Shown here: piece by piece, positions 1-64,000 of the stretch
Numbering within the stretch: position 1 is the stretch's first letter
Layout of the letters: the number at the start of each line of letters is the position of its first letter
Assembly: GCA_024998625.1 (NCBI GenBank)
Contig: JACOEL010000010.1
Span: forward strand, 62,001 to 126,000
Length of the DNA stretch: 64,000 nt
Direction of reading: 5' to 3'
DNA from: Nitrospira sp.
Lineage (GTDB): Bacteria > Nitrospirota > Nitrospiria > Nitrospirales > Nitrospiraceae
The notes under the pieces: generated by a model
Seen by the model: only the letters and a program-made list of their open reading frames with translations
Told to the model about the DNA's origin: nothing
Database searches by the model: none
Translations under genes and position numbers: made by a program

Positions 1-24
1 GGCGGAGTGGACCCGGTACGGTAA
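1..24 (+). CDS. yidD: 3' end of membrane protein insertion efficiency factor YidD (partial)
   Basis: Only the last seven codons and the TAA stop are inside the window. They read GGVDPVR, which matches the C-terminal GGxDPV signature of the small YidD family, whose members help YidC insert membrane proteins. The position directly before yidC is the standard rnpA-yidD-yidC order. The assignment rests on a very short match plus context. Confidence 0.6.
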   Translation, partial: GGVDPVR

Positions 25-70
25 CTGTCGTGGCAATAACCCTTCAGCTTCAGTTCAGTACATAAATTCC

Positions 71-1813
71 ATGGAAAAACGCGTCATCGTCTTCCTTATC
101 GTCTCCCTGGCCGTGATTATCGGTTACGACTACCTGCTCAAGGGTATGGGGCTGTTGCCGCCCTCTGAGCCGGTGCAGGTGGCTACAAATCCAAGCCCTG
201 CAGCCGGGACAGGCAAGCTAGCGGGGGGAGCGGGAGATTCCGCAAAGGCTGCGAGTGGTGATCCGGTCTCCTCCATGAATCGTGCGCCCGCTTCTTCCGG
301 CAATGCGACCGGAGCAGCAAGTGAGGAGCAGACGGTTGAAGTGGACACGGAACTGTTTCGTGCCAAATTCAGCAATCGCGGAGCCGTGCTTAAGTCCTGG
401 GAGTTGAAGCAATACAGTGCGGCGGTCGAGCAGGGCTCACCGCCGGTGCAATTGGTGTATAGCGGAGGACGGTTCAAGGGACCTCTGGGCCTGGTGACCG
501 GGGATCAAGCCGTGACCAGCGATCTCGGTTCTGCCCTCTATCAGGTCACCCAGGATCTCTCACATCTCGATAGCGCGCATCCTGTCGGTCACCTCACCTT
601 CCGGTACCACGATGCCCAGAAGAATGTTGACGTGGAGAAGGAGCTGACCTTCCACCATGGATCCTACGTGGTGGACATTGCGATTCGTACTCAAGGGCTG
701 ACGACTCCGGTGGATGTGACCCTTGGCACCAATTTCGGCATTGTGGAGTGGGGCGAAGGTTTCATCGGGCTCATGGGGTCGGCGTCATTGGTCGACGACA
801 AGGTATTGAAAGAAACACCGGACGGCGAGGCTGAACGCAAAGGCGACGTGAAGTGGTCGGCCATTCAGGATAAGTATTTCTTAAGTGTGTTGATGCCGCA
901 GAAGGCGTCGGCTGCCCTCGCGAAGAAGGAGGGGGACAAGCTGGTGTCGGCCGGTGTCCGCTTCGCCACGCCCGAGAGCGGGGCAACGATGGTGATGCAA
1001 CTCTACGCCGGGCCCAAAGAGTACGACACGCTGAAACGCTTAAACGTCGGGCTGGAAGATACGATCGATTTCGGCTGGTTTGTCTTCGGGAGTTGGGGCT
1101 TGGTCAAGGCGGTGGCCAAGCCGATTTTCTATGTGCTGCGATTCCTCTACGAATTTTCGCACAATTACGGGATCACGATCATTCTCTTGACCATGTTGAT
1201 CAAGCTGATGTTCGTGCCGTTGCAGTACAAGAGCTACAAGTCGATGAAGCAGATGCAGGTCATTCAGCCGAAAGTGCTGGCCCTGCAGACGAAGCTCAAG
1301 GATGATCGTGAACGGCTGAATAAAGAGCTGATCAAGCTCTATAAGGATCATCGGGTGAATCCGGTCGGCGGCTGCCTGCCGATGGTGCTGCAGATGCCGG
1401 TCTTCGTGGCGCTGTTCAATATTCTGTATATGACAATTGATCTTCGGCAGGCCCCGTTCATGCTCTGGATCAAAGACCTCTCTGTGCAGGATCCCTACTA
1501 CGTGCTACCGATCGTCATGGGCGCCACCATGGTCATTCAGCAAAAGATCACTCCGACCACGATGGATCCGACTCAGGCGAAAATCATGCTGTTTCTGCCG
1601 GTGTTCATGACGTTCCTGTTCGTGAACTTCCCTGCCGGCTTGGTGCTCTATTGGCTGACGAACAATACGCTCACGATCACCCAGCAGGTGGTGACCGAGC
1701 GGCTGTTCGGGAAAAAGTGGCAAGTGGCCGCGGCGGACGCCGACGCTGTGACCGGCGACGAACCGAAAGAGCCGAAGAGCAGCGGCAAGCGGCGCAACGG
1801 TCCATCCGAGTAA
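71..1813 (+). CDS. yidC: Membrane protein insertase YidC
   Basis: YidC/Oxa1 insertase that places proteins in the inner membrane, alone or with Sec; 580 aa, the usual Gram-negative length. There is an N-terminal membrane helix (about residues 5-22), a Pro/Ala/Ser-rich linker, a large periplasmic beta domain (about 90-330) and a C-terminal insertase core starting near IDFGWFVFG, with hydrophobic segments such as YGITIILLTMLIKLMFVPL and the terminal LVLYWLTNN motif. The C-terminus is basic, suited to ribosome contact. It lies between yidD and mnmE in the conserved origin-proximal order. The start is the first ATG after the yidD stop. Confidence 0.97.
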   Translation: MEKRVIVFLIVSLAVIIGYDYLLKGMGLLPPSEPVQVATNPSPAAGTGKLAGGAGDSAKAASGDPVSSMNRAPASSGNATGAASEEQTVEVDTELFRAKFSNRGAVLKSWELKQYSAAVEQGSPPVQLVYSGGRFKGPLGLVTGDQAVTSDLGSALYQVTQDLSHLDSAHPVGHLTFRYHDAQKNVDVEKELTFHHGSYVVDIAIRTQGLTTPVDVTLGTNFGIVEWGEGFIGLMGSASLVDDKVLKETPDGEAERKGDVKWSAIQDKYFLSVLMPQKASAALAKKEGDKLVSAGVRFATPESGATMVMQLYAGPKEYDTLKRLNVGLEDTIDFGWFVFGSWGLVKAVAKPIFYVLRFLYEFSHNYGITIILLTMLIKLMFVPLQYKSYKSMKQMQVIQPKVLALQTKLKDDRERLNKELIKLYKDHRVNPVGGCLPMVLQMPVFVALFNILYMTIDLRQAPFMLWIKDLSVQDPYYVLPIVMGATMVIQQKITPTTMDPTQAKIMLFLPVFMTFLFVNFPAGLVLYWLTNNTLTITQQVVTERLFGKKWQVAAADADAVTGDEPKEPKSSGKRRNGPSE

Positions 1814-1834
1814 TTCCACACGATTGGGTGCGTC

Positions 1835-3265
1835 ATGCATGGCGCGCTGGACGATACGATCTGTGCTATCGCCACCCCTCCCGGCGAAGGGGGTATCGGG
1901 GTCGTCCGTATCAGCGGGCTTCACGCCTGTGATGTCGCTTCTCAAGTTGTCCGCCTCCGGTCCGGCAAATCCCTGCACGAACTTCGAACTCATATCATGG
2001 CGCTGGCGGACGTAGGTTCGCCCGATACGGCACGCGCGGTTCCGTGCAGCACGGAATCACGTCCGCATGCGGTGCTCGATGAAGCGCTCGTCGTCGTGAT
2101 GAAGGGGCCGCATTCGTACACAGGCGAAGATGTCGTCGAGGTGCAGTGCCATGGGGGGCCGGTCGTGCTGGATCAGTTGTGCAGGGGCTTGATATCCGGA
2201 GGGGCCAGACTGGCTGAACCGGGGGAGTTTACCAAGCGCGCGTTCCTCAATGGCCGACTGGATCTGGCGCAGGCCGAGGCCGTGCTCGATACGATTCGCG
2301 CGAAGACTGCGCGTAGCCTGGCGATTGCCCAATCGCAACGGCGCGGCGAGTTGTCCTGTGAAGTGGAGAAGGCGAGGTCGGCGTTAGTCGTGGCCTTGGC
2401 GCATATCGAGGCTGCGCTCGATTTTGCGGAGGAGGATATTGCATTCGTTCGGCAGGACGAACTTTTGCGGCTCCTTGATGAGACCGTGATTAAGCTGCGG
2501 CGATTGGTTCAGTCCGGTCAGGAAGGCCGGATCTGGAGAGAAGGCGCCGCAGTGGCGATTCTCGGACGTCCGAACGTCGGCAAGTCGAGTTTGATGAATG
2601 CGTTGTTACGGAGCGACCGCGCAATTGTCACGCCGATTCCCGGCACGACGCGAGATACGTTGGAAGAGATCGTCACTATCCATGGCATTCCGGTACGGCT
2701 CTTCGACACCGCCGGCATCCGCGCAACGGATGACCCCGTCGAAGCCGAAGGTATTCGTCGGAGCCATCTCGCATGGGAAGACGCGGATCTGGCGCTGATT
2801 CTTCTGGACGGCTCGCAACCGTTACTGGAGAGTGATCGGATTTTGCTTCGTCGTCAGGAGGCCGCGCAGGCATTGCTGGTTGTGAATAAGTGTGACTTGC
2901 CATCTGGCATCTCGAAAGAAGACCTTGTCCGTGTCTGCCCCGTGAACGCCGGTGTGCTCGAAATCTCTGCGAAAATGCAGATCGGGCTGGATGGATTGCG
3001 AGAGGCGATCAGCCACAGGCTGATGCCTCGTCGGTTGGAGCCTCGGGACGGGGTGCTGGTGACCAATCTCCGGCATGCCGCCGCCTTCGAGCGCGCCCTG
3101 CAAGGTGTGGAGCAGGCCAGGCAGTCGGTAGACGCGGGACGTGCGGGCGAATTGGTGGCCATGGATCTACGCATTGCCGCCGATGCCTTGGGTGAAATCA
3201 CCGGGGCCATCACGACCGACGAGATTCTGGAGCGGATTTTCTCCGAGTTTTGCATCGGGAAATGA
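1835..3265 (+). CDS. mnmE: tRNA uridine-34 modification GTPase MnmE (TrmE)
   Basis: With MnmG it forms the complex that makes the cmnm5 modification of U34 in tRNA. The 476-aa protein has the N-terminal tetrahydrofolate-binding domain (opening [22 protein letters not shown]), a helical domain, and an inserted Ras-like G domain with P-loop GRPNVGKS near residue 244, DTAG switch II and NKCD. It ends in the diagnostic C-terminal CIGK, whose Cys is conserved in the family. It starts 21 bp after yidC and its stop lies 13 bp before the mnmG GTG start, so the two are probably co-transcribed. Confidence 0.97.
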
Positions 3266-3278
3266 AAGGACTCTTGTC

Positions 3279-5153
3279 GTGAGTGAACAGTGTGACGTCA
3301 TCGTCGTCGGGGGAGGCCATGCCGGGTGTGAAGCGGCGCTGGCCGCAGCCCGCATGGGGGCGCGTACGATCCTGCTCACGATGGATCCGGACCGGATCGC
3401 TCAGATGTCCTGCAATCCTGCGATCGGCGGCATTGCCAAGGGACATCTCGTCAAGGAGATCGATGCGTTGGGCGGAGAAATGGGGCGGAATACCGACCAG
3501 GCCGGCATCCAGTTTCGGATGATCAACACCAGTAAGGGGCCGGCGGTCCGTGCCTTGCGCGCGCAATGCGATAAGAAGGTCTATCGCGAAGTCATGCAGC
3601 GCACGCTCCGTGTGCAGCCGGCACTTGAGATCAGGGGCGGGACGGTTGATCGCATTCTCACACGGGGTGGGGCTGTGACCGGTATCGTCACGGATGCCGG
3701 TGCCTCTATTCATGCGCGGGCAGTAGTGCTTACGTCGGGCACATTTTTGAAGGGGTTGATCCATATCGGTCTCAATCATTTTCCCGCCGGTCGTGCCGGG
3801 GAGGCCTCTGCGGAGCACCTTTCCGATTGCATGCGTGATTTTGGCTTTGAGATTGGTCGGTTGAAGACCGGGACTCCGCCCCGCCTCGATCGGGATTCTA
3901 TCGATTTTTCTGTGATGGAGCTGCAGCCGGGAGATGATCCTCCACCACCGTTTTCTTACCGAACGCTGCGTGTGTGCTTGCCGCAGATACCCTGCCATTT
4001 GACGTATACGAACTCACAAACACATGATATTATTTCGAAAAACATAGATAGATCGCCGCTGTTCAGCGGGGTGATTGATTCTGTCGGTCCCCGGTATTGC
4101 CCGTCGATCGAGGATAAGGTCGTGAGGTTTGCCGACAAAGACCGGCATCAGATCTTCATCGAGCCGGAAGGGTTGGATACCAATGAATTTTACCCGAATG
4201 GAATTTCAACCAGTCTCCCAGTCGATGTGCAGGCAGCCATCCTGAAAACTATTCCCGGACTTGAGCAGGCGAGAATGCTGAAGCCCGGGTATGCGGTCGA
4301 GTACGATTATTTTCCTCCCCGCCAACTGCACAATTCTCTCGAGACGAAATTGGTTGCCGGGCTCTACCACGCCGGCCAAATCAACGGGACTTCCGGATAT
4401 GAAGAGGCCGGTGCCCAGGGAATCATGGCCGGAATAAATGCCGCCCTGAGGTTGCGCGATGAAGCGCCTCTCGTGCTAGATCGGTCGCAGGCCTATATTG
4501 GCGTGTTAATTGACGATTTAATCACGAAAGACGCCAGGGAACCCTATCGCATGTTCACCTCGCGCGCGGAATACCGACTGTTGCTCCGCCATGACAATGC
4601 GGATCTCCGCCTGATGGATCTCGGACACCGGATCGGGTTGGTATCTGATGAGGTGCACGGAAAGCTGGAGGCGAAGCGGTCGGCCATTGAACGAGAAGTT
4701 CAGCGTCTCAAGGAAACCAGGCCGAAAATAACGTCTGAGGTGAGGCGGCTCATGGAGAAGGCGGAGATAGGAGCTGTAGGTCCAACCCAATCCTTGGCTG
4801 AAATCCTCCGGCGGCAGGAGATGAGCTACGGCAAGATCGTCGCAGTATTCGGTGGCGCTGATATCGATGATCCTGACATCACCGAAGCGATTCAGCTCGA
4901 AGTGAAATACGAAGGCTATATTAAGCGGCAGCTGCAGCAAATTCAGCGGTCAGAGAAGTTAGAGCACCGCGCCATCCCCGATCAGTTTGATTATGACGGG
5001 ATCACCGGTTTCTCAAGCGAAGTCAGAGAGAAACTCAAGCGTGTGAAGCCTGCATCCGTAGGGCAGGCTTCGCGTATTTCCGGTGTAACCCCTGCCGCCA
5101 TTTCGCTTCTGCTGGTTGCAATCGAGAGGCATCGCCGACAACCATTGGTATGA
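3279..5153 (+). CDS. mnmG: tRNA uridine-34 carboxymethylaminomethyl synthesis enzyme MnmG (GidA)
   Basis: FAD- and NADH-dependent partner of MnmE in wobble-uridine modification. I place the start at the GTG at 3279, giving 624 aa that open [20 protein letters not shown], the FAD-binding Rossmann motif. The open frame extends 46 codons upstream into mnmE, but that part is out-of-frame mnmE sequence. Family signatures include [22 protein letters not shown], the [12 protein letters not shown] motif and the C-terminal helical tail used for MnmE and tRNA contact. Family length is about 620-630 aa. Confidence 0.96.
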
Positions 5154-5247
5154 AGGGACGTACCGGATCGCGTGAATAGAGGTACGGTGGTCTTTGTTCC
5201 TCTCGTGGGGAAGAACCTGCTTGACCGCCCAGGTTGTTTTCGCGTAA

Positions 5248-5913
5248 GTGTTCCACGTGGAACAGCACGAAATTCAGTTCGCAAAATCCATTCAATCCCT
5301 TGCTGAAGATCTCTCCATCTCCATTCCTGATCTCTCTCTCCCTTATTTCTTTCGCTATCTCGGCGAGCTGAAGAAGTGGAATAAGGTCATCAATCTCACG
5401 GCCATCGACGATGATCGCGAGATCCTGGCGAAGCATTTTATTGACTCAATCGCTGGCCTTAAAGTCATTGATATTAATGATGGAACTGAGTTGCTTGATG
5501 TTGGCGCTGGGGCTGGATTTCCGGCCCTTCCTCTCAAGTTTGTGCGGCCTGAGCTGTTGGTTGAACTGCTCGAGCCGAGCGAAAAGAAAGGGGCATTCTT
5601 GCGGTACGTTGTGGGATCGCTTGGTCTGGTAGGTGTGACGGTTGCGACGGCCAAATTGGAAGATTATGCCAGCCGAGAAAATGTTCACGGGCGATTTGAC
5701 TACATCGTGGTCAGGGCCTTTAAGGTTGATGAGTGTGGATTAGCGCTCTCGACTCTTCTGAGGCCGGAAGGAAGGCTTGTTTTATACCGTGCGGAGAAGG
5801 TCCCTGGAAGTTTTGAGCTTTCCGGCCTTGCATTGATTAAGGAAGTCGAGTATGAGCTTCCAGCTAAGTACGGGCATCGAGTGTTGTCGGTGTTTTCAAA
5901 GTCACCGGGATGA
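5248..5913 (+). CDS. rsmG: 16S rRNA (guanine-527-N7)-methyltransferase RsmG (GidB)
   Basis: SAM-dependent methyltransferase of G527 in 16S rRNA; 221 aa, normal length. The SAM-binding segment LDVGAGAGFPALPLKF and the following ELLEPSEKKGAFL are typical. An in-frame TAA sits immediately before the GTG at 5248. The only other nearby in-frame start is the GTG at 5257, and both lie in or at the edge of a parS palindrome, so the true start is 5248 or 5257. No convincing ribosome binding site precedes either. The gene keeps the mnmG-rsmG-parA-parB order. Confidence 0.94.
   Translation: MFHVEQHEIQFAKSIQSLAEDLSISIPDLSLPYFFRYLGELKKWNKVINLTAIDDDREILAKHFIDSIAGLKVIDINDGTELLDVGAGAGFPALPLKFVRPELLVELLEPSEKKGAFLRYVVGSLGLVGVTVATAKLEDYASRENVHGRFDYIVVRAFKVDECGLALSTLLRPEGRLVLYRAEKVPGSFELSGLALIKEVEYELPAKYGHRVLSVFSKSPG
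5249..5264. promoter_or_regulatory. parS: parS centromere site 1 (ParB binding palindrome)
   Basis: A perfect 16-bp palindrome, TGTTCCACGTGGAACA, matching the bacterial chromosomal parS consensus apart from a symmetric T-to-C/A-to-G change. It overlaps the start codon of rsmG and lies about 1.5 kb from parB. ParB binds such sites, spreads, and with ParA segregates the origin region. Confidence 0.9.
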
Positions 5914-5918
5914 GATGG

Positions 5919-5934
5919 TGTTCCACGTGGAACA
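5919..5934. promoter_or_regulatory. parS: parS centromere site 2 (ParB binding palindrome)
   Basis: The same perfect 16-bp palindrome as the site at 5249-5264, here in the short gap between the rsmG stop (5913) and the parA start (5978). Two identical copies 670 bp apart next to parAB make a functional ParABS partition locus very likely. Confidence 0.92.
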
Positions 5935-5977
5935 TTGGGGGCGCGTATATCTTTAGTTGAGTGGATAGGGGAACTGC

Positions 5978-6754
5978 ATGGCTCGAATCATTGCTGTTGC
6001 GAATCAAAAGGGTGGAGTGGGGAAAACGACCACCTCTGTGAACCTTGCCGCAGCGTTGGCAATCGAGGGCGGATCGGTTCTCTTGGTCGATATTGACCCG
6101 CAGGGAAACGCGACAAGCGGGCTTGGCGTCGACGCCATGTCGCTCACGAAGACGATCTACAATGTATTGATTAGTAAAGAGAGTATTGATTCTCTGGCCA
6201 TGCAGACCGGGGTGAATGGCCTATCGATCGTCCCGGCAAATTCCCATCTCGCCGGTGCAGAGGTCGAGTTGGTGAATATGGAGGGCCGTGAGCAGCGCCT
6301 CAAAGAGGCCCTGGCTGAGGTGTCAGATCGCTACGATATCATTCTGTTGGATTGTCCGCCTGCCCTTGGCCTCCTGACCATCAACGCGATGGTCGCGGCG
6401 CATTCAGTGCTGATCCCGGTGCAATGCGAATACTATGCGATGGAAGGTCTCGGGCGGCTGATGGAGAGCATTCAGCGTCTCCGACAATCACTGAACCCAG
6501 GATTGGAAATCGAGGGCATTGTCCTCACGATGTACGATGCGCGCAATTCCCTGGCCCGCCAGGTGGTCGAACAGATTCGTGGGCATTTTGGGGCCAGCGT
6601 GTACCAGACGATGATTCCGCGCAACGTGACGTTGGCCGAGGCGCCCAGCTATGGTCGCCCGGCCCTGCTATACAATATGGCATCAGCCGGTGCCCAAGCC
6701 TATCTTTCCCTAGCCAAGGAGTTTGTGGTCCATGGAGAAAAAAGCCCTCGGTAG
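5978..6754 (+). CDS. parA: Chromosome partitioning ATPase ParA (Soj)
   Basis: Walker-type ATPase of the ParABS system that binds nucleoid DNA non-specifically and pulls ParB-parS complexes apart. The 258-aa protein has the deviant Walker A motif KGGVGKTTTSVNLA near the N-terminus, Walker A' DIDPQGN and Walker B ILLDCPPALG. The short length without an N-terminal HTH is typical of chromosomal Soj/ParA. It overlaps parB by 23 bp, indicating translational coupling. Confidence 0.97.
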   Translation: MARIIAVANQKGGVGKTTTSVNLAAALAIEGGSVLLVDIDPQGNATSGLGVDAMSLTKTIYNVLISKESIDSLAMQTGVNGLSIVPANSHLAGAEVELVNMEGREQRLKEALAEVSDRYDIILLDCPPALGLLTINAMVAAHSVLIPVQCEYYAMEGLGRLMESIQRLRQSLNPGLEIEGIVLTMYDARNSLARQVVEQIRGHFGASVYQTMIPRNVTLAEAPSYGRPALLYNMASAGAQAYLSLAKEFVVHGEKSPR

Positions 6755-7583
6755 AGGACTGGACGCACTGTTGCCGACTGGCCGAACCACGGTCGACCCG
6801 GAACGTGGCGATGTGCAGGAATTGCGGCTCGAAGCCATTGTCCCAAATCGCTTTCAACCAAGGCAGCAATTCTCCGAGGTCGAACTAGCCGAGTTGACCG
6901 CCTCGTTGAAGCAAAATGGCTTGCTGCAACCGATTCTAGTGCGCAGGAAAGGTGATGGTATCTATGAGTTGATTGCTGGCGAGAGACGCTTGAGAGCTGC
7001 TAAGTTAGCGGGAATGCAGAAGATTCAAGCTCTTGTCCGAAACGTGTCCGATCAGGAGTCGATGGTGCTGGCGTTGGTGGAGAATCTCCAGCGGGATGAC
7101 CTGAATCCCATGGAGACCGCGCGGGCGTACCACCGCATGCTGAATGAATTTGGGCTCACTCAGGAAGCGATCGCTCAGAAAGTGGCGTGCGATCGGTCCT
7201 CCGTGGCGAACCTGCTGCGGTTGTTGTCGCTCCCTTCCGAGGTTCAGCATATGATCGAAACCGATCAGCTCTCTCCAGGTCATGCCAAGGTCATTCTCGG
7301 GCTGATGACACCGGCCGCGCAGATCAGTATGGCGACACAGATTGTGAGCGGGCAACTGTCCGTTCGCGAAGCTGAGCGGTTGGTGCAGGAACATGCTGAA
7401 GCCAGGAAGCCGGGTAAGCGGCCGGTTCGTGCGCCATTGCGGTCGGATCTCGAAGAGCGATTGCAGAAACGTCTGGGCACCAGGGTGGATGTGCAGCGGG
7501 GGCGGCGCGGCGGCAAGATCGTCATCCATTACTTTTCACCTGAAGAATTGGACGGCGTGGTCGAGCGGTTGCTCAATTCATAG
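6732..7583 (+). CDS. parB: Chromosome partitioning protein ParB (Spo0J)
   Basis: parS-binding CTPase switch protein. Starting at the ATG at 6732 gives 283 aa with the typical N-terminus MEKKALGRGLDALLP, the CTP-binding box GERRLRAAKLAG, the ENLQRDDLNPMETARAY segment, a helix-turn-helix (LTQEAIAQKVACDRSSVANLLRL) and a C-terminal dimerisation domain. A TTG three codons upstream is possible but less likely. Two parS sites lie within 1.5 kb upstream. Confidence 0.96.
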   Translation: MEKKALGRGLDALLPTGRTTVDPERGDVQELRLEAIVPNRFQPRQQFSEVELAELTASLKQNGLLQPILVRRKGDGIYELIAGERRLRAAKLAGMQKIQALVRNVSDQESMVLALVENLQRDDLNPMETARAYHRMLNEFGLTQEAIAQKVACDRSSVANLLRLLSLPSEVQHMIETDQLSPGHAKVILGLMTPAAQISMATQIVSGQLSVREAERLVQEHAEARKPGKRPVRAPLRSDLEERLQKRLGTRVDVQRGRRGGKIVIHYFSPEELDGVVERLLNS

Positions 7584-7730
7584 TCGAGACATTTTCAGGG
7601 CAGATTTTCTCCAATTGACCGGAGTAGAATGCCGTCAGAATTTTTGAATCGGGAGTGACATCGGGCGACTGTAGCAGGCATGTCCTTCGGTCAGTGCGTG
7701 AGTTGTTGTTATTTGTGGGAGGTGTAACAA

Positions 7731-8219
7731 ATGGCGTGGATCAATAAGGACAAACAGGACGGGAAGCGTCAGGCAGGACAAAGCGAGGGAACTGAAATGG
7801 AAAATTTGGAGTCTACGGCACCACGCGAGGGAAACGAAGAGATCAATGCCTTTGTCGGGAAGGGCGTCAGCTTCAAGGGCGTCATCTCCTATAACGGCAC
7901 CGTGCGCATCGATGGCAATCTTGACGGAGAAATTCATACCGAGGGGGTGTTGCTGGTCGGTGAGGATGCCGTCCTGACGGCAAAGATCACGGCCGGCACC
8001 GTGGTGTGCAAGGGGAAGATCACCGGCGACATCAGCGCCCGGGAGAAGGTGAAGTTGCGCGCCCCTGCCGTAGTCAATGCCGGCGTAAAGGCGCCGCTGT
8101 TGGCCATGGAAGAAGGGGTGGTCTTCAACGGCACCTTGGAGATGAGCCAGTCGGGAACGCGTGAGCCGCAGGGGCAGGGATCCACGCGCGGCCAGGGCGT
8201 TAAGTTGGTCAACGGATAA
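7731..8219 (+). CDS. Bactofilin (first of two)
   Basis: Bactofilins polymerise into nucleotide-independent filaments that act as cell scaffolds. The 162-aa protein has the beta-helical DUF583 core from about residue 38 (AFVGKGVSFKGVISYNGTVRIDG) with repeated short strands, flanked by a charged N-terminal tail and a Gly/Gln-rich C-terminal tail, as usual. A strong GGGAGGTG ribosome binding site precedes the ATG. Its place next to parAB recalls Myxococcus, where BacNOP bactofilins position ParABS; a similar role here is inference. Confidence 0.92.
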   Translation: MAWINKDKQDGKRQAGQSEGTEMENLESTAPREGNEEINAFVGKGVSFKGVISYNGTVRIDGNLDGEIHTEGVLLVGEDAVLTAKITAGTVVCKGKITGDISAREKVKLRAPAVVNAGVKAPLLAMEEGVVFNGTLEMSQSGTREPQGQGSTRGQGVKLVNG

Positions 8220-8348
8220 CTCGGTTCAACGACGAATTCGTTGGACAGGGTCTGGCTTGCCTTGTAAACAAGAGGTAGGCAGAGCAAGGTTCCATTCAGC
8301 CCGCGCCCCGGTCTCGAGGATGTGTGGGGTGTGTGAAGGAGGACGCCG

Positions 8349-8804
8349 ATGTGGGGTGAGACCAAAAAGCAGCCGGTCGTGGAAGACGATAAATTTACCT
8401 TTCTTGGCAAGGGGACCAGCTTTAAGGGCATTGTCACGTTTGATGGCACCGTCCGAATCGATGGTCGGGTCGAGGGAGAAGTGCATACGGGCGGAGCGGT
8501 CATCGTCGGCGAAAGCGCCGTGATCAAGGGCGTGATTGCCGCCGGGTCCGTCTCGATCAGCGGGCGCGTGAAGGGGTCGGTGACGGCTCTGCAGAAGGTC
8601 GAGATTCAAAAACCGGGGATTCTCATCGGGGATATCCAGAGCCCGGTGATCACGATCGAGGAGGGCGCGCATTTTCACGGCATGAGCAATATGGGCGCTG
8701 AGAAGTGGACGGAGGACGAGTCCTCTGAGTTCGGTGCTCCGCAGGATCCCGGCGTACGCGACCTCGTAGCCCATCGCGGCAAAGTCAAAACGCAAGAGCC
8801 GTAA
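8349..8804 (+). CDS. Bactofilin (second of two)
   Basis: A paralogue of the preceding gene; 151 aa with the bactofilin core FLGKGTSFKGIVTFDGTVRIDG and repeated V-x-G-x-V strands up to about residue 112, then a charged tail. GGAGGA precedes the ATG. The two bactofilins share the core but differ in the tails, so they may co-polymerise or specialise. The gap to the first copy is 129 bp, and mnmA follows after 31 bp. Confidence 0.92.
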   Translation: MWGETKKQPVVEDDKFTFLGKGTSFKGIVTFDGTVRIDGRVEGEVHTGGAVIVGESAVIKGVIAAGSVSISGRVKGSVTALQKVEIQKPGILIGDIQSPVITIEEGAHFHGMSNMGAEKWTEDESSEFGAPQDPGVRDLVAHRGKVKTQEP

Positions 8805-8835
8805 GTGCTCGGCGCATTCTTTCCCCGGTAGATTT

Positions 8836-9918
8836 ATGTCACGTCAGACCGTACTGCTAGGTATGAGCGGCGGAGTGGACAGCTCCGTCGCTGCTTCACT
8901 CCTCGTGCAGCAGGGATACGATGTCCACGGCGTCACGCTCCAGGTGTGGGAGCATGAGGATGACCAGGTCGCCGTCTCCAAGCGCTGGGAAGAGCGGGGA
9001 TGCTGCAAGATCGGGATCGCAAAGTATGTCGCGCAGCGTCTACGTATTCCATACGAGGTTGTCGATCGGCGCGAAGTCTTTCGGCAGGGCGTGATCGATG
9101 ATTTCGTCGCCGGGTATGCCTCCGGCACCACCCCCAACCCCTGCGTGCGGTGTAATGAGCGGGTGAAATTGCGTTCCCTGTATGCCTTGGCGCAAGAGCG
9201 AGGCATGGACTATGTGGCGACAGGGCACTATGCCCGCGTGCGGCAGATCGATGGACAGTGGTCGCTGCATCGGGCACTCGATGCGCGCAAGGACCAAAGT
9301 TACTTTCTCTATCGGATCAATCCCGCCTGGTTGCCGCGGCTACTCTTTCCGGTGGGCCATATGCAGAAGTGCGACGTGTGGCAGGAGGCAGAATCGCTTG
9401 GATTGCCCGTGGAGGAACTCAAGGAAAGCCAAGAGATTTGTTTTGTGAGCCACGGCGACTATCGAACGTTCATCGAGCAGGAAATGCCGGAGGCCAAGAA
9501 TCCCGGGTCCTTTGTGGGCGTGGATGGCGAAGTCCTCGGGCAACACGAGGGCATCGCGTTCTATACACCCGGGCAACGCCGCGGCCTGGGTATTGCCGTG
9601 GGGCAGCGGTTGTACGTGCAGAAAGTGGTACCTGAGTCGGGCCACGTGGTGTTATGTGCGGAAGATCAACTCCTGCAGTCGGAGTGTCAGGTCGCCGATC
9701 TCAGTCTGTTTGATCACACCCTCGGCCGGCAGCCGGTCGTGGCGGACGTGAAGGTTCGTTACGCCACGCCTCCCTGCCAGGCGACCCTTCTGCCGTCTGA
9801 AAGCGGCACGCTTCAGGTTCGATTTCACCAACCGCAGCGCGCGCTCAGTCCCGGGCAGTCCGCCGTCTTCTATCATGGTGCCCGAGTACTCGGTGGCGGC
9901 ATCATTCAGCGGTCATAG
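8836..9918 (+). CDS. mnmA: tRNA-specific 2-thiouridylase MnmA
   Basis: Adds the 2-thio group to U34 of Glu, Gln and Lys tRNAs, working on the same base as MnmE-MnmG. The 360-aa protein has the PP-loop GMSGGVDSSVAASLL, the catalytic Cys in NPCVRCNERVK and the second catalytic Cys in ESQEICFVSHGDY. The C-terminal beta-barrel domains are present, so the gene is full length. It is co-directional with the bactofilins but has no obvious functional tie to them. Confidence 0.96.
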   Translation: MSRQTVLLGMSGGVDSSVAASLLVQQGYDVHGVTLQVWEHEDDQVAVSKRWEERGCCKIGIAKYVAQRLRIPYEVVDRREVFRQGVIDDFVAGYASGTTPNPCVRCNERVKLRSLYALAQERGMDYVATGHYARVRQIDGQWSLHRALDARKDQSYFLYRINPAWLPRLLFPVGHMQKCDVWQEAESLGLPVEELKESQEICFVSHGDYRTFIEQEMPEAKNPGSFVGVDGEVLGQHEGIAFYTPGQRRGLGIAVGQRLYVQKVVPESGHVVLCAEDQLLQSECQVADLSLFDHTLGRQPVVADVKVRYATPPCQATLLPSESGTLQVRFHQPQRALSPGQSAVFYHGARVLGGGIIQRS

Positions 9919-10058
9919 CCCGTGCCCACTCTCCAGATTTTTCCCAGTAAATCAATTGTGGGAATCGGGGGCTCAGTGGAACCCTTGTGCGTGCGGCACT
10001 GGCGCGAGTCTCATGCTTGTTGCAATGTTTCCGTTTCAATCTCCCCACGCATCACTTC

Positions 10059-10088
10059 TTGACAGTACCCGCTTTTGAATGCTAACTT
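10059..10088 (+). promoter_or_regulatory. Candidate sigma70 promoter of the ATP synthase cluster
   Basis: A consensus -35 TTGACA (10059-10064) is followed by an 18-bp spacer and TAACTT (10083-10088) as a weaker -10. It lies in the 249-bp gap before atpH, about 80 bp upstream of its start. The -35 match is perfect and the -10 only partial. Confidence 0.45.
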
Positions 10089-10140
10089 GGCGCGCTTTTT
10101 GTCGTGCCCACCGCACGCAAGCTTCCCGTTTGATCAAAAC

Positions 10141-10152
10141 ACGGTTAACCGT
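10141..10152. promoter_or_regulatory. 12-bp palindrome upstream of atpH
   Basis: ACGGTTAACCGT, a perfect 12-bp palindrome in the leader 16 bp before the atpH start. The 11-mer ACGGTTAACCG recurs at 21841-21851 in another promoter region, so it could be an operator. The regulator is unknown. Confidence 0.3.
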
Positions 10153-10167
10153 AGCGGATAGTCCATT

Positions 10168-10707
10168 GTGATTAAGACAGCCGTCGCACGTCGATACGCA
10201 AAAGCTCTGTTCGAACTTCTTGATACCCCAAGCATCGAGCCCGCCCGCTCGGCGTTGAATGGGCTGGGAGAGGCCTTCACGCAGTCCGCTGCGTTACGCC
10301 ATGCCATCGCTTCTCCTGTGTTCCCGGAAGAGACCAAATTGGGTGCGCTGATTGAATTGGCCACTCGACTTGGATGCCCGCCGGTCGGCCAGAGATTTCT
10401 CGAACTCTTGGTTAAAAAGAATCGGGTCAGTTTCCTGCCGGACATCGCCGAGGCCTTCGCCAAACTCGTGGATCAATCCAAGGGGACGCAGCAAGTGCTC
10501 GTGTCATCCGCGAATGCCTTGCCCGCGGCCGAGCAGGATCGGATCACCACCCGATTGCGCGATCTCTTACAGCGCGACGTTGATGTCACCTTTCATACAG
10601 AACCTGAACATGTCGCCGGCCTCCACATCCGCCTGGGCAGCACCGTCGTAGACAGCACGGTCCGGGGCCGACTGAGCGCCATGCAGCGTGTGTTGACCAA
10701 GGAGTAG
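10168..10707 (+). CDS. atpH: ATP synthase F1 delta subunit AtpH
   Basis: Delta (OSCP) subunit linking the F1 head to the peripheral stalk; 179 aa, typical size. It opens [16 protein letters not shown], the family N-terminal motif, and ends with [26 protein letters not shown], the conserved C-terminal signature. The start is the GTG at 10168. It is the first gene of an F1-only cluster: the gene upstream is mnmA, not atpF, so the Fo and b-subunit genes must lie elsewhere. Confidence 0.95.
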
Positions 10708-10709
10708 CC

Positions 10710-12227
10710 ATGCAGATCAAGGCAGAAGAGATCAGCTCCATCATTAAAGAGAAGATCAAGGGCTTCGATCAACAGGTCGATGTCAGCCAGACCGGTTCCG
10801 TCATTCAGGTCGGAGACGGCATCGCGAAAATCTATGGATTAGACGGAGCGATGGCCGGAGAAATGCTCGAGTTCCCGGGCGGCCTGTACGGTATCGCGTT
10901 GAACCTCGAAGAAGACAATGTCGGCGCCGTGTTGATGGGTGACGATGTCGGGATCAAGGAAGGTGATCCGGTCAAGCGCACCGGTCGTATTGCGGAAATC
11001 CCGGTCGGTGAAGCATTGATCGGACGGGTGGTGAACGCGATCGGTCAGCCAATCGACGGCAAGGGCCCGATCAACTCCCAGCATTCCTCCCGTATCGAAG
11101 TCGTGGCGCCCGGTGTGAACACGAGACAGTCGGTACGTGAGCCGCTGCAAACGGGCATCAAGGCCATCGACGCCATGATCCCCATCGGTCGTGGTCAGCG
11201 TGAGTTGATCATCGGAGACCGGCAGACCGGAAAAACCGCCATCGCCGTCGATACCATCATCAACCAGAAGGGACTCGGCGTCTTCTGTATCTACGTCGCC
11301 GTTGGTCAGAAACGTTCGACGGTTGCGCGTGTGGTCAAGACCCTCGAAGAGAATCACGCCATGGAATACAGCATGGTCGTGGCGGCGACGGCCAGCGATC
11401 CTGCGCCGATGCAGTTCTTAGCCCCTTTCTCAGGCGCCGCGATCGGTGAATATTTCCGTGACAACGGTAAGCATGCGTTGATTGTGTACGACGATTTGTC
11501 CAAGCACGCGGTGGCCTATCGCCAGCTGTCCTTGCTATTGCGCCGTCCGCCGGGCCGTGAAGCCTATCCGGGCGACGTGTTCTATCTTCACTCCCGCTTG
11601 CTGGAGCGCGCGGCGAAGTTGAGCGATAAGTTGGGCGGAGGTAGCCTCACGGCCCTTCCGATCATCGAGACGCAAGCCGGCGACGTGTCAGCGTACATTC
11701 CGACCAACGTCATTTCGATTACTGATGGTCAGATTTACCTGGGCAGCGACCTGTTCTACTCCGGTATTCGTCCGGCGATTAACGTCGGATTGTCGGTCTC
11801 CCGCGTCGGCGGATCCGCACAGATCAAGACCATGAAGCAGGTCGCAGGTACTCTCCGGTTGGACCTCGCGCAGTATCGTGAAATGGCCGCCTTCTCGCAG
11901 TTCGGGAGCGAACTCGACAAGGCGACTCAGATGCAGCTTGCCCGTGGCGTACGCATGGTGGAATTGCTCAAGCAAGGGCAATACAAGCCGATGCCGGTTG
12001 CCGATCAAGTCTTGTCGATTTACGCGGGTGTCAACGGATTCCTGGACGATGTCCCCGTGGATAAGGTGCTGCAATTCGAGGCGGACCTACTCCATTACGT
12101 GGCGCAGAATCACCAAGACATGCGGAAAGATATCGCCACGGTTGGAAAGATCGATGACAAGGTCGGCGGCAAGCTGAAGGAAATCATCGCGACCTTTAAG
12201 CAGAAAATGGGCTACGGAGCAAAATAG
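10710..12227 (+). CDS. atpA: ATP synthase F1 alpha subunit AtpA
   Basis: Regulatory nucleotide-binding subunit of the F1 hexamer; 505 aa, full length. It has the P-loop [15 protein letters not shown], the LYDDLSKHA-type segment ([32 protein letters not shown]) and [17 protein letters not shown]. It begins 2 bp after atpH, indicating an operon. Confidence 0.98.
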
Positions 12228-12291
12228 CGATCTGCCTTCACCTTCAGCATTGAGCTGAGGTCCGAGCGCCGACTGCTGAGAGCGTACAAGA

Positions 12292-13179
12292 ATGCCGAGC
12301 TTACAATCTCTCCGGCGGAAAATCGCCGCCTTCAAGAATACGCAGAAAATCACCAAGGCTATGAAAATGGTCGCGGCCGCGAAGCTCAAGCGTTCGCAGG
12401 ATCGCATTCTGGCTGCGAGGCCTTACGCCCATAAAATGCGTGGGGTGCTGAGCAATCTCAGTCAGCGCGTCAACCGTACATCCCATCCCCTGCTTCAAAA
12501 GCGCGAGGGGAGGAAAATCGAAATTCTCGTCGTCACGAGCGATCGCGGGCTGTGCGGTGGATTCAACGGCAATATCGTGCGGAAGAGTTCAGAGTTCGTC
12601 CGGCAGTGCGAAGCGCAGGGGCTTTCGGTCAACCTCAGCCTGATCGGCCGCAAAGGGCGTGATTATTTCCGTCGTCGCTCCTGGCCGATCCGACAGGAGT
12701 GGACCGGAATCTTCGACAAGTTGACCTTCGAACATGCCATCGATATCGGTGGCGACTTGACGGAAAATTTTGTGAAGGGCACCTTCGACGAACTCTATGT
12801 CGTCTACAATGAGTTCAAGTCCGCGATCCAGCAACGGGTGATCGTCGAGAAGTTATTTCCCATCGATGCGGCCGCCGAATTCGGTGCGGCGCCTAATGCA
12901 ACAGAGAATTCCACAGTCGGCGGTAGTTACTTGTATGAGCCGGACGAGGGAGAGCTTCTGAATGCCTTGGTGCCGAAGCATTTTCAGATTCAGGCCTATC
13001 GCATCCTTCTGGAGTCGGCGGCGGCGGAACACGGGGCACGCATGGCAGCCATGGACGGTGCGACTCGCAATGCAGGGCAACTCATCAAAAAAGTCACCTT
13101 GTATTACAACAAGACTCGCCAGGCGGCTATCACCAAAGAACTCATGGACATCGTGGGCGGCGCAGAAGCCCTGAAATAA
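12292..13179 (+). CDS. atpG: ATP synthase F1 gamma subunit AtpG
   Basis: Central rotor shaft of F1; 295 aa. The N-terminal helix PSLQSLRRKIAAFKNTQKITKAMKMVAAAKL and C-terminal helix ARMAAMDGATRNAGQLIKK...YNKTRQAAITKELMDIVGGAEAL are both family signatures and form the coiled-coil shaft. The Rossmann-like middle includes SDRGLCGGFN. It lies 64 bp after atpA. Confidence 0.97.
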   Translation: MPSLQSLRRKIAAFKNTQKITKAMKMVAAAKLKRSQDRILAARPYAHKMRGVLSNLSQRVNRTSHPLLQKREGRKIEILVVTSDRGLCGGFNGNIVRKSSEFVRQCEAQGLSVNLSLIGRKGRDYFRRRSWPIRQEWTGIFDKLTFEHAIDIGGDLTENFVKGTFDELYVVYNEFKSAIQQRVIVEKLFPIDAAAEFGAAPNATENSTVGGSYLYEPDEGELLNALVPKHFQIQAYRILLESAAAEHGARMAAMDGATRNAGQLIKKVTLYYNKTRQAAITKELMDIVGGAEALK

Positions 13180-13212
13180 AAATGTGGAATGAGGAATGCT
13201 GCATCACGGTAA

Positions 13213-14691
<1,479 letters not shown>

Positions 14692-14695
14692 CAGC

Positions 14696-14769
14696 CAGGT
14701 GCCCTTGTGCTCGCAGACCGCGCACGCTCAGAAGGTGCTCGGCCGATGCGCGCACGAAAGGGCATCCTG
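14696..14769 (+). terminator. Large imperfect hairpin between atpD and atpC
   Basis: Arms at 14696-14714 and 14748-14769 pair over CAGG, TGCCCTT, GTGC and CGC blocks with small bulges, enclosing about 33 nt. A CCCTTTTGTT tract begins 9 nt after the 3' arm. It starts 4 nt after the atpD stop, so it may attenuate or stabilise the message between beta and epsilon subunit genes. It could be only an RNA processing signal. Confidence 0.4.
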
Positions 14770-14806
14770 ACCGCTAGCCCTTTTGTTAGAGAGCAGGAAA
14801 AGGACA

Positions 14807-15229
14807 ATGGCTGGAAAGATTCTCTTAGAAGTCGTGACGCCGGAAAAGTTGCTCTTGAGTCAGGAGGTCGATGAAGTCATCGCTCCGGGTAGCGAGGGAG
14901 AATTCGGCGTCCTGCCTGGACACTGCCATCTTCTCTCCAGCCTGCGCATCGGAGAGTTGCGGTACAAGACTCAGGACTCGTGGCGTTACATGTCGATCTT
15001 GTGGGGCTACGCCGAGGTCACGCCCTCCAAAGTGACTGTGATGGCGGAGATTGCCGAGAAGGCAGAAGACATCGATGTTGATCGTGCGCAACAGGCCGTC
15101 GAAAAGGCTGAACAGAAACTGCAGGCCGGTGGGCTCCCTTCCGAAGTGAAAGAGGCGCAGATCAGTCTCGAAAAGGCTCGTCTCCGAAAAAAGATCGCGG
15201 ACCGTGCCAAGAAATCCGGGCACGCCTAA
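14807..15229 (+). CDS. atpC: ATP synthase F1 epsilon subunit AtpC
   Basis: Epsilon subunit of the F1 rotor foot, which also inhibits ATP hydrolysis. I use the ATG at 14807, preceded by AGGAAAAGGA, giving 140 aa; an in-frame TTG eight codons upstream is less likely. The N-terminal beta sandwich shows EVVTPEKLLLSQEVDEVIAPGSEGEFGVLPGH and the C-terminal two-helix domain ends LEKARLRKKIADRAKK. Confidence 0.95.
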   Translation: MAGKILLEVVTPEKLLLSQEVDEVIAPGSEGEFGVLPGHCHLLSSLRIGELRYKTQDSWRYMSILWGYAEVTPSKVTVMAEIAEKAEDIDVDRAQQAVEKAEQKLQAGGLPSEVKEAQISLEKARLRKKIADRAKKSGHA

Positions 15230-15301
15230 CCGTTTTCCCTCATATTTCAGTGTGGCCCATCGTTTCTGCACCTCCCTGATCAGACAGTCTGAGCACATAA
15301 G

Positions 15302-16186
15302 GTGTTACGAACCAAGTCGCCTAGTCACCTCTTTCTCAGTATACTGCTCCTCCTTTGTCTCGGCTGTGCCGGGCCGACGTTAACAAGTCGTGTCATTGAA
15401 CAGGATGCTTCCTGGTTTGTCCGGCTCGATTCCTTTCACGATGTTGGCCGTGCGCCCTCACGATATGGCCATCCGATTGTTTGGAGGGATGAAGAGCTCT
15501 CTGCCATCCTGAGTCGGTTGTTGCTCCAAGAACGAGTCGGCCTAATGGATAACGCCCGACCGCCGCGTTCGGTGTTCTCGTTGGAAGAGATCCACCTCCT
15601 TATTCCCGCTGTTCGCAAGTCATTTCAAGAAGCGACACCCCATGAATGGATCGTCTTTACGCTTGTTGGGCAAGAAGGACCAGGTACTGAGACCACCTCC
15701 GGCGGTATGTTTGTCGAAGGCGGCAAGCTCCATCTGGTGATCGCCAATCACCGTCTTGTGCTCGCGGGGAGTTCCCAAGAGCTTGCACAGGTGTGGGCGA
15801 ATCCTCTCCATTCCGTTCAAGGGAGCGGCGGCATCTTGGCCTTTGACTCACCTCGATTTGTGATCGGGACCCAAGCCAATTGGTCAGGTGGGCATCGGGC
15901 GTCAGCCAGCGAACTGATCCTCGATCATGCTGCATTTCTTTCCTCTCTCCAGCGCACGGGATCGACGGCGGCTTCCGTGCATATCAGTGGATCGCACGTG
16001 TTAGCCTCGGCACCTGAATCTGATGCATCTCGGCCGGGACCATCCCGCTCCGTGCAGGTGGATTCGGAACAGATCATTCTTCGACTTCGCGAAGAGATCG
16101 AAGTACTGAAGCAGCAACTGGCAGACAAGGCTTTCGAGGTTGATCGATTGAAGCGTCGCGAAACCCACCGCACACCCGCTCCGTGA
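15302..16186 (+). CDS. Putative lipoprotein with C-terminal coiled coil
   Basis: I do not recognise a family. The 294-aa product starts with a basic n-region, a hydrophobic stretch and a lipobox-like LCLGC (Cys about residue 22), so it is probably a lipid-anchored envelope protein. The middle has no obvious enzyme motif. The last 35 residues (IILRLREEIEVLKQQLADKAFEVDRLKRRE) are a heptad-rich coiled coil. The start is the GTG at 15302. It follows atpC after 72 bp and ends before a hairpin shared with the convergent gene. Confidence 0.75.
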   Translation: MLRTKSPSHLFLSILLLLCLGCAGPTLTSRVIEQDASWFVRLDSFHDVGRAPSRYGHPIVWRDEELSAILSRLLLQERVGLMDNARPPRSVFSLEEIHLLIPAVRKSFQEATPHEWIVFTLVGQEGPGTETTSGGMFVEGGKLHLVIANHRLVLAGSSQELAQVWANPLHSVQGSGGILAFDSPRFVIGTQANWSGGHRASASELILDHAAFLSSLQRTGSTAASVHISGSHVLASAPESDASRPGPSRSVQVDSEQIILRLREEIEVLKQQLADKAFEVDRLKRRETHRTPAP

Positions 16187-16247
16187 TTCGTACCCCTCCC
16201 TGAAACCGACTCGAAATGATTCTAAGTGCAGGGCCTGTTCTGTTCCC

Positions 16248-16275
16248 CCGGCAGGACTCTGGTCCGTCCTGCCGG
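16248..16275. terminator. Hairpin between convergent genes
   Basis: A perfect 10-bp stem (16248-16257 CCGGCAGGAC with 16266-16275) and an 8-nt loop lie between the lipoprotein gene and the convergent DUF3365 gene. No T-tract follows on either strand, so it may block transcription from both sides inefficiently or act in RNA stability. Confidence 0.45.
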
Positions 16276-16318
16276 TAGCCGATCCGGCGCTCACTGGCTA
16301 CGCACGCAGGCCGCTGGG

Positions 16319-16915
16319 TTATGGCCCGACCGGGATCGTAATGACGATGGCACCCATCACATCGTTGAGTTTGAAATCTCGCTTTGGGCTGTCGGGGTGT
16401 GCATTGTGGCAACCGATACAAGCCTGGGTTGCTGCGAGATCCGCATACACCGCTTGAAAATAACGAGTCTCCCCGATCTTCATGAATCCGGTGTGCGGGC
16501 GAGTGGGTTGCGTCAGGATGGTTCCGAGCCCGGACTTTTCGAGTTCATTCGACGCCATGTTGCGTTTGTTGATCGGCCACAAACTGATCAGCCGATACTG
16601 AATTCCTAACCCCTTCTTGGCGATATACCGACCCGATTCCATTAAAAATTGAGCCGGTAGGGGCAGTGTATTCTTTTGCTCCCAGTTTTCCGACGCGACG
16701 ACGACGCCTTTCGTCTGCATACGTTCCACGACATGCCTGGTGTATACATCCCGGTCGGCCTCAATGACGGCGTGGATGTAATTGGCCACCGTCTCAATCG
16801 GGACGCTGATCGGTGCGTTCTCAGGTATGGCGTGAATTGGCCATAACAGAGTCGCGCTTCCCAATGCGAATCCCATCAGGGTCGCGGCACGCAGCAATTT
16901 GCTGGAGGATGTCAT
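16319..16915 (-). CDS. DUF3365 (Tll0287-like) exported c-type heme protein 1
   Basis: The 198-aa product has an N-terminal signal segment (LLRAATLMGFALGSATLLW) and one c-type heme motif, CIGCHN, about residue 163, set in the DUF3365 pattern YFQAVYADLAATQACIGCHNAHPDSPKRDFKLNDVMGAIVITIP. DUF3365 domains are heme-binding PAS-like sensor or electron-transfer domains found alone or in sensor kinases. Here the domain is alone, so it is probably a soluble periplasmic cytochrome or sensor. AAGGAGG precedes the ATG. A paralogue lies 708 bp upstream on the same strand. Confidence 0.85.
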   Translation of the reverse strand: MTSSSKLLRAATLMGFALGSATLLWPIHAIPENAPISVPIETVANYIHAVIEADRDVYTRHVVERMQTKGVVVASENWEQKNTLPLPAQFLMESGRYIAKKGLGIQYRLISLWPINKRNMASNELEKSGLGTILTQPTRPHTGFMKIGETRYFQAVYADLAATQACIGCHNAHPDSPKRDFKLNDVMGAIVITIPVGP

Positions 16916-17623
16916 AGAAACCTCCTTGGTTGTGCGCGTGGATGTGCCGGCGTGAGCGAGTCACACCCGACGAGCGGATGAAGTGCGATAAGGGCCGGAC
17001 GGAGAGTCGTTTGGTCGACAGTGGAAGGACCGAACGAAATGCCGGAACGGAGAGTGGCAGGTGATGAGAGGCGAGGCGGCCGGGCGTGCGCGTCGGGATC
17101 AGCAGAGCGGTGTCATGGTTAGCCTCCTGGAGGAAGAACCGGTCGTGGAAAGGTACCGAAGACATAGTCCCAGTCCCCTGCCTGTACGAACCAGCGTGCC
17201 CACCAGATCATACGGTCACTCATCATAATACGCGTCGATCTATGCGCTGTCTAATCATCTTATGACGAGGGCCCGACACAATCGGAGGCCACGAGGGGAA
17301 ATACGTCCATTTCATCGCCAGTCATCCTGTCGCGTAGACCGCAATGACTTGGGGCGTGATGTGAAGCACGGCTTCGGTGCGCACGAGAGCAGGGTAAGGT
17401 GGGCGATCGGCGAGGTCGCGTCATACGGTCCACCAGTTGTTGGTCAGTGGGGGCTCGATCATGCCCGTATGCTCGGTCGACTCCAGTGGAAATCGCTTGA
17501 TTGAAGCGCAGTGACGCTCCTTCCCGGTGACATCCACCTTCGGGCTCAGAAAAGATGCGTGGCGGGGCCGCTGCATGAGCTTGGTTGACGGCTGCTCGTG
17601 CTCCTTGTCGCTGCCGTCTGAAC
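16916..17623. other. 708-bp spacer between the two DUF3365 genes, no gene supported
   Basis: I find no convincing coding region. Open frames here (for example 16821-17165 minus) lack family signatures and have Arg/Ser/His-rich compositions typical of shadow reading. A well-placed GGAGG and ATG at about 17113-17130 on the minus strand opens only a five-codon peptide, MTPLC. The region may hold promoters for the downstream minus-strand gene, but I see no consensus pair. Confidence 0.5.
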
Positions 17624-18202
17624 CTACTCCTTGTTTAGGGGAATCTCTATCACCATCCCGCCCATGACGTCGTCGATCTTGAAATCGTGTTTCGGGCTCT
17701 GCGGGTGCGCATTGTGGCAAGCGATGCAGGCCTGTGTTACGGCGCGGTCGGCGTAGATGGCTTGGAAATAAGACTCACTGCCGATGGTGAGGGTGCCGGA
17801 AACAGACCGTTCGGGGTGGAGTCGCACAGCTTCCAGGCTGTTCCGCTCCGAGTTGCTCGCCGGTGCGTTCTGAGGGTTGATGGGCCACAAGCTCATGAGG
17901 CGGTAGCGCACCCTGGTCCCGGTTAAGGTCGCCAATTCACTGGCCTCCCGCAGAAATTGGGCAGGCAGCGGCAACGTGGTCTTGTCCTTTCGCCAGGTTT
18001 CCGATGCGGGGGCGCCGCCCTGTTTCTGCATTCGCTCGACAACATGGATGGTGTAAAACGTTCGGTCCGCTTCAATCACGGCATGCAGGTAGTCAGCGAC
18101 TACTTCGGGGGGGATTCCCGGCAGGTCTGCTGCTAGTCCTGTCTTCGCGAGTCCGCTCACCAGGATCAGGCACGTTGCGACGAGCGCGAGCTTCCCTCCC
18201 AT
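17624..18202 (-). CDS. DUF3365 (Tll0287-like) exported c-type heme protein 2
   Basis: Paralogue of the gene at 16319-16915; 192 aa with a signal peptide (LALVATCLILVSGLAKTGLA) and a single CIACHN heme motif in ESYFQAIYADRAVTQACIACHNAHPQSPKHDFKIDDVMGGMVIEIP. The two share the order VxDYLHAVIEADR, HVVERMQ, LPLPAQFL, RYRLMSLWPIN and the C-terminal heme block, so they come from duplication. A very strong GAAGGAGGGTGAACC site precedes the ATG at 18202. Confidence 0.85.
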   Translation of the reverse strand: MGGKLALVATCLILVSGLAKTGLAADLPGIPPEVVADYLHAVIEADRTFYTIHVVERMQKQGGAPASETWRKDKTTLPLPAQFLREASELATLTGTRVRYRLMSLWPINPQNAPASNSERNSLEAVRLHPERSVSGTLTIGSESYFQAIYADRAVTQACIACHNAHPQSPKHDFKIDDVMGGMVIEIPLNKE

Positions 18203-18333
18203 GGTTCACCCTCCTTCTCATAAGTCGAACCGGCCTCGCAACGTTCAGCATAGGCCGATTGTCATCGAGAGGCAAATCAGTCGGCCTTCTGCGATTGCAT
18301 TCGAGGGCCGCGCTGCCGTAGCGTAACAGCGCT

Positions 18334-19269
18334 ATGCAAACGCAATTTGTCATCTCCGCAGGGGAGCACCCCAAACGGTTGGATGTGTTCCTCGCGCACC
18401 GCGAGCCGAAGCTCTCGCGCGCGGCCTTGCAGCGGATGATTACCGCGGGCTGGGTGCGGGTTAATCGGCAGATCGCCAAATCGAGTCAGAGAATCAAGGT
18501 GGGAGATGTCATCGTCTTTGATGCTCCTCAGGCGGCACCGCTGCGGATCGATGGCGAGACAAGACAGTTGGAGATTCTGCTTGAGGATCAGGTGTGCCTG
18601 GTGCTGAATAAGCCTGCAGGAATCGTGGTGCACCCGTCGCCGGGGCATTGGTCCAACACGCTGCTGAATGCATTGCTGGACCATTGCGCCCGCGGAGGTG
18701 CGGTGGCGACGCCAGGCATGGTGCATCGTTTGGATAAAGAGACATCCGGAGTGATGGTGGTGGCCAAGACAGAGGAGGCGCATCGAAAACTGTCGGTGCA
18801 GTTCGAACGTCATACCATCACCCGTCACTATGAAGCGCTCGTCGCGGGCGTGCCGGTTGAATCGGAAGGCCGGATCGATGCGACACTTGGTCCGGATCGA
18901 CACAATCCCAAACGCACGTCCAACCAGACGGCTCACCCGAAGCCTGCAATCACAGACTATCGAGTCGAAGCAGCCTTTGGCGAAGCGGCGGCGCGCATCG
19001 TGCTCAGTCCTCACACCGGACGTACGCACCAGATACGGGCGCATCTTCACACCATCGGCCATCCCATTCTCGGTGACCGAGCTTATGGCGGTGAGCGGGT
19101 CGGTGCGATAGCGGGGTATGAGATTCCCCGAGTGATGTTGCATGCGCGTACGCTGGGGTTCACACATCCTGTCACCGGGATGTACGGCGAGTGGACGGCT
19201 GATACTCCGTCCGATTTTGCCAGGGTACAGGGAGTGCTATGCGACGGGCAATTAGAGCGAAAGGCCTGA
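18334..19269 (+). CDS. RluD-family 23S rRNA pseudouridine synthase (copy 1)
   Basis: Isomerises uridines in 23S rRNA (RluD acts on helix 69). The 311-aa protein has an N-terminal S4 RNA-binding domain (KRLDVFLAHREPKLSRAALQRMI) and the catalytic motif HRLDKETSGVMVVAK with the essential Asp, followed by GRTHQIRAHL and PILGDRAYGG. A second family member lies 0.8 kb downstream. Which is the true RluD cannot be told from sequence alone. Its 3' end overlaps the convergent PilZ gene by 18 bp. Confidence 0.9.
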   Translation: MQTQFVISAGEHPKRLDVFLAHREPKLSRAALQRMITAGWVRVNRQIAKSSQRIKVGDVIVFDAPQAAPLRIDGETRQLEILLEDQVCLVLNKPAGIVVHPSPGHWSNTLLNALLDHCARGGAVATPGMVHRLDKETSGVMVVAKTEEAHRKLSVQFERHTITRHYEALVAGVPVESEGRIDATLGPDRHNPKRTSNQTAHPKPAITDYRVEAAFGEAAARIVLSPHTGRTHQIRAHLHTIGHPILGDRAYGGERVGAIAGYEIPRVMLHARTLGFTHPVTGMYGEWTADTPSDFARVQGVLCDGQLERKA

Positions 19270-19737
19270 GATGTCGCGATCCAAGTGTTGGCGCTGGACA
19301 AGGAAGTAGGGGAACCGGCCGAAGGCGAGTCGGCAACCGACCAGGTAGCGCGGGTGGGTGGTGCCCACCGGGAGGAGAGTGGACCAGCGCACCTCGAACA
19401 ACGTCAGTGAGCGCTGTCGTTGCAGTGCCGGATTCTGAAGACTGAGTAATTGTCTGCCCTGAGGCTTCTGGTCAAGCAAGAGGAGAATGCCGTCTGAGCT
19501 GACATTCAACGAATAGGCCTTCCCGAGTTTTGTGGAGGCGTCGGAGCCATGTCCCTTCACCAGCTCGTAAAGGCAAGGAGTCCTCACAGCAAATCGAGTG
19601 TCGATGCGCCGTTCGCGTACGGAGGGCGGCATGGGCTGCTCTGTCCGGTTGTCCACAATGGGGGGCAGAGCTTCAGCTGTTTGAATGAACGTGTCCTGCA
19701 GCGACCTGAGGATTCTGTGGATAAAATCAGCAGCCAT
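19252..19737 (-). CDS. PilZ-domain protein (candidate c-di-GMP receptor)
   Basis: The 161-aa product carries the two PilZ nucleotide-binding motifs: the RxxxR box in ERRIDTRFAVR (about residues 42-52) and the D/NxSxxG box in SLNVSSDGILL (about 77-87). PilZ domains bind c-di-GMP and change activity of partners in motility or envelope functions. No other domain or membrane segment is obvious. It sits between two RluD paralogues in opposite orientation and has no operon partner. A GGDEF cyclase is encoded 10 kb downstream. Confidence 0.75.
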   Translation of the reverse strand: MAADFIHRILRSLQDTFIQTAEALPPIVDNRTEQPMPPSVRERRIDTRFAVRTPCLYELVKGHGSDASTKLGKAYSLNVSSDGILLLLDQKPQGRQLLSLQNPALQRQRSLTLFEVRWSTLLPVGTTHPRYLVGCRLAFGRFPYFLVQRQHLDRDISGLSL

Positions 19738-20099
19738 TGGATCGTCACAATCTCCAAATGTTGAAGCGCCAAACCTACTCTATAAATAAGCAAGTCAGGT
19801 GCCTGTAGCGAGAGGGACAGGCATCACGCTAACAACATGAATTTTTTCTGGGATGCGAGTGTGCCATCATGCGACACCATGGGGATGCGCAGAAACATGG
19901 TGTCAAATCCAACGCACCACTGACAGAAATGAACGGCCAAACGTACCTTCGTGCCGGCGTTAAAAGACGCGACTATGCAGCGCAACATGTGGATGAATTG
20001 TGGACGACATGTGTGTGAAGTGTGTAGAGGATGGGGACGGAGCGGGTGCCTTGTGTTTGACCAGCCTCTGTGGCAGCCTATGCCCACGCATGTCGCAGG
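19738..20099. other. Intergenic region between PilZ and RluD copy 2
   Basis: About 360 bp without a supported gene. It contains two short perfect inverted repeats: TGCCTGT/ACAGGCA (about 19810-19833) and CACCATG/CATGGTG (about 19876-19903). These could be RNA hairpins or binding sites. No consensus promoter stands out. Confidence 0.35.
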
Positions 20100-21083
20100 A
20101 TGTCAGGCAGTCACCACGTGAATAGGGTCAGCACCACTCCGGTTGAAATTGTCGTGACCGGAGGAGAATCGTCCAAGCGGATCGATGTCTTCCTTGCCAA
20201 TCGCGACCCGACCTTTTCTCGCTCGGCATTGCAGCGTTTGATCGGGGAAGGGCGTATTCTCATCAATGGCCAGACGATCCGGCCAAGCCAGAAGATCAAG
20301 CCGGGTGACCGCATCAGGCTGGAGGTGCCGCGGCCCGAACCGCTGGATCTCAAGCCCGAAGCCATCCCGTTTGAGATTCTCCACGAAGATGCGGACTTGT
20401 TAGTGCTCCATAAGCCGGCCGGCCTCGTGGTGCACCCGGCGCCGGGGAATTGGTCCGGGACGCTAGTGAACGCGCTCCTGCATCACTTTGCGACCTCGGG
20501 TGTCACTCCATCGCATATCGGGGGTAAGGAGCGCCCAGGACTCGTTCACCGATTGGACAAAGAGACCTCGGGCGTCATGGTGATTGCGAAAACGGATCAG
20601 GCGCATCGCGCGCTGGCCGCGCAGTTCAAGCTCCACACGATCAGCAGAGTGTACGAAGCCTTGATTTGGGGCGTGCCCAAAAAGGGGCATGGCCTCATTG
20701 AGCTGGCGATCGGGCGCGATACCAAAGAGCGGAAGAAGTTTTCGGCACGGACGACCAAACCGAAACCATCGGCGACCGACTATCAGGTCGATGAGCGGTA
20801 CGGCAAGATCGCGGCTCATGTGCGCCTCTCCCCCAGAACGGGACGGACCCATCAGCTGCGGGTCCATCTCACGTCGATCGATCATCCCATCCTGGGGGAT
20901 AAGACATACGGCGGGGCGAAAGTGATGTCGGTGGCGGGGGTGCCGATTCCTCGAGTTATGCTCCACGCGCGCACGCTGGGATTTACGCATCCTACCGGCG
21001 GGGAGTACCATCGCTTCGATGTGCCCTGCCCGCCTGATATGGAGCAGGTGCAGGATCTCCTTCGCGCAGCCACGGCGCACTAG
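20100..21083 (+). CDS. rluD: RluD-family 23S rRNA pseudouridine synthase (copy 2)
   Basis: Second large-subunit pseudouridine synthase; S4 domain (KRIDVFLANRDPTFSRSALQRLI), catalytic HRLDKETSGVMVIAK, then GRTHQLRVHL and PILGDKTYGG. The protein closely parallels copy 1 along its length, including FTHP near the C-terminus. The start is uncertain: GTG 20070, ATG 20100 or GTG 20118 are all in frame. I use the ATG (327 aa), but alignment with copy 1 slightly favours 20118. Confidence 0.88.
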   Translation: MSGSHHVNRVSTTPVEIVVTGGESSKRIDVFLANRDPTFSRSALQRLIGEGRILINGQTIRPSQKIKPGDRIRLEVPRPEPLDLKPEAIPFEILHEDADLLVLHKPAGLVVHPAPGNWSGTLVNALLHHFATSGVTPSHIGGKERPGLVHRLDKETSGVMVIAKTDQAHRALAAQFKLHTISRVYEALIWGVPKKGHGLIELAIGRDTKERKKFSARTTKPKPSATDYQVDERYGKIAAHVRLSPRTGRTHQLRVHLTSIDHPILGDKTYGGAKVMSVAGVPIPRVMLHARTLGFTHPTGGEYHRFDVPCPPDMEQVQDLLRAATAH

Positions 21084-21162
21084 GAGCCCCGGGCGATCGG
21101 TCTGGGCAAGATTGAAGAACCTGCCGAACATGACGGCCGGCGAGAGGGAGGAGAGACGAACG

Positions 21163-21585
21163 ATGGAAACCAGTGCCGTGCTTGATCGAATCGGCGAGCT
21201 AATCGCGCAGCTGAAAGGGTATGCCTCAAAACTGCCACCGGTGGTACATCTCGCGTCGGTGCCAACCGGGGTCAAGCCGAAACCCGAGGCGGTGGAAGTG
21301 TTCGAGCAGGCCCTCCTGCGGTTTCGGGAGCAAAGCGGCCGTTCTCCATTTAAGGGTCTGCAGGATTATCTGATCGAGTCGCTCGAAGCGTTCGAGGTCG
21401 GCAATGTGCTGGGCGTGGTTCAGCCGCTTCTGGCTGTCCTTGATCAGGTGGAGCGCATGCATCGGGACAAGGAGATCAAAGTCGGTCCGGCCGAGGAGAA
21501 GCGGCTGGGGGAGTATCGAGCGGCGCTGGTCAAGATCCTGCCGGGCAGTCAACCGGAGTTGGAGGGCGCAGGACGGGGCATGTGA
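21163..21585 (+). CDS. Conserved hypothetical protein, helical, 140 aa
   Basis: No family recognised. The ATG at 21163 is preceded by GGGAGGAG, so I prefer it to upstream in-frame starts. The product is soluble, charged and largely helical (METSAVLDRIGELIAQLKGYASKL; LQDYLIESLEAFEVGNVLGVVQPLLAVLDQVERMHRD), without signal peptide or Cys. It follows the RluD gene after 80 bp on the same strand. Confidence 0.7.
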   Translation: METSAVLDRIGELIAQLKGYASKLPPVVHLASVPTGVKPKPEAVEVFEQALLRFREQSGRSPFKGLQDYLIESLEAFEVGNVLGVVQPLLAVLDQVERMHRDKEIKVGPAEEKRLGEYRAALVKILPGSQPELEGAGRGM

Positions 21586-21643
21586 CGCTCAGAGTGGCCA
21601 TGTTCAATGAAATATGATCATTCGTTGAGCAGGGTAGGAACGG

Positions 21644-21823
21644 TCAATGTCCCATCTTCGGGCCAGCCGCGTTGGCGCCGGCGGTGATCAGCTGGAAGCG
21701 GACCGTTGATCCACAGTGCGGACATTTCGCGCGGACCGTCTCCTCGTCGAGGACGTCATAATGATCCTGCTTTAGCCACATCAATTGAAAACACTTCGGA
21801 CAGCTTCGCACTTGCGTTCCCAT
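21644..21823 (-). CDS. Small zinc-ribbon protein, 59 aa
   Basis: The minus strand encodes 59 aa, MGTQVRSCPKCFQLMWLK..., with two CxxC pairs (CPKC and CPHC, 29 residues apart) forming a zinc ribbon, and ending AAGPKMGH. AAGGGGAAG lies 5 bp upstream of the ATG at 21823, a good ribosome binding site. Zinc ribbons of this size bind nucleic acid or act as protein adaptors; the exact role is unknown. It is divergent from the GNAT gene, and a palindrome (21841-21851) lies in the shared promoter region. Confidence 0.75.
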   Translation of the reverse strand: MGTQVRSCPKCFQLMWLKQDHYDVLDEETVRAKCPHCGSTVRFQLITAGANAAGPKMGH

Positions 21824-21840
21824 GGTCTTCCCCTTACACT

Positions 21841-21851
21841 ACGGTTAACCG
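21841..21851. promoter_or_regulatory. Palindrome in divergent promoter region
   Basis: ACGGTTAACCG contains the 10-bp palindrome CGGTTAACCG, also present upstream of atpH (10141-10152). Here it lies between the divergent zinc-ribbon and GNAT genes. It is a possible operator; the binding protein is unknown. Confidence 0.3.
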
Positions 21852-21886
21852 ACTCACCCCGTTCGGAGAGATTAATTTAGTACAAG

Positions 21887-22330
21887 ATGCCTCCCGCTCT
21901 CAAGACCGATCAGCATCCCATCACATTCTCCGACCGCAACGATTTCGACGCTGCACAACTGATTCATTTGTACCGGCAGGCCCCCTGGGCGAAGCATCGT
22001 GCGCTTGAGCAGGCGCAGGCGATGTTGGCAAAGACGGACGTGGTCATTTCGGCCTGGGATGGCACTCGCCTGGTGGGCTTCGGCCGCGTGCTGACCGACT
22101 ACGTATTCCGGGCGTCGATTTGGGACGTGATCGTCGATCGCGAATATCAGGGACGTAAAATCGGCACCGAGATTGTTCGGCGGATTCTCGACCATCCCAC
22201 CCTTCAGCAGGTTGAACTGTTCTGGCTCTGCACGCGCATGCCCGGGTTTTATGAACGGCTGGGGTTCAGCGCGAAGGCGCAGACCGGGATGGTCTGGTCT
22301 CGGAAGAAGTCTGAGCCGCAAGCCTCATAG
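21887..22330 (+). CDS. GNAT family N-acetyltransferase
   Basis: The 147-aa protein shows the GNAT fold: WDGTRLVGFGRVLTDYVFRASIWDVIVDREYQGRKIGTEIVRRIL, where QGRKIG is the acetyl-CoA pyrophosphate-binding R/QxxGxG/A loop, then LFWLCTRMPGFYERLGF near the C-terminus. The substrate cannot be predicted. It stands alone, divergent from the zinc-ribbon gene. Confidence 0.88.
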   Translation: MPPALKTDQHPITFSDRNDFDAAQLIHLYRQAPWAKHRALEQAQAMLAKTDVVISAWDGTRLVGFGRVLTDYVFRASIWDVIVDREYQGRKIGTEIVRRILDHPTLQQVELFWLCTRMPGFYERLGFSAKAQTGMVWSRKKSEPQAS

Positions 22331-22439
22331 CCCATCCGCCCCCTCAACGGTTTTCTTTTTCCGCACTCATCCAGTCCCTGTCGACGATCTCAGGTTCTCT
22401 TATCCTTGCCTGTGAACGGTACGGTCCTGCCCGGTTGTG

Positions 22440-23261
22440 CTACGTCGGCTGAATTCGATGCAATCGTTTGGGCGAACAACAGACTGCGAGAAAGAAAAGG
22501 CTGGTGGCCAAGAGGACAATGGAGGGACCGGAGGGAAGATCGAAGGCATAGGAGAGCAGCACGCCGCTTACGGCGCAGAAGATGCCGATGAGCATGGAGT
22601 AGAGCGTCATCTGGGTCAGGCTGTGCGTGAGCTGGTATGCGGTAGATGCAGGGATCAGAATCATCGCGAACACGAGAATCGCCCCGACGGTTTTCAATGC
22701 AATCACCACGGTGAGCGCCACGAGTGTCAGAAGGAGATAGAAGATTTGCCGCGCGGGGACGCCGGATGCTGCCGCCATCTCCTGGTCGAAGGCGATGAAG
22801 TACAGTTCCTTCGAGAGCAGAAGGATCGTTCCCAGCACCACGACGCTCAGCCCGCTGATGGTCATGAGTTCTTCCGTGGTCACGGAAAGGACGCTGCCGA
22901 ACAGGTAGCCGTAGACCTCCGGATTGTACGTCTTCATGAGCCCGAGGAAAAGAATGGCCAGCGCCATGGTGGCGGTGTAGAGGATGCCGATGGACACGTC
23001 CAGTTTCATGCGCCCCTTCTCCTCGACCCAACCCGTGATCCAGACCGTCGCCAGCCCGAACACAATGGCGAGACTGAGCGGAGGAAGGCCGAGGAGATAG
23101 GCGAGGGTGACGCCGGCAAATGCCGCATGGGCGGTTCCGGCCCCTGCGAACGCGAGGCCCCGCAAGACGACGAAGACGCCGATGACGGAACAGACCGCGC
23201 CCACCAGTGCCGCGGCCAGAAGTGAGCGTTGCATGAAATCGTAGGCGAGCAGTTCGAGCAT
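22440..23261 (-). CDS. znuB: Metal (zinc/manganese) ABC transporter permease
   Basis: Inner-membrane permease of the ABC-3 family importing Zn or Mn; 273 aa with about eight hydrophobic segments. Typical sequences are MQRSLLAAALVGAVCSVIGVFVVLRGLAFAGAGTAHAAFAG (the family G-x-SH-like loop reads GTAHAAFAG) and ALKTVGAILVFAMILIPASTAYQLT. It belongs with the ATPase and binding-protein genes upstream on the same strand, but a 291-bp gap holding an inverted-repeat element separates it from them. Metal specificity is inference. Confidence 0.88.
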   Translation of the reverse strand: MLELLAYDFMQRSLLAAALVGAVCSVIGVFVVLRGLAFAGAGTAHAAFAGVTLAYLLGLPPLSLAIVFGLATVWITGWVEEKGRMKLDVSIGILYTATMALAILFLGLMKTYNPEVYGYLFGSVLSVTTEELMTISGLSVVVLGTILLLSKELYFIAFDQEMAAASGVPARQIFYLLLTLVALTVVIALKTVGAILVFAMILIPASTAYQLTHSLTQMTLYSMLIGIFCAVSGVLLSYAFDLPSGPSIVLLATSLFFLAVCCSPKRLHRIQPT

Positions 23262-23327
23262 CGTAGTATGTGGTGACCGGATGATCTCGTGAATGAGTGA
23301 GTGTGATGACTGCGTCGACAGCGACTC

Positions 23328-23506
23328 TAGCCCGGACTATTCATGAATGCCTGCTCCGGCGTCCGATCCTCTCGCCCGACAAGGCTTTTCTCGTTCGGCC
23401 TCCTCGACGGACTGCAAGTACGCCTGCGTCGGCCTCACTTGCGATAAGCCCCGGCGGGCTTCCGTCTCGAACGCCTCGCGACGGCATTCGTGAGTAATCC
23501 GGGCTC
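23328..23506. repeat. 179-bp inverted-repeat element inside the znu locus
   Basis: Arms at 23328-23351 and 23483-23506 are inverted copies of 24 bp with four mismatches. The interior is GC-rich with further short inverted repeats such as AAGCC...GGCTT. It carries no open reading frame of note and separates znuC from znuB. It looks like a MITE or an interspersed palindromic repeat. Other copies in the genome would confirm this; I did not find one in the window. Confidence 0.6.
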
Positions 23507-23552
23507 GGCCCTCGAATCAGGCCCGTCGCCGGTTCGACACGTCATGTGTGCG

Positions 23553-24332
23553 TTAGTGGTGATGATAATCCTCAACGAGCACGAAGTCCTTGTCCGTAAT
23601 GACCAGTTCTTTCCCGTACACCTGACTCAGAATGTCCGGCTTCAGAACCTCTTGCGGCGACCCTTCGGCAAAGAGCTTCGTCTTGAGCAACACCAACCGG
23701 TCCACCCGCGACCGGATCATGTTGATGTCGTGGGTGATCATGAGAATGGTCAGTTTCAGCTCTTGATGGAGCTGCTGGATCAACTCGACCACGCTATGCT
23801 GCGCGGTGAGGTCCAACCCGGTCGTCGGCTCGTCCAACAAGAGAATCCTGGGCTGCTGCGCCAGCGCCCGTGCGATGAACACGCGTTGCTGCTGTCCGCC
23901 GGAAAGGGCACCTAAGGCGGAGTCTCTGTGATGGTCCATGCCAACCTGGGCCAGCGCCTGACGGGCGATGTCCCGATCTTGTTGTGATGGTCGCCGGAAG
24001 AGGCCGAGCGCGCCGTATCGTCCCATCATCGCCGCTTCCAGCACAGTCACGGGAAAATTCCGGTCGATCATGCCTTTTTGCGGCAGATAACCGATGAGCG
24101 CCCGGTGGTGACAGCGCAGTTCTTCGCAGGCACAGTCGAGGACACGGAGGGTTCCGCTCAGCGGGGCCATCAGGCCAAGCACAGCACGACAGAGTGTCGT
24201 TTTCCCGGATCCGTTGGGGCCGATCACCCCGACAAATTCCGATTCCGGAATGGTCAGGGAGATGTCCTCCAGGGCCACGATGCCGGGGAAACCGAAGGTG
24301 GCATGGTCGAAACGAATAATGGGATGGGTCAT
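23553..24332 (-). CDS. znuC: Metal ABC transporter ATP-binding protein
   Basis: ATPase subunit of the importer; 259 aa with Walker A GPNGSGKTTLC, signature ALSGGQQQRVFIARAL, Walker B RILLLDEPTTGLD and the H-loop in MITHDI. The C-terminal VEDYHHH is His-rich and may touch metal. It follows the binding-protein gene by 59 bp on the same strand. Confidence 0.94.
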   Translation of the reverse strand: MTHPIIRFDHATFGFPGIVALEDISLTIPESEFVGVIGPNGSGKTTLCRAVLGLMAPLSGTLRVLDCACEELRCHHRALIGYLPQKGMIDRNFPVTVLEAAMMGRYGALGLFRRPSQQDRDIARQALAQVGMDHHRDSALGALSGGQQQRVFIARALAQQPRILLLDEPTTGLDLTAQHSVVELIQQLHQELKLTILMITHDINMIRSRVDRLVLLKTKLFAEGSPQEVLKPDILSQVYGKELVITDKDFVLVEDYHHH

Positions 24333-24391
24333 GCGCGGTGGTGTACGTTGAAAATGCTGGTTCGTCAGTCGATGTCGAGTGGCTGCGGCGG

Positions 24392-25318
24392 TTAGGTCTG
24401 TTCAAGCGCCTGGGCCAATTGGAGCACATTATAGCGGAGCATGTCGAGGTAGGTCTCGGTCCCTGGTACGCCTCCGGGCAAGGTCGTCAACACCGCGATG
24501 CGGGCGCCCGTTTCCCGCGCCAACAACTGTGGAACCTTCTGATTCAGCTGTATCTCGGAGATAATCACGCGGATGTGGTCCCGTTTGATGGTTTCGATCA
24601 ACGTATGTAGATGCCGCGCGGAAGGTTCTCCCCCCGGTTGTGTCTGGATCGTGCCGGCGATGTGCAGATCGTACCGTCGGGCAAAATAGGGCCAGGCCGG
24701 GTGGTGGACGATCACCGCACGGCTGGGCAACGAGCGGAGCCGGGCCAGCGACTCGTCCTGCACGCGCGTGAGTGCCTGGAGGTACGTCGCGGTGTTTGTC
24801 CGATAGTCGGGTGCATGGGCCGGGTCTGCGGCGACCATGGCATCGGAAATGTGTTGGACCATTGTGGCTGCGGCCGCCGGATCCAGCCAGACATGCGGAT
24901 TGCCCGCCGCGTGCTCGTGCGAATGGATCGTCCCCTTTGGCTCGGGGTGATCCTGGATCAGTTCAATGTCTCTGGAGGTCGTCACAACTCGCAACGAGCC
25001 ATTGCCGGCGTTCTTCACCAGTGAGGACACCCAGACTTCGAGTCCGGCCCCGACTTCGAACAAGAGCGCGGCTTTGCGAACCGCGACGAGATCGCTTGGT
25101 TTCGGCGAATAGGTATGCTCACTCTCGTACCCGGTCATGAGCGAGTTCACCTGCACGTACGAGCCGCCGATTTGTTGCACCCAATCCTTCAGAACCGGGA
25201 GTGTCACGATCACATTGAGTGGCTCGGCAGCAGATGCACCGTGAATGATAACGGGGGCGCCCCATTCACAGGGCATCGCAAATGCGAGAAGCATGGTCAG
25301 GACGATCAGGCGAAACAT
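24392..25318 (-). CDS. znuA: Metal ABC transporter periplasmic substrate-binding protein
   Basis: Captures Zn or Mn in the periplasm for the ABC importer. From the ATG at 25318 it is 308 aa with a signal peptide (MFRLIVLTMLLAFAMPCEWG...ASAAEP). ZnuA/TroA landmarks are VTLPVLKDWVQQIGG, NPHVWLDPAAAATM with a metal His, HHPAWPYFARRYDL, and the conserved ISEIQLNQKVPQLLARETG. The His-containing loop HSHEHAAGNPH precedes the metal His. The open frame runs far upstream of this start, but that part overlaps divergent anmK and lacks a signal sequence. Confidence 0.92.
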   Translation of the reverse strand: MFRLIVLTMLLAFAMPCEWGAPVIIHGASAAEPLNVIVTLPVLKDWVQQIGGSYVQVNSLMTGYESEHTYSPKPSDLVAVRKAALLFEVGAGLEVWVSSLVKNAGNGSLRVVTTSRDIELIQDHPEPKGTIHSHEHAAGNPHVWLDPAAAATMVQHISDAMVAADPAHAPDYRTNTATYLQALTRVQDESLARLRSLPSRAVIVHHPAWPYFARRYDLHIAGTIQTQPGGEPSARHLHTLIETIKRDHIRVIISEIQLNQKVPQLLARETGARIAVLTTLPGGVPGTETYLDMLRYNVLQLAQALEQT

Positions 25319-25477
25319 CCGGCGGACGGTAACACCCGGGTTCTGCAAAGTCAACGCGAAGACCGGTGTGGATTGTGCGCGGACATAACGCGCGATGCTT
25401 GACCCGTTGCCGGGGTTTCGATTAGCGTAGCGAACCGAATAAAAAATCTTCCGGTTGTGTGCCGGAGAAGGGACACG

Positions 25478-26662
25478 ATGAAAGTTGTCGGACTCATGTC
25501 CGGGACATCGGCGGATGCTGTGGACGCAGTGCTGGTCAGCATCGTCCGGCGCGAGGGGGCGCCGCGGATCACTCCCCTGGCATTCGTCTCCGTGCCGTAC
25601 CCGCGCTCGCTCCAGCAACGAATTGTTGAACTCTCGCTCAATGGCCGCGTGGACGACATCTGCCACCTGAACACGTATCTCGGGGAACTATTCGCCAAGG
25701 CGGCGCTGCGGGTCATTCAGCGATCGAAATACCGCCCGGCCGATATCGACTTGATCGGATCGCATGGCCAAACGATTCACCATTTGCCGAAGGGGCGACG
25801 TGAGCCTGGTGTCGGGTTGGTCCGGTCCACCCTGCAGATCGGTGAGCCGGCTGTGATCGCGGAACGCACGGGTATTACCACCGTCGCGAATTTCAGGCCG
25901 CGTGATATGGCGGCTGGTGGGGAGGGGGCGCCGCTGGTTCCCTATGCCCACGCGGTGGCCTTCGGTCACGCGCGTCGAGGGCGTCTCGTGGTGAATATCG
26001 GCGGAATCAGTAACGTGACCTATCTGCCGCCGGGCGGCGATGTCGCCGACCTCCGCGCGTTCGACACCGGACCCGGGAACATGGTGCTGGATGCGATTGT
26101 GCATGCAACGTCGAAGGGCCAGAGTGCCTACGACGCCGGCGGCCGGCGCGCGCGCAAGGGGACGGTGACCCCGGCGCTGCTTACCGAACTCATGGCCCAC
26201 CCATTCCTGACGCGGCGTCCGCCCAAGTCGACGGGTCGGGAAGAGTTCGGTGCGCCGTTCGTTCGAAGCCTTCTCGCGAAACAACGTCAGGCGCGCCTGT
26301 CCGTCGAGGATCTGCTGGCGACCTGTGCGGCTTGGACGGCGGAGGCCATCGGTTCGTCCCGACGATGGATCACCGGAGAAATTCATGATGTGATCGTCGG
26401 TGGTGGCGGTGTGTACAATCGCGCCGTTATGGCCTCTCTCCGAGAGATATTTTCGCCGACGCCTGTGTTGACGTTTGACGACTGTGGGTGGAGCAGCAAG
26501 GCCTTTGAAGCGACGGCGTTCGCCCTGCTGGCTCATGACACCTATCACGGACAATGCACCAACGTGCCGCAGGTGACGGGTGCCCATCACCCCGTACTCC
26601 TTGGCGCTGTGATTCCGGGATCCCCTCACATGCTGACGAAATGGGCGCGTCTCGCCCGCTGA
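25478..26662 (+). CDS. anmK: Anhydro-N-acetylmuramic acid kinase AnmK
   Basis: Phosphorylates and opens 1,6-anhydroMurNAc in peptidoglycan recycling. From the ATG at 25478 (GGAGAAGGGACACG upstream) it is 394 aa, the usual size. Motifs are GLMSGTSADAVDAVLV, SHGQTIHHLPKG, VVNIGGISNVTYLP, DTGPGNMVLDAIV and GGGGVYNRAVMASL. It is divergent from znuA. Confidence 0.95.
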   Translation: MKVVGLMSGTSADAVDAVLVSIVRREGAPRITPLAFVSVPYPRSLQQRIVELSLNGRVDDICHLNTYLGELFAKAALRVIQRSKYRPADIDLIGSHGQTIHHLPKGRREPGVGLVRSTLQIGEPAVIAERTGITTVANFRPRDMAAGGEGAPLVPYAHAVAFGHARRGRLVVNIGGISNVTYLPPGGDVADLRAFDTGPGNMVLDAIVHATSKGQSAYDAGGRRARKGTVTPALLTELMAHPFLTRRPPKSTGREEFGAPFVRSLLAKQRQARLSVEDLLATCAAWTAEAIGSSRRWITGEIHDVIVGGGGVYNRAVMASLREIFSPTPVLTFDDCGWSSKAFEATAFALLAHDTYHGQCTNVPQVTGAHHPVLLGAVIPGSPHMLTKWARLAR

Positions 26663-26677
26663 TCCGATTGGCTTGGC

Positions 26678-27196
26678 ATGGAATTGCTGTATCCTATCCT
26701 TGGTATCGGGGCGCTGGTGTTTCTGGGAAGCCTGGCGTGGGAGAGTTTCGGGCGGCGCCGTTCACCCGGTGCGCCCACGGCAGAGGTTCCTGTCGGTATG
26801 AGTTTTACGGCCAAGCCGTTGCTGACCGACCAGGAAGTGCAGCTCTACAATCTGCTGCGCCTCGCCGTGGAAGACCGGTACCTGCTGTTCGCGCAGATTC
26901 CTCTGTGGAGTTTGTTGGATTTGCGTCTTCCCTCGGGAACGCCGCCTGCCGAGATGTTGCGGGAACTGGCGCTCAAACGCGCCACCTTCGTGCTGGTACA
27001 TCCAGGCAGCCGTTTGGTCGAGAAGGTGGTACAAGTCGAGCGGTCGGGGCCGGATGATGCCTCGGACGGGTCGCACGATTCTCTCTTTGAGTCGGCGCTT
27101 CGTGCGGCAGGGGTGCAACTCGTGCGGCTGAGTCCGCTGCATGCCTATACGGTTCCCGGTCTCGTTACCGTGCTGGATCTTGCCGATCCGGAATAA
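26678..27196 (+). CDS. DUF2726-like membrane-anchored protein
   Basis: The 172-aa product has one N-terminal membrane helix (LLYPILGIGALVFLGSLAW) and a cytoplasmic domain resembling DUF2726, with LTDQEVQLYNLLRLAVEDRYLLFAQIPL and ATFVLVHPGSRLVEKVVQVE. DUF2726 is a nuclease-fold-like domain often found in small membrane-anchored or helicase-linked proteins; its activity is not established. It starts 15 bp after anmK. Confidence 0.7.
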   Translation: MELLYPILGIGALVFLGSLAWESFGRRRSPGAPTAEVPVGMSFTAKPLLTDQEVQLYNLLRLAVEDRYLLFAQIPLWSLLDLRLPSGTPPAEMLRELALKRATFVLVHPGSRLVEKVVQVERSGPDDASDGSHDSLFESALRAAGVQLVRLSPLHAYTVPGLVTVLDLADPE

Positions 27197-27246
27197 CGCC
27201 GGCTCGACTGTCCACAGGCCTGTGCCGATAAGGCGCGCAATCCGGA

Positions 27247-27768
27247 TCAGCTTGGCTCGGCAGCGACCGGTTCACCCTTTGCAGCAGCGGCTTCCAAGGC
27301 TCTGCGAGCTACTTCGGCCTCTGCGCTATCGGGATACTGGTCCGTCACTCGCTCGAACATCATCTGCGCTTTGTCCCGGTCGCCTTGCTTCGTGTAGATC
27401 TGCCCGATCTTGAGCGTCGAGGCGGCGAGCTTCTGGCTCATCGGGTAATCGGAGATGAGGTTGTAGAACGAGTCCAGCGCGTCTTTGTAGCGCCCCATAC
27501 GGTATTGGCACTCGCCTTTCCAATATTGAGCGTTGGCGGACAGGGACGATTGTCCGTGGAGTTCGAGGAAGAAACGAAACCCAGCGAGGGCTGCGGCATA
27601 GTCTTTGTGGCGGAACTCTTCCATCACGCGATCGTAGAGGCGGTGTGCGTCATCCGGCGGTTGAGGTGAAGTTGCCAACAGAGCTGGAACGTTCGTGAGG
27701 TTACCGATCAACGCCAAGATGACGCAGATGCCTCGCACCGGACCGAGCTTGGAATGAGTCCTAGTCAT
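27247..27768 (-). CDS. Exported tetratricopeptide repeat protein (CpoB/YbgF C-terminal-like)
   Basis: From the ATG at 27768 (AGAGGGG upstream) it is 173 aa: a signal peptide (ICVILALIGNLTNVPALLA) and three TPR units ending in ...KAQMMFERVTDQYPDSAEAEVARRALE. The pattern AQYWKGECQYRMGRYKDALDSFYNLISDYPMSQKLAASTLKIGQI resembles the C-terminal TPR domain of CpoB/YbgF, which coordinates peptidoglycan synthesis and outer-membrane constriction. The N-terminal coiled coil of CpoB is missing, so only the TPR relation is claimed. It is not next to tol-pal genes. Confidence 0.78.
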   Translation of the reverse strand: MTRTHSKLGPVRGICVILALIGNLTNVPALLATSPQPPDDAHRLYDRVMEEFRHKDYAAALAGFRFFLELHGQSSLSANAQYWKGECQYRMGRYKDALDSFYNLISDYPMSQKLAASTLKIGQIYTKQGDRDKAQMMFERVTDQYPDSAEAEVARRALEAAAAKGEPVAAEPS

Positions 27769-28078
27769 GAATGCCCCTCTTTCTTCCCTGTTGGCCGAGT
27801 CTGGGTTCACGCGGTCATTGTGCCTTCCGATATGAAAGAACCGCACCAGCGAGGCTCGACGAGGGAACCCGTTGTGAAATTGTAGAGTTCGCGTGGAATT
27901 GAAAGCGGAGTGGCCCGGATGTGCCGGAACAACAGGGGCGGAAAGCAGACAGCATTGTACGGAAAGCGCCAGCCATGAGGCGGTGCTCTGGCCGGTTGAC
28001 AGATCGCATGTTTTCACTTGTTGTCCGTTAGCATGCAATTGGTCATGGCGGCGGGTGTAGCGGATCGAGAAAGTGGGT

Positions 28079-28912
28079 ATGGAAAGATCACAGGAGTCAG
28101 GCGCGGTTGGTGACCGAAGGGCGCCGCTCAGCGAGCCACCTCCCAATCCAAAGGGGGGCCGGACGTTGATTGTCGACGCCCGCGACCCCCACGCGTACAT
28201 CAGGCCGAGCGCGGCACTGAAGGACGCCGGTGAGACCGATCAGGTCTTCATTCGACCGGGAGTCTACGAAGACAAAGTCTTTGTCGCGGACCGTCCCGTG
28301 CTCCTCATCGGAGCCGGTCGTGATCACGTGCAGATTTACAGCCGGCGCGGGGGGCCGCTCTATCTCCAGCGGGTTCCCTCAGGCATGATTAGCGGGATGA
28401 CCTTCCGGTATGTGGGCAGTGATCAACATTCCGCAATCAACGTTCTGGACTCAGTCTGCACGATTACGCAATGCCGGGCGACGGAGGGGGTGCTGTCCGG
28501 AGTGGTGATTTATGGTCCTGAGGCCCGCGCGACCTTTATTGACAATGAGGTCTGTTACAACCGGGAATCGGGCATTTTTGTCTTTGCGGGCGCACAACCC
28601 CGTGTGGCGCAAAACCAGTGCTATGGGAATCATCATTTCGGTTTGGCCGTGCGAGATCCCGGCAGCCATCCGGAATGTGTGCGCAACGTCTGTCACAGCA
28701 ACATGCTCAGCGGGATCCTCCTGTTCCACCATGCGGAGGCGCTCCTGCTCGACAACACCTGTCGAGACAACCAGCATTGGGGTTTGGTCATGACCCCGGA
28801 TACCCATCCGACTCCGCCTCGCGAGGACCTGGTTACATCCAATGTGTTGCTGCCGAATCCCCGAGGGTCGCTGGTCGTGACCGAGCAGCCGCTCGCTGAT
28901 ATCGGTCGCTAG
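28079..28912 (+). CDS. Right-handed beta-helix (NosD/pectate-lyase-like) repeat protein
   Basis: About 277 aa. After an N-terminal segment with TLIVDARDPHAYIRPSAALKDAGETDQVFIRPGVYEDKV, the rest is parallel beta-helix repeats, each about 22 residues with an asparagine turn (VIYGPEARATFIDNEVCYN, VFAGAQPRVAQNQCYGN, VRDPGSHPECVRNVCHSN, LFHHAEALLLDNTCRDN). Repeats of this kind occur in NosD, pectate lyases and F-box-only-11-like sensors. No signal peptide is visible, so it may be cytosolic, unlike NosD. Function unknown. Confidence 0.75.
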   Translation: MERSQESGAVGDRRAPLSEPPPNPKGGRTLIVDARDPHAYIRPSAALKDAGETDQVFIRPGVYEDKVFVADRPVLLIGAGRDHVQIYSRRGGPLYLQRVPSGMISGMTFRYVGSDQHSAINVLDSVCTITQCRATEGVLSGVVIYGPEARATFIDNEVCYNRESGIFVFAGAQPRVAQNQCYGNHHFGLAVRDPGSHPECVRNVCHSNMLSGILLFHHAEALLLDNTCRDNQHWGLVMTPDTHPTPPREDLVTSNVLLPNPRGSLVVTEQPLADIGR

Positions 28913-28987
28913 CAGGGGCGTCGTGCGGAGGGGCTTGTTGCGGAGGTCGATCTGTGAAGGAAGAATGGGACTCGAAGCAGCTTCTCG

Positions 28988-29920
28988 CTACCGTGCCGGG
29001 GTGGGGGTACCGGAGGGAGGGTGTCCGGTCGTGGAGTGAAAATGGAATCGGTTCCCGCCTTGCTGCTTGGCGGCATACATGGCCTTATCGGCATGTCTGA
29101 GAAGTTCGTCGATATTCTCGTCGTCCAACGGGTAGAGCGTGATGCCGATGCTCACGCCGATCGAGATCCGGTGCGGCCCGATCTCGAACGGCGTCTTGAT
29201 CGACTCCACGATTCTTTTGGCCACCACGAGCACGTCGGCGACGCCGGAAATGCCTTCCAGGATGGCGGTGAATTCATCGCCGCCCATGCGCGCGACGGTA
29301 TCCACTTCACGAACGCACTCCAGCAGTCGGGTCGCCACGACTTTCAGCAACTGATCGCCCACATCGTGCCCCAGCGTGTCATTGACGGCTTTGAATCGAT
29401 CCAGGTCGAGGAGCATGATCGCCAGGGGGTGATCTTTCCGTTTGCTGCGCGCCATGGCATGGATTAAGCGGTCGCGGAAGAGGGCGCGGTTGATTAGGCC
29501 GGTGAGCTGATCGTGCTGGGCAAGATAGGTCAGGCGTTCCTGTGCCCGCTTGCGCTCGATGGCATAGAGAATCGAGCGTGCAAGAAAATCGGTCCCGCCT
29601 TGGCCCTTCACCAGATAATCCTGGGCTCCGTGCTGAAGCGCCTTGAGGGCGAGCGGGTGATCGTCGTGCCCGCTCAGCACCACCACTGGCACGCCCGGAC
29701 TGGTCGCCAGAACCTGGGTCACGGTGCTCAAGCCATGGGTGTCGGGAAGCGAGAGATCGAGGAGCACCACATCGAACCGGTCCCGGCTCAATCTGGTCAG
29801 ACCCTCCGCCAGAATGGGGGCATGGGTGATCTCGAACTGATCGAGCGGCCATTCGGCTAGGAGGTCTCGGGTGAGTTGGGCATCGACGGGATTGTCTTCA
29901 ACCAACAGCAGTTTGATCAT
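28988..29920 (-). CDS. Response regulator with GGDEF domain (diguanylate cyclase)
   Basis: Makes c-di-GMP from two GTP. From the ATG at 29920 it is 310 aa: an N-terminal receiver domain (MIKLLLVEDNPVDAQLTRDLL; phosphoacceptor Asp in DVVLLDLSLPD) and a C-terminal GGDEF domain with active-site MGGDEF. The inhibitory-site RxxD (REVD) sits five residues before GGDEF, so product inhibition is likely. The cognate histidine kinase is not next to it. A PilZ receptor gene lies 10 kb upstream. Confidence 0.93.
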   Translation of the reverse strand: MIKLLLVEDNPVDAQLTRDLLAEWPLDQFEITHAPILAEGLTRLSRDRFDVVLLDLSLPDTHGLSTVTQVLATSPGVPVVVLSGHDDHPLALKALQHGAQDYLVKGQGGTDFLARSILYAIERKRAQERLTYLAQHDQLTGLINRALFRDRLIHAMARSKRKDHPLAIMLLDLDRFKAVNDTLGHDVGDQLLKVVATRLLECVREVDTVARMGGDEFTAILEGISGVADVLVVAKRIVESIKTPFEIGPHRISIGVSIGITLYPLDDENIDELLRHADKAMYAAKQQGGNRFHFHSTTGHPPSGTPTPAR

Positions 29921-30360
29921 CGGTGCGTGCTCGCGTCCGTAGGACAATCTGGTCAGGTGATGTGCTCCGCACAAGCGAACGGCCGACAGATCATCGTGAT
30001 GCTGCGCGCCGGAATTGTCGGGTGTGGAATTCTCATCTCAAATGGTGGTGACTGCCGAGAGACGTATTCAGCGCGGGAATCTCCCTCTGGCTGTGGGCGA
30101 TCCATGATTGAGGGAGCGGCCCGAAATCGATTCTAGCACGTCACTCCGAAGCTTCAAACAAGAGCGCACTTCTTCACGATGATCGTGCGTGATCGGCCGG
30201 CATGCCCCGCGTCCTAGTGTTGACCGACACTGCCTCATGTGAAGAAATCTCCTCGGCTCGGATCTACAGGCGCGTGTCCCACCCGTAAACCGCGATGGCT
30301 CGTCATGTGGGTGGCGGATCGTCACCACCCAAAGAACAAATCCGGCTAAATGGTGGCACG
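29921..30360. other. Non-coding or decayed DNA at the edge of an accessory patch
   Basis: About 440 bp with no supported gene. Frames here lack family signatures and ribosome binding sites. It borders the decayed transglycosylase remnant and may be further decayed sequence or the regulatory region of the REC-GGDEF gene. Confidence 0.4.
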
Positions 30361-30735
30361 AAACGGTTCGGTTTCTCCATCCGCTTACCGGGGCAGGAAG
30401 TGGAGGAGGCCGTCAAGCGCTAGCCTGTCAGTTCCGGCTTCATCCTGCCGTGCTGCTGGCGGTGATTCGTGCGGAGTCGGTATGAACCCACTGTTATTTC
30501 ACGATCTGAGGCCGTTGGAGTGATGCAGTTGATACACGGAACCGTCGTCCGGCAGGGAGTGTTCCATCTGTATGGCAGCGGCGACTTCGAGGCGGCGCTC
30601 GGACCTTGCGGTATTGGCTGGATTGATTTAACGGGGACGTTCGGTTGGTGGTCGCGTCTAAGTCGCGGTCACGTAGGCCATGAAGTAATGAGCCGGTTCG
30701 GTTATGATTCGTCACACGTGATAAAGGAGAGATGC
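30361..30735 (+). pseudogene. Decayed lytic transglycosylase (SLT domain) remnant
   Basis: Fragments of a soluble-lytic-transglycosylase domain appear in order but in different frames. First is FSIRLPGQEVEEAVKR (30370-30420), then RLHPAVLLAVIRAES with the catalytic Glu (two nucleotides out of phase), then RYEPTVISRSEAVGVMQLIHGT (back in the first frame from 30469), and last LRYWLD-stop-FNGDVRLVVAS (third segment from 30600, with TGA in place of an expected Arg codon). A weak match to the YGG...YV tail follows to about 30735. At least three frameshifts and two stops show the gene is dead. Confidence 0.7.
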
Positions 30736-30892
30736 GTATGTCGTCCCTCGGCGAAAAGAACGACACGGTGTGCTCGACAGCGATGCAATTCGCATTGGAT
30801 GAGACTGAGTAGGGGCGGGGCGATCCAGCCATAGAACTTCGCGACATAATTGATGCATCTGAAGTTGCCCATTGCGAGGTGGGGGGCACGTG

Positions 30893-30913
30893 ATTACCGG
30901 CCGGCCCGGTAAT
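30893..30913. repeat. 21-bp perfect hairpin upstream of the DegT gene
   Basis: ATTACCGG (30893-30900) and CCGGTAAT (30906-30913) form an 8-bp stem with a 5-nt loop, 56 bp before the aminotransferase ATG. No T-run follows (TTCC). It could be a weak terminator of incoming transcription or an operator. Confidence 0.4.
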
Positions 30914-30969
30914 TTCCAGCAGCCGCGTCAGCTTCGACCCTCAGCATGTCCTTGAATGGGGGACTTACT

Positions 30970-32082
30970 ATGATCTCAGTATTCGGTTCATGCGTAGGAC
31001 AAGAGGAAATCGACGAAATCCGCAGCAGCTTTGAGAACCAATGGCTCGGAATCGGCGCTAAAACGAGATCATTTGAATCTCTCTTCGCTCACAGGTTGGG
31101 ACTTAAGGATTTCGTGTTTCTGGACAACGGTTCGAATAGTTTATACATGGCTGTAAAGCTCTTAAACCTGTCCCCTGGCTCGGAGGTCATACTGCCTTCT
31201 TTTACATGGGTTGCTTGCGCCCACGCTGTAATCCTCGCAGGAGCGGTTCCCGTATTGTGCGATGTAGACATGAATACTCAAAACGTGACTGCTGACACAA
31301 TCGCCCCGCATATTTCCTCAAAGACCAGAGCTATCATGGTTGTACATTATGCGGGCAAACCGGTCCGTATGGAGCCAGTTCTATCGATTGGGCAACCAGT
31401 GATAGAAGATGCGGCTCAAGCCGTAGATTCCAAACTAGGCAATAAATATTGCGGCTCTCTGGGGACAATAGGCGTCTATAGTTTTGATCCTGTCAAAAAC
31501 ATCACAACAGGTGAGGGTGGAGGAATCACTACAAACGATTCCGAATTGATGACTCGGGCCCGACAGTTGCGGTATTGCGGCATTGGAAAAGCCGGAGTTG
31601 AGACTGTGGGAAGTAAAGAGCGCTGGTGGGAATACGACATCGTAGATGTTTCCCCAAAACTTCTCCCCAACGACATTGCTGCTTCAATTGGACTGGCTCA
31701 GCTGCGCAAGATCGATAAATTTCAAACGATCCGTAGAACAATTTGGAATACTTATCAGGCTCAATTAGCTGATTTCGACTGGTTGATAAGACCTCGAGAC
31801 CCTGCTTCCGATGAACAACATTCCTATTTCACGTACTCCATTCGGGTTAGCCGGGGGAAGCGCGATCAATTAGCGAAATACCTATATTCACGCGATATCT
31901 ACACAACTGTTCGGTTCCATCCATTGCACATGAACCCTCTGTATAAAACATCTTACAGGCTTCCCATTAGCGAGCAGCTTAACGAGGAAATACTAAGTCT
32001 TCCACTGCATCCAAATCTTTCTGATAGCGACATAGATGAGGTTTTATTAAGTCTGCAAAAATTTAATGCACAGTACATGTGA
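30970..32082 (+). CDS. DegT/DnrJ/EryC1/StrS family sugar aminotransferase
   Basis: PLP-dependent aminotransferase acting on nucleotide-bound keto-sugars for surface polysaccharides. From the ATG at 30970 (GGGGGAC upstream) it is 370 aa. It shows QWLGIGAKTRSFESLF, DNGSNSLYMAVKLL, VILPSFTWVACAHAVILAGAVPVLCDVD, DAAQAVDS, and GTIGVYSFDPVKNITTGEGGGITT, where the Lys of PVKN is the likely PLP Schiff base. It is clearly AT-richer than neighbouring core genes, which suggests transfer. The GT2 gene follows after 285 bp. Confidence 0.9.
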   Translation: MISVFGSCVGQEEIDEIRSSFENQWLGIGAKTRSFESLFAHRLGLKDFVFLDNGSNSLYMAVKLLNLSPGSEVILPSFTWVACAHAVILAGAVPVLCDVDMNTQNVTADTIAPHISSKTRAIMVVHYAGKPVRMEPVLSIGQPVIEDAAQAVDSKLGNKYCGSLGTIGVYSFDPVKNITTGEGGGITTNDSELMTRARQLRYCGIGKAGVETVGSKERWWEYDIVDVSPKLLPNDIAASIGLAQLRKIDKFQTIRRTIWNTYQAQLADFDWLIRPRDPASDEQHSYFTYSIRVSRGKRDQLAKYLYSRDIYTTVRFHPLHMNPLYKTSYRLPISEQLNEEILSLPLHPNLSDSDIDEVLLSLQKFNAQYM

Positions 32083-32287
32083 ATGAAGGGTCCGATGCGT
32101 TTACTTCGTCCACGGGAAACTTTCGTTCTGCGACGGTATTGGCAGGTAATCGCAGAAATAGCTGCGTGACCTAACGAGGCCATCGGACGAGAGAGTCTTA
32201 CGCAGTGCTTGCAGACTGTCCCCGGACATGTTCAGGGCAATTAACACGAGAGAGTGTGCTTGTGCCCAAGCACTCCACGGGACAATC

Positions 32288-32341
32288 GCAACGTTCGTGC
32301 AGACCAGAGTAGTTCTTGCCTGGTCTGCGCATCGTGCGTTG
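32288..32341 (+). repeat. Long imperfect hairpin just before the GT2 gene
   Basis: An 8-bp perfect inner stem (CAGACCAG/CTGGTCTG) around a 12-nt loop extends outward with small bulges through GCAACG/CGTTG. It ends 26 bp before the GT2 start, so it would lie in the leader RNA. Function unknown. Confidence 0.4.
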
Positions 32342-32367
32342 TAAGACATTGTCCAGGGAAAGCCCGC

Positions 32368-33261
32368 ATGCCACGTGTATCCGTCATCATCCCCGCCTAT
32401 AATTCTATGCAGTGGGTCTCTGCTGCCATCGACAGCGTCCTGAGCCAGGGTTATCGGGACTACGAAGTGGTTGTGATTGATGATGGCTCAACCGATAGGA
32501 CGGCAGACGTTCTTGACTCCTACGGCAGAAAAATACGATGTATTTATCAAGCAAATGCTGGTGTCTCCAACGCTAGAAACCGAGGACTGAGCGTATCGAC
32601 CGGCGAATTTGTCGCGTATCTGGACGCCGATGATATGTGGTATTCGCAGAAACTCGAGTGTCAAATCTCGTTCTTGGATGCCCACCCCACATGCGGCCTT
32701 GTGCACAGCGATGTAACCGTCATTGATGAACAGGGTAAGGTTGTCCGTGCGCGCTTTAATGTGGAAACCGCTAGGCCCATTCCCTCAGGCGATTGTCGTC
32801 AAGACCTTCTACGACGCTGTCACATCCAGGTTCCCTCGGTCATTGAACGACGGGAGTGTATCGAGGAGGTCGGCGGGTTCGATGAGCAATTTATGGCGAC
32901 CGAAGATTACTTGCATTGGATTATGGTGTCACTGCAGGGATGGGAATTTGGATACATCAATGAGCCGTTAGCAAAGTATCGTTGGCGACCCGGAAGTGTT
33001 TCGTCCAACAAGCGACTCTTCCTGGAGGAGTATGGGAAGATGTTTGGTGTACTGCTGCCCGCTTTATACGAGAATCGTCCCCACTCACCGGATTTGGTCA
33101 TCATACGCCAGAGATTTCTGCAGGTTGAACGCGAATTGGCATATATGGATTGCATAGAAGGTCATCTGAGTAGCGCGAGACAGCGACTTATCAGACTGAT
33201 ACAGCGATCGCCTTTCCAATATAACCTCTATTGGGATCTGGCAAAGACATACTTGCGCTAG
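32368..33261 (+). CDS. Family 2 glycosyltransferase
   Basis: GT-A fold transferase of nucleotide sugars. From the ATG at 32368 it is 297 aa and opens PRVSVIIPAYNSMQWVSAAIDSVLSQGYRDYEVVVIDDGSTD, the GT2 signature. It then shows GVSNARNRGL and the DXD-type YLDADDMW. The C-terminal third lacks strong signatures and may set acceptor specificity. No membrane anchor is visible. With the DegT aminotransferase it forms a small surface-sugar module; the rest of a polysaccharide locus is missing. Upstream open frame from 32254 is not supported. Confidence 0.9.
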   Translation: MPRVSVIIPAYNSMQWVSAAIDSVLSQGYRDYEVVVIDDGSTDRTADVLDSYGRKIRCIYQANAGVSNARNRGLSVSTGEFVAYLDADDMWYSQKLECQISFLDAHPTCGLVHSDVTVIDEQGKVVRARFNVETARPIPSGDCRQDLLRRCHIQVPSVIERRECIEEVGGFDEQFMATEDYLHWIMVSLQGWEFGYINEPLAKYRWRPGSVSSNKRLFLEEYGKMFGVLLPALYENRPHSPDLVIIRQRFLQVERELAYMDCIEGHLSSARQRLIRLIQRSPFQYNLYWDLAKTYLR

Positions 33262-33666
33262 TACCACTGAAATTCAAAATTACTTCTATTCGGATCACAT
33301 TCGGGAACACCTGAGGCCGCTGGAGGCAAATCGGGACAGTTCTCGCTGGGTAAGCGGAAAATCCACCTGGGTAAGCCTCGCACCCTTTCTGCTGCTTCAA
33401 CATGATTCCTGGCTGATGTCAGCGCTCAAGGTCCACTGGGCTGACATCGAGTTCCCCGTGAGTCGTCGTATGGCGTGAGCCGCTCTACTGCGGCTTGCCG
33501 AAAGGTACTGCAAATCCCCCCCCCACGCGTTTCTTCGCCACCCGTCTGGCGCTAAGTGCGCCAACCTGAGGTGTTTTGGTCTATAGGGCCAGCTCAGTGG
33601 CGGCGTGAAACTGTCCCTTGAGCAATCGCCTATTTGACCGGGGGTGATCGTAATGTGTGGTGGGCT
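33262..33666. other. Intergenic DNA before the IS element, possible IS scar
   Basis: No supported gene in about 400 bp. GGGACAGTT at 33333-33341 and its inverted copy AACTGTCCC at 33609-33617 are 267 bp apart and could be ends of a deleted mobile element. The rest includes a C-tract at about 33518. Interpretation is speculative. Confidence 0.3.
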
Positions 33667-33735
33667 CGACGTCACCCCCATATTGAGTAGCGCCGCGATT
33701 TAGAGTCCAATCCCCCACGAGGAAGGAGATTGGAT

Positions 33736-33999
33736 ATGAAGCAGCGGTTTTCAGAGGCACAGATTATCGGGTTTTTGCGAGAGGCGGAGACGGGGATGGC
33801 CGTGAAGGATCTGTGTCGGCGGCATGGGTTCTCAGAAGCGAGCTACTACCTCTGGCGGAGCAAGTTCGGTGGCCTGGAGGTGTCGGACGCGAAGCGGCTG
33901 AAGGCGTTGGAACTGGAGAATGCCCGGCTGAAGCGGTTACTGGCGGAGGCACTGCTGGAGCAGGCCGTGACCCGAGAGGTGCTCCGAAAAAAGTGGTAG
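33736..33999 (+). CDS. IS3-family transposase OrfA
   Basis: The 87-aa product (MKQRFSEAQIIGFLREAETGMAVKDLCRRHGFSEASYYLWRSKF...) is a helix-turn-helix DNA-binding protein followed by a leucine-zipper segment (LKALELENARLKRLLAEALLEQAVTREVLRK). GGAAGGAG precedes the ATG at 33736. The slippery heptamer A-AAA-AAG lies at 33987-33993, just before the TAG stop, and allows -1 frameshifting into orfB. Confidence 0.92.
   Translation: MKQRFSEAQIIGFLREAETGMAVKDLCRRHGFSEASYYLWRSKFGGLEVSDAKRLKALELENARLKRLLAEALLEQAVTREVLRKKW
33987..33993 (+). promoter_or_regulatory. Programmed -1 frameshift site (A AAA AAG)
   Basis: The heptamer is in the correct phase for orfA (codons AAA at 33988, AAG at 33991). A -1 slip leads into the orfB frame, KKVVGAPARREVVRW. 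This is the standard way IS3 elements make the OrfAB transposase. I did not analyse the downstream stimulatory structure. Confidence 0.75.
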
Positions 34000-34847
34000 G
34001 CGCACCGGCTCGTCGGGAGGTGGTGCGCTGGATCTGTGGCCGAGGCCTGACGGAGCGCCATGCGTTGCAGGTGATCGGCATGAGCGCCAGCAGCTTGCGA
34101 TACCACCCCGCGCCGGACCGGAATGCCGAGCTGCGACAGACCATTGTCGCACTCGCGCATCGCTATCGGCGGTACGGGGCGGGCATGATTTACCTGAAGG
34201 TGCGGCAGCAGGGCCTCACGGTGAATCACAAGCGGATTGAACGGCTCTATGCCGAAGCCCAGTTGCAGGTGCGGCGCCGCACCCGCAAGAAGGTGCCGGT
34301 GGGCGAGCGTCAGCCGCTGGTGAGGCCTGAGGCCGCGAACGAAGTCTGGTCCATGGATTTCGTCTTTGACCGCAGTGCGGAAGGCCGGGCTATCAAATGT
34401 TTGACGATCGTGGACGATGCCACGCATGAGTCGGTCGCCATTGTGCCGGAGCGGGCCATCAGCGGGCAGCACGTCACGCGGATCCTGGATCACTTGGCCG
34501 CGACCCGCGGGGTGCCCCAGGTGATTCGAACCGACAATGGGAAGGAATTTTGTGGGCGTGCCATGCTGACATGGGCCCACGCGCACAGCGTGACGCTGCG
34601 CCTGATCGAACCGGGCAAGCCTAACCAGAATGCCTACATCGAGTCATTCAACGGGCGCCTGCGTGATGAGTGCCTGAACGAGCAGTGGTTCCTCACCCTC
34701 GCGCATGCCCAAGCCATCATTGAAGCGTGGCGGCGCGAGTAGAACGAGGAGCGACCGAAAAAAGCATTGGGCGGACTGACACCCGCCGCCTATGCGAGGC
34801 ATTTGGTGAGAAAATCGGTTACAGTCACACCCGGACTCCAAACGTAG
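33993..34847 (+). pseudogene. IS3-family transposase OrfB, interrupted by an amber codon
   Basis: DDE integrase domain (rve): Asp in EVWSMDFVFD, Asp in VIRTDNGKEF and Glu in NAYIESFNGRLRDECLNE are all present. Translation stops at TAG 34740-34742, where relatives have Tyr of the AWRREYN motif. After the stop the frame continues intact as NEERPKKALGGLTPAAYARHLVRK to a natural TAG at 34845-34847. The truncated product loses about 35 C-terminal residues. One base change would restore it. Confidence 0.85.
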
Positions 34848-34972
34848 CTGCTACTCAAGACGGGGGGACGTCGCGCTCCATCCGACGCAAACTTCTCTGC
34901 ATAGGCATACCGACGAAGGAAAGATTCACAGGGGATCTTACCAGTTCCAAAGAAGATCACGGCAGATAGACT

Positions 34973-35135
34973 AGAACCTATCTCCAAATCGATTTTCGAT
35001 GTGGTGGGGCTCACTCAACGCAGGGACTTGCCGTGCAACAGATCGCATTTGGCTGAAAATGCGCGTGCCACTCGCTTGGTCGCTGGAGACTGCGCGCGCT
35101 CGCAACGACGTTTTTCAATTTTGAGATAGGTTCTA
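34973..35135. repeat. MITE-like inverted-repeat element, about 163 bp
   Basis: TAGAACCTATCTCCAAAT (34973-34990) and ATTTTGAGATAGGTTCTA (35118-35135) are inverted copies of 18 bp with two mismatches. The interior has no plausible gene. This is the layout of a non-autonomous element with the ends of a transposon; the parent family is not identified. Confidence 0.55.
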
Positions 35136-35372
35136 ATCACGCTGCGGTACTGATGCGCCTGGAGGTCGGAGGGGGCTACCTTACGGCTCATTTCCCCGCG
35201 AAAGGTCAACCGTTCGGCAAGTGCCGTAAGGGATAGCGCGCGAGTACGATCTACTGGCCGGACTTCGGCCGAGGCACCCAGGGGCTCTTGATGACGGCAC
35301 TGCAGCTTTCGGCGGCTTCAGTAGTGTGCCGCGACGAAGCTGAGCTTTTCCGCAAAACAGGGGGTGGAAGGC
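35136..35372. other. Intergenic DNA upstream of the DUF2892-like gene
   Basis: About 240 bp with no supported gene or consensus promoter. Minus-strand frames at 35181-35444 lack any signature. Confidence 0.35.
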
Positions 35373-35837
35373 ATGATCCCAGCTACGACAAGCCGAATCG
35401 AACTGTCCACGGATGATGAAGTTAATGACAGAATCCGTCGGCAAACAGAACGAAACATTTCACATTTTGTGAAACAAGACACTCACGAGATCGCAGGCCG
35501 ACTGGAAGAATTAGATCGTGAATGGGATGTGGAGCGAACGCTTGAGGCGAATGCGGCTTCCGTCGCATTGCTCGGGCTAGGGCTGGGAACCGTTGTTGAC
35601 CGTCGCTTCTTCTTGCTACCAGGCATTGTTGCAGGTTTTTTATTACAGCATGCCATTCAGGGATGGTGTCCTCCAGTGCCAGTATTTCGACGACTCGGAT
35701 TTCGCACTGCCAACGAAATTGCTTTCGAGCGGTACGCCCTCAAACTCCTCCGCGGGGACTTCGTGGGCCTGGTCCAAGACACAAATGACCGTGGAGATGT
35801 CAATGTTGGACGCGTCATGCAGGCCGTTCGGCGGTAA
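35373..35837 (+). CDS. DUF2892 (YgaP transmembrane)-like membrane protein
   Basis: From the ATG at 35373 it is 154 aa. The N-terminal half is charged and helical. Two hydrophobic segments follow (ASVALLGLGLGTVV and FFLLPGIVAGFLLQHA), with the family pattern QGWCPPVPVFRRLGFRTANEIAFERYALKLLRGDF after them. Small proteins of this family are widespread membrane proteins of unknown function, sometimes fused to rhodanese. It is the last gene of the accessory patch before the tRNA. Confidence 0.7.
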   Translation: MIPATTSRIELSTDDEVNDRIRRQTERNISHFVKQDTHEIAGRLEELDREWDVERTLEANAASVALLGLGLGTVVDRRFFLLPGIVAGFLLQHAIQGWCPPVPVFRRLGFRTANEIAFERYALKLLRGDFVGLVQDTNDRGDVNVGRVMQAVRR

Positions 35838-36038
35838 TTGTCGCACGAGAGCCTGACGTCTAGTTATCGCATGACAACAATTCGTTGGCGTGGTTCCGGA
35901 TTCTAACCATAAGGAGCCGGTCAGTAACAGGCGGGAAGGGATTTCAGATGCCCGGTGCGAGAGATTGCCGTCTGCTCGTGCACGGGCCGACGCCGTGGCT
36001 CAATCCGATATAAGTGTTTGAAGGATAAGATGAAAGGT

Positions 36039-36115
<77 letters not shown>

Positions 36116-36120
36116 ACCGG

Positions 36121-36150
36121 ATACTAACAGGCGTGTGAAACGAGAGTCAA
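36121..36150 (-). promoter_or_regulatory. Promoter of tRNA-fMet
   Basis: On the minus strand, TTGACT (36145-36150), an 18-bp spacer and TAGTAT (36121-36126) form a good sigma70 promoter. The -10 ends 5 bp before the mature tRNA 5' end, so transcription starts at or just inside the tRNA. Confidence 0.6.
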
Positions 36151-36202
36151 GGAACGTCCGGGGAGAATTGCATTCGCGAGGGCAGAATGATAAAGCGTGG
36201 GC

Positions 36203-37153
36203 ATGCGTATCGTATTCATGGGGACTCCTGACTTTGCCGTGCCGTCCCTAGAGGCCTTGCTTAAGTCGGAACACGAGGTAGTCGGCGTGGTCACTCAGCC
36301 TGATCGACCGAAGGGGCGCGGTCAGGAAGTGGTTTTCTCGCCCGTGAAAGTGGTCTGCCAGCGCGAGGGAATTCCGGTGCTGCAGCCTCTCAAGATGAAG
36401 GACCCGGCCTTTCTTGACGCACTGCGTCAGTGGAGACCGGATGTCATTGCCGTCACGGCCTACGGTCGTATTCTGCCTCCGGCGATTCTGACAATGCCGC
36501 CTCGTGGTTGCATCAACGTGCATGGATCGCTCCTCCCAAAGTACCGCGGGGCAGGACCTATTCAATGGGCCATCATCAGGGGAGAACAGCAAACCGGCAT
36601 CACGACCATGTTTATGGCTGAGGGAATGGATACCGGCGACATGTTGTTACAGGAAACGGTGGAGATCCGTGCCGAGGATACGGCCGGCACGCTGGCCCCT
36701 CGGTTAGCCGAGGTCGGCGGACGATTGTTGGTTGAAACCTTACGCCGCCTTGAGGCTGGCACGCTGACGCCTCAACCGCAGGATGATGCACGGGCGACCA
36801 TGGCGCCATTGCTTAAGAAGGAAGACGGTGCGGTCGATTGGAGCTTGCCGGCCACGGAGATTGCGAATTGTGTGCGCGGCCTGTCTCCCTGGCCCGGCGC
36901 CTATACCTATGTGAACGGGGAACGGTGGGTGCTCTGGCGCGTGGCGGTGGAGCAGGAGGATTCCGGCGCGGTTCCCGGGACGGTGACGAAGGTGAGCAAG
37001 GACCGGGTTGAGGTAGCGACCGGCAAAGGGACGATCCAGCTGATCGATATTCAACCATCCAATAGCCGACGGATGACGACGGCGCAGTATCTGGCCGGCC
37101 ATCGACTGGCCGAGGGCCTCAAACTACAAACTATGCCCCCATCACAGGACTAA
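36203..37153 (+). CDS. fmt: Methionyl-tRNA formyltransferase Fmt
   Basis: Formylates Met-tRNAfMet with 10-formyl-THF. From the ATG at 36203 it is 316 aa; the GTG two codons upstream is possible. It has MRIVFMGTPDFAVPSLEALL, VTAYGRILPPAIL, INVHGSLLPKYRGAGPIQWAIIRGEQQTGIT (active-site region) and MDTGDMLLQE. It is divergent from the initiator tRNA it acts on. rsmB and rpe follow. Confidence 0.96.
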   Translation: MRIVFMGTPDFAVPSLEALLKSEHEVVGVVTQPDRPKGRGQEVVFSPVKVVCQREGIPVLQPLKMKDPAFLDALRQWRPDVIAVTAYGRILPPAILTMPPRGCINVHGSLLPKYRGAGPIQWAIIRGEQQTGITTMFMAEGMDTGDMLLQETVEIRAEDTAGTLAPRLAEVGGRLLVETLRRLEAGTLTPQPQDDARATMAPLLKKEDGAVDWSLPATEIANCVRGLSPWPGAYTYVNGERWVLWRVAVEQEDSGAVPGTVTKVSKDRVEVATGKGTIQLIDIQPSNSRRMTTAQYLAGHRLAEGLKLQTMPPSQD

Positions 37154-37213
37154 TCGCGCGCCCGCCATTGCGTCCTATCGACTATCTTCTCGCCATGATC
37201 ATCCTTTCCGAAC

Positions 37214-38626
37214 ATGGCATCTGATCTTCCCCCATCACAATCGGGCGGGGTTGTATCCGTCGGGCGCCGCGCCGCCATGAGGGCCCTGCTGGCGATCGAC
37301 AAAGCGGGTATGTTGGGAGATGACCTATTCGATCAGGTGTCTTCACGCGACTCGTTGGATCTGCGCGATCGGGCCTTCATGGTTGAACTTGTGCGGGGAG
37401 TCTTACGATATCGTGGGACTCTCGACTGGCGACTGGGTCTGTTGTCGGATCGGCGGATCGCGACACTGCCCACCATGGTTCAGACCATTCTGCGTCTCGG
37501 CGCCTATCAACTCCTGTACTTGGACCGGGTTCCGGAGTCCGCTGCCGTGAACGAGTCTGTGCAGATGACGAAGCAGCAGAGCCGTCGTCTGGGTCGGGAT
37601 TGGAGCGGCTTCGTGAATGCGGTGCTGAGGGCTCTGCTTCGATCCCCCGAACCGGCTTGGCCCGAGGCGGGCAGCCATCCCGTTGAGGCTTTGGCCGTGC
37701 AGTATTCCTGTCCGGCCTGGCTTGTGGAGCGTTGGTGTCGTCGCCTGGGTGCCGAACGCGCTGAGGCCTTGTGCCGTGCGTCGGTGGAAGTGCCTCCGCT
37801 GACGCTGCGTGTGAATACGCTTCGAACATCCCGCGCCGCATTGTTGGCCGACTTGGCTGCGGCGCAGGTGGAGGCCGGCCCGACGTCAATCAGCGAAGTC
37901 GGTATTCAACTGTCTCGCTCCTGCTCGGTCCTCGATTTGCCGGGATACGCGGAGGGACGGTTTTATGTGGAGGATGAGGCCGGGCAGCTAATTCCGTTGT
38001 TGTTGGATGTGCAGCCGGGGCAACGGGTGCTGGACGCCTGCGCAGCGCCGGGCGGCAAGGCCACCCACATAGCGGCGCTCATGGAGAATCGAGGCGAAAT
38101 CGTAGCGGTGGATCGGGCCTCGACGAGACTCGATCTTGTGATGGCCAATTGTCGTCGTCTCGGAGTGAAGGTCCTGGTGCCCCTGGCCGGTGATTTACGC
38201 GCGTTGGTCGGTGCAGGGATCGTGTCCCATCCGATGTTGTCCCGATCGTTCGACCGCATTTTGCTGGATGCTCCGTGCAGCGGCCTCGGTGTATTGCGGC
38301 GTCACCCGGAAGGGAAGTGGTATAAGACGTCGGAGTCCATCGCGCAGCATCGGCAGATGCAGATGGAATTGCTTGCGGTGACGAGCGGTCTCTTGCGACC
38401 CGGAGGGGTGTTAGTCTATAGTACCTGCTCGATCGAACCGGAAGAAACCGAGTCGATCATCGACGAGTTTTGTCATTCTCATCATCAATTTCAGCGTGAG
38501 TCGATCGCGCCCTGGTTACCCCCGGCCGGACTGCCGTTCGTGACCCCTCGAGGGGATCTGTCTACGATGGCCAATAGGAACAGAATGGATCTGTTTTTCG
38601 CCGCCCGCGTGCGGAGGAGCCAGTAA
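37214..38626 (+). CDS. rsmB: 16S rRNA (cytosine-967-C5)-methyltransferase RsmB
   Basis: Methylates C967 of 16S rRNA. The 470-aa protein has an N-terminal NusB-like RNA-binding domain (RAAMRALLAID...LRDRAFMVELVRGVLR) and a SAM methyltransferase domain with LDACAAPGGKATHIAALM, LLDAPCSGLGVLRRHPEGKW and the catalytic Cys in YSTCSIEPEE. It lies 60 bp after fmt, the usual fmt-rsmB order. Its TAA overlaps the rpe ATG. Confidence 0.95.
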   Translation: MASDLPPSQSGGVVSVGRRAAMRALLAIDKAGMLGDDLFDQVSSRDSLDLRDRAFMVELVRGVLRYRGTLDWRLGLLSDRRIATLPTMVQTILRLGAYQLLYLDRVPESAAVNESVQMTKQQSRRLGRDWSGFVNAVLRALLRSPEPAWPEAGSHPVEALAVQYSCPAWLVERWCRRLGAERAEALCRASVEVPPLTLRVNTLRTSRAALLADLAAAQVEAGPTSISEVGIQLSRSCSVLDLPGYAEGRFYVEDEAGQLIPLLLDVQPGQRVLDACAAPGGKATHIAALMENRGEIVAVDRASTRLDLVMANCRRLGVKVLVPLAGDLRALVGAGIVSHPMLSRSFDRILLDAPCSGLGVLRRHPEGKWYKTSESIAQHRQMQMELLAVTSGLLRPGGVLVYSTCSIEPEETESIIDEFCHSHHQFQRESIAPWLPPAGLPFVTPRGDLSTMANRNRMDLFFAARVRRSQ

Positions 38627-39330
38627 TGGCCAGTCGGACGGTACGTATTGCTCCCTCCATCTTGTCGGCGGATTTCGCGCGCCTGGCCGAAGAGGTTGCG
38701 CGGGTGGAGGACGCCGGGGCCGACTGGTTGCACATCGATGTTATGGACGGGCACTTCGTGCCGAACCTGACCGTCGGACCGCCGATCGTCGAAGCCCTGA
38801 GAAAGGTCACCGGCCTGCCGTTGGATGTGCATCTGATGATGACGAATCCGGATGCGTTTATCGGGGAGTTTGCCGAGGCGGGCGCCGATTATCTGACCGT
38901 ACATGTGGAAACCTGCCCGCACCTGCATCGGACGGTGCAATCGATCAAAGAGAGGGGCGTGAAGGCAGGTGTGACGTTGAACCCGGCCACGCCGGCCGGT
39001 ACCCTTTCGGAAATCGTCCGCGATGCCGATCTCATCCTCATCATGTCCGTGAATCCCGGATTCGGCGGGCAGAAGTTTATTGCCTCGTCGTTACACAAGA
39101 TCGCCGAGGTCAGGGCCCTGATCGATCGCACCGGGAGCCGGGCGCTGCTGGAGGTAGACGGAGGTGTGAAGCCGGACAACGTCAAAGAGATTCTCGCCGC
39201 CGGCGCCGAAGTGCTGGTTGCGGGGTCGGCCGTATTTTCCACGGATGACTATGCCGCTGCCATTACGGCGCTCAGAGCCGGACATGAGCCTGCTGCTCGC
39301 ACCGAGAGGGTTGCCACCGCTCAGCGATAG
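38626..39330 (+). CDS. rpe: Ribulose-phosphate 3-epimerase
   Basis: Interconverts ribulose-5-phosphate and xylulose-5-phosphate in the pentose phosphate and Calvin cycles. The 234-aa TIM barrel shows IAPSILSADFARL, HIDVMDGHFVPNLTVGPP (metal His and Asp), DVHLMMTNPD, MSVNPGFGGQKFI and LEVDGGVKPDN. It overlaps rsmB by one base (TAATG), indicating coupling. Confidence 0.97.
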   Translation: MASRTVRIAPSILSADFARLAEEVARVEDAGADWLHIDVMDGHFVPNLTVGPPIVEALRKVTGLPLDVHLMMTNPDAFIGEFAEAGADYLTVHVETCPHLHRTVQSIKERGVKAGVTLNPATPAGTLSEIVRDADLILIMSVNPGFGGQKFIASSLHKIAEVRALIDRTGSRALLEVDGGVKPDNVKEILAAGAEVLVAGSAVFSTDDYAAAITALRAGHEPAARTERVATAQR

Positions 39331-39357
39331 AAGAGGCGTCAGACCACACCCTTGTTC

Positions 39358-40902
39358 ATGGATAATCTTCATCCCCTCGAAAGCAAAGTGCTGCTGGCGT
39401 TGACCCGGCAGCCGGACGCGCCTCCTACGCTTGATCACCTTGCGGAATCCACCGGGCTGGAGCCGTCGCAGTTGAGCATGGCCGTCGAATGGCTGCTCGC
39501 CAAATCGCTGATTGCCGTGCATGCGGAAACCGTCGCGCATATCGCATCTTTGACGCCGATCGGCGAATTGTTCTTTGAGAAATATGCCCCGATTGAGCGA
39601 GTGCTCTCTGCGGCGCGGGAAGCCGGCCAGACCGGTAGGCGTCTCACGATTCAGGACATTCAGACCAAGGAGGCACTTGAACCGTCCGATGTGAGCAAGG
39701 CAGTCGGTACCCTCAAAAAAGAAGGCGCGATTCTGATTGTCCAAGGTGGCTGCATTGAGAGCACCGGCCGCAACAGTGCCACCGCCGAGGCCATGCGTTC
39801 GTTGCTGCAGGAGTTGCGGAGCGGCCAGCGGGAGCTGACGTCTATTTCCGAACCGCTTCGGAGCGTGCTCCAGCAACATGCGGTGAAGCGCGGGAATGCG
39901 CGAGAGCCGTTTCGGATCGATGAGCGGGTAACCCGATCGTTCCTGCTGACTCCTGCCGGGCAAGAGGTGGCCGAGCAGCTGTCCCGCGACGGCGTGGCGG
40001 AGGAAGTGTCGCAATTGACACCGGAGTTGTTGAAGGAAGGCGTCTGGCGGACGAAACGGTTTCGAAAGTATACGATCAGTCTACGGGCTCCGAGAATTGC
40101 GGCGGGCAAACGCCATCCCTATCGCGAGTTTCTGGATCTCGTCAAACTCAAGCTGGTCAGTATGGGTTTCCAGGAAATGCGCGGGACCCTTGTCGAGACT
40201 GAATTCTGGAATATGGATGCGCTGTTTATGCCGCAGTTTCATCCGGCCCGCGACATTCATGATGTCTATTTCGTGAAAAATCCGACGCACGCCCGTACGA
40301 TCGAGGAGCCGTACCTGACGCAGGTGACACAGGTGCATGAACGAGGGGCGGGGGCCGGATCGACGGGTTGGGGTTATACTTTCGATGCCGAGCGCGCAAA
40401 ACGTTTGGTGTTGCGGAGCCAAGGGACCGCCGTGTCGGCTCGAAGGCTGGCATCCGGCGCGTCCGTGCCGGGGAAGTATTTTTCCATCGCCCGCTGCTTT
40501 CGTTATGACCAAGTTGATGCGACCCATGCCACGGACTTTTTTCAGGTGGAAGGGATTGTGTTAGGGGCAGACATCAATTTCAGGACCCTGCTTGGGTTGT
40601 TGAATCTGTTTGCCCGGGAAGTGGCGCAAGCCAAGGAAGTCAAATTTCTTCCGGCCTATTTCCCCTTCACCGAACCGTCCGTCGAGATGCATGTGCGCCA
40701 TCCGAAGTTGGGATGGATGGAATTGGGTGGCGCCGGCTTATTCCGGCCCGAAGTGACGACCCCGCTCGGTGTCTCTGTGCCGGTCATTGCCTGGGGGCTT
40801 GGCCTCGATCGTATGGCGATGGTGGCGCTGGGGATTCACGACATTCGCGATCTGTTCTCGGCCGACCTCGAATTCATCCGCACCATGCGGGGAAGTTTTT
40901 AG
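39358..40902 (+). CDS. pheS: Phenylalanyl-tRNA synthetase alpha subunit, archaeal/eukaryotic type
   Basis: Charges tRNA-Phe as (alpha-beta)2. From the ATG at 39358 it is 514 aa, far longer than typical bacterial PheS (about 330-350), because the first 200 residues are winged-helix domains, as in archaeal and eukaryotic enzymes. The class II core has GTLVETEFWNMDALFMPQFHPARDIHDVYF (motif 1 region), FRYDQVDATHATDFFQVEG (motif 2) and WGLGLDRMAMVALGI (motif 3). The pheT gene follows after 12 bp and is of the same type. Confidence 0.93.
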   Translation: MDNLHPLESKVLLALTRQPDAPPTLDHLAESTGLEPSQLSMAVEWLLAKSLIAVHAETVAHIASLTPIGELFFEKYAPIERVLSAAREAGQTGRRLTIQDIQTKEALEPSDVSKAVGTLKKEGAILIVQGGCIESTGRNSATAEAMRSLLQELRSGQRELTSISEPLRSVLQQHAVKRGNAREPFRIDERVTRSFLLTPAGQEVAEQLSRDGVAEEVSQLTPELLKEGVWRTKRFRKYTISLRAPRIAAGKRHPYREFLDLVKLKLVSMGFQEMRGTLVETEFWNMDALFMPQFHPARDIHDVYFVKNPTHARTIEEPYLTQVTQVHERGAGAGSTGWGYTFDAERAKRLVLRSQGTAVSARRLASGASVPGKYFSIARCFRYDQVDATHATDFFQVEGIVLGADINFRTLLGLLNLFAREVAQAKEVKFLPAYFPFTEPSVEMHVRHPKLGWMELGGAGLFRPEVTTPLGVSVPVIAWGLGLDRMAMVALGIHDIRDLFSADLEFIRTMRGSF

Positions 40903-40914
40903 GACGACGACACC

Positions 40915-42633
40915 ATGCCCACGATTTCCCTTCAACGAGACGATCTCGAAGCCTTGATTGCCGGACCGGACGAAAAGCCGGCGCGCATTCCGCTCGATCA
41001 GCTTGAGCAATGGCTGATGTTGGTAAAGGGAGAGTTGAAGGGACACAATTCAGACACCGGCGAGTTGCGGATCGAGTTGCAAGACAGCAATCGTCCGGAC
41101 CTGTGGTGTTGTGAAGGTATCGCCAGGCAGATCCGGATCAAGCAGCGTGGCTCGGCGATATCCTACCCCTTCTTCAAGAAACCGAAGCGGGTCGCGGGGA
41201 AGCTGGTTGTGGCGCAGGGAATGGACCAGGTTCGTCCGTACGTGGCCGCTTGCACGGCGGTCGGATATCGCGTGACGGTATCCGGTCTGACGCAGCTCAT
41301 TCAAACCCAGGAAAAATTGGCGGATATTTTCGGGCGTAAGCGACGCACGGTGTCCATCGGGTTATATCGGTTGGCTCCCATCGTGTTTCCCGTCTCATAT
41401 GATCTGGTCAAGCCGGACGACGTACGATTCACGCCGCTCGGCATGGAGACCTTAATGACGCTCCGGGAGATCCTCATGGTCCATCCCAAAGGCGTGGAGT
41501 ACGGTGGTATCGTCGGTGCCCATGACCGGCTTCCTGTGCTGCGGGACGCCAAGGGGCAGGTATTGTCTTTCCCCCCGATCATTAACAGCCGGGAAATCGG
41601 CGAGGTCCGGGCCGGGGATGATGAATTGTTCGTCGAAGTGACCGGGACCGATCTCTCGATGGTCGCATTGACGCTGAATATTTTTGCCGCCAATCTCGCG
41701 GATCGCGGCGCGGTGATCACGCCGATCGAAATTCATTCGCCTGTGAAAACCGGTTTCGGTCGTCGCTGGAGTACGCCGATCGATTTCGGGGCACCCCGGA
41801 CGATTCCTCTCAAGGCCATCGAGTCGGCCTTGGGGGAGGCCCTGGGTGGCAAGGAAGTCACCTCGGCGCTCAAGTCCTATGGGTACACGGTAAAGTCGGC
41901 CGGGCAAAAGGTGGCTGTGCAACTACCGCCCTACCGGAACGATCTGCTGCATACGGTCGATGTGGTGGAGGATGTGGCCATCAGTCAAGGATACGCCAGG
42001 TTTGCCCCCGTCATGCCCTCGCAGTTTACGGTGGGGGGGCTGTCGCGTTTGGAACAGATGGCCGACCGGGTTCGGCATCTCATGGTGGGTCTGGAATTTC
42101 AGGAAATCATTTCCAACATCATGGGCTCTCATCAGGACTTTTGCACACGCATGCGTCTGGATGGCACCGAGTGGGCGAAGGTGGTGGAAGTGGATAACGT
42201 GATGTCTCTCAGCTACTCCTGTCTGCGCCAGTGGATTACGCCATCGTTGTTGCAAGTGGAAACCAATTCAAGCCGGGCGTTCTATCCGCACCGCATGTTT
42301 GAGGTCGGGGAAGTGGCTATTCCTGATGCGAGTGCCGATGTCGGATCCCGGACCGTGACGATGTTGGGCGCCGTGATTGCTCATGCCGGCGCACACTTCT
42401 CAGAAATTCATTCCTGTCTGGATCTGCTGCTGTATTACCTGGATCGCTCCTTCACCCTGGAGCCGGTGGATCATCCCTCATTTCTCGATGGTCGAGCCGG
42501 AACGATCGTCTCAAACGGGCGGGTGATTGGGTTGTTGGGCGAATTGCATCCCGAGGTGCTGGAGCACTGGCAAATCGGAGTCCCGGCGGTGGCGCTGGAG
42601 TTGGAAATCGATCGACTTCTGGAAGAGGTGTGA
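40915..42633 (+). CDS. pheT: Phenylalanyl-tRNA synthetase beta subunit, archaeal/eukaryotic type
   Basis: The 572-aa beta subunit is much shorter than bacterial PheT (about 800 aa): the N-terminal EMAP-type tRNA-binding domain and the C-terminal anticodon-binding FDX-ACB domain are absent, the architecture of archaeal and eukaryotic PheT. It has B3/4-like and B5 regions (PLKAIESALG; YRNDLLHTVDVVEDVAISQGY) and LELEIDRLL at the end. It forms one transcription unit with pheS and is tail to tail with rplT. Confidence 0.92.
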   Translation: MPTISLQRDDLEALIAGPDEKPARIPLDQLEQWLMLVKGELKGHNSDTGELRIELQDSNRPDLWCCEGIARQIRIKQRGSAISYPFFKKPKRVAGKLVVAQGMDQVRPYVAACTAVGYRVTVSGLTQLIQTQEKLADIFGRKRRTVSIGLYRLAPIVFPVSYDLVKPDDVRFTPLGMETLMTLREILMVHPKGVEYGGIVGAHDRLPVLRDAKGQVLSFPPIINSREIGEVRAGDDELFVEVTGTDLSMVALTLNIFAANLADRGAVITPIEIHSPVKTGFGRRWSTPIDFGAPRTIPLKAIESALGEALGGKEVTSALKSYGYTVKSAGQKVAVQLPPYRNDLLHTVDVVEDVAISQGYARFAPVMPSQFTVGGLSRLEQMADRVRHLMVGLEFQEIISNIMGSHQDFCTRMRLDGTEWAKVVEVDNVMSLSYSCLRQWITPSLLQVETNSSRAFYPHRMFEVGEVAIPDASADVGSRTVTMLGAVIAHAGAHFSEIHSCLDLLLYYLDRSFTLEPVDHPSFLDGRAGTIVSNGRVIGLLGELHPEVLEHWQIGVPAVALELEIDRLLEEV

Positions 42634-42664
42634 CGGGAGAATCCGTTCGATCAGGACTCTCCCG
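42634..42664. terminator. Hairpin between convergent pheT and rplT
   Basis: CGGGAGA (42634-42640) and TCTCCCG (42658-42664) form a perfect 7-bp stem with a 17-nt loop directly after the pheT stop. There is no T-tract, so termination strength is doubtful. Confidence 0.35.
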
Positions 42665-42692
42665 CCACAGAACGTTCGTGCGGACGTAACCG

Positions 42693-43061
42693 TTAGCTCG
42701 CGGCAGTCGCGAGTTGCTGCTTGGCCACCCCGACGAGTTTCTCAAATCCCGCCATATCTCGGATCGCCATATCGGACAACACTTTTCGATCCAGCAGGAT
42801 ATTCGCCTTCTTCAGGGCGTTCATGAAGCGGCTATACGCGATCCCATGCAGGCGGGTCGCCGCGCTGATGCGTGCGATCCAGAGCTGGCGGAAATCGCGC
42901 TTGCGATGCTTTCGTCCGACGTAGGCATAGGCCTGCCCCTTGTCGACCGACTCGGTTGCTGTTCGGAACAGCCGGCTCTTCGCGCCGTACTGGCCTTTCG
43001 CCAGTTTCAAGCGCTTCTTTCGCCGCTGTCGTGTTTTGGGACCACCTTTTGTACGAGGCAT
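42693..43061 (-). CDS. rplT: 50S ribosomal protein L20
   Basis: L20 of the large subunit, required for 50S assembly and in many bacteria an autoregulator of the infC-rpmI-rplT operon. The 122-aa protein opens MPRTKGGPKTRQRRKKRLKLAKGQYGAKSRLFRTA and has YVGRKHRKRDFRQLWIARI, both family signatures. It lies 45 bp after rpmI. Confidence 0.98.
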   Translation of the reverse strand: MPRTKGGPKTRQRRKKRLKLAKGQYGAKSRLFRTATESVDKGQAYAYVGRKHRKRDFRQLWIARISAATRLHGIAYSRFMNALKKANILLDRKVLSDMAIRDMAGFEKLVGVAKQQLATAAS

Positions 43062-43106
43062 CGGGAGCTACTCCTTTTTCAGATCCTGTTCACGGCACAG
43101 TCGTCG

Positions 43107-43304
43107 TTATTGCGGAAGGATGCGGTTCAGTGCTGGGGTCGAGGCAGCGGACACCTCAACGGCCCCCTTCAGGTTCCGCTTGCGGTCGCGCGGTTTCCCG
43201 GTGAGCAAATGCCGACCGCCGGCCTTTCGACGAACCAGCTTCCCCGTTCCTGTGCGTCGAAACCGTTTCTTCGCGCCACTGTGGGTTTTCATTTTTATTT
43301 TCAT
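43107..43304 (-). CDS. rpmI: 50S ribosomal protein L35
   Basis: L35; 65 aa with the family motif MKTHSGAKKRFRRTGTGKLVRRKAGGRHLLTGK. The ORF starts at MKIKMKTHSG; relatives usually begin MPKMKTHSG, so the start is consistent. It lies between infC and rplT, 33 bp after infC. Confidence 0.96.
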   Translation of the reverse strand: MKIKMKTHSGAKKRFRRTGTGKLVRRKAGGRHLLTGKPRDRKRNLKGAVEVSAASTPALNRILPQ

Positions 43305-43337
43305 GCGTTCATTCCTTCCTTGTGTGCGCTCGGCACA

Positions 43338-43844
43338 CTATTTGGGAGCCAGAATCATGATCAGGCTCCGCCCTTCCATTCGTGGCGCAAACTCCACGGT
43401 CCCTGCTTCCGTACATTGCTGAATCACGCTGGCCATCATCGTGCGACCCATTTCCTGATTGGCCATTTCGCGCCCGCGATAGGTCAACGTCACCTTGGTC
43501 TTGTTGCCGTCGGCCAGGAATTCCTTGATCTGCCGGATTTTGATCTCGAGATCGTGCTTATCGGTGCGGGGTCGCAACTTGATCTCCTTAACCTGCGTCG
43601 ATTTCTGGTGACGCCGGCTCTGGTGATCTTTCTTGCTGAGCTCGAATTTATACTTCCCATAGTCCATGATGCGGCAAACCGGCGGCTGCGAGGTCGGAGC
43701 CACCTCAACAAGATCGTAACCCCCCTCCTGGGCCTTGTTAAAGGCCTCTACGGTCGGCAGTATACCTAGTTGCTCGCCTTCAGGACCGATGACACGAACT
43801 TCCCGAATCCTGATTTCCCGGTTTACACGTAATTTAGGGACGAT
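43338..43844 (-). CDS. infC: Translation initiation factor IF-3, with non-AUG (ATC) start
   Basis: IF-3 binds 30S and checks the start codon. The first ATG in frame (43703) would cut off the N-terminal domain. Reading upstream gives VPKLRVNREIRIREVRVIGPEGEQLGILPTVEAFNKAQEGGYDLVEVAP, the whole conserved N-domain, and the only reasonable start is ATC at 43844-43842, with GAGGTG 6 bp upstream. This gives 168 aa, the normal size. Rare start codons in infC support autoregulation by IF-3 in E. coli, and the same may hold here. The ATC starts 3 bp after the thrS TGA, and the ribosome binding site lies in the end of thrS. Confidence 0.92.
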   Translation of the reverse strand: MVPKLRVNREIRIREVRVIGPEGEQLGILPTVEAFNKAQEGGYDLVEVAPTSQPPVCRIMDYGKYKFELSKKDHQSRRHQKSTQVKEIKLRPRTDKHDLEIKIRQIKEFLADGNKTKVTLTYRGREMANQEMGRTMMASVIQQCTEAGTVEFAPRMEGRSLIMILAPK

Positions 43845-43847
43845 AGG

Positions 43848-45803
43848 TCACCTCGTTTGTGAGTGGGTTGCCGTTTGACGCAATGTTTGATTCGCATCTG
43901 TGCGAAGGAGTTCCAGGAACGCGTCAATTGGCATGCTCCCGTGGTTCGCGCCACTCCGGCCGCGAACCGACACCATGCCGCTCTGCACTTCCTTGTCTCC
44001 CACGACCAGCATATAAGGAATCTTGTTCTTTTCCGCCTCGCGGATCTTAAAGCCGATCTTCTCGTTGCGGATGTCCGCCTCAACTCGAAAGCCGTGGCTC
44101 TTGAGCGTGGAGACGATCTTCGCCGCAAATTCCTGCTGGTTGTCCGTGATCGTGAGCACCACCGCCTGTATAGGGGCCAACCAGGTGGGGAAGGCGCCCG
44201 CATAGTGCTCGATCAGGATGCCGAAAAAGCGTTCAATGGAGCCCATGAGCGCCCGATGAATCATGATCGGCTGATGCGCCTTGCCGTCTTCGCCGGTGTA
44301 CGCAAGTTTGAACCGCTCCGGATTGTTGAAGTCGACTTGGACCGTCGAGCATTGCCAGGAGCGGCCCAGGACGTCTTTAATCTTGATGTCGATCTTCGGG
44401 CCATAGAAGACCCCTTCACCGGGGTCCACGTCGTAGGCCACACCGCGACTCTTGAGCGCAGCTTCGAGCGCATTGGTGGCGATGGTCCAATTCTCTTCCG
44501 AGCCGACTGACTTTTCCGGGCGGGTCGAGAGATACACTTCAAATTCAGTAAAGCCGAAGGTGCCAAGGACGAAAAATGTGAAGTCGAGGACGCGGCTGAC
44601 TTCGGCCTCGATCTGATCGGGCCGGCAAAACAAATGCGCATCGTCCTGGGTAAACCCGCGGACACGCAGCAGGCCGTGTAACACGCCTGTGCGCTCGTAG
44701 CGATAGACAGTGCCTAATTCTCCGTATCGGATCGGCAAATCCCGATAACTCCGCATGTGGGATTTGTAGATCATGATATGAAATGGACAGTTCATCGGCT
44801 TGAGCTGATACTCGCTGCCTTCCAGCTTCATCGATGCGAACATGTTTTCGCGGTAGTAATCGACGTGCCCGCTCGTCTTCCACAGGTCCAGGCGGGCGAC
44901 ATGGGGCGAATACACCAGATCGTAGCCGTCCTTGATATGTTGCTCTCGCCAAAAATTTTCAATCAGGAGCCGGATCAGCGAGCCCTTGGGATGCCACAGC
45001 ACCAGGCCGGGACCGATCTCGTCCTGAATCGTAATCAGGTCGAGTTCCTTGCCGAGTTTCCGATGGTCTCGGCGTTTGATCTCTTCCAGCTTCGCGAGAT
45101 GGGCATCGAGTTCTTTTTTGGTCGGGAATGAGGTGCCGTAGACCCGCTGCAACATCGGGTTTCGCTCGTCGCCACGCCAGTACGCGCCACCCGTGGACAG
45201 GAGCTTGAAAGCACCGACGTGTCCGGTGGTGGGGAGGTGTGGTCCGCGGCAGAGGTCGACGAATTCCCCCTGACGGTAGAGCGATATAGGCGAGGCATCG
45301 TCGAAGCTGTTAATCAGCTCGACCTTGTAGCCTTCCCCACGTTCTTGGAAAAACTTGATAGCGTCCTGCTTCGACATTTCGCTGCGGGTGACTGTCAGGC
45401 CACGTTTCATAATCTCAATGGCGCGCGCCTCGATCTTTTCAAGATCTTCAGGCGTGAACGGGCGGTCGAACGCGAAGTCGTAATAGAACCCATCGTCCAA
45501 TGCCGGGCCGATCGTGAGCTGGGCCGTCGGGAATACTTCCTTCACGGCCTGCGCCATGATGTGGGTGCTGCTGTGGCGATAGACCTCGCGCCCTTCGGCA
45601 GACTCGAAGGTCAGGGGCTCGATGGTGGCGTCCTGCTCCAATGGCCGTGACAGGTCCATTGGCTCGCCGTTGATCTTGGCTGCCAACACCTTGGCGTCGA
45701 GGCGTTCACCTTCCGGAGTGAGGGCTTCTCGGACAGTGCATCCTGCTGGTACTTGTTTTCGAGTTCCGTCAGGAAGGGTAATGTGAATGAGCTGTGAGGC
45801 CAC
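43848..45803 (-). CDS. thrS: Threonyl-tRNA synthetase
   Basis: Class II synthetase, about 651 aa. It has the N-terminal TGS domain (LPDGTRKQVPAGCTVREAL), the editing domain with HSSTHIMAQAV (HxxxH), the catalytic core with MNCPFHIMIY (zinc Cys), RYGELGTVYRYERTGVLHGLLRVRGFTQDDAH (motif 2) and the HGC-type C-terminal anticodon domain. The start is a non-ATG codon: GTG at 45803 (GTAGGA about 9 bp upstream) or TTG at 45812. I use the GTG. It is the first gene of the thrS-infC-rpmI-rplT operon. Confidence 0.96.
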   Translation of the reverse strand: MASQLIHITLPDGTRKQVPAGCTVREALTPEGERLDAKVLAAKINGEPMDLSRPLEQDATIEPLTFESAEGREVYRHSSTHIMAQAVKEVFPTAQLTIGPALDDGFYYDFAFDRPFTPEDLEKIEARAIEIMKRGLTVTRSEMSKQDAIKFFQERGEGYKVELINSFDDASPISLYRQGEFVDLCRGPHLPTTGHVGAFKLLSTGGAYWRGDERNPMLQRVYGTSFPTKKELDAHLAKLEEIKRRDHRKLGKELDLITIQDEIGPGLVLWHPKGSLIRLLIENFWREQHIKDGYDLVYSPHVARLDLWKTSGHVDYYRENMFASMKLEGSEYQLKPMNCPFHIMIYKSHMRSYRDLPIRYGELGTVYRYERTGVLHGLLRVRGFTQDDAHLFCRPDQIEAEVSRVLDFTFFVLGTFGFTEFEVYLSTRPEKSVGSEENWTIATNALEAALKSRGVAYDVDPGEGVFYGPKIDIKIKDVLGRSWQCSTVQVDFNNPERFKLAYTGEDGKAHQPIMIHRALMGSIERFFGILIEHYAGAFPTWLAPIQAVVLTITDNQQEFAAKIVSTLKSHGFRVEADIRNEKIGFKIREAEKNKIPYMLVVGDKEVQSGMVSVRGRSGANHGSMPIDAFLELLRTDANQTLRQTATHSQTR

Positions 45804-45889
45804 TCCGGTCAATCCTACAAAAAATACACCGCCGTGCCGACCACCATGCTGCCGGTGGTCGGATCACGAACTGTATGCTCGAACAAAAA

Positions 45890-45964
45890 TGGTAGGCGCG
45901 GACGGTCTTGAACCGTCGACCTCTACCGTGTCAAGGTAGCGCTCTCCCCCTGAGCTACGCGCCT
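45890..45964 (-). tRNA. tRNA-Val (GAC)
   Basis: 75 nt on the minus strand with encoded CCA. The acceptor stem AGGCGCG pairs with CGCGCCT, the D arm is GCTCAGGGGGAGAGC, the anticodon loop is CTTGACAC (anticodon GAC) and the T loop is GTTCAAG. All four stems pair well. Confidence 0.95.
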
Positions 45965-45976
45965 ATCGCCCGGCGA

Positions 45977-46005
45977 TGCTAATACAGCCTTACCAGGAGT
46001 GTCAA
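45977..46005 (-). promoter_or_regulatory. Promoter of tRNA-Val
   Basis: On the minus strand a perfect TTGACA -35 (46000-46005) is followed by TTAGCA (45977-45982, 17-bp spacer) or TATTAG (45979-45984, 15-bp spacer) as -10, about 12-14 bp before the tRNA. Confidence 0.5.
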
Positions 46006-46098
46006 GGAAACCCGGCCGCAAGGCAGGCGGTTCTCTTTGCCTTCCAGAGGGAGAAGCCGTCTCGCCGGTCCGGCGTTATCGGGTGTATCGGCAAGGGT

Positions 46099-46371
46099 CT
46101 ACTTGACCGCTGCTTTGAGTTCTTTGCCGGCCGAAAACTTGGGAATGCGGGCGGCAGGAATCTTCAAGGCTTCGCCGGTTCGTGGATTGCGTCCCATCCT
46201 GGCCTTGCGTTTTGAAATCGTGAACGTTCCGAAATTCACCAGCGTCACACGTTTCCCCTTCTTGAGCGACGTGGTGACTGCTCCGGTGAAGGCTTCGAGT
46301 GCCACTGTCGCGGCGACCTTGGTGATTCCGGCGCTGTTCGCCATTTTCGCGATCAATTCTTCCTTGGTCAT
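46099..46371 (-). CDS. hup: DNA-binding protein HU
   Basis: Nucleoid-associated protein that bends DNA as a dimer; 90 aa. It shows TKEELIAKMANSAGITKVAATVALEAF and the DNA-wrapping arm VNFGTFTISKRKARMGRNPRTGEALKIPAARIPKFSAGKELKAAV, including the intercalating Pro in RNPRTG. It stands alone, upstream (in its own direction) of tRNA-Val. Confidence 0.96.
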   Translation of the reverse strand: MTKEELIAKMANSAGITKVAATVALEAFTGAVTTSLKKGKRVTLVNFGTFTISKRKARMGRNPRTGEALKIPAARIPKFSAGKELKAAVK

Positions 46372-46467
46372 TGCTTCCCTCCGTTGGTGGTTGGCGACCG
46401 GTGGATATATGGGCGTACAGATTCTACGCCTCTGGTGAGGTGCTGATGAGCTGAGACGCGCGCGAGT

Positions 46468-47058
46468 CTAGCTCGCCCTGGCGCGCTTGACCGGAATATC
46501 TAGATCGAGAATCTTTTTTCTCAGCGTATTTCGATTCAGTCCGAGCAGCTCTGCGGCTTGAATCTGGTTCCCCTTGGTCTCTCGCAGGGTCAGCAGGATC
46601 AACGGGCGTTCGACGGCGGCGATCAGCATCGGATGGAGGTTTCTTCCCGAGCCGTTGCGCATCCCTTTGACGAAGTCGCCGACTTTATGCTCCAGAAAAG
46701 ATTCCAGGCAGACCGATTGCCCCGGCGCAGTACCATTGGTTAGCGACAGGTCCGCCTTGGGGGATTTGGCGGCGTGGAGCGACGTTGCCGTCCGTTTCAG
46801 CACGGTTCGCGAGCCTACGACCAAGAGTGTGCGCGCAGGGTCGATCCCCCCAAACAATTTCCCAAGGTCTGCAGCAGACTGTGCTTTCGATTCCACGATG
46901 ACGGCATCGTACGCACGCGTTGCCGGGTCCTTCGGAAGCGACAATCCGTCACGGCCGATGGTGACCGCTTGCTCGCCGAACAGGTCCTTGTAGTGCGCCT
47001 GGATCTCGCTGTCTGTGCTGAGCAAGAGAATAGTAAATGTCGATGAACGCAGCGTCAT
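46468..47058 (-). CDS. Fis-type helix-turn-helix regulator with receiver-like N-terminus
   Basis: The C-terminal 45 residues of this 196-aa protein (ERPLILLTLRETKGNQIQAAELLGLNRNTLRKKILDLDI) are the Fis/NtrC-type DNA-binding domain. The N-terminal part (FTILLLSTDSEIQAHYKDLFGEQ...YDAVIVESKAQS) resembles a receiver fold, but the phosphoacceptor position seems degenerate. No sigma54 AAA domain is present. It could be a Fis-like nucleoid or promoter regulator; targets are unknown. Confidence 0.8.
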   Translation of the reverse strand: MTLRSSTFTILLLSTDSEIQAHYKDLFGEQAVTIGRDGLSLPKDPATRAYDAVIVESKAQSAADLGKLFGGIDPARTLLVVGSRTVLKRTATSLHAAKSPKADLSLTNGTAPGQSVCLESFLEHKVGDFVKGMRNGSGRNLHPMLIAAVERPLILLTLRETKGNQIQAAELLGLNRNTLRKKILDLDIPVKRARAS

Positions 47059-47392
47059 GAAGGTACCGAGGAAGAAGAGGGCGGGATTATTGCTCAGCCC
47101 CTAGATGATGTCAATGACGAAAAATGCATTGTACTGACGCGTGGGCAACAGGGGTGAATTCTTGGTGCGTCGGCGCGACCGTGACTCGCTTCTGGCACCA
47201 TTTCACTGCGGCCGAAGGCACTGCACTGGCGAGCTGGTTCATCGGGAATCGCTCGCACGGGTGGCTCTCTCGGCAAGTCACGAGCGCCTGCTACCCAACG
47301 GCAGGAATGTTTGTGGTGCATCTACCCTTGCTTGACAGGAAAGTTGCGCGCAAGGTATAGAGATCCATGAATCCCCATCGGAATACTCGCAA
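47059..47392. other. Divergent intergenic region upstream of the sulfate cluster
   Basis: About 330 bp between the divergent Fis-type and Rrf2 genes. Plus-strand open frames here (47124-47360) have no signature. The right end holds the Rrf2 promoter (47332-47361). I see nothing else definite. Confidence 0.4.
47332..47361 (+). promoter_or_regulatory. Promoter of the Rrf2-sulfate assimilation operon
   Basis: TTGACA (47332-47337), an 18-bp spacer and TATAGA (47356-47361) form a near-consensus sigma70 promoter 31 bp upstream of the Rrf2 start. Rrf2 proteins often bind over their own promoter, so autoregulation is plausible. Confidence 0.6.
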
Positions 47393-47845
47393 ATGAAGGT
47401 GAGCCTTCGAGCGACCTACGGAATTATCGCCGCCGTGGATCTGGCGCTCCACCATGACGAGCAGCCGGTCTGCGCCAAGTCGATCGCCAAGCGACAGGCG
47501 ATTCCGGCCCGGTTCCTCGAACAGGTGCTTCATGCGATGAAAAAAGCCGGAGTGGTGACAAGTCAGCGCGGGGCTCAGGGCGGGTATGTGTTGAGCCGTA
47601 AGCCCTCGGAGCTCTCCGTGGCTGATATTCTCGATGCACTAGAGGGCCCGCTCCTCACGACAAATGGAGAGGTCGGTCCGAAACATTCGGCTTCGCGTGG
47701 GGCCAAGCAAGAGGCACTGCTCGCCCACATTTGGGATCGTGTGAAACGGGCGGAATTGAGTGTTCTTTCGGAAGTCACGGTCGAGGAGTTGGCCAAGCGC
47801 CAGCGGGCCCTCGACGAGCAGCACACGTTGATGTACCACATTTGA
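47393..47845 (+). CDS. Rrf2-family transcriptional regulator (CymR/IscR-like)
   Basis: The 150-aa winged-helix regulator opens MKVSLRATYGIIAAVDLALHHDEQPVCAKSIAKRQAIPARFLEQVLHAMKKAGVVTSQRGAQGGYVLSRKP, the Rrf2 pattern. The three cluster-binding Cys of IscR are missing (only one Cys, in the HTH), so it is closer to CymR-like sulfur or cysteine regulators than to Fe-S sensors. It is the first gene of the sulfate assimilation cluster, with sulfite reductase 45 bp downstream, so it probably controls it. Confidence 0.88.
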   Translation: MKVSLRATYGIIAAVDLALHHDEQPVCAKSIAKRQAIPARFLEQVLHAMKKAGVVTSQRGAQGGYVLSRKPSELSVADILDALEGPLLTTNGEVGPKHSASRGAKQEALLAHIWDRVKRAELSVLSEVTVEELAKRQRALDEQHTLMYHI

Positions 47846-47890
47846 AGTAGCCTGAATCATGCACATTATTTCCCAACCGACGAGGTCGTC

Positions 47891-50395
47891 ATGATGAGTC
47901 CCAATATAGTGGCTCTCCGTCCAGCGATTAAAACGGAGCCCATTCCGGATCATATAGTCGAAGAAATCGAAACGTTTGAAGCGGAGGCGCAGCGGGTTCT
48001 CGCCGGAGATCTCTCTACCGACATCTTCAAGCCGTTTCGTTTGCAATATGGGATCTATGGCCAGCGGCAGCCCGGGGTGCAGATGTTCCGCATCAAGATC
48101 CCGTTCGGCGGACTGACCGCCAATCAATTGCGCCAGGTCGCGGACCTTGCCGATCAGTACGCCACGGGTGTGGGCCATGTCACCACACGGCAGGATATCC
48201 AGCTGCACTTTGTGGAACTCAAACATGTTCCCGAAATGATGCGTTTGTTGGCGTCGGTTGGGCTGACCACGCGCGAGGCCTGCGCGAATACGGTGCGGAA
48301 CGTCACGGCCTGTCATCTGGCGGGCGTGTGCCAGGGCGAAGTGTTCGATGTCACGCCATACGCGAAGACGGTGGCCTATCATCTCCTGCGCAATCCGCTG
48401 AATCAGAGTCTCCCGCGCAAGTTCAAGATTGCGCTGTCCGGATGCCGGCAGGATTGCGCGCTCACACCCATCCACGACATCGGGTTGCTCGCGGCGAAGC
48501 GGGCCGATGGAACCATCGGTTTCCGAATGGTGGCAGGCGGTGGATTGGGATCGACGCCACGCATGGCCCAGGTGCTGCGAGAATTTACGCCGATGGACGA
48601 ATTACTCCCGACCATCGAGGCGGTGATCAAGGTGTTCGACACGCTTGGGAACCGTAAGAATCGCAACAAGGCCCGCATGAAATTCGTCATCGAAAAGCTC
48701 GGGTTCGACGAGTTCAAGCGTCGTTGGGAGGCGGCTTACGCGGCCATGGGCTATGCCGTGCCGATGCACGAGCCGATCAAGCTGCTGGATTATGCCGATG
48801 CGCCGCCGCTCATTATGCCGACCAAGGCCGACGCTCTGTCCAACGGTCATGGCAATGGCAACGGCAGCGGGAATGGTTCTGTGTCACTCAATGGTCAGGT
48901 CTCCGCCTTCCAGGCGTGGAAGCGCACCAATGTCGTGCCGCAGCGGCAAGCGGGTTTTGTGACGGCGGCGGTCAAGTTGCCGATGGGCGATCTGACGGGC
49001 GAGCAAATGTGGGTGGTCGCAGACTTGGCCGAACGGTATTCGAACGGCAACATTCGGACGACCATCAATCAGAACATGGTCATCCGGTGGATTCCCGAAG
49101 GACGGCTGGAGGAGTTCTATCAAGAGCTCGTGCAACACAGCTTGGGCGATCCTGGCGCAGAGCTCGTAGAAGACATCATCGCCTGCCCGGGCACCGACAC
49201 CTGTGGGTTGGGAATTACCTCGTCTAAGGGCATGGCCAGAGCATTGGCGGAAGTGTTCCCCGCCGGCCAGGTCCCGGAAGATCTCAGAGATGTGAGCGTC
49301 AAGATCAGCGGTTGCCACAACTCTTGCGCCCAGCACCATATTGCCACCATCGGGTTGCACGGAGTCGGCAAACGTCTTGGCGAACATACCGCTCCGCATT
49401 ACGAACTGCATCTCGGCGGGCATGTGGACGGCACGCCGAAGATCGGACAGTTGGCGGTGAAGTTGCCCGCGAAGAGTGTCCCGGCGGCGGTACGTCATCT
49501 GGTCGACGTCTATCGTCGGGATCGAAAGGCGGGTGAGAGCCTCCAGTCGTTCATTACACGTGTCGGGAAGAATGTGCTGAAGGACGAACTCATTCCCTAC
49601 ACGATCGTTCCGCCGTATGAGCAGGACTCGACCTATTATTATGACTGGGAAGGCGAGGCGGAATTCGTGCTGGAGGATTTGGGGCCCGGCGAATGTGCGG
49701 GTGGCGCCTTAGAGATGATCGACGACCGCATGTTAGAGGCCGATCAGGAGCTCTATCAAGCGAAACTACTGGTTGAGAAACATCAGTATGCCTTGTCCGT
49801 GAATAAATCGTATCGCGCTGTGTTGGCAGCGGCGAAAGGTCTTTTGGTGACCGAAGGCCTCGATCCGGCCACCGATGCCGAAACCTTCCAGGAGTTCGAT
49901 CTGCGGCTGGCCAGCAAAGGCATCGTTCCGGCGACCTACAAGAATCTTGGCGCGCAAGTCGGCGACCTTGGTTCTAAGGACGCGACTGCCGAGGCGGCGA
50001 CGGAGAAAATGGCCTTCGCGAAGCGGTTTCTCGCCGTCTGTCGGGCGGCCACGGAACAAATGGGGAAGGATCTAAAGTTGGCCCAGGTGAAGGAAGAAGC
50101 CCTGCCGGCTGCAGCTCCTGCTGCGGTGCCTGCTTCACCTGCACCCGTTGCTGCGGCCCAGGTGCCTGTGTACGATCTGCGCGGCGTGGCCTGCCCGATG
50201 AATTATGTGAAGACGAAACTGAAATTGGAAATGATGGACAACGGCGAGCAGCTGGAAGTCTGGCTCGATGCCGGAGAGCCCATTCGCAATGTGCCGATGA
50301 GCTTGCGAAACGACGGACACAAGATCCTCGACGAGGGGCCGTTGGAACCTGAAGCCAAGCATTTCAAAATTCTTGTGGAAAAGGTCGAGGGGTAA
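47891..50395 (+). CDS. Assimilatory sulfite/nitrite reductase fused to a helical domain and a TusA-like domain
   Basis: Siroheme/4Fe-4S reductase reducing sulfite to sulfide (nitrite also possible). The 834-aa protein has two reductase halves (about residues 40-310 and 340-590), each with a ferredoxin-like and a siroheme domain, joined by a Gly/Asn/Ser-rich linker (about 317-337). Cys quartets occur in both: C141, C147, C185, C189 and C432, C438, C475, C479 (the latter in CPGTDTC and SGCHNSC). Residues about 640-740 are helical and HEPN-like. The C-terminus is TusA-like, with Cys768 in RGVACPM. The sulfate assimilation context points to sulfite. Confidence 0.88.
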   Translation: MMSPNIVALRPAIKTEPIPDHIVEEIETFEAEAQRVLAGDLSTDIFKPFRLQYGIYGQRQPGVQMFRIKIPFGGLTANQLRQVADLADQYATGVGHVTTRQDIQLHFVELKHVPEMMRLLASVGLTTREACANTVRNVTACHLAGVCQGEVFDVTPYAKTVAYHLLRNPLNQSLPRKFKIALSGCRQDCALTPIHDIGLLAAKRADGTIGFRMVAGGGLGSTPRMAQVLREFTPMDELLPTIEAVIKVFDTLGNRKNRNKARMKFVIEKLGFDEFKRRWEAAYAAMGYAVPMHEPIKLLDYADAPPLIMPTKADALSNGHGNGNGSGNGSVSLNGQVSAFQAWKRTNVVPQRQAGFVTAAVKLPMGDLTGEQMWVVADLAERYSNGNIRTTINQNMVIRWIPEGRLEEFYQELVQHSLGDPGAELVEDIIACPGTDTCGLGITSSKGMARALAEVFPAGQVPEDLRDVSVKISGCHNSCAQHHIATIGLHGVGKRLGEHTAPHYELHLGGHVDGTPKIGQLAVKLPAKSVPAAVRHLVDVYRRDRKAGESLQSFITRVGKNVLKDELIPYTIVPPYEQDSTYYYDWEGEAEFVLEDLGPGECAGGALEMIDDRMLEADQELYQAKLLVEKHQYALSVNKSYRAVLAAAKGLLVTEGLDPATDAETFQEFDLRLASKGIVPATYKNLGAQVGDLGSKDATAEAATEKMAFAKRFLAVCRAATEQMGKDLKLAQVKEEALPAAAPAAVPASPAPVAAAQVPVYDLRGVACPMNYVKTKLKLEMMDNGEQLEVWLDAGEPIRNVPMSLRNDGHKILDEGPLEPEAKHFKILVEKVEG

Positions 50396-50400
50396 GAAGG

Positions 50401-51123
50401 GTGAAAGAAGCACAGAAGTCGGCTGCACGACCCTCCGACGCAGAGCTGAAGGCACTGAGTGCTTCGTTCGAAGCACAGCAGCCGTGGGACCTGCTGGAGT
50501 ATGCGTTGAAGACCTACCGGCAGCGCATTGTGCTCGCCTGCAGTTTCGGAGCGGAAGATGTCGCCCTGGTGGACATGGTGCATCGCATCGATCCGGACAC
50601 ACCGCTTTTTTATCTGGATACGGACTTTTTGTTTCCCGAAACCTTCGATGTGCGTGATCGCATTATCGCGCGGTACGGATTGAAGCCGGCGCAGGTCATT
50701 CAAATGAAGTCCCTGTTGACGCCGGAACAGCAGGATGCTCAGCATGGCGCCATGTTGTGGGCCAGCAAGCCGGATCAGTGCTGCGAGCTTAGGAAAATCG
50801 AACCGCTCACTCGTATTCTCGGCGAGTACTCGGCCTGGATCACCGGGATCCGGCGAGACCAGGCTCCCACAAGGGCAAACGCCGGGCTGATCGAGTGGGA
50901 CAAGAAATTCAACCTGGTCAAAGTGAATCCCCTGGCCCGATGGAGCAGTGACAATGTCTGGACGTATCTGCAGCTCCATGAGGTGCCCTATAACACGTTA
51001 CACGACCGCAATTACCCCAGCATCGGCTGTACCCATTGTACGGCGCCTGTCCTTCCGGGAGACGATCCGCGTTCCGGTCGGTGGAAGAATTTCGGCAAGA
51101 CCGAGTGCGGGCTGCACAAGTAA
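50401..51123 (+). CDS. cysH: Adenylylsulfate (APS) reductase, CysH family
   Basis: Reduces APS to sulfite with thiol donors. The 240-aa protein has the PP-loop-like SFGAEDVALVDM, then the Fe-S Cys motifs CCELRKIEPL and SIGCTHCT, and the C-terminal catalytic Cys in KTECGLHK. The CC...CxxC motifs mark the 4Fe-4S APS-using type rather than the PAPS-using CysH of E. coli. The GTG start lies 5 bp after the reductase stop. Confidence 0.95.
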   Translation: MKEAQKSAARPSDAELKALSASFEAQQPWDLLEYALKTYRQRIVLACSFGAEDVALVDMVHRIDPDTPLFYLDTDFLFPETFDVRDRIIARYGLKPAQVIQMKSLLTPEQQDAQHGAMLWASKPDQCCELRKIEPLTRILGEYSAWITGIRRDQAPTRANAGLIEWDKKFNLVKVNPLARWSSDNVWTYLQLHEVPYNTLHDRNYPSIGCTHCTAPVLPGDDPRSGRWKNFGKTECGLHK

Positions 51124-51164
51124 CATCATCGTCACCCTGAAATCAGACAAGGTCATTACCATCC

Positions 51165-52232
51165 ATGCAACATCTGCTCGCCAAAGTCGCTAAAGGTCAA
51201 AAAACATCCAAGGATCTCACGTGGGAAGAGGCCAAGCAGGCCATGCGCCTCATGATCGAGGGGACCGCGACGCCGGCGCAGATCGGGGCGTTTCTCACGG
51301 CCATGCGTTTCAAGTCGGAATCGGTCACGGAACTCGCCGCCTTCACGGCATCGGCGCGCCAATATGTGCCGCCGGTGCCGGTCCGTTCAGGGCTCGGAGT
51401 CGTCGATGTGCCGGTCTATGCGGGGAAACGGGAAACCTTTCACGCCATTCTTCCTGCTGCCGTTGTTGCGGTGGCCGCTGGAGCCGTCTTGCTGTTGCAC
51501 GGAGTGGATGGGCCTCCGGACCGGCTCGGGATCTCGTCGGTGCTGAAGCTCTTGGGCATTCCTGTCGATCTGACCGCCAAGTTTGTCGGGGCCGAATTGG
51601 AAAAGAAGGGGTTCGCCTATCTTGACCTGGCGCTGTATCACCCTCCGGTGAGCCGGTTTCTGGAAATGAGGCAGGAGTTGGGCGTGCGCAATTTCTTTCA
51701 TCCCGTGGCCCGTATGCTCAACCCCGCACGCGCGACCTCGCAGGTGATCGGCCTGTCACATCCGCCTTACTTCGAGAAGACCATCGAGGCGCTGCGTATG
51801 TTGAGTTGTCCGCGCGCGCTCGTTATCCGCGGAGTCGAGGGCGATCCCGAGCTTTCGATCGGCAATTCAACTCGGCTCTTGGAGCTGAAGGACGAACGCA
51901 TCACGCCGTTTACTTTCCAGCCGAAGGATGCGGGCTTGTCGATGGCGACCTTCCGCGAGATGGCCGGGTTCCCGGTCGAGCAGCGGGAGCGCGAGGCCGA
52001 TTTGATTAGGCGGCTCCTCGCCAACGAAATTCAGGGCGGGCAACGGGACTGGGTCCTCCTCAATGCGGCCATGTTGCTCTATGCAGCCGGCAAAGGGGCC
52101 TCGATTACTGGAAATCTTGGGGTTGCCAGAAGCGCGTTGGAGTCCGGTCAGGCCAAGGCTAAACTGGCTGAGTTGGTGGCGGTCGCCGGATCAAGCGCGG
52201 GAAACACGCCAAAGGTCGGCATTTCAGCGTAA
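51165..52232 (+). CDS. TrpD2-like (anthranilate phosphoribosyltransferase family) protein
   Basis: Glycosyltransferase-family-3 fold, 355 aa: helical N-domain (LTWEEAKQAMRLMIEGTATPAQIGAFLTAMRFKSES) and a PRTase-like core (VLLLHGVDGPPDRLGISSVLKLLGI; SRFLEMRQELGVRNFFHPVARMLNP). The PRPP-binding GTGGD motif of true TrpD is not seen; the corresponding place reads VVDVPVYAGKRETF, as in TrpD2/YbiB proteins, some of which bind DNA. No trp genes are near. Its place between cysH and cysD suggests a sulfur-linked or accessory role, unknown. Confidence 0.8.
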   Translation: MQHLLAKVAKGQKTSKDLTWEEAKQAMRLMIEGTATPAQIGAFLTAMRFKSESVTELAAFTASARQYVPPVPVRSGLGVVDVPVYAGKRETFHAILPAAVVAVAAGAVLLLHGVDGPPDRLGISSVLKLLGIPVDLTAKFVGAELEKKGFAYLDLALYHPPVSRFLEMRQELGVRNFFHPVARMLNPARATSQVIGLSHPPYFEKTIEALRMLSCPRALVIRGVEGDPELSIGNSTRLLELKDERITPFTFQPKDAGLSMATFREMAGFPVEQREREADLIRRLLANEIQGGQRDWVLLNAAMLLYAAGKGASITGNLGVARSALESGQAKAKLAELVAVAGSSAGNTPKVGISA

Positions 52233-52249
52233 ACGGAAGAGTGTGAATC

Positions 52250-53047
52250 ATGAAACATTTGCGTCAACTCGAAGATCAAAGCGTCTATATCCTTCGGGAA
52301 GCCTATAAGCATTTCAATCACCTCGCCATGCTCTGGTCGATGGGGAAGGATTCGACCGTGCTCCTGTGGCTCGCCCGCAAGGCCTTTTTCGGGCATGTGC
52401 CGTTTCCCTTGCTCCACGTGGATACAAGTTACAAGATTCCGGCGATGATCGAATATCGCGACCGGATTGCCCGCGAGTGGCGCCTCAATCTGGTGGTGGG
52501 TCAGAACAAAGAGGCCCTGGCCGCCGGGATGAACCACACCCTCGGGCGGGATGTCTGCTGTACCGCCTTAAAGACGACGGCCATGAAGAATCTGGTCGAA
52601 GAAAAGGGCTACACCGGCATTATTCTCGGCGTTCGGGCGGATGAAGACAGCACCAGGGCCAAGGAGCGATATTTTTCCCCGCGGGACAAACACGGGGATT
52701 GGGATTTTCGCGACCAGCCGCCGGAACTGTGGGATCAGTTCAAGACCACCTTTCCGCCGGGCACGCATATCCGGATTCATCCGCTCCTCGATTGGACCGA
52801 GATTAATATCTGGGAATACATCAAGCATGAGAACATCCCCTTCATGGATCTCTACCTGGACAGGGGGGATGGCACACGGTATCGAAGTTTGGGCTGCGCG
52901 CCCTGCACCATGCCGATCAAATCCACGGCGAAGACGGTGGATGAGATCATCGCGGAGCTCCGTGGAACCAATGTGGCCGAGCGGGCCGGGCGCGCGCAGG
53001 ACGCGGGGCGAGGCATGGAGATGCTGCGGAAGAAGGGATACATGTGA
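52250..53047 (+). CDS. cysD: Sulfate adenylyltransferase subunit CysD
   Basis: Catalytic subunit of ATP sulfurylase, which makes APS from ATP and sulfate. The 265-aa protein has the N-type PP-loop [21 protein letters not shown], then [18 protein letters not shown] and the C-terminal segment [14 protein letters not shown]. It lies 17 bp after the TrpD2-like gene and is followed by cysN. Confidence 0.95.
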
Positions 53048-53126
53048 GTCGGTCCATGCCGGATAGCAGGCGGGCATTCGAACGATCACGATCATGAACC
53101 GGGGTTTCATTGAACGAGTGAATCAT

Positions 53127-54974
53127 ATGACACAGCACGACCAGACCAAGCCGCAAGAGAGTCTCAACATCGTCATCGTTGGCCATGTAGATCACGGGAA
53201 GTCCACGCTGGTGGGACGACTCTATGCCGATACGGGTTCTTTGCCGGAAGGCAAAGTGGAAAAAGTGCAGGCGATTTGCCGCCAGCAGGGCAAGGAGTTT
53301 GAGTATGCCTTCCTGTTCGATGCGTTTCTTGAGGAGCAGGAGCAGGGCATCACGATCGATACGGCGCGTACGTTCTTTATCTGGAACGGGCGGCAGTACA
53401 TCATTATCGACGCACCGGGACATAAAGAGTTTTTGAAGAACATGATCTCGGGCGCGGCCCGGGCGGAAGCCGCGCTGTTGCTCATCGACGCGTTGGAAGG
53501 CGTGCGCGAACAATCCAAAAAGCATGGCTACCTCCTGTCGCTGCTGGGCGTGACACAGTTTGCGGTGGTGGTCAATAAAATGGATCTGGTCGGGTATCGG
53601 CAGGATGTGTTCGACGGGATCGAAAAGGAATATCGGGAATTTCTGGGTCAGTTCCGGGCGGTTCCTCAACAGATGATTCCGGTCAGCGCGAAGATGGGTG
53701 ACAACATCGCGACGCGCAGCAGCCATATGAACTGGTATCAGGGCCCCACGGTGCTGGAGACGCTGGCGCTCTTCAAAAAGGAGCAGGTGCGTTCGGAACA
53801 GCCGCTCCGATTCCCACTGCAGGACGTCTATAAGTTCGATGCGCGGCGGATTCTGGCCGGCCGCATTACGGCGGGCCGCTTGAAAGTCGGTGATCAACTG
53901 GTGTTTTCACCGTCCAACAAGACAGCGCTCGTGCAATCGATTGAAGGATTCAACGTCGATCCGCCGCAGAGCGAGGCACAGGCCGGTCAGTCCGTCGGCA
54001 TCACGCTCGACGAACAGATTTTCGTGGAGCGTGGAGAGATCGCGTCCCATCGAGACTCCATTCCGCTCGTCTCGACGGCGATTCGCGTGAACCTGTTTTG
54101 GATGGGCAGGCGGCCGCTGGAGAAGGGGCGAAAGTATGTCTTGCGGCTCGCCACGCGTGAAGTCGCCTGCGAGGTCGCCGCGATTCATCGGATTATCGAC
54201 ACCGCCGATCTCGCGCAACTTCAGGAAAGCCAGGCGGTAGCGAAGAATCAGGTCGCTGAGCTGACCCTGCGTGCGAAATCGCCGCTCGCGTTTGATCTCT
54301 CGTCCTCATTCGAAGCCACAGGCCGGTTCGTGCTGGTCGATGAGTACGACATTGCCGGGGGCGGGATCATTACCGAGTTGGTGCACGACGAGCAGGAAGG
54401 GCTGCGCGAGGAGGCGCGGCAACGGGAATATGCGTGGCTCACAGGCGATGTCCGGGCAGAAGACCGCGCGGCGCAATATGGGCATCGGGCCGCCATCGTG
54501 CTGTTCACCGGTTCAGCCCAGACAGGTAAGACGTTTCTTGCGCGTAGGGTGGAGGCGCTGCTCGTTGCCGATAGCCGTCACGCCTACTTGCTGGAAGGCG
54601 AGAATCTGTTGCAGGGATTGGATGCGGATTTGTCAGCGGCCGACCCGTCCTTCGCCGCCGAGCGAGTGCGCCGCTATGGTGAGGTTGCCAGGTTGCTGAT
54701 CGATACGGGGCTCATCGTCGTGTCCACGAGTAAAACCTTCGGTATCAATTATCAGCGGATGGCCGAGATGATACGGACGTTGGTTCAGCCAGCTCCGGTG
54801 ATTGCGGTGCACATGAGCCGGGCGGGAGAAGAACCGCCACCGAATACCGATCTGCATTTCGCGGGGCCCCAGGATTTTGACGCCGCTGCCCGTCGGATAC
54901 TGGAAGAGTTGAAGCGGCGGGGGGTGCTCATTCAGCCCTCCGGAACGAAGTCCACCATCCAATATTCCATCTAG
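53127..54974 (+). CDS. cysN: Sulfate adenylyltransferase subunit CysN with degenerate APS-kinase-like C-terminal domain
   Basis: GTPase subunit that drives APS synthesis with CysD. About 615 aa. EF-Tu-like GTPase motifs are GHVDHGKST near the N-terminus, DAPGHKEF and NKMD, then two beta-barrel domains. From about residue 455 an APS-kinase-like domain follows: P-loop [15 protein letters not shown] where CysC has LDGDN, and [18 protein letters not shown], but the end of CysC is altered and shortened. Kinase activity is doubtful. The start is uncertain (ATG 53094 or 53127); 53127 places the first family motif at the usual distance. Confidence 0.93.
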
Positions 54975-54993
54975 TCGATGGGGGCTGGGCGGT

Positions 54994-55023
54994 TTGACTC
55001 TATTGAAACCCCTGTGGTAGCGT
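54994..55023 (+). promoter_or_regulatory. Candidate promoter of mrp
   Basis: TTGACT (54994-54999), an 18-bp spacer and TAGCGT (55018-55023). The -10 is weak. The spacer contains AAACCCCT, complementary to the mrp ribosome binding region (55042-55049). Confidence 0.35.
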
Positions 55024-55049
55024 CCTTCATCAACAAATTCGAGGGGTTT
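55006..55049 (+). promoter_or_regulatory. Stem able to mask the mrp ribosome binding site
   Basis: AAACCCCT (55006-55013) is a perfect complement of AGGGGTTT (55042-55049), which contains the mrp ribosome binding site just before the ATG at 55052. In RNA read through from cysN the two can pair; RNA started at the candidate promoter would lack the left arm. Confidence 0.4.
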
Positions 55050-55051
55050 TC

Positions 55052-55978
55052 ATGACCATGACTGCCGGCAAGGATCTCAAGTCGATCCTCACGAAGCTTC
55101 AGTATTCCGACGACGCGAAAGTGGTGCAGCAGATCACTGCCCAGATGAAGCAGGTGCAGGCTCGGATGGCCGGCATCAAGCAGAAACTGGTCGTGATGAG
55201 CGGTAAGGGCGGAGTCGGCAAAAGCATGACGACCGTCAACCTCGCATTGGCCTTTGCGCGACAGGGGGCGAGGGTCGGATTGCTTGACGTCGATTTGAAC
55301 GGCCCCTGCGTTCCGCGCATGATGGGCTTACACGGTCAGTCGTTAAGAATGACTCCCGAAGGGGCGCAGCCTCCCGTCGGTCCCTTGGGCATCAAAGTGG
55401 CCTCGATGGATTTTTTCCTCGATGATGCCTCGCCGGTGCGGTGGAAGGGTCCCATGGATTTGAGCCCGGTCTGGCTCGGCCTCATGGAAATGAACGTCAT
55501 TCGCGAATTCCTAGCCGATGTGGTTTGGGGAGAATTGGATTATCTCCTGGCCGATCTCCCGCCGGGTGCGGCTGCCGATAAACCGCCGGTGATTGCCGGG
55601 TTCATTCCGGATCTCGCCGGGGCGATCGTCGTGACGACTCCGTCCGAAGTCGCCTCCGACGTGGTGCAGAAATCCGTCACCTATGCGCGCGATATGGGTA
55701 TTCGGGTTTTGGGCATTGTAGAAAACATGAGCGAATACCGCTGTCCATCCTGCGGCGCGGAGAATGAGTTATTCGAGGGGAATACGGAGGCGATGTGCGA
55801 GGTGCTGGATCTGCCCTTGCTCGGCCGTGTCCCGTTCGATCGTAAATTTGCCAAAACATTCGATAAGGGGCAGCCGCTCCTCGATCCTGAGTATCCGACG
55901 ATCCAAAAATATCAAGACATCGTCGGGCGGATTCAAGCGTTACTGGATTACAAAAAAGTCCTGGCTGAAAAGCTGTAA
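55052..55978 (+). CDS. mrp: Mrp/NBP35-family Fe-S cluster carrier ATPase
   Basis: ParA-like ATPase carrying Fe-S clusters to apoproteins. The 308-aa protein has Walker A KLVVMSGKGGVGKSMTTVNLALA, DVDLNGPCVPRMMGL and the family segment DLPPGAAADKP. The C-terminal CPSCG in EYRCPSCGAENELF holds the Fe-S site Cys pair. The N-terminal DUF59 domain of some Mrp proteins is absent. It could serve the neighbouring sulfite or APS reductases, but this is inference. Confidence 0.92.
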   Translation: MTMTAGKDLKSILTKLQYSDDAKVVQQITAQMKQVQARMAGIKQKLVVMSGKGGVGKSMTTVNLALAFARQGARVGLLDVDLNGPCVPRMMGLHGQSLRMTPEGAQPPVGPLGIKVASMDFFLDDASPVRWKGPMDLSPVWLGLMEMNVIREFLADVVWGELDYLLADLPPGAAADKPPVIAGFIPDLAGAIVVTTPSEVASDVVQKSVTYARDMGIRVLGIVENMSEYRCPSCGAENELFEGNTEAMCEVLDLPLLGRVPFDRKFAKTFDKGQPLLDPEYPTIQKYQDIVGRIQALLDYKKVLAEKL

Positions 55979-56004
55979 GCACACCGACCCGGAGGGGGGA
56001 TCCT

Positions 56005-56760
56005 ATGAAGTTCGTTTGCCTGAACTGCGAGACCTACATGACGTTTCAGAAGGTCGAAAAACCCGGTGAGGGCTCACTCGGTGTCTTCTTCGGTTGTCCA
56101 TCCTGTGAGGCGAAGTTCTCCATGGTGACGAATCCGGGAGAGACCCAAATGGTTGCTTCGCTCGGTGTGAAGCTGGGTGGCCGTACGGAGACGGCAGAAC
56201 CGTTTGAGATGACTCGCGGGACGCTGAAAGATGAGGCGCAGGCCGGCGCAGGGCAGATGGCCGCCTATCTCAACGAAAAGATTCAGGGCGGACAGCCGGT
56301 GGCGGCTTCTGCGAAACCCAGCGCGCCGGATGCCGGTGGAGAGAAGACGTCCGGCGGGTGCCCGTTCTCGGCGATGGTCGCGGAAATGGGGTTGACCTCC
56401 GGCGGCAAGCCGCAAAATGGAAATGGAACGAGCGAATTCACGTGGACTGCAGACGCCAAGGAGAAGTTGGAGCGTCTACCGTCTTTTGTGAAACCGATGG
56501 TGCAGAGCAGCGTGGAAGCCTATGCGCGCAAGCATGGGTATAAGAGCATTACGCTGCAGGTCATGGACGATTCCAAGAACGATTCGCCCAACGGTATCGC
56601 CTGGACCAAGGATGCCGAACAACGCATGGATAACATTCCTGACTTCATTCGTCCGATGGCCCGCCGGGAAATTGAGCGGATTGCCAAGGAGCGCGGCTTG
56701 GTCGAGATCACGGCCCAGGTGATGGATGAAGCCAAAGAGAAGTTCATGAAGTTCATGTAG
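56005..56760 (+). CDS. Protein with N-terminal zinc ribbon and two PCP_red domains
   Basis: The 251-aa protein starts with a zinc ribbon (CLNCETYM and CPSCEAKF, 32 residues apart) and ends with two PCP_red (protochlorophyllide reductase 57-kDa-subunit-like) domains: FTWTADAKEKLERLPSFVKPMVQSSVEAYARKHGY and IAWTKDAEQRMDNIPDFIRPMARREIERIAKERGL. PCP_red domains occur in BchB/ChlB, but also in small proteins of non-photosynthetic bacteria with unknown role. It follows mrp by 26 bp, so a link to Fe-S proteins is plausible. Confidence 0.85.
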   Translation: MKFVCLNCETYMTFQKVEKPGEGSLGVFFGCPSCEAKFSMVTNPGETQMVASLGVKLGGRTETAEPFEMTRGTLKDEAQAGAGQMAAYLNEKIQGGQPVAASAKPSAPDAGGEKTSGGCPFSAMVAEMGLTSGGKPQNGNGTSEFTWTADAKEKLERLPSFVKPMVQSSVEAYARKHGYKSITLQVMDDSKNDSPNGIAWTKDAEQRMDNIPDFIRPMARREIERIAKERGLVEITAQVMDEAKEKFMKFM

Positions 56761-56790
56761 CCGACGAATGCATGCGTGAGACGAGTGCGC

Positions 56791-56820
56791 GGCCCATCCG
56801 GCAGTCCGGATGGGCCTTTC
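56791..56820 (+). terminator. Rho-independent terminator after the PCP_red gene
   Basis: A perfect 11-bp stem (56791-56801 GGCCCATCCGG with 56806-56816) and CAGT loop is followed by TTTC. It lies 31 bp after the PCP_red stop and closes the mrp-PCP_red unit. The T-tract is short. Confidence 0.65.
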
Positions 56821-56894
56821 GATTCCTGCCGGTGTGTCCCTCTCGACCGATTCATTGTCCGAGATTGCTGAGGCCATGGTTCCCGCTCCTGTGG

Positions 56895-57614
56895 ATGTTG
56901 TGTCTGACCGTTCTGCTATGGAGTGTTTCGTGTGTGATGGCTGAGACGGCCGGTCACGAGCATGGCGCGGCCGCTCAGGAGCCGGGGCATCAGCATGCGG
57001 CCGCTACGGGAGAACTGTGGGAGGGGTCGCAACAGGGCATTGCCTATTCCGAATTCAATCATCACATGGCGGGTGTTTTTCTGTTGCTGATCGGGCTGAG
57101 TGAGGCCCGTCAGGCCCTCGGATGGCCGGCGTTGGTATGGACGAGGTTTTTACTGCCCGGCGCCTTGACGGTGGGAGGCATTTTTCTTCTCATTTGGAGC
57201 GATCATGATTCATGGCCCATCGGGTCGATGACGTTTGCACAGACGTTTTTCGGTAGCGATGAGGAAGTGCTCCAGCACAAGACCTATGGGGTGCTGGCGT
57301 TTGCCGTCGGTGTCGTTGAATTCCTCCGGCGGACCGGATGCTTCGCCCATGGGGTGTGGACGGTGCCCCTCCCGCTGTTTGCGATCGTCGGAGGAATGAT
57401 GTTGTTCAGTCATTCGCACGGAGACCATCCTGCCGCCAGTAGAATTGCGCTCCATCATGTGATCATGGGCGTGATGGCGGTCACCGCGGGATCATCCAAG
57501 TTGGTCTCCGGATGGCGAACGCGGTCCGTCATCGCCGAAGGTTCGTATTGGGAGTTGCTCTGGGCGAGCCTCGTTGTCGTCATTGGGCTTCAGTTGCTCA
57601 TCTATTCAGAGTAA
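56895..57614 (+). CDS. His-rich polytopic membrane protein
   Basis: No family recognised with certainty. An upstream ATG (56772) is unlikely because the terminator lies inside that extension. From the ATG at 56895 it is 240 aa: a signal-like segment (LCLTVLLWSVSCVMAETAG), a His-rich stretch (HEHGAAAQEPGHQHAAAT), then about five membrane segments and a SHSHGDHP cluster. The His clusters suggest metal binding, perhaps copper or nickel handling, but this is inference. Confidence 0.7.
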   Translation: MLCLTVLLWSVSCVMAETAGHEHGAAAQEPGHQHAAATGELWEGSQQGIAYSEFNHHMAGVFLLLIGLSEARQALGWPALVWTRFLLPGALTVGGIFLLIWSDHDSWPIGSMTFAQTFFGSDEEVLQHKTYGVLAFAVGVVEFLRRTGCFAHGVWTVPLPLFAIVGGMMLFSHSHGDHPAASRIALHHVIMGVMAVTAGSSKLVSGWRTRSVIAEGSYWELLWASLVVVIGLQLLIYSE

Positions 57615-57750
57615 AATGTTTCACTGGCCACGGGCCGACCTCGCGTTGACACTTCTGTAAGGACTGTGTTAGCTCTACATTTTTAATCAGCTTTGAATGA
57701 GCTTGGGACTCGACCGGCAATGCGGTCGGTTCAGGCCAAGAGGAGTCGCC

Positions 57751-58506
57751 ATGGGTGGCCACAGTCATTGGGCAACAATCAAGCGGCATAAATCAGCGGT
57801 CGACGCCAAACGGGGGAAAGTCTTTACCCGTATTATCCGCGAGTTGACGATTGCGGCCCGATCAGGCGGGGATCCTGATGGCAATCCGCGCTTGCGGTTG
57901 GCGATTGCGAAGGCCAAAGAAGCCAACATGCCCGGCGATACGATGAAGAAGGCCATCCAGCGCGGCACGGGTGAGTTGCCCGGTGTGACATATGAGGAGT
58001 TTACGCTTGAAGGGTACGGTCCCGGTGGGACGGCCGTGCTGATGGAAATCACCTCCGATAACCGGAATCGGACCGTGGCGGAAATCCGTAGTTTGCTGAC
58101 CAAGAACGGCGGCAACATGGCGGAGGCGGGGGCGGTCGCCTGGCAGTTTCACAAAAAAGGGGTCTTGGTGGTTGAGAAGGGCAAGGTGGAAGAGGATGCG
58201 CTGCTGAGTCTTGCTTTGGAAGCCGGCGCTGAAGATGTGAAAGTGACCGACAAGGCCTTTGAAGTCCTCACGGATACCCACGATTTTGAGGCGGTCAAGA
58301 AAGCGCTCAGCGATGCGAAAATCGAGTGCACACTTGCCGAATTGAACTTCATCCCGCAGAATACGATCGCGCTGGAGGAAAAGGCTGCTGAGCAAATGTT
58401 GAAGCTCATGGAAATTCTGGATGAGCACGACGATGTGCAGAAAGTTCATGCAAACTTTGACATCTCCGACGAGGTCATGGAGAAGGTGGCTGCCGCTACC
58501 GCCTGA
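57751..58506 (+). CDS. yebC: YebC/PmpR-family protein
   Basis: YebC proteins act as transcriptional regulators or in translation of proline stretches. From the ATG at 57751 (AAGAGGAG upstream) it is 251 aa and opens MGGHSHWATIKRHKSAVDAKRGKVFTRIIRELTIAA, then NMPGDTMKKAIQRGTGEL and YEGYGPGG-type EGYGPGGTAVLMEITSDN. The C-terminal domain is complete. It lies next to ruvA, as often with ruvCAB, although ruvC is not here. Confidence 0.95.
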   Translation: MGGHSHWATIKRHKSAVDAKRGKVFTRIIRELTIAARSGGDPDGNPRLRLAIAKAKEANMPGDTMKKAIQRGTGELPGVTYEEFTLEGYGPGGTAVLMEITSDNRNRTVAEIRSLLTKNGGNMAEAGAVAWQFHKKGVLVVEKGKVEEDALLSLALEAGAEDVKVTDKAFEVLTDTHDFEAVKKALSDAKIECTLAELNFIPQNTIALEEKAAEQMLKLMEILDEHDDVQKVHANFDISDEVMEKVAAATA

Positions 58507-58584
58507 TTCTGAAGGACTGGCCTCAAGCATTGACGCGCCCGCAGCCAGCCTATCAGGCTCTTCGCATCACACCCTGTTGCTCAC

Positions 58585-59193
58585 ATGATCGCCTTACTGA
58601 CGGGCCTCATGGCCTTCAAGGCGCCTTCGCAAGTCACGCTCGATGTGCATGGCGTCGGCTACGAAGTATTGATTCCACTCAGTACTTACTATTCACTTCC
58701 TAATCAGCATGAGCGGGTGACGCTCAGCATCCATACCCATGTGCGTGAAGATGCGATTCAGCTTTATGGGTTCCTGACCGCCGCGGAGAAGGAAGCCTTT
58801 CTTTTGCTGACGGGGATCTCCGGCATCGGACCAAAATTGGGACTGAGCGTCCTGTCCACCCTCTCGGTCCGCGATCTCTTTTCCGCCATCCAGGCCGGTG
58901 ATATTGAGAAGCTGGGTACGGTGTCCGGCATCGGGAAAAAGTCTGCGGCAAGGATCGCGCTGGAATTGAAGGACAAGGTCGCGCGGTTGCATCCGGCGGG
59001 CGAACAGACCACGTCGGGGGGCGGACAGCCTGCGAATCCGCTCTACGAGGATGCCCTGTCCGCCCTTGTGAATTTGGGCTATCGGCCACCGGATGTGAAA
59101 GAAGCGTTGAAGAGGATCGAGAAGTCCGGCGCCATGGCGCAGGGACTGGAAGACGTGATTCGTGAGGCACTCAAAGACTTGGCCAAGGGGTGA
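58585..59193 (+). CDS. ruvA: Holliday junction DNA helicase RuvA
   Basis: Binds Holliday junctions and loads RuvB. The 202-aa protein has the N-terminal OB domain (MIALLTGLMAFKAPSQVTLDVHGVGYEVLIPL), the two helix-hairpin-helix motifs (TGISGIGPKLGLSVLSTL; GTVSGIGKKSAARIALELKDK) and the RuvB-binding C-terminal domain (ALSALVNLGYRPPDVKEAL). yebC precedes it directly; ruvC is missing between them. Confidence 0.96.
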   Translation: MIALLTGLMAFKAPSQVTLDVHGVGYEVLIPLSTYYSLPNQHERVTLSIHTHVREDAIQLYGFLTAAEKEAFLLLTGISGIGPKLGLSVLSTLSVRDLFSAIQAGDIEKLGTVSGIGKKSAARIALELKDKVARLHPAGEQTTSGGGQPANPLYEDALSALVNLGYRPPDVKEALKRIEKSGAMAQGLEDVIREALKDLAKG

Positions 59194-59196
59194 CGC

Positions 59197-59703
59197 ATGA
59201 TGAAGTCGTTGCGCAGGCGGTGGGGTAGTCGCCGGATAGTCGGTACGGTGAGACTGATCATTTTGGCTGCGATGGTTTCGTCCGGATCAGTCGAGTTAGC
59301 CGGCGCGACCGATGATGTGGAGGAGCCGAAGAGCATCCGCAAGACTTGCGGAATGTGCCCGGATGGCTATGCCACAACCGGTGTGACCCATGCGCCGGAG
59401 CTGTGCAAAGACGGCGAGCCGACCCTGGTGCAGTGCGTGCCGCTCGGGGGCAACATGCTCTCCGTCTGCGGGACCTGTCCCGAAGGGTATGTAGAAGTGG
59501 GGCGCTCGAGCGTCCCCTCCCGTTGTGGCTCTATAGATGGCGGATTGGTGTCGCAATGTCAGTTGCAGAACATGGGATCAACCTTGCCCGATCCCGGGCA
59601 GGGGGGAGTCAGGTGCCCGCCTGATTGCGGCAGTACGGCTGCACCAGGTCAAGGGGTCGTGCCGCCGCCGCCCAAATTCAGGCCCTCACCCGAGGCCAGA
59701 TAA
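59197..59703 (+). CDS. Secreted Cys-rich protein with two tandem repeats
   Basis: No family recognised. The 168-aa product has a signal peptide (IVGTVRLIILAAMVSSGSVELAGA) and two copies of a Cys-rich unit: KTCGMCPDGYATTGVTHAPELCKDGEPTLVQC and SVCGTCPEGYVEVGRSSVPSRCGSIDGGLVSQC, each with four Cys in the pattern CGxCPxGY...C...C. A short CPPDC and a Pro-rich tail follow. The Cys pattern suggests disulfide-stabilised extracytoplasmic modules. It starts 3 bp after the ruvA stop and lies between ruvA and ruvB, so it is probably co-transcribed. Confidence 0.7.
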   Translation: MMKSLRRRWGSRRIVGTVRLIILAAMVSSGSVELAGATDDVEEPKSIRKTCGMCPDGYATTGVTHAPELCKDGEPTLVQCVPLGGNMLSVCGTCPEGYVEVGRSSVPSRCGSIDGGLVSQCQLQNMGSTLPDPGQGGVRCPPDCGSTAAPGQGVVPPPPKFRPSPEAR

Positions 59704-59733
59704 CGTCGACGCATTGTTCAGCTGGATCGTCCC

Positions 59734-60771
59734 ATGTCTGACCGCACGGTGAGCAATCAATTGACCGACGACGAGCGTGGCCTTGAGGCCGCGCTGCGCC
59801 CACACAGCTTGCAAGAATATGTCGGCCAATCACGGATGAAGGAATCCCTGGAGATTTGTATCGAAGCGGCGAAACGCCGTGGTGAAGCGCTGGACCATGC
59901 CATTTTTTACGGGCCGCCGGGGCTCGGGAAGACCACGATTGCGCATATCATTGCGCGGGAGATGGGCTCGGCGATTCGGTCGACCTCGGGCTTAGTCCTG
60001 AGCCATGCCGGGGATCTGGCTGCGATTTTGACGAATTTGCAGGAACGGGATGTGTTGTTCATCGATGAAATCCACCGCCTCCCCGCCTCTGTCGAGGAGG
60101 CCCTGTATCCAGCCATGGAGGACTACCAACTGGATTTGGTCGTCGGCCAAGGGGCCTCCACGAGGACCGTGAAGCTGGAATTGCCTCGGTTTACGCTGGT
60201 CGGAGCCACGACCAGGGCCGGGGCATTGACGTCGCCGTTGCGGGACCGATTCGGCTTGGTTCACAGGCTGGAGTTTTATTCGTCACAGGAACTCACGTCG
60301 ATCGTCACACGGTCGGCGGGGTTGCTGAACATTCCGATCGATGAGGCAGGGGCCGCGGAAATTGCTCGCCGGGCTCGCGGCACGCCGCGCATCGTGAATC
60401 GGCTGATTAAGCGCATCAGGGATTACGCCGAGATCAAGGCCGGTGGACGTATCACCAAGCAGGTGGCGAAGGATGCGTTGGTTTGGTTGGCGGTCGATGC
60501 CGCCGGATTGGATGAGATGGACCGGCGCATTCTTCTGACCGTCATTGAGAAGTTCAATGGCGGACCGGTCGGGGTGGATTCATTGGCCGCGGCGGTGCAA
60601 GAAGACAAGGGCACGCTGGAGGACGTCTATGAGCCGTATCTGATCCAAGCGGGGTTTCTGGAACGCACCGGTCGTGGCCGGCAGGCGACCAGGCTGGCCT
60701 TCGACCATTTCAAAAAACAGAAAGACCTTCTGTCGCTTTCCGATGACGACACATTCACCACAACTCCTTGA
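59734..60771 (+). CDS. ruvB: Holliday junction branch migration ATPase RuvB
   Basis: AAA+ motor of branch migration; 345 aa. It has [12 protein letters not shown], Walker [16 protein letters not shown], Walker [27 protein letters not shown] (sensor region) and the C-terminal winged helix ([20 protein letters not shown]). It lies 30 bp after the Cys-rich gene. Confidence 0.97.
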
Positions 60772-60910
60772 ATCCCCACACCTATCCTTGCAATGCCCTC
60801 TCCGGCTCCTGTAGGATACTCACTTGTCCAAGTTCAGCCCGTTGGCTTGGAATCGTTTCGCGGCCTCGTCTCTCTAATGGCAGGTTTCGCGAGGAGGGAG
60901 TCCCCCCGTC

Positions 60911-61987
60911 ATGTCTGATGACCTGCAAGGGCATCGCCAGGAAATCGATCGGATCGACGATCAGATTTTGCGCCTCTTGAACGAGCGCTCGAAGTCCGTG
61001 ATCGAAATTGGAAAACTCAAGAAACAGAAAGACGCGGAAGCGCATCTGCACACGCCGGCCCGGGAGGCGGCGATTTTTGAGCGCCTCAGCAAGCAAAATA
61101 CGGGGCCCTTTCCTACCGATGCCATTCGGGCGGTGTATCGAGAGATCATGTCGGCCTCGTTGTCTCTGGAGGGGCCTCAGAAGGTCGCCTATCTCGGTCC
61201 GCGAGCGACCTTTACGCACATGGCCTGCATGCAGAAGTTCGGGTCGTCTGCCCAATACATTCCCGTCAACAGCATCAAGGATGTGTTCAGCGAAGTCGAG
61301 CGTGGGCGAGCCCATTTTGGTGTGGTGCCGATCGAAAATACTACCGAAGGCGTGGTCAATCACACCCTGGATATGTTCGTCGATTCCAGCCTGCTCATCT
61401 ATGGAGAAGTGTTACAGGAAGTGGCACATCACCTGATGTCCAAGAGCGGGGTCGCAGGAGAGGTCAAGCGAATCTATTCGCACCCGCATGCCATTGCCCA
61501 ATGCCGCAATTGGTTGGAAACGAATCTGCCCCATGTGCCGGTGTCCGAAGTGGCCAGCACGGCCCGGGCGGCCGAACTGTCCGTCGACGATCCATCGGCT
61601 GCAGCCATTGCGTCCGAACTGGCGTCCCAGTTGTACGGACTGAAGGTCATCACCGCCCGGATCGAGGACAATATCAACAACTTCACGCGGTTCCTGGTGC
61701 TCTCGCAGAAGGCACCGGAACGGACCGGACGCGACAAAACCTCGCTGATGTTGTCGGTCAAAGATAAAGTCGGCGCGCTGTACGACTTGTTGCGTCCGTT
61801 TGCCTCCCATGGTCTCAACATGACCAAGATCGAATCGCGCCCCTCCCGCCGGAAGGCGTGGGAATACATTTTCTTTGTCGACATCGAGGGACACATCGAT
61901 GAGGAACGAGTCAAGAAGGCGGCCGAAGAGGTGAAGAGCCGTTGTCTCTTTATGAAGATTCTCGGGTCGTATCCCGCCTATTCCTAG
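60911..61987 (+). CDS. pheA: Bifunctional chorismate mutase/prephenate dehydratase
   Basis: Converts chorismate to phenylpyruvate in phenylalanine synthesis. The 358-aa protein has an AroQ chorismate mutase domain (DDLQGHRQEIDRIDDQILRLLNERSKSVIEIGKLK), a prephenate dehydratase domain (VAYLGPRATFTHMACMQKFG; VVPIENTTEGVVNHTLDM) and a C-terminal ACT domain with ESRPSRRKAWEY for feedback by phenylalanine. GAGGAGG lies about 15 bp upstream. hisC and a DAHP synthase gene follow closely. Confidence 0.95.
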   Translation: MSDDLQGHRQEIDRIDDQILRLLNERSKSVIEIGKLKKQKDAEAHLHTPAREAAIFERLSKQNTGPFPTDAIRAVYREIMSASLSLEGPQKVAYLGPRATFTHMACMQKFGSSAQYIPVNSIKDVFSEVERGRAHFGVVPIENTTEGVVNHTLDMFVDSSLLIYGEVLQEVAHHLMSKSGVAGEVKRIYSHPHAIAQCRNWLETNLPHVPVSEVASTARAAELSVDDPSAAAIASELASQLYGLKVITARIEDNINNFTRFLVLSQKAPERTGRDKTSLMLSVKDKVGALYDLLRPFASHGLNMTKIESRPSRRKAWEYIFFVDIEGHIDEERVKKAAEEVKSRCLFMKILGSYPAYS

Positions 61988-62003
61988 AGGTCCGAGTTAC
62001 GCC

Positions 62004-63089
62004 ATGCCATTGAAGGTGCATCCCGATATCGCTTCCCTTGTCCCGTACGTTCCTGGAAAGCCTATCGAAGAGCTGCAGCGAGAGTTGGGACTCCCGCGCG
62101 CGATCAAGTTAGCATCCAATGAAAACCCGATCGGACCGTCGCCCAAAGCACTAGCCGTCTTGGGTGAAACCGCTCCGACTCTCCATCGGTACCCGGACGG
62201 CGGGGCGTTTCGTTTGCGCGGAGCCCTGGCTGAGCGGTGGAAAGTCACGCCGGATCACGTCATTCTCGGAAACGGCTCGGACGAAATCATCGGCCTGCTT
62301 GCGCGAACCTTTTTGTCTCCCGGCGATGAGGCCGTGATGGCCGAGCACACCTTCGTAATTTACAAGATGGAGGTGAAGGCCGCGCACGGTGTGGCGGTGG
62401 AAGTGCCGCAGAAGAATTGGCACCACGATTTGCCGGCCATGGCGGCAGCCATCACCGACAAGACTCGCTTGTTGTTTGTGTGCAATCCGAACAATCCCAC
62501 CGGCACCATGGCGACCAAGGCTGAGGTGGCGGCGTTGATGGTGCGCGTGCCCGATCATGTGGTGGTGGTGTTCGATGAGGCCTATTACGAGTATGTCCGG
62601 CATCCGGAATTTCCGGAGTCGCTCAGCTATGTGAAAGCCGGTCGCAATGCCATTGTGCTGCGGACCTTCTCCAAGATCTATGGTTTGGCTGGGCTTAGGA
62701 TCGGATACGGGATCACCACGCCGGAAATTACGAACTACCTGAATCGAATCCGTCCACCCTTCAATGCAAACAGCATGGCCCAACGCGCCGCGTTGGCAGC
62801 GTTGGACGATGAGGCACATGTGGGTGCGAGTCGAGTCCTCAACCATGCGGAAATGGACAAGGTCCGGGCCGGCTTGTTGACCTTGGGCTTCGAGGCCTTG
62901 CCCAGCGAAACGAATTTTCTCTACTTCGATGTCGGGAGAGACGGTCGCGAGGTATTTGACGCGCTGTTGCGGAAGGGCATCATCGTCCGCCACATCGACG
63001 GCCGAATGCTGCGGGTAACCATCGGCCTTCCGGAAGAAAACCAACTGTTCCTGAGCGCGCTTGCGGACGTGACGCGCGCCGCTCGATAA
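62004..63089 (+). CDS. hisC: Histidinol-phosphate aminotransferase family protein HisC
   Basis: PLP enzyme, 361 aa; class I/II fold. Signatures: LASNENPIGPSPKAL, YPDGGAFRLRGALAERW, GNGSDEIIGLLARTFLSPGDE, FVCNPNNPTGT, VVFDEAYYEYV and the Schiff-base Lys in RTFSKIYGLAGLRIGYG. In gene clusters with pheA and aroF it may also transaminate phenylpyruvate or prephenate, so it may serve aromatic amino acids rather than only histidine. Confidence 0.92.
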   Translation: MPLKVHPDIASLVPYVPGKPIEELQRELGLPRAIKLASNENPIGPSPKALAVLGETAPTLHRYPDGGAFRLRGALAERWKVTPDHVILGNGSDEIIGLLARTFLSPGDEAVMAEHTFVIYKMEVKAAHGVAVEVPQKNWHHDLPAMAAAITDKTRLLFVCNPNNPTGTMATKAEVAALMVRVPDHVVVVFDEAYYEYVRHPEFPESLSYVKAGRNAIVLRTFSKIYGLAGLRIGYGITTPEITNYLNRIRPPFNANSMAQRAALAALDDEAHVGASRVLNHAEMDKVRAGLLTLGFEALPSETNFLYFDVGRDGREVFDALLRKGIIVRHIDGRMLRVTIGLPEENQLFLSALADVTRAAR

Positions 63090-63107
63090 GGAAAGCGAGA
63101 CGAGATC

Positions 63108-64000
63108 ATGATTATTGTCTTGAAGCCTGACGCGTCGGAGCGGGAAGTCGATCACATTATCGACCGACTTCGCGAGTTGGGACTGAAGTCGCATATTTCT
63201 GCCGGCCAGGAGCGGACCATTATCGGGGTGATCGGGGACGATCGCATCCTGCACAATCAGCCGTTGACCGCATTGCCGGGGGTCGAAAGTGTCCTGCCGA
63301 TTTTGGCTCCCTGGAAGCTGGTCAGCCGGGAGTTCAAGAAAGAGAACACCATCATTGACGTGAACGGCGTCAAAATCGGCGATAAGAAAATCACCATCAT
63401 GGCCGGTCCCTGCGCGGTCGAGCGGTTGGAGCTGACCGTCGGTATCGCCCACGAGGTCAAGTCGGCAGGCGCGACTGTGCTTCGTGGCGGCGCATACAAA
63501 CCGCGCACCTCGCCCTATTCCTTTCAGGGATTGGGGCGTGAAGGTCTGGACTATCTGGTCGAAGCCAAAAAACAGACTGGCCTCCCGGTGGTGAGCGAGA
63601 TTCTGGACACCCGCGATATCGAGTTGTTTCTGGAGAAGGCCGACATCATCCAGATCGGCGCCCGAAACATGCAGAACTTCGAGTTGCTCAAGGAGGTCGG
63701 GGCCTACGATAAGCCGGTTCTGTTGAAGCGCGGCCTCTCGGCCACGATCAAGGAATTCCTCCTCTCCGCTGAATACATCATGTCCCGTGGCAACCGGAAT
63801 GTCATGTTATGCGAACGCGGCATCCGCACGTTTGAAACCCAGTATCGAAATACGTTGGATATGGCCGCCATTCCGACCCTTAAGGGGCTCTCGCATTTGC
63901 CGGTCATCGTGGATCCCAGTCATGCGACGGGCAAGTGGGATTTGGTGGCGCCCATGTCGAAGGCGGCGATCGCAGCCGGCGCCGACGGACTGTTAATCGA
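63108..64000 (+). CDS. aroF: 3-deoxy-7-phosphoheptulonate (DAHP) synthase, 5' part
   Basis: First enzyme of the shikimate pathway (PEP plus erythrose-4-P to DAHP), cut by the window end with no stop. The visible 297 residues have an N-terminal ferredoxin-like domain ([29 protein letters not shown]) and a KDPG-aldolase-type core: [85 protein letters not shown] and [16 protein letters not shown]. This is the type I-beta (AroA/KDPS) enzyme. It follows hisC after 18 bp, so pheA-hisC-aroF form an operon for aromatic amino acids. Confidence 0.95.

Follow-up and report, generated by a model that had tools for sequence, protein, structure and literature searches.

Within the 64,000-nucleotide stretch of a Nitrospira sp. 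contig analysed here (the window), one open reading frame encodes a sulfite reductase whose two joined halves each carry a full cysteine quartet, followed by a HEPN-like domain and a TusA domain. As the original prediction had pointed out, well-studied enzymes of this family keep the quartet in one half only: the four first-half cysteines are absent from CysI, and published assimilatory sulfite reductases (aSirs) have one siroheme–[4Fe-4S] site left after duplication and fusion (PMC10229431), which makes a fused chain with two quartets unusual. The locus raises the questions of how many catalytic sites the chain contains, what the additional quartet binds, and whether the sulfur product leaves as free sulfide or passes to TusA. 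No SiR–TusA or SiR–HEPN protein is described in the literature searched, subscription papers possibly excepted.

Domain architecture and catalytic site

The fusion and its parts are arranged as follows, with the evidence for each in brackets.

47891..50395, + strand: sulfite reductase–HEPN–TusA fusion, 834 aa (ORF and translation, Pfam, fold match)
48008..48781, + strand: first reductase half, residues 40–297, with R67/R136/K177/K179 plus the CX5C/CX3C quartet (CysI and AsrC alignments)
48311..48457, + strand: first-half Cys quartet C141, C147, C185, C189 (alignments; full in 110/117 orthologues)
48782..48901, + strand: Gly/Asn-rich inter-half linker, residues 298–337 (sequence; pLDDT <50 at 297–336)
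48902..49606, + strand: second reductase half, residues 338–572, the standard aSir siroheme–[4Fe-4S] half, with the anion-binding residues absent
49184..49327, + strand: second-half Cys quartet C432, C438, C475, C479, equivalent to CysI C434, C440, C479, C483
49682..49702, + strand: GPGECAG motif with C602 at 49694–49696, in a low-confidence stretch where the first HEPN helix begins
49700..50065, + strand: HEPN-fold helical domain, residues 604–725, without Rx4-6H (PF05168; 2hsb match)
50162..50386, + strand: TusA domain, residues 758–832, with C768 in CPxN (PF01206; 3lvj match)

Pfam searches returned two NIR_SIR_ferr and two NIR_SIR matches, HEPN at residues 613–661 and TusA at 761–831. The HEPN match (PF05168, E 5.9e-5) is barely above its cut-off (23.6 vs 22 bits), and TusA (PF01206, E 3.3e-15) scores 56.1 bits against a cut-off of 28.6. 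The AlphaFold2 model used here was built from 28 sequences, some of them distant (pLDDT 71.6); with 43 close Nitrospira sequences the model was of low quality (pLDDT 58.8) and was set aside. Residues 24–564 of the model match Mycobacterium tuberculosis NirA (1zj8; Z 34.6, rmsd 2.9, 28% identity), residues 604–725 match the HEPN protein 2hsb (Z 15.9, rmsd 2.8 over 119 aa), with further HEPN fold matches to 1wol and sacsin (both Z 13.7), and residues ~756–833 match E. coli TusA (3lvj; Z 11.1). Residues 298–337 and 726–756 form low-confidence linkers.

These results bear out most of the original prediction. Both quartets have the positions and the C-x5-C/C-x3-C spacing it gave (C141/147/185/189 and C432/438/475/479), the linker between the halves is indeed Gly/Asn-rich (at about residues 315–335), and Pfam and fold matches agree with its HEPN-like (2hsb) and TusA-like (3lvj) domains. 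Its assignment to the sulfite reductase family is likewise upheld by the NirA/aSir fold and the retained CysI catalytic residues. The cysteines of the 834-residue protein are at positions 131, 141, 147, 185, 189, 432, 438, 475, 479, 602, 717 and 768. The fusion falls under the cut-offs of the NCBIfam CysI/sir/NirA equivalogs (PRK09567, 287 vs 523 bits; TIGR02041, 137 vs 757; TIGR02042, 128 vs 732), and below those of the dsrA and dsrB models.

Alignment with E. coli CysI (L117) gives counterparts for the pocket residues R83, R117, Q121, H123 and R153 (R67, R100, Q104, H106 and R136 of the fusion), for R214, K215 and K217 (R176, K177 and K179), and for C434, C440, C479, N481 and C483 of the cluster region (C432, C438, C475, N477 and C479). 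The sulfite-binding Arg/Arg/Lys/Lys set in this alignment (R67, R136, K177, K179) lies in the N-terminal half of the fusion. Since the second-half cysteines and the first-half Arg and Lys residues are all kept, the site that they form together (site 1) is complete and of the sulfite type, and the chain very probably contains one catalytic siroheme–[4Fe-4S] site acting as a sulfite reductase.

Lys versus Asn at the position of CysI K217 is a known difference between sulfite and nitrite reductases. The fusion has Lys here (K179), whereas the NirA of its own genome and two haloarchaeal NirA have Asn. The structure of the tobacco N226K mutant, which we take to bear on the same nitrite/sulfite difference, is among the fold matches of the fusion model. 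Nitrite as the main substrate is disfavoured by the sulfite-type K179 and by the existence of a separate Asn-type NirA, which is found close to ammonium-transporter-like genes; the two are the only NIR_SIR proteins in the genome. A search of the genome for CysJ found none, which makes ferredoxin the likely electron donor.

The fusion resembles NirA-type enzymes (M. tuberculosis NirA, plant NiR) in its fold, two halves, second-half quartet and siroheme pocket residues, but differs in its full first-half quartet (three of the four cysteines in Nitrospira and haloarchaeal NirA), its added HEPN and TusA domains, the Lys at K179 and its scores under the NirA cut-offs. With CysI it shares the Arg, Lys, Cys and Asn counterparts R83, R117, R153, R214, K215, K217, C434, C440, C479, N481 and C483 and a role in the cysHDN pathway, but the identity is ~26%, and CysI works with CysJ and has neither the first-half quartet nor the HEPN and TusA domains.

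C131 (48281–48283), which directly precedes the counterpart of CysI N149 near the active site, is invariant in 117/117 orthologues. It also occurs in some relatives without TusA and may be a second thiol near the substrate.

The first-half cysteine quartet

A profile alignment of the first half against the second (probability 99.9%, E 5.5e-36) registers C141/C147/C185/C189 on C432/C438/C475/C479. When the one-half enzyme AsrC is aligned with the fusion, its identity is 32% to the first half, with its four catalytic cysteines and pocket Arg in register, and 23% to the second half, so that the first half looks, from sequence, like an intact ancestral protomer. Taken together, the half-to-half register, the AsrC match and the conservation described below indicate that the two-quartet pattern is not chance. 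In fold, the first half matches these one-half enzymes (for Fsr, Z 19.7 with an rmsd of 2.4 over 225 aa), and like Fsr and AsrC it combines an anion pocket with a quartet; however, those enzymes form symmetric assemblies with one site per chain and inserted ferredoxin clusters, whereas the fusion has joined halves and one full pocket.

The second-half quartet is invariant in all 117 non-identical orthologues and in every outgroup aligned. The first-half quartet is complete in 110 of the 117, a set in which close Nitrospira relatives predominate. Of the other seven sequences, one has a gap at these positions, three are Nitrospirota members of family f9 (C-S-C-H), and three come from Bacteroidota and have none of the four cysteines. 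Members of f9 have HEPN and TusA and have lost C147 and C189. In NirA of the genome of the fusion, of haloarchaea and of the viral-collection contigs L180 and L181, C141, C185 and C189 are present and C147 is absent. Scans of viral contigs yielded nine loci on eight contigs, all distant or partial relatives, which were used only for the model alignment and the Cys comparison.

In the tree, Nitrospirota and Bacteroidota sequences form one SiR–HEPN clade (91/94), which adjoins proteobacterial 'nitrite/sulfite reductases' without first-half Cys. These sister proteins, of the Pseudomonas/Rhizobium type (with DUF2849/DUF934), share 31–36% identity with the fusion over residues 20–575 and are once found beside cysH, but have neither first-half Cys nor HEPN nor TusA. 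Because f9 is nested among full-quartet lineages, its state is a secondary loss. The simplest reading of the sequences is an ancestral first-half quartet with several losses, in a tree whose deep branches are unsettled or long.

The residues of the second half that mirror R67/R136/K177/K179 in the half-to-half alignment are A360/E427/D467/S469, in columns that vary within the family. This mirror pocket is without Arg or Lys, which makes a second catalytic siroheme unlikely. As four ligands are kept beside an absent pocket, the first-half quartet probably binds a second, non-catalytic [4Fe-4S] cluster with no working siroheme pocket; such a cluster would be the simplest reason for keeping all four. 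That f9 has dispensed with C147 and C189 while retaining HEPN and TusA shows the second cluster to be dispensable.

Here the original prediction divides. Its NirA/aSir-fold sulfite reductase stands; the reading of the two quartets as two catalytic sirohemes is not supported, since the Arg/Lys pocket is intact only for the site with the second-half cysteines, the pocket residues of the second site are missing, and the close f9 lineage retains only two of the four first-half cysteines. Its check of whether the first-half Cys lie near a cofactor pocket was addressed by homology. An inactive, structural siroheme at the first-half quartet would have a precedent in DsrA (PMC10229431), and the second half offers two basic residues, R389 and R399, the latter kept in most of the SiR–HEPN clade; most of the first-half partners of the tetrapyrrole carboxylates, however, have no second-half counterpart, and we regard this arrangement as improbable. 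Two complete and active siroheme–[4Fe-4S] centres per chain, suggested by the two complete quartets and by the siroheme retained at the DsrA site of dissimilatory enzymes (PMC10229431), are very hard to reconcile with the variability of A360/E427/D467/S469, the degenerate f9 quartet and the purely structural role of the second DsrAB site.

The accepted picture derives fused assimilatory enzymes from a one-half enzyme that was duplicated and fused, with one cluster site lost. Loss of the quartet from the first half is a typical aSir trait; the fusion retains that quartet in full and is a variant rather than a typical member, probably a state between an ancestral two-site enzyme and modern one-site aSirs. 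With the ligands of both sites still in place, this history of duplication and loss becomes testable on a living enzyme.

Two sets of related genes stand apart. NirA and SiR–HEPN genes also occur on contigs filed as viral (L180–L183 and L176/L184), which are probably host DNA. At L153:1696-4881 (G304, family f7), a 1062-aa NIR_SIR protein has equivalents of C141 and C185 only and sits on a very long branch.

Distribution and gene neighbourhood

The window (G000:C3) belongs to Nitrospira, with its best named relatives at 90–97%. The fusion was found in 41/41 of the nearest genomes searched, in some only as fragments at contig ends, and in 130 of 295 drawn Nitrospirota genomes (E below 1e-60), a count that includes three or more f7 members without fused TusA. 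It is widespread in a phylum with major nitrifiers, the nitrite-oxidising Nitrospira included. A dsrA gene scored above cut-off in 129 of the 295 genomes, with an overlap of 0 with the 130; the exclusion follows a few large clades and does not represent 259 independent events. Likewise, dsrA was not found above cut-off in 18 fusion-carrying genomes. By sequence and fold homology, the fusion appears to serve as assimilatory sulfite reductase in Nitrospira and in the majority of Nitrospirota lineages without DsrAB. In one genome (G183) it is the sole NIR_SIR protein.

In the window, the fusion gene is flanked by a regulator and by genes of sulfate activation and reduction.

47393..47845, + strand: Rrf2/CymR-like regulator, 45 bp upstream of the fusion, next to it across Nitrospira
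50401..51123, + strand: CysH, APS/PAPS reductase, 5 bp downstream of the fusion, a source of sulfite
52250..53047, + strand: CysD, sulfate adenylyltransferase small subunit
53094..54974, + strand: CysN with a C-terminal APS-kinase-like domain

The regulator scores under the CymR cut-off and is CymR-like only. The order rrf2-SiR-cysH-trpD2-cysD-cysN recurs in Nitrospira wherever contigs show it (80 loci), and aprA-aprB-SiR-...-sat is found in about half of 17 other Nitrospirota loci. APS reductase and ATP sulfurylase, of whichever type, thus lie beside the gene, which fits sulfite as the substrate.

Some members of the neighbourhood are less easily placed. A TrpD2-like gene (anthranilate phosphoribosyltransferase family; 51165–52232) is kept inside the Nitrospira cys operon and also separates SiR from sat in L140 and L141; we know of no role for it in sulfate assimilation. 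The P-loop APS-kinase-like domain fused to CysN (53094–54974) has a weak score covering 107/152 Pfam positions and may be a degenerate CysC. Positions 55052–56760 encode an ApbC/Mrp-type Fe-S carrier followed by a PCP_red-domain protein, a pair that also occurs after sat in L136 and L137, both f9 loci.

Possible sulfur hand-over through C602 and TusA

The Cys of a CPxP motif is characteristic of the TusA family. In the fusion the motif is CPxN, in 111/111 sequences, and the Cys (C768) and first Pro are likewise kept in 111/111. C602 belongs to a GxGEC[AS]G motif and is kept in every orthologue covering that region, Bacteroidota included; in the AlphaFold2 model it lies between a disordered stretch (585–607) and a helix (604–629), like a thiol on an arm. 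The HEPN RNase motif Rx4-6H has no match in residues 600–730, and a toxin-type RNase role for this domain is rejected on that ground. Bacteroidota relatives have C602 and no fused TusA, and no TusA gene was seen in their annotated neighbourhoods.

In three f7 genomes (L149–L151) the reductase ends after HEPN, and a separate TusA gene of the CPxN type follows 8–50 bp downstream. In a genome without dsrA (G177), the locus L138:275-8438 reads aprA-aprB-SiR/HEPN/TusA-tusB/dsrH-dsrE-dsrE-sat. The split genes and the operon context support a functional link of TusA with the reductase, and suggest that reduced sulfur may pass on directly instead of leaving as free sulfide. The L138 cluster as such resembles a Dsr-free sulfur relay.

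Persulfide relays of the TusA-TusBCD and DsrEFH-DsrC kinds are well established (PMC3397948). In Fsr and CysI, however, enzymes with the assimilatory signature (Arg, CX5CXnCX3C) are reported to reduce sulfite completely, by six electrons and without intermediates, and to release HS- (PMC10229431). HS- is no persulfide, so reduction would have to halt at S(0), or an oxidation follow, before a thiol could be loaded. Given this loading problem and the assimilatory active site, we regard covalent transfer of the sulfur to TusA as a plausible proposal and put it slightly short of an even chance.

Our best explanation as a whole, on which we would place even odds, is a one-site sulfite reductase that probably has a second cluster and may pass sulfur by way of C602 to C768. 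Sulfite from CysH (AprBA in relatives) would enter the reductase and, judging from the alignment and the model, be reduced at a single siroheme–[4Fe-4S] centre whose Cys come from the second half and whose Arg/Lys come from the first, an arrangement shared with CysI and NirA. The first-half quartet would hold a second [4Fe-4S], a leftover of the ancestral homodimer that perhaps relays electrons or stabilises the protein. The sulfur product, in part or in full, would move from site 1 to C602 at the HEPN boundary, to C768 of TusA and on to a downstream carrier, such as the DsrE/TusB-like proteins of the one relative or possibly a ThiS-type carrier encoded elsewhere in the genome. Conservation, operon context and the TusA gene that stands apart in f7 lead us to infer these sulfur-passing steps.

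The fusion may instead be an ordinary sulfite reductase of the ferredoxin type whose product leaves as free sulfide, with HEPN and TusA in docking or regulatory roles and the first quartet a functionless relic. Its catalytic residues and cluster motif match six-electron aSirs (CysI alignment; PMC10229431), f9 has lost C147 and C189, Bacteroidota members have neither the four cysteines nor TusA, and the CysK of the genome, with an equivalog-level score, can use free sulfide. This account is nevertheless less likely in view of C768 in every TusA-bearing copy, unfused TusA that is still the neighbouring gene, the DsrE-type carriers adjoining the fusion in L138, and a first quartet complete in 110/117.

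Hand-over through C602 and C768 can also be taken further, to a single-chain biosynthetic counterpart of DsrABC-TusA in which reduction would stop before free sulfide, the second [4Fe-4S] would act as a relay, and sulfur would travel from C602 to C768 and on to cysteine only on proteins; we consider this version doubtful. The fusion shares with DsrAB-DsrC and TusA-DsrEFH the two quartets with one working site and, in one relative, nearby protein-bound sulfur carriers. Unlike DsrAB, it has no DsrA/DsrB ferredoxin insertion, its motif is CX5C...CX3C and not CXnCCX3C, and dsrA is absent from fusion genomes. Were the TusA domain indeed loaded during turnover, sulfate assimilation without free sulfide would become directly testable.

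The gene order of L138 resembles the DsrE-TusA sets of sulfur oxidisers (PMC3397948, PMC10839748), as if in relatives with aprBA and sat TusA/DsrE gave sulfane sulfur from which the siroheme made sulfite, and AprBA-Sat sulfate and ATP. The active site is however of the assimilatory type, reported to be unidirectional in Fsr (PMC10229431), the gene in the window sits with cysH and cysDN, which points in the reductive direction, and these genomes have no dsrA; an oxidative role is accordingly quite improbable.

Returning to hand-over, a possible recipient is encoded on contig C32 of the genome (G000:C32:184700-190320; L171:4706-10311, - strand), where genes for a ThiS-like carrier ending in GGGR, CysK, MoeB/ThiF, ThrC, a MoaD-type carrier ending in GG, a NIL-domain protein, a second MoeB/ThiF and a JAB protease are clustered. 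A ThiS-like carrier, CysK/CysM, ThiF/MoeB and JAB together are the hallmark of CysO-type cysteine synthesis. Protein-thiocarboxylate routes lead to cysteine with Mycobacterium CysO and to methionine with Wolinella HcyS, which is fed by Sir sulfide. Neither of the two E1-like MoeB/ThiF proteins of the set has a rhodanese domain, so a separate sulfur donor would be needed, for which the TusA of the fusion is a candidate.

The genome encodes other TusA proteins. A second, stand-alone CPxN TusA (GVICPYNFVKTKLKLE) lies at G000:C27:128112-128318 (L174:4113-4319), away from other sulfur genes, and contig C8 carries a canonical CPMP TusA.
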